NCBI GenBank assembly: GCA_030590165.1
Contig: JAUUZA010000025.1
Span: 1-9,845, forward strand
DNA: 9,845 nucleotides
Source: Candidatus Altarchaeota archaeon
GTDB taxonomy: Archaea; SpSt-1190
Direction: 5' to 3'
Both the position numbers and the translations under genes were made by a program. Below the pieces are notes generated by a model. That model was not told where the DNA came from, did no database searches, and saw only the letters and a program-made list of their open reading frames with translations. Below are positions 1 to 9,845 of this stretch, piece by piece; the stretch's first letter is position 1; each line of letters begins with the position of its first letter.

Positions 1-44
1 CTTCAGGAACAAGTTCACAAGAATATGATGAAACTTGTCCATGA
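1..44 (+). CDS. 3' end of a pilin-like gene (partial, runs off the left edge)
   Basis: Reading from base 3, the sequence encodes SGTSSQEYDETCP followed by TGA at 42-44. This closely matches the last residues of the complete pilin that follows (SGVSTQDYVETCP): 8 of 13 positions are identical, including the terminal ETCP with its cysteine. The same order, strand and C-terminal signature suggest the last codons of a tandem paralogue, so this locus probably holds a small pilin cluster extending to the left. Only 13 residues are visible, so family membership rests on this match and the adjacency. The N-terminal leader that would prove it lies outside the window. Confidence 0.7.
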   Translation, partial: SGTSSQEYDETCP

Positions 45-52
45 TTGGATTA

Positions 53-90
53 TTTCCCAACTTTAAGTTGGGAAACTTTTTATTTTATTT
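53..90 (+). terminator. Palindrome plus T-rich tract between the two pilin genes
   Basis: TTTCCCAACTT at 53-63 and AAGTTGGGAAA at 65-75 are perfect inverted copies around a single central T. As RNA this gives a stem of about 9 bp (53-61 with 67-75) and a 5-nt loop. It is followed by a T-rich tract (77-90) and lies 9 nt after the upstream stop codon. Archaeal termination depends mainly on the T-tract, so the hairpin could instead protect the 3' end of the pilin mRNA. A protein-binding palindrome is also possible. Confidence 0.55.
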
Positions 91-137
91 CATTTTACCT
101 TGACCTGAAATATTTTTGAGTTTAGAGGGGTTTAAGG

Positions 138-145
138 ATAAATAT
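138..145 (+). promoter_or_regulatory. TATA-like box of the complete pilin gene
   Basis: ATAAATAT is centred about 25 nt before the ATG at 166. That is the normal distance from an archaeal TATA box to the transcription start, so the mRNA may begin at or next to the start codon. No Shine-Dalgarno sequence is seen before the ATG. The spacing matches that of several other genes in the window, which is the main support for the call. Confidence 0.5.
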
Positions 146-165
146 GAGGGAAGAATTCTATTCTT

Positions 166-594
166 ATGAAAGGTATAAGTCCGGTTATCGCTACAGTTTT
201 GCTTTTGCTCATGGCAGTAGCTGCTGTAGGTGGAAGTTGGGTATGGTACCAAAGACAGAGTGCAATTGTTGGTGGACAAACAGAAGAGAATATTAATGAA
301 CAGCTAGCACAGCAAGCGGCAACTTCAATTTCTCTTGCTGGTGTTTACTTAGGAGACACAGGTAATCTTACTTTAATAGTGAATAATGCGGGAAGTACTG
401 CAACTACTATTGATGGGTTTAAGATAACTGAAGGGAGTACGGCGTCGGCTAATCTATCGATTTCTGAGTCAGTTGCCGCACAATCTTCAGGTTTGATTAC
501 AACATTAGTTTCCTGTACAAGTGCAAGCACAATAAAAATTCAATTATTTGCGTCTGGTGTCAGTACCCAAGATTATGTTGAGACATGTCCTTAA
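166..594 (+). CDS. Archaeal type IV pilin-like protein
   Basis: A 142-residue surface filament subunit candidate. The N-terminus MKGISPVIATVLLLLMAVAA is the classic archaeal type IV pilin leader: a very short basic MKG, then ISPVIATV and a hydrophobic helix (about residues 4-23) that both anchors the precursor and packs the filament core. Cleavage by an archaeal prepilin peptidase is expected after G3 (family knowledge). The remainder (about 40-142) is rich in Ser, Thr, Ala and Asn with alternating hydrophobics (NLTLIVNNAG, TIKIQLFAS), consistent with a beta-rich head domain exposed outside the cell. C117 and C141 are the only cysteines and could form a disulfide. NLT (67-69) and NLS (96-98) are possible N-glycosylation sequons. 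It follows the end of a likely paralogue. Its last 35 bp overlap the end of gatD on the other strand. Whether it serves adhesion, secretion or another filament cannot be told. Confidence 0.88.
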   Translation: MKGISPVIATVLLLLMAVAAVGGSWVWYQRQSAIVGGQTEENINEQLAQQAATSISLAGVYLGDTGNLTLIVNNAGSTATTIDGFKITEGSTASANLSISESVAAQSSGLITTLVSCTSASTIKIQLFASGVSTQDYVETCP

Positions 595-1834
595 GCAGAG
601 TGCGAGAGGACATTTCTCCTTTTAGATTTTTTTCCATTATTTCTTTTATCTTATCTTGTTTGAAGTTTCCAAGTGCCCACATTAATTTAGTGTATGCTGT
701 TTCTGTTGTCATATCTTCAACATAACTTACACCGAGGCGAGAAAGTTTTCGCAAATTAGTATAAACATTTTTATGGGTTCTTCCAAAAATGGTTTGTGAA
801 GTTATTACAAATTTGATTTCATTTTTAAGATTATCAATAGCTTCCACCCAACTCTTTCCATTATCAGGATTTGTTGGAACATGACCAAGTCCGGTTCCTT
901 CAATTACTATTCCTTTATACTTAGCATTCGCGAAATGATTGAGAATTTTTGGATCAGAACCTGGAAAAACTTTTACTATTGCAACTTTTTCCTCTAAATT
1001 TTCACGAAGTCTTGGTTTTTGTGGTTCTAAGCACTCATTTGTTTTTTCAAGTTTTCCATCTGGCCAAATATTAGCAAGAGGTGGAGTATTTATTGAAAGG
1101 AAGGCATTGCGTGATGATGTGTGCATTTTCCTACTTCGGTTTCCTCGTATAATGTGGTTATAATTGTCACTAGTTGAAGAATGGAAACATATGAGTGATT
1201 CTGGAATGTTGCTCTTCGCTGCATGTATACTACTTAAAATATTTAAGAAGGAATCAGTACTCGGCCTATCACTACTTCTTTGAGCGCCAGTAAAAACTAT
1301 GGGCTTTGATGTATCTATCATTAAAGACATCATAGAAGCAGTGTAATGCATTGTATCTGTTCCATGCAATATTACAACACCTTCTGACTTTTTAAGAGAA
1401 TTGTGAATTTTCCTTGCTATAGTTTGCCAATTCTTTGGTGTAAAATCTTCACTTAATTTATTGAAAAGATTGACAAAATTAAGTTCAGCAAATTGAAGAG
1501 ATTCTGGAACAAAATTTAAGATTTCATCAGTATTCATTGAGGCTTCAACACCTCCAGTAATATAATCAACTCTACTTGAAACAGTTCCGCCAGTTCCTAT
1601 GATAGTAACTTTTGGTCCTCTACCCTTCATTGAAAGGGTTGGGAGAGGGCGTGATTTTGTTTTTTCTAATTTTTTAATATTTTTTATTTTTGAAGAAGAG
1701 ATTCCTACATTATAACCATTCCCGAGCTTGAGTACTATCATTTTTTTGTTTGAGCTTTCATCTTTAGGAATAATAAAACCTGTAAATTTTTTACCATTTT
1801 TTAAGGAAATAATAACTTTTTGATTTTCTTCCAC
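560..1834 (-). CDS. gatD: Glutamyl-tRNA(Gln) amidotransferase subunit D
   Basis: A 424-residue asparaginase-like subunit of the archaeal GatDE complex. GatD releases ammonia from an amide donor and passes it to GatE, which converts Glu-tRNA(Gln) to Gln-tRNA(Gln). An N-terminal small beta domain (about 1-65, with KLGNGYNVGI at 36-45) is typical of GatD and absent from simple asparaginases. The asparaginase fold follows: GTGGT (80-84, nucleophile-type T84), HGTDT (157-161, T159 and D160) and SRKMH (234-238, candidate catalytic K236). The motif GVSYVEDMTTETAYTKLMWA (368-387) and the end GEMSSRTL are diagnostic of GatD. The length is close to that of the family. The start is GTG; a TATA-like box 25 bp upstream supports it, and the N-terminal domain begins immediately. 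gatE is not in the window. The 3' end overlaps the convergent pilin gene by 35 bp. Confidence 0.95.
   Translation of the reverse strand: MEENQKVIISLKNGKKFTGFIIPKDESSNKKMIVLKLGNGYNVGISSSKIKNIKKLEKTKSRPLPTLSMKGRGPKVTIIGTGGTVSSRVDYITGGVEASMNTDEILNFVPESLQFAELNFVNLFNKLSEDFTPKNWQTIARKIHNSLKKSEGVVILHGTDTMHYTASMMSLMIDTSKPIVFTGAQRSSDRPSTDSFLNILSSIHAAKSNIPESLICFHSSTSDNYNHIIRGNRSRKMHTSSRNAFLSINTPPLANIWPDGKLEKTNECLEPQKPRLRENLEEKVAIVKVFPGSDPKILNHFANAKYKGIVIEGTGLGHVPTNPDNGKSWVEAIDNLKNEIKFVITSQTIFGRTHKNVYTNLRKLSRLGVSYVEDMTTETAYTKLMWALGNFKQDKIKEIMEKNLKGEMSSRTLLKDMSQHNLGY
617..652 (+). terminator. T-rich tract after the pilin gene (inside gatD, antisense)
   Basis: Starting 22 nt after the pilin stop, the plus strand is strongly T-rich, including a run of seven T and several TTTT groups. 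A short GAGA/TCTC stem (about 604-618) precedes it. Archaeal RNA polymerase terminates at such T-tracts. The tract lies within the gatD coding sequence, whose Lys-rich C-terminus (KQDKIKEIMEKN) also explains the composition, so the role is tentative. Confidence 0.35.
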
Positions 1835-1854
1835 AACACTCTTACGTGGTTTCC

Positions 1855-1863
1855 TATTTATAT
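1855..1863 (-). promoter_or_regulatory. TATA box of gatD
   Basis: On the minus strand the bases read ATATAAATA, centred at 1859 and 25 nt before the GTG start at 1834. This fits a leaderless or nearly leaderless gatD transcript and supports the GTG start. No Shine-Dalgarno sequence is seen in the intervening bases. Confidence 0.6.
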
Positions 1864-2129
1864 GATTAGTATTGTCTTAGAATATATACATTAAGGTCAA
1901 GATATACATATATATTAAAATATGTAGGAGTATAATAGAACCCCTAATTTAGAAGTCGAGAAATGAACCCTCTCGTTTTTAGGATTTAAACTGTGTTTTT
2001 GAACTATTAATTGAACCCATAGCTCTAGTCCGGATTACCCGGCTGATTAATAGAAGGTATTAGCAATGGTAAATAGATAAACATTGTGGTAGCCTTAAAC
2101 ATATGTCGTAGTACATGGGAGGGAGTCGG
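1864..2129 (+). other. Non-coding region upstream of ftsZ with possible structured leader
   Basis: No credible gene is seen in this stretch beyond the gatD promoter. Its left part (about 1880-1922) is an A/T-only-like track with several TATA-like words (ATATATAC, TATATATTAAAA); the best would start RNA near 1939. To the right the composition is more balanced, with two small hairpins. The first is CGAGA (1957-1961) with TCTCG (1971-1975), followed by five T. The second is CCGG (2030-2033) with CCGG (2039-2042) around ATTAC, extended by AG/CT. The hexamer GAACCC occurs at 1938, 1965 and 2013. A second TATA-like word, TTAAACATAT, lies at 2095-2104. I found no tRNA, no clear C/D boxes and no known riboswitch. 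It could be the ftsZ 5' leader, a small RNA plus promoter, or a regulator-binding region. Confidence 0.5.
2117..2122 (+). promoter_or_regulatory. Shine-Dalgarno sequence of ftsZ
   Basis: GGGAGG is followed by 7 nt and then the ATG at 2130, good spacing for pairing with the CCUCC at the 3' end of archaeal 16S rRNA. It decides the ftsZ start in favour of 2130 over the in-frame ATG at 2115, which itself overlaps the Shine-Dalgarno bases. It is the only strong Shine-Dalgarno sequence I see before a gene in this window. Confidence 0.7.
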
Positions 2130-3200
2130 ATGGACTTCATAGTAAAATCTGCATTGGAAACTGATAGAAAACAAGATGATGGTTGGGAAGTTGGACAAGT
2201 TAGAATCTCAGTGGTTGGAGCCGGTGGTGCTGGTAACAACGCGGCTGATAGGTTGTATAAACGGGGGATTCAGGGGGCAAAGATTGTTGCAATGAATACT
2301 GATAAACAACACTTAGATCACAGAGAAGCTGATGTTAAATTACTTATAGGTAAGGAAATTTGTAAAGGTCTTGGAGCTGGAGGTTTTCCTGAAGTGGGAA
2401 AGAAAGCTGCTGAGGAAAATAAGGCTGAAATTAAAGAAATTTTGAAAGACGCAGACATGGTGTTTGTAGTTGCAGGAATGGGTGGAGGAACTGGAACGGG
2501 TGCTGCTGGAGTTATTGCCAGAATTGCTAAGGAATTAGGGGCAATTGTAATTGGAGCCGTAACAATGCCATTCAAAATGGAGCGAGCTCGTCTTCATAAA
2601 GCTGAATCAGGTTTATATGATTTGAGACAGGTTTGTGATACAGTAATTGTAATTGATAATAATAGATTGCTTGAAATTGCGGGAAATCTCCCAATAGGAC
2701 AGGCATTCAGTGTTGCAGATGAACTCATCTCAACAATGATAAAAGGAATAGTAGAAACGATTGCCATACCAAGTTTAGTAAATCTTGACTATGCAGATGT
2801 TAAAACCGTAATGAGCCACGGAGGAGTCGCAGTTATTGGTGTTGGTGAATCTGGAAGTGAAAATAAAGCAGCTGAAGCTGTGAAGAAGGCACTCAATAAT
2901 CCATTACTCGATGTTGATTATCGTGGAGCAACTGGTGCCTTAATCCATGTTACAGGTGGTCCCGACATGACTTTAGAGGAGTCTAATTTAGTCGGGGACT
3001 ATGTAACAAGAGAATTAGATAAGGAAGCCCAAGTTATTTGGGGGGCTAGAATTGACCCCAAATTCCATGGAAAAATAAGGGTTATGACTATCATAACTGG
3101 CGTTAAAAGTCCACAACTTCTTGGACCAGTTGATGTCAAAGAACCAACCCAGCAGTCGCGTGAAGTGACAAATAAGCTGGGACTTAAACTCCTCTATTGA
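2130..3200 (+). CDS. ftsZ: Cell division GTPase FtsZ
   Basis: A 356-residue tubulin-family GTPase that polymerises at mid-cell into the division ring. Numbering from ATG 2130: the nucleotide-binding GAGGAGNNA is at 30-38, the tubulin signature GGGTGTG at 118-124, and the T7 synergy loop NLDYAD (218-223, with D220 and D223), which completes the GTPase site of the neighbouring subunit, is present. The C-terminal beta domain is intact (RGATGALIHVTGGPDMTLEE, then VIWGARIDP and IRVMTIITGV). A short tail ends in LGLKLLY, which could be the membrane-anchor-binding peptide as in other archaeal FtsZ proteins (inference). The in-frame ATG at 2115 would add MGGSR, but the Shine-Dalgarno position favours 2130. 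The gene stands alone: gatD is divergent upstream and a double hairpin follows. No sepF or second ftsZ is in the window. Confidence 0.97.
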   Translation: MDFIVKSALETDRKQDDGWEVGQVRISVVGAGGAGNNAADRLYKRGIQGAKIVAMNTDKQHLDHREADVKLLIGKEICKGLGAGGFPEVGKKAAEENKAEIKEILKDADMVFVVAGMGGGTGTGAAGVIARIAKELGAIVIGAVTMPFKMERARLHKAESGLYDLRQVCDTVIVIDNNRLLEIAGNLPIGQAFSVADELISTMIKGIVETIAIPSLVNLDYADVKTVMSHGGVAVIGVGESGSENKAAEAVKKALNNPLLDVDYRGATGALIHVTGGPDMTLEESNLVGDYVTRELDKEAQVIWGARIDPKFHGKIRVMTIITGVKSPQLLGPVDVKEPTQQSREVTNKLGLKLLY

Positions 3201-3205
3201 GGAAA

Positions 3206-3290
3206 CCCCTTAATCCTTTGATTAGGGGGCTCGTCCCGACCCACCCCCAGAGGGCCCAAAAGTGGCCCTCTACCCTTCTTTTCTTTTTGT
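3206..3290 (+). terminator. GC-rich double hairpin and T-rich tract after ftsZ
   Basis: Five bases after the ftsZ stop comes a first stem (3206-3215 with 3220-3228, 9 pairs and one bulged T, loop CTTT). A second, perfect 8-bp stem follows: AGAGGGCC (3249-3256) with GGCCCTCT (3264-3271) and a 7-nt loop. Then comes the T-rich tract TTCTTTTCTTTTTG (3277-3290). I count 41 G/C in the 66 bases 3206-3271, far above the surrounding AT-rich DNA. The simplest reading is transcription termination or 3'-end protection for ftsZ. An embedded small structured RNA cannot be excluded, because GC-rich islands in AT-rich archaea are often RNA genes. Confidence 0.75.
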
Positions 3291-3328
3291 ATTTTGGATT
3301 AAATTTTTACTTTTGTTTCTGATAACAA

Positions 3329-3337
3329 TTTAAATTT
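3329..3337 (+). promoter_or_regulatory. TATA-like box of the first LRR gene
   Basis: TTTAAATTT is centred at 3333, 28 nt before ATG 3361, consistent with a nearly leaderless transcript. It is only 13 nt from the alternative in-frame GTG at 3346, which would then lie outside the mRNA. This spacing decides the start. Confidence 0.55.
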
Positions 3338-3360
3338 AATAATGGGTGTGTTTATTTTTT

Positions 3361-4257
3361 ATGCCAGTTGAAGAAAAGATTAAGGATTTTGCTCTACGAG
3401 TTTTAGGCGGAAACATTCCTGAAAAAGTTAAAACATTTAAGTGGTATTTTAGTTCTTATAAACAATTACCGAGTGATTTTGTTTCAACTTATAAAAATTT
3501 AGAAACTTTGATTATTAAAACTCATGATAAAAAAAATAATGAATTTGAAGAATTACCGTCTAATTTAGGGGAATTAAGTGAGTTGGAGGAAATTCATATT
3601 GAAAACACTAAATTGAAAAAAATTCCAAATTTAAGTGGGCTAACAAATTTGAAAAGGCTTTATCTTTCAGATAATTATATTGAAGAAATCCCAGAAAGTA
3701 TTGGTGACTTAAAAAAATTAAATATAGTTACATTAATGTATAATAATTTACAAACCATACCAGAATCAATTAAAGATATTGGTACGGAAGCTTCCTGGCC
3801 GTCAATGAAAATTCTTAAGTTGGGAAATAATAATATTAGATATATTAGTCCTGAAACTGTTAAACATTTATTTGATGAAAAAGGTTCTAGAATATTTTGG
3901 GACCTCTATGCGAATGATTTTTTATATCTTGGAAATGGAGAACTTATTCTTAATGAGAGTATGATATTGGATAGTTTTGCTGAAAAAATAATTCCAATTA
4001 GAGAATATGGTGAAAAAAAAGCGGTCAAAAAAACATTAAAGTTTTTGTATGAAAATCTCACTGAAGATAAGCTAAATGAAATTTATTCACATTTTGATTT
4101 TAATGATTTAATTCAATTTGGGAAAGACAGAACTAAACAGAATTTAAAAGGAATAATTGATGCAGGATATTCTTTTGTTGCAGACCTTTTTGTAAAAATA
4201 TACCCAAATGAAACTAGAAAAATTGAAAAACCAGAAGATTCAAAGCTTTGGTATTAG
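3361..4257 (+). CDS. Leucine-rich-repeat protein with uncharacterised C-terminal domain (copy 1)
   Basis: A 298-residue protein of unknown function. Residues about 36-163 form roughly five leucine-rich repeats of the bacterial/Shoc2-like type, with repeating units such as LKRLYLSDNYIEEIPESIGD (98-117). These build a curved solenoid normally used for protein binding. An N-terminal 35 residues precede the repeats. A C-terminal region (about 180-283) contains FDFNDLIQFGKDR (245-257) and IDAGYSFVADL, and is shared with the next gene. I see no signal peptide or membrane segment, so it is probably cytoplasmic. The ATG at 3361 is preferred over the in-frame GTG at 3346 because of the TATA-like box. 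Codons are very A/T-rich, more so than in ftsZ. It could be a regulatory adaptor; no catalytic motif is visible. A T-rich stretch after the stop separates it from its paralogue. Confidence 0.85.
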   Translation: MPVEEKIKDFALRVLGGNIPEKVKTFKWYFSSYKQLPSDFVSTYKNLETLIIKTHDKKNNEFEELPSNLGELSELEEIHIENTKLKKIPNLSGLTNLKRLYLSDNYIEEIPESIGDLKKLNIVTLMYNNLQTIPESIKDIGTEASWPSMKILKLGNNNIRYISPETVKHLFDEKGSRIFWDLYANDFLYLGNGELILNESMILDSFAEKIIPIREYGEKKAVKKTLKFLYENLTEDKLNEIYSHFDFNDLIQFGKDRTKQNLKGIIDAGYSFVADLFVKIYPNETRKIEKPEDSKLWY

Positions 4258-4274
4258 AAATTAAGATAGACATA

Positions 4275-4297
4275 ATTTTCCTTCATTTTGGTTTTAG
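4275..4297 (+). terminator. T-rich tract after the first LRR gene
   Basis: Between the two LRR genes the plus strand holds three TTTT groups (within 4275-4295) and no hairpin. Together with a separate TATA-like box before the second gene, this suggests the two paralogues can be transcribed independently. Weak on its own, because the region is AT-rich throughout. Confidence 0.35.
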
Positions 4298-4308
4298 ATA
4301 ACAAGAAA

Positions 4309-4316
4309 TTTTTAAG
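4309..4316 (+). promoter_or_regulatory. TATA-like box of the second LRR gene
   Basis: TTTTTAAG preceded by purine-rich AAGAAA (a possible BRE) is centred about 25 nt before ATG 4337. The arrangement repeats the leaderless layout of neighbouring genes. Confidence 0.5.
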
Positions 4317-4336
4317 TAAGAGAAGGTTAGTCTTTT

Positions 4337-5203
4337 ATGGGAGTTAATAATTATAGAGTAAAGGATGCTGCAATGAAAAGTCTTGAGTGGGAAAATCCTG
4401 AGGAAGTTAAATCAATTTTTTGGCCTAATCCTTCAGATGAATACTTGCCTATTGATTTTGTTGAAACTTTTCCAAATTTAGAAAAATTAATAATTATTGA
4501 TTCAAAACTTAAGGAGTTACCAAGAGATTTTTCAAAGCTTTTAAAATTAAAATATTTAAAAATTGAAAATACTCAATTAGTTACTGTTCCTGAAGATTTC
4601 GGAAATTTGAAAAATTTAGAAACAATTTATCTTAATAATAATTGTCTTAAACAAATTCCTGAAAGTATGGGAGACTTAAGAAATGTTCGATATTTATTTT
4701 TAAATAATAATGAGATTTCAGAGCTTCCGCCTTCGTTGAAGAAAATTAGTGAAAATGTTGGAAACGGATTTATTTGTATTGATGACAATAATTTGAGTTA
4801 TATTGACCCAATTCTTTCAACGAGTGAAAAGGGAAAAGCAAATTTATTATTTCCTTACGATTCAAATGCTTTTTTAATAATAGACTCTTGTAAGGTTGTA
4901 GTAAATGGGACGCAAATACATTATAGTCCGGGAAGTAGTGGAAAAATAATTAAAATTGAAGATAAGAAAGAAGTGTACAATCTTGTTTTGAAAAATTTAA
5001 GTAAGCATAGATTAACCACTGAAAAAATTAATGACGCTTATCGCGTTTTTGATTTTTCTGATTTAATTTCATTTGCAAAAAATAGGTCAAGTGAGTTTCT
5101 GAATCCCTTGATTGAAGCTGGTTGTAATGATGTTGCAAATTATCTTAATTCGTTTTATCAAAATATGAAAGATAAAAAATTCAAAGAGAATATTAATGAG
5201 TAA
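4337..5203 (+). CDS. Leucine-rich-repeat protein with uncharacterised C-terminal domain (copy 2)
   Basis: A 288-residue paralogue of the gene just upstream, also of unknown function. Leucine-rich repeats span about 37-154, for example LETIYLNNNCLKQIPESMGD (94-113) followed by VRYLFLNNNEISELPPSLKK. The middle region shares a beta-like stretch with copy 1 (NAFLIIDSCKVVVN here, NDFLYLGNGELILN there). The C-terminal domain (about 210-276) contains FDFSDLISFAKNR (238-250) and IEAGCNDVANYL. Over the 39 residues from FDF onward I count 17 identities to copy 1 without gaps, so the domain is conserved although the proteins have diverged substantially. No signal peptide, membrane helix or catalytic motif is visible. 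The stop lies 14 nt before the ATG of the RNase HI gene, so co-transcription is likely. The pair looks like an old tandem duplication. Confidence 0.85.
   Translation: MGVNNYRVKDAAMKSLEWENPEEVKSIFWPNPSDEYLPIDFVETFPNLEKLIIIDSKLKELPRDFSKLLKLKYLKIENTQLVTVPEDFGNLKNLETIYLNNNCLKQIPESMGDLRNVRYLFLNNNEISELPPSLKKISENVGNGFICIDDNNLSYIDPILSTSEKGKANLLFPYDSNAFLIIDSCKVVVNGTQIHYSPGSSGKIIKIEDKKEVYNLVLKNLSKHRLTTEKINDAYRVFDFSDLISFAKNRSSEFLNPLIEAGCNDVANYLNSFYQNMKDKKFKENINE
5189..5197 (+). promoter_or_regulatory. Possible TATA-like box of the RNase HI gene
   Basis: AATATTAAT is centred 25 nt before ATG 5218 and lies inside the last codons of the second LRR gene, preceded by purine-rich AAAGAG. If used, RNase HI has its own leaderless transcript in addition to read-through from the LRR gene. 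The bases also encode protein, so the match may be chance. Confidence 0.35.
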
Positions 5204-5217
5204 AAGATTTGAGTTTA

Positions 5218-5613
5218 ATGAAACTTTTTACGGATGGTGCTGCTCGAGGTAATCCTGGTGAAGCTGGTGGGGGGATAGTTTTAATTGATAGTGAGCGCAC
5301 GATTGAACACTTCAAATATTTTGGAAAAAAAACAAATAATCAATCTGAATATCTTGCTTTAATTGAAGGGTTGAAGCTTGCAGTTGAACAAGGCGCTAAA
5401 GAACTCAATATTTTTATGGACAGCCAATTGATTGTTAGGCAAGTTAGGGGAGAATACAAAGTTAAGAATTCAAATATGCGACCGCTTCATGCGGATGTAA
5501 TGGGTTTTCTAGAAAGAATTCCTTCTTGGACAATTACTCATATTAAACGAGAAGACAATAAACGTGCGGATTGGTTGAGCAATCAGGCAATAGACATGAA
5601 AAAAATAAAGTAA
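5218..5613 (+). CDS. rnhA: Ribonuclease HI
   Basis: A 131-residue enzyme that cuts the RNA strand of RNA-DNA hybrids, used in R-loop and primer removal. The fold begins with MKLFTDGAARGNPG, the signature of the RNase HI family. The four acidic catalytic residues are visible: D6 in TDGA, E44 in NQSEY, D68 in FMDSQL and D118 in KRADWLSN. Two-metal-ion catalysis follows from the family. The length is that of a single catalytic domain, without the N-terminal hybrid-binding domain of eukaryotic RNase H1. It resembles the compact archaeal/Bacillus-type proteins more than E. coli RnhA. The ATG at 5218 puts the first beta strand right at the start; an in-frame TTG at 5209 would add three residues and is less likely. 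It follows the LRR pair by 14 nt and converges on the TrmB-type gene. Confidence 0.93.
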   Translation: MKLFTDGAARGNPGEAGGGIVLIDSERTIEHFKYFGKKTNNQSEYLALIEGLKLAVEQGAKELNIFMDSQLIVRQVRGEYKVKNSNMRPLHADVMGFLERIPSWTITHIKREDNKRADWLSNQAIDMKKIK

Positions 5614-5640
5614 AATCCCCAACCCTCTGTGAGTTAGGGA
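5599..5640 (-). terminator. Hairpin and T-tract ending the TrmB-type gene
   Basis: Just after the minus-strand stop of the regulator gene, bases 5640-5633 and 5623-5616 can pair in seven positions with one C/A mismatch and a 9-nt loop. Reading on in the minus direction, the DNA is T-rich (GATTTTACTTTATTTTTTTC). The T-tract overlaps the last codons of the convergent RNase HI gene (its Lys-rich C-terminus). In the plus direction no T-tract follows, so the element serves the minus strand. Confidence 0.45.
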
Positions 5641-5648
5641 AGAAATTA

Positions 5649-6470
5649 TTAAAGAACAGTCATCTTCTTCCAAGAAGCCATAAACATGTCTCTAAAACTT
5701 TTTGTGAAGAAAGGGCTGTGAATCCATACACCAGTATCATAACTTGGATGTACATCCTGGTCTGAAGTTAACATGAAAATTAATTCATTACCGTCAGTTA
5801 TTAAGAAACGAGCGTCTAATCCCTTTAACTCTTTTACAGTTCCTAACTCTTGACTGTGTTTTAGATTCTTATCAGTTAAACCTTCTTTTGTCACTGCAAT
5901 TTTAATATCTACTCCTCTTTCCTTGGCAGACTTTAATGCAGGGAAGTGATATTCAATTATTCGATTTAGTTCAATTCCGCTGGCTGCAAGAAGAACCTCC
6001 TTTTTTGATTCTGAAAATAATTCTTCAAACCTGTCATGAATATGGTGGCGACCTCTTATTGCTCCGCTGATTTGAGTTGGATCAATCTTTTTAATGCCTT
6101 TTTCATAGAGAGATAAAACTTCCTTCCAAATTGGATTTTCTTTCACTTCTTCAATTCGATTTATTCTATCATTTAAATCAAGTCTAACTTGCTTTTTGAG
6201 TTTGTCAATAACTTCCTTTGGATTTATTGAAATGTATTTGATTGGTTTTCCAAGACGCATAATGACTAAACCCTTTCGTTCAAGGCTTTCTAAAATATCG
6301 TAAGTTCTTGACCTTGGAACGCCAGTAATTTCTGCTAATTCCCCGGCACTAGTGATTCCGCGTCCTAAAAGAGCTACCCAAACCTTTGCTTCATAGCTAT
6401 TTAGGTCAAAATGTTCCTTTATAGTGTCAACAAGACGTTCATCTATCATACTACTCAATTTGGACGACAC
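5649..6470 (-). CDS. TrmB-family transcriptional regulator
   Basis: A 273-residue DNA-binding regulator. The winged helix-turn-helix spans about 22-85: LNSYEAKVWVALL (23-35) is the typical TrmB opening helix, GVPRSRTYDILESLERKGL (50-68) includes the recognition helix, and GKPIKYISINP (74-84) forms the wing. A helical linker (about 86-125), probably for dimerisation, follows. The C-terminal region (about 137-270, with FEELFSESKKEVLLAA, GVDIKIAV, FLITDGNELIFML and ASWKKM) resembles the phospholipase-D-like sensor domain common in this family. The ligand is unknown; relatives sense sugars or control metabolism and cell-surface genes. The GTG at 6470 is the longest start. The ATG at 6449 (M8) is equally plausible, since the only nearby TATA-like word (6482-6490) predicts RNA starting near 6460. 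It is divergent from trm1 and may regulate itself through the shared region. Confidence 0.88.
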   Translation of the reverse strand: MSSKLSSMIDERLVDTIKEHFDLNSYEAKVWVALLGRGITSAGELAEITGVPRSRTYDILESLERKGLVIMRLGKPIKYISINPKEVIDKLKKQVRLDLNDRINRIEEVKENPIWKEVLSLYEKGIKKIDPTQISGAIRGRHHIHDRFEELFSESKKEVLLAASGIELNRIIEYHFPALKSAKERGVDIKIAVTKEGLTDKNLKHSQELGTVKELKGLDARFLITDGNELIFMLTSDQDVHPSYDTGVWIHSPFFTKSFRDMFMASWKKMTVL

Positions 6471-6471
6471 T

Positions 6472-6490
6472 AATAAGGGTTATTCTATAA
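6472..6490 (-). promoter_or_regulatory. Putative promoter and operator of the TrmB-type gene
   Basis: AATAAGGGTTATT (6472-6484) is an inverted repeat with 5-bp arms around GGG. It abuts a minus-strand TATA-like word, TTATAGAAT (complement of 6482-6490). A palindrome over a regulator's own promoter is the usual layout for autoregulation. Both elements are short and the DNA is AT-rich, so chance is a real alternative. Confidence 0.3.
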
Positions 6491-6522
6491 CTATCAAGTA
6501 ACAAAAATAATAAATTGTGGTG

Positions 6523-6531
6523 TTAATTTAA
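6523..6531 (+). promoter_or_regulatory. TATA-like box of trm1
   Basis: TTAATTTAA is centred at 6527, 26 nt before ATG 6553, again predicting a leaderless mRNA. No Shine-Dalgarno sequence precedes the ATG (TTTTTTGTGTTTAT). Confidence 0.55.
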
Positions 6532-6552
6532 GTTAATCTTTTTTGTGTTTAT

Positions 6553-7554
6553 ATGAAACTTAAGACAGTAAAAGAAGGTGAATCCACTTTTTTTATTCCT
6601 GATGCCAAGATGCCAGAATATGGTGAGGTGTTTTATCATCCAGAACAAGCTCTTGCTCGAGACATAAGTATCTTAGTTTACAAGGCAAAAGGGGTTGATG
6701 TTCTTGATTCAATGGCTGCAGGTGGTGCTCGTGCTATTCGATTGGCAAAAAATGGAGTTGATGTTATTGCTAATGATTTTTCAGAAAAGGCAGTTGACTT
6801 AATTAAAAAAAATATGGAATTGAATGAGGTTGAATTTGAAGTTTTAAATCGAGATGTTAGAAAACTTTATCATGAAAGACGATTTGGTGCAGTTGACCTT
6901 GACCCCTTCGGTTCACCGGCCCCATTTTTACATTGTGCGCTTCATTCTGCCGTTCACATGATTGGGCTTGCTGCGACTGACACTTCTGCCTTTGCTGGTA
7001 GTTATCCAAGAGTTTCGAGAAGGAGATATGGAATGAATATGCATAGGCTTACTAATTATCCTGAAATTGGGGTAAGAGGATTAATAGGTTTTGTGATTAG
7101 GGAAGCGGCCAAATTAGAAATTGCAGCCAGTCCAGTTTTTACTCATATTTTTAGACATTATTATAGGGTCTATTTTGAACTAAAAAAAGGTGCAGGTAGA
7201 ACAGATGTAATTTTAGATGAAATTGGATTGTTTAAGGAACAAGGTCCAATTTATTTAGGAAATCTCTGGAATAAAAATTTAGTTAAGGAGATGATAAAAA
7301 TTTCAGACAAGATTGAATTTGGACATAAATTGACACAAAAACATCTTGAATTAATTGAAGGTGAAGCTGATTTTTCTAAACCATTTTTTGAAATTCCAAA
7401 AATTACTAAGGAACTTCGAATTCCTTGTCCACCTCAAAAGGAAATACTGAATGCAACTAAGGGAGTAAGAACTCATTTTTCACCACAGGGATTTAGAACA
7501 AATTTGTCGGAAGATAAGGTTAAACTTATAATCAAAAAATTATCTTCTTGTTGA
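6553..7554 (+). CDS. trm1: tRNA (guanine(26)-N2)-dimethyltransferase Trm1
   Basis: A 333-residue SAM-dependent enzyme that methylates G26 of tRNA, usually to dimethylguanosine, at the corner between the D and anticodon stems. Visible motifs are VFYHPEQALARDIS (26-39), the SAM-binding DSMAAGGARAIRLAK (52-66), the acidic-loop NDFSEKAVDLIKKN (74-87), and the catalytic-type motif DLDPFGSP (115-122). Next come ATDTSAFAGSYP (141-152) and RHYYRVYFEL (201-210). The C-terminal KGVRTHFSPQGFRTN (303-317) is the conserved tRNA-binding end of the family. It is shorter than the roughly 380 residues usual in archaea. Between VYFEL and GPIYLGNLW (231-239) the cysteine-rich zinc-binding segment found in many homologues is missing: only C128, C292 and C333 occur and there is no CxxC. 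The last 15 bp overlap convergent ychF. Confidence 0.93.
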   Translation: MKLKTVKEGESTFFIPDAKMPEYGEVFYHPEQALARDISILVYKAKGVDVLDSMAAGGARAIRLAKNGVDVIANDFSEKAVDLIKKNMELNEVEFEVLNRDVRKLYHERRFGAVDLDPFGSPAPFLHCALHSAVHMIGLAATDTSAFAGSYPRVSRRRYGMNMHRLTNYPEIGVRGLIGFVIREAAKLEIAASPVFTHIFRHYYRVYFELKKGAGRTDVILDEIGLFKEQGPIYLGNLWNKNLVKEMIKISDKIEFGHKLTQKHLELIEGEADFSKPFFEIPKITKELRIPCPPQKEILNATKGVRTHFSPQGFRTNLSEDKVKLIIKKLSSC

Positions 7555-8667
7555 AATTTTTATCACTGCACATTCCTCAACTTCGTGGTTTGCACCAAGT
7601 CCTTTTTTTGTTCGCCCATCAATTGCTTTTACAAATTTATTTCCGATATCAGTATGAATTTGATAAGCTAATTGTTTTGTTGTTGTTCCTTTTTCCACAA
7701 GAATGCAGTCAGGTAAGATATTTCCTTTCCCGTCCATCCATTTATTTTCATCCTCAACTGGAAACGCTGGAATCATTTTTGATAATGTAAATGCAGCATA
7801 ATCAAGAACTTCTTGGACTCCTGTTGAACCAAATTTTTTTAAAAAAATTCGAATTCTCTCGAGGGCATTTTTTTGTTTTTCATTTATTTCTTTTATGATT
7901 TCAAAATCACTTGCTCCTGGAATATATTTAATTAAACCAACTTCGCTTGCTTTTCGTAATGTAATTTCGTATACTGATGAAGTTGGAACTACGGGATAAC
8001 CCATTTCTTTTAATTTATTGAGCCAAGTTCCGTCACTTGAGTCTGATTTATTTGCTGCAATAATAAGGGGCTTTGAAATTTTGCGAAGAATGGAAGCAAA
8101 TTCAAGACATTCTCCTGTTGGATATTTAATTTTTAATGCACTTTCAATATGACTTCGTTTAATTCCAAGACCTGATAAACCATCTTCGAGTGCTTCTGCA
8201 GTTGATTTTGTTTTTGTGTTTATTGATTTTTTTATAATATTAGCCGACCAATAATCAAATTCTTCAAGAACAAATTTGACATCTTCAACAGGATTTCCCT
8301 CTCCCTCGTTTCCCTCTTTATCTGTTTTTGCTGTTGCGTCAACTACCATAATTAGAACTTTACTTCGCCTTGCATCATCTAAAAATTTATTTCCCAGTCC
8401 CTTACCAAGATGGGCACCAGGAACTAAGCCAGCTACATCATAAATATCAATAGGTACAAAACGAGTACCATCAATACATGTTCCTCTTCTTGGATTGCAA
8501 TTTATTTTGAGTTCAGAATGGGGGCACTTGACTCGTACATGAGTAACTCCAAGATTTGGTTTTATTGTAGTAAAAGGATAATTAGCAATTTCGACATCCC
8601 TAAGAGTTGCAGCCTTGAAGAAAGTACTCTTTCCTACATTTGGTTTTCCTATCAGTCCGAGTTGCAC
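7540..8667 (-). CDS. ychF: YchF/OLA1-related translation-associated GTPase
   Basis: A 375-residue P-loop GTPase of the Obg/YchF superfamily, archaeal branch; relatives bind ribosomes and influence translation. The P-loop GKPNVGKST is at 7-15, the switch region NYPFTTIKPNLG at 29-40, the G3 motif DVAGLVPGAHLGKGLGNKFL at 77-96, and the G4 motif NKSD at 206-209. NKSD predicts guanine rather than adenine preference. The stretch CNPRRGTCIDGTRFVP (57-72) is a cysteine-containing feature typical of archaeal members. A helical middle region leads to a C-terminal TGS domain (about 303-372: GTTTKQLAYQIHTDIGNKF, then a GLGANHEVEECAVIKI end). The start is GTG, and the P-loop follows as in relatives. It lies 13 nt downstream of nmd3 on the same strand, so one transcript for both is likely. 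The stop lies within the end of trm1, and a six-T run follows on the minus strand as a possible terminator. Confidence 0.94.
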   Translation of the reverse strand: MQLGLIGKPNVGKSTFFKAATLRDVEIANYPFTTIKPNLGVTHVRVKCPHSELKINCNPRRGTCIDGTRFVPIDIYDVAGLVPGAHLGKGLGNKFLDDARRSKVLIMVVDATAKTDKEGNEGEGNPVEDVKFVLEEFDYWSANIIKKSINTKTKSTAEALEDGLSGLGIKRSHIESALKIKYPTGECLEFASILRKISKPLIIAANKSDSSDGTWLNKLKEMGYPVVPTSSVYEITLRKASEVGLIKYIPGASDFEIIKEINEKQKNALERIRIFLKKFGSTGVQEVLDYAAFTLSKMIPAFPVEDENKWMDGKGNILPDCILVEKGTTTKQLAYQIHTDIGNKFVKAIDGRTKKGLGANHEVEECAVIKISTRR

Positions 8668-8680
8668 TCTTTTTTCAGTT

Positions 8681-9376
8681 TTAGAAGTTTAAACATCTTA
8701 TCCATTTCTCTTTTCTAAGAAGTTTTACAGTCTCACCGTGCTTTTTGTTATGTTCAATTTCAATAGTTTCATTTGTCTTTTCAATAAAAATCATAGGTGG
8801 CTTTTCAGAAATTACAATACCGTCAACATGCTCAACGTCAATAATTTTTAGTCCTTTTGATCTAACTTTTTTTCCTGACATTGTCCATATCCAACCCTGA
8901 GAAACTTTTGAGATTATTTCGAGTTGTTTATTGATTTCAATTACATCACCAATTACAAAAGTAAATCTTGCAACAAGTGTCAAACGTTTTTTTTCTTTTG
9001 ACCTTAAGAAGTCATAAGTGATAACTTTTGAAGTCATATTTATTTCTGCCCCAAGTTCTGCGAGTTGTCTTGCAATTTTATTTGCCATTGGTTTACTCGT
9101 AAATCTATAATCTCCTTCTCGAATATAGACATTTTCGTGATTGCCTTTTTTGTCACTTCGGTTCATTTCGTCATTAATCATATTTTCAACAATTTTTCTA
9201 TCAAATCTACCTCTAACTTGTAGTGTTGCAACAAAACTTTCACCGTGACGAAGACAATCTTCACAATGAGTTTCTTCTAAACGTTCCATAAGGCGGGCTC
9301 GAGCTACTTCACCTTGTTTGGCGATGCCCCAGCTTTTATTTCTTTTAACTCGACCACACTTTTTGCAAACTTTCAC
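8681..9376 (-). CDS. nmd3: NMD3-family 60S/50S ribosomal subunit protein
   Basis: A 231-residue archaeal relative of eukaryotic NMD3, the adaptor that accompanies large ribosomal subunits during late maturation and export. In archaea, which have no nucleus, a role in subunit maturation or quality control is inferred. The N-terminus carries paired zinc ligands CKKC (C4, C7) and CEDC (C38, C41). The family region RGRFDRKIVENMIND (55-69) follows, then GDYRFTSKPMANKIARQL (88-105), TYDFLRSKEKKRLTLVARF (120-138) and a beta-rich C-terminal part with GDVIEI (143-148). It is much shorter than eukaryotic NMD3, as expected without export signals. The GTG start is the first available, because the upstream frame closes with a stop and lacks other starts. 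A TATA-like box 26 nt away supports it. ychF follows after 13 nt. Confidence 0.9.
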   Translation of the reverse strand: MKVCKKCGRVKRNKSWGIAKQGEVARARLMERLEETHCEDCLRHGESFVATLQVRGRFDRKIVENMINDEMNRSDKKGNHENVYIREGDYRFTSKPMANKIARQLAELGAEINMTSKVITYDFLRSKEKKRLTLVARFTFVIGDVIEINKQLEIISKVSQGWIWTMSGKKVRSKGLKIIDVEHVDGIVISEKPPMIFIEKTNETIEIEHNKKHGETVKLLRKEKWIRCLNF

Positions 9377-9397
9377 ACAAGAGTGTGGATGATTTCA

Positions 9398-9406
9398 TTT
9401 ATTAAT
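9398..9406. promoter_or_regulatory. Shared TATA-like box between nmd3 and the M24-family gene
   Basis: TTTATTAAT on the plus strand, ATTAATAAA on the minus, is centred at 9402. It is 26 nt from the GTG of nmd3 on one side and 25 nt from the ATG of the divergent gene on the other, within a 50-bp gap. No other good TATA-like word fits either gene. A near-symmetric box could direct transcription both ways, giving two leaderless mRNAs. Confidence 0.5.
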
Positions 9407-9426
9407 CCCTGTTTTTGATTAAAATT

Positions 9427-9845
9427 ATGATGCTTGCGTTTAATCAAGGAATCGAAGATAAAAATTTTTATTATTTGAGTGGAATTGAAGAACCTTGTAA
9501 AGGGGTTGTAATTTATGAAGGTGGGGCAAGAGTTATAGTAAGTCCACTTGAATCTGCAATAGCAGAAAAATATGTTGAGACTAAAATTTATAAAAACGGT
9601 AAGGAATTTTGGAGTCTGCTGATTGAGGAAACAAAGAGTAAGCAGAGAATTGGTTTGGATTTTTCGAGGATAACCCTTTCAACATTTGATAAATTGAAAA
9701 AAAATATGGGTTGTGAGTTTTATGATGTTTCAAAAAAACTTAAAGAAATGAGGGCACTAAAAAATTCAAAGGAAATTGAAAAAATGAGAAAGGCAAGTGA
9801 AATTGCAAGCAAATGTCTTATTGAAATTCGAGAGTTTATTAAACC
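9427..9845 (+). CDS. M24-family Xaa-Pro dipeptidase-like protein (5' part, runs off the right edge)
   Basis: The first 139 codons of a gene that continues beyond the window. The visible part begins MMLAFNQGIEDKNFYYLSGI and matches the N-terminal (creatinase-N) domain of prolidases and Xaa-Pro aminopeptidases: DKNFYYLSGIEEPCKGVVIY (11-30), RVIVSPLESAIAEKY (35-49) and RIGLDFSRITLSTFDKL (74-90). The linker KKLKEMRALKNSKEIEKMRK (103-122) is the hallmark MRxxKxxxEIxxM(R/K)xA transition into the pita-bread catalytic domain. The metal ligands lie outside the window, so activity cannot be judged; members cleave peptides before proline with two metal ions. The start codons ATG 9427 and ATG 9430 are adjacent; both fit the TATA-like box at 9398-9406, with 9427 slightly better. 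It is divergent from nmd3. Confidence 0.88.
   Translation, partial: MMLAFNQGIEDKNFYYLSGIEEPCKGVVIYEGGARVIVSPLESAIAEKYVETKIYKNGKEFWSLLIEETKSKQRIGLDFSRITLSTFDKLKKNMGCEFYDVSKKLKEMRALKNSKEIEKMRKASEIASKCLIEIREFIK

Follow-up and report, generated by a model that had tools for sequence, protein, structure and literature searches.

Two adjacent genes in the window (the whole stretch of 9,845 nucleotides analysed here, from a Candidatus Altarchaeota archaeon) encode leucine-rich-repeat (LRR) proteins that are homologous to each other over their whole length (34% identity, 96/283, E 7e-38 by BLASTP). The balance tips slightly towards reading them as members of a small lineage-specific family of soluble cytosolic LRR adaptors, which carry an orphan helical tail and are encoded at three or more loci of an archaeon with a small genome. 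The observations behind this reading are the homology of the copies, a Shoc2-type solenoid, the relatedness of the beta-plus-helical C-terminal parts of all three copies (with a weaker resemblance in the third), the AT-richness of the genes, and the corresponding sites in relatives, which are empty.

The most likely role of the pair, judged by our analyses taken together, is that of a cytosolic protein-binding adaptor, as the proteins have no membrane segment and match no enzyme family and no defence model. The curve of the LRR solenoid would bind a protein partner, as LRR proteins generally do, while the helical appendage may serve as a second contact surface (for dimerisation or for docking of another protein) rather than as an enzyme. 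The genes may have been acquired or born, and then locally duplicated, in this lineage instead of being inherited with the housekeeping cluster around them. The first-pass annotation had proposed a binding module whose partner is recognised by the repeats and whose output lies in the shared C-terminal domain; of its supports, the Shoc2-like repeats and the C-terminal region without a family stood, and the selective conservation of the tail and its recurrence with LRRs in archaea did not.

Gene layout and conservation between the copies

LRR protein 1 (3361..4257, +) has 298 amino acids from an ATG start and consists of a head helix (residues 7-15), LRR strands within residues 25-180, and a C-terminal part (residues 181-298). 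LRR protein 2 (4337..5203, +), recognised by its open reading frame, its Pfam LRR matches, and its homology to protein 1, has 288 amino acids. The shared plan that had been read from the DNA letters is borne out, as both open reading frames run from a short head through LRRs into a C-terminal part in which strands precede helices. Both solenoids score above the Pfam LRR cut-offs: that of protein 1 (residues 24-177; 3430..3891, +) reaches 58.2 bits for LRR_8 and that of protein 2 (residues 24-168; 4406..4840, +) 45.2 bits for LRR_14 and 45.0 bits for LRR_8 (cut-off 27). The earlier count of about five repeats was roughly right, each protein having six to seven Shoc2-type strands and the model of protein 1 having seven within residues 25-180. 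No export signal or membrane segment was found in either protein, the maximum 19-residue hydropathy being about 1.1, which agrees with the first reading, and Pfam and NCBIfam profiles revealed no enzyme family in the two.

A TATA-like element TTTAAATTT (3329..3337, +) lies about 27 bases 5' of the ATG at 3361 and, read by eye and without statistics, is a candidate leaderless-type archaeal promoter; it makes this ATG preferable to the GTG at 3346 as the start of protein 1. A second TATA-like AT-rich element (4308..4316, +), likewise picked by eye without statistics, precedes the ATG at 4337 by about 27 bases. Between FtsZ and the pair, 3' of the former, stands a terminator-like hairpin (3249..3271, +) of 8 pairs, 6 of them G-C, which is weak taken alone, with 3 terminator-like sites observed versus 1.3 expected. 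The RNase H frame (5209-5613) has an ATG at 5218, 14 bases past the stop of protein 2, close enough that RNase H may, in this genome alone, be transcribed along with the LRR pair. No Rfam families were found within the window.

The C-terminal parts are related in their own right: that of protein 2 (4841..5200, +) matches that of protein 1 (3901..4254, +) with E 2e-13, and the observed score of 130 compares with a maximum of 61 in 1000 shuffles. Within them, the FDFNDLIQFGKDR...IIDAGYSFVADLF block of protein 1 (residues 245-283; 4093..4209, +) pairs with the FDFSDLISFAKNR...LIEAGCNDVANYL block of protein 2 (residues 238-276; 5048..5164, +), and the earlier count from FDF on, 17 identical residues over 39 positions without gaps, is exact (43.6%). 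The claim that the C-terminal domain is constrained while the rest has diverged fails region by region: identity amounts to 42/100 in residues 36-140 (the LRRs), 5/35 in residues 141-180, 7/35 in residues 181-215, 9/29 in residues 216-244, 17/39 in the FDF block, and 35/115 (30%) in the whole C-terminal part (181-298), which rules out selective conservation of this domain. The repeats are kept as well as the FDF block, and the divergence sits in the last repeat and the beta stretch (residues 141-215), where identity is lowest.

When LRR positions were sorted into classes, 8/29 concave, 25/86 convex and loop, and 15/28 core positions were identical between the copies. Partner divergence, sought in the concave positions, gave no signal; these are not less conserved than the convex and loop positions, so there is no positive sign of the copies diverging towards different partners. 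Such partners belong to a reading that we hold to be rather unlikely, in which the tail is a new small helical domain, born or imported in this lineage, that would make a switch for oligomerisation or recruitment out of a generic LRR recogniser, each of the three diverging copies being specialised for a different partner. The dN/dS of the pair (0.68/1.07) is too near saturation for use. Whether the tail is an internal hairpin repeat was considered and rejected, hairpins a and b within one protein being unlike (shuffle fractions 0.88 and 0.46).

The C-terminal part and the search for its relatives

AlphaFold2 was run on the three family members. For protein 1 it gave a pLDDT of 80.5 and a pTM of 0.77, a pLDDT reached by the best of five models only, with the other four near 60, so that the arrangement of the tail is a prediction of moderate trust. 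The model comprises the head helix (7-15), seven LRR strands (25-28 to 177-180) forming a curved solenoid with pLDDT mostly about 90, four short strands (188-212), and five helices (213-280); the C-terminal part, predicted together with the LRRs, has a pLDDT of 66-90 per block to residue 290. In the PDB, the solenoid superposes on SHOC2, LRRC8, RSU1, and Leptospira LRR proteins with Z 15-17, and nearly all matches end by residue 211. A fold search of BFVD with the whole model of protein 1 listed LRR proteins, mostly from giant viruses.

The C-terminal region could also be an extended LRR cap, in which strands 188-212 close the edge of the sheet, the helices seal off the hydrophobic core, and the region as a whole has no separate function; this is a tentative alternative, though a serious one. 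The strands of the model directly continue the last LRR strand (177-180), the PDB LRR matches extend to about residue 210 and one of them, Ras suppressor-1 (Z 16.0, rmsd 4.5, 200 aligned), as far as residue 257, and the conservation of the tail is not above that of the LRRs. Against a cap speak its size, as about 70 residues in five helices far exceed the usual LRR cap, the absence of any match to the known families to which usual caps belong, and the prediction of the tail of protein 1 alone, which shows the same order of strands and helices at low confidence (pLDDT 57.7). The first reading had named the standard capping unit of the solenoid as what would undo its proposal; the strands may indeed extend the solenoid at its edge, but the helical stretch behind them, with five helices, exceeds a usual unit of this kind in length. 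Fold searches of the PDB and by Foldseek with this low-confidence isolated tail gave a best Z of 3.0 to a CARD and E 4.9 or worse, and since the query model is poor, the missing fold match is not evidence of a new fold.

No described family was found for the tail, as had been expected from the first-pass annotation: Pfam, NCBIfam, PHROGs, and PADLOC profiles gave nothing above cut-off, and PDB sequences no credible match. The expected recurrence of the tail with LRRs in archaea was not seen: apart from the window pair, its profile returned from 394 archaeal genomes nothing but weak hits that resemble chance. LRR regions themselves occur in 20 of these 394 genomes (this genome included) by a three-member profile, and outside this genome none of its matches extends beyond model position 182. 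The weak tail-profile matches that were read comprise two adhesin-like proteins, a short membrane-type open reading frame, and one transglutaminase, all of which look like chance; further weak matches in the 394 genomes lie at E 0.005-0.01. No match to the tail was found in 19 genomes of another archaeal phylum or in phage and plasmid records. A scan of the genome collection with the FDF block brought no relative, and a DNA pattern for FDFxDLIxFxK hit 41 stretches, none with an LRR-bearing frame; both needed a near-exact motif, and distant bacterial relatives could escape them. Two motif scans of viral contigs were likewise empty, and in the literature on archaeal or DPANN LRR proteins nothing was found on this family. 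A candidate shared tail in the archaeal LRR protein L015 was rejected (shuffle fractions 0.70 and 0.21, no similarity).

In the 10 genomes of the phylum, the tail profile has one match outside this genome (E 0.0045), to the same transglutaminase as above, a transglutaminase-core protein that is matched in the region of its Cys motif. This is what brought up a degenerate enzyme domain, for instance the front of a transglutaminase-like fold, as an identity for the tail, which is extremely unlikely. The E value is what chance would give across the genomes searched, and similar-scoring matches are unrelated adhesins; Cys is absent from the tail of copy 1, and in both copies too few residues follow the helix to form the His and Asp strands, which nearly refutes the idea. 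The catalytic set of Cys, His, and Asp that marks the transglutaminase-like superfamily is thus missing from the tail.

Judged from these sequence comparisons, what is known here appears to be an LRR fold of an ordinary kind, and what is new a tail found so far in this one genome only. Should the tail be a domain in its own right, the LRR toolbox would count a further orphan partner, and streamlined archaea of less than 1 Mb would still gain and duplicate cytosolic binding scaffolds beside core genes.

Genomic setting and the third copy

The LRR pair is surrounded in the window by FtsZ, RNase H, and tRNA-modification genes. In three relatives (G005, G002, and G001) the FtsZ-RNase H junction is intact, with 190, 98, and 78 bases between the two genes, and it is at this junction that the pair sits here. 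LRR_8 was found in one of the seven genomes of the family, namely this one, where the six others are 72-90% complete and the absence of LRRs could therefore include missed genes. Gain in this lineage would be the simplest reading of the synteny, with loss in several relatives also possible, and the pair looks recently gained or fast-evolving. FtsZ occurs in all ten genomes of the phylum, nine of which have at least two FtsZ-family matches and G004 one. Elsewhere in the window (166-591), a short pilin-like protein beginning MKGISPVIATVLLLLMAVAAVGGSW is encoded, and one to two such genes stand at the same place beside GatD in relatives.

A third LRR paralogue of 218 amino acids lies in the same genome on contig C41 (C41:2-658; E 3.7e-4), the contig beginning inside its open reading frame. 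Its tail comes next after the pair in this genome by the tail profile (domain E 0.016) and has NAFLxxD, IIKI..(D)KK..Y, and LxxExLNExY in common with it. Its hairpin a resembles those of proteins 1 and 2 (shuffle fractions 0.0003 and 0.003) and its hairpin b does not match those of the pair (0.07 and 0.92); as the hairpin segments were picked by eye, these fractions flatter the resemblance somewhat. From the third copy, the beta part and the first hairpin gain support as the common element, and the last hairpin less so.

On contig C8 of G001, one row holds genes that are split here over contigs C19, C41, and C24 (the window contig), so that these three should follow one another in the chromosome; in agreement with this, a Xaa-Pro-peptidase-like frame seen by eye is split between C24 and C41 at the ends that face each other. 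If they adjoin as the synteny suggests, this implies that the third LRR gene is about 13 kb plus the inter-contig gap away from the pair and is placed between a tRNA-binding protein gene and the open reading frame at C41:660, which lies beside ribosomal protein S9 in G001 and by eye is an RNA polymerase subunit N-like protein. No LRR gene was found at this site in G001. The end of C19 has an LRR-like frame with an in-frame TAA (G000:C19:13887-14268, L131), which, going by the synteny, could represent the beginning of the third gene on C41, or else an independent broken copy or a mistake in the assembly. Farther along C41 (L070, 7039-7972), two adjacent minus-strand open reading frames of 145 and 148 amino acids with a GC content of about 30-31% have no counterpart in the comparison with G001.

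The GC contents of LRR protein 1, LRR protein 2, and the third copy are 26.5, 27.1, and 24.6%, i.e. percentiles 3.0, 5.1, and 1.0 among the 591 open reading frames of at least 150 amino acids in this genome. At GC3 the three genes are less extreme (percentiles 10, 16, and 11), and their low GC may come in part from a composition rich in Asn, Lys, Ile, and Leu. Two AT-rich insertion sites within about 13 kb would also suit a mobile or selfish module that brought cargo or defence genes in next to housekeeping ones. We consider this unlikely, given that no PADLOC model matched, phage and plasmid records hold no match to the tail, and no integrase-like gene is present among the window genes.

Comparison with known leucine-rich-repeat proteins

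In a further reading the pair would be LRR effectors, exported or injected by an episymbiotic archaeon for contact with a host or competitor cell, which the small size of the genome (about 0.72 Mb) would fit. Matches of the LRRs to XopAE and XopAC point the same way but fall far under the cut-offs (45 bits versus 600 and 450), and across XopAE, XopAC, XopL, and SlrP the pair scores at most 53 bits versus curated cut-offs of 450-1113, so that it is not a member of these families. The similarity is limited to generic repeats, the proteins lack a signal or membrane segment, and their neighbours are the housekeeping genes named above, not secretion genes, all of which makes an effector role very unlikely.

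LRR proteins of the same repeat class as the pair occur in 19 of 393 other archaeal genomes (e.g., G331, G314, and G101), but all matches stop by model position 182, and the best short example, L015, has an unlike tail. Among solved structures, the best match to the solenoid is found in the Leptospira proteins LIC11098, LIC10831, and LIC12759 (4u08: Z 17.2, rmsd 3.0, 174 aligned; 280.6 bits); here the match stops near residue 210 and the tail is not shared. Ras suppressor-1 (RSU1) resembles the pair as a short cytosolic LRR adaptor, and among the solved matches listed its structure 7lt9 is the one whose range reaches furthest into the tail (model 3-257), although the rmsd is high and there is no sequence match to the tail. 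RSU1 binds PINCH LIM domains, which to our knowledge archaea do not have.

SHOC2 is likewise cytosolic and has the same 23-residue repeat class (L..L.L..N.L..[IL]P.S[IM]G.L), its solenoid superposes on that of the pair, and the profile matches reach 218-220 bits. It differs in that only the generic repeats match and in its size, with about 20 repeats compared with just six to seven strands in the pair, which is not a SHOC2 orthologue, and it is not known to carry a helical C-terminal domain of this type; we know of no archaeal counterparts of the SHOC2 partners MRAS and PP1C. Pfam LRR scores above the cut-off together with the curved solenoid fold place the two proteins in the leucine-rich-repeat superfamily and, as things stand, they chiefly illustrate a taxon-restricted gene family that makes use of a very common repeat.
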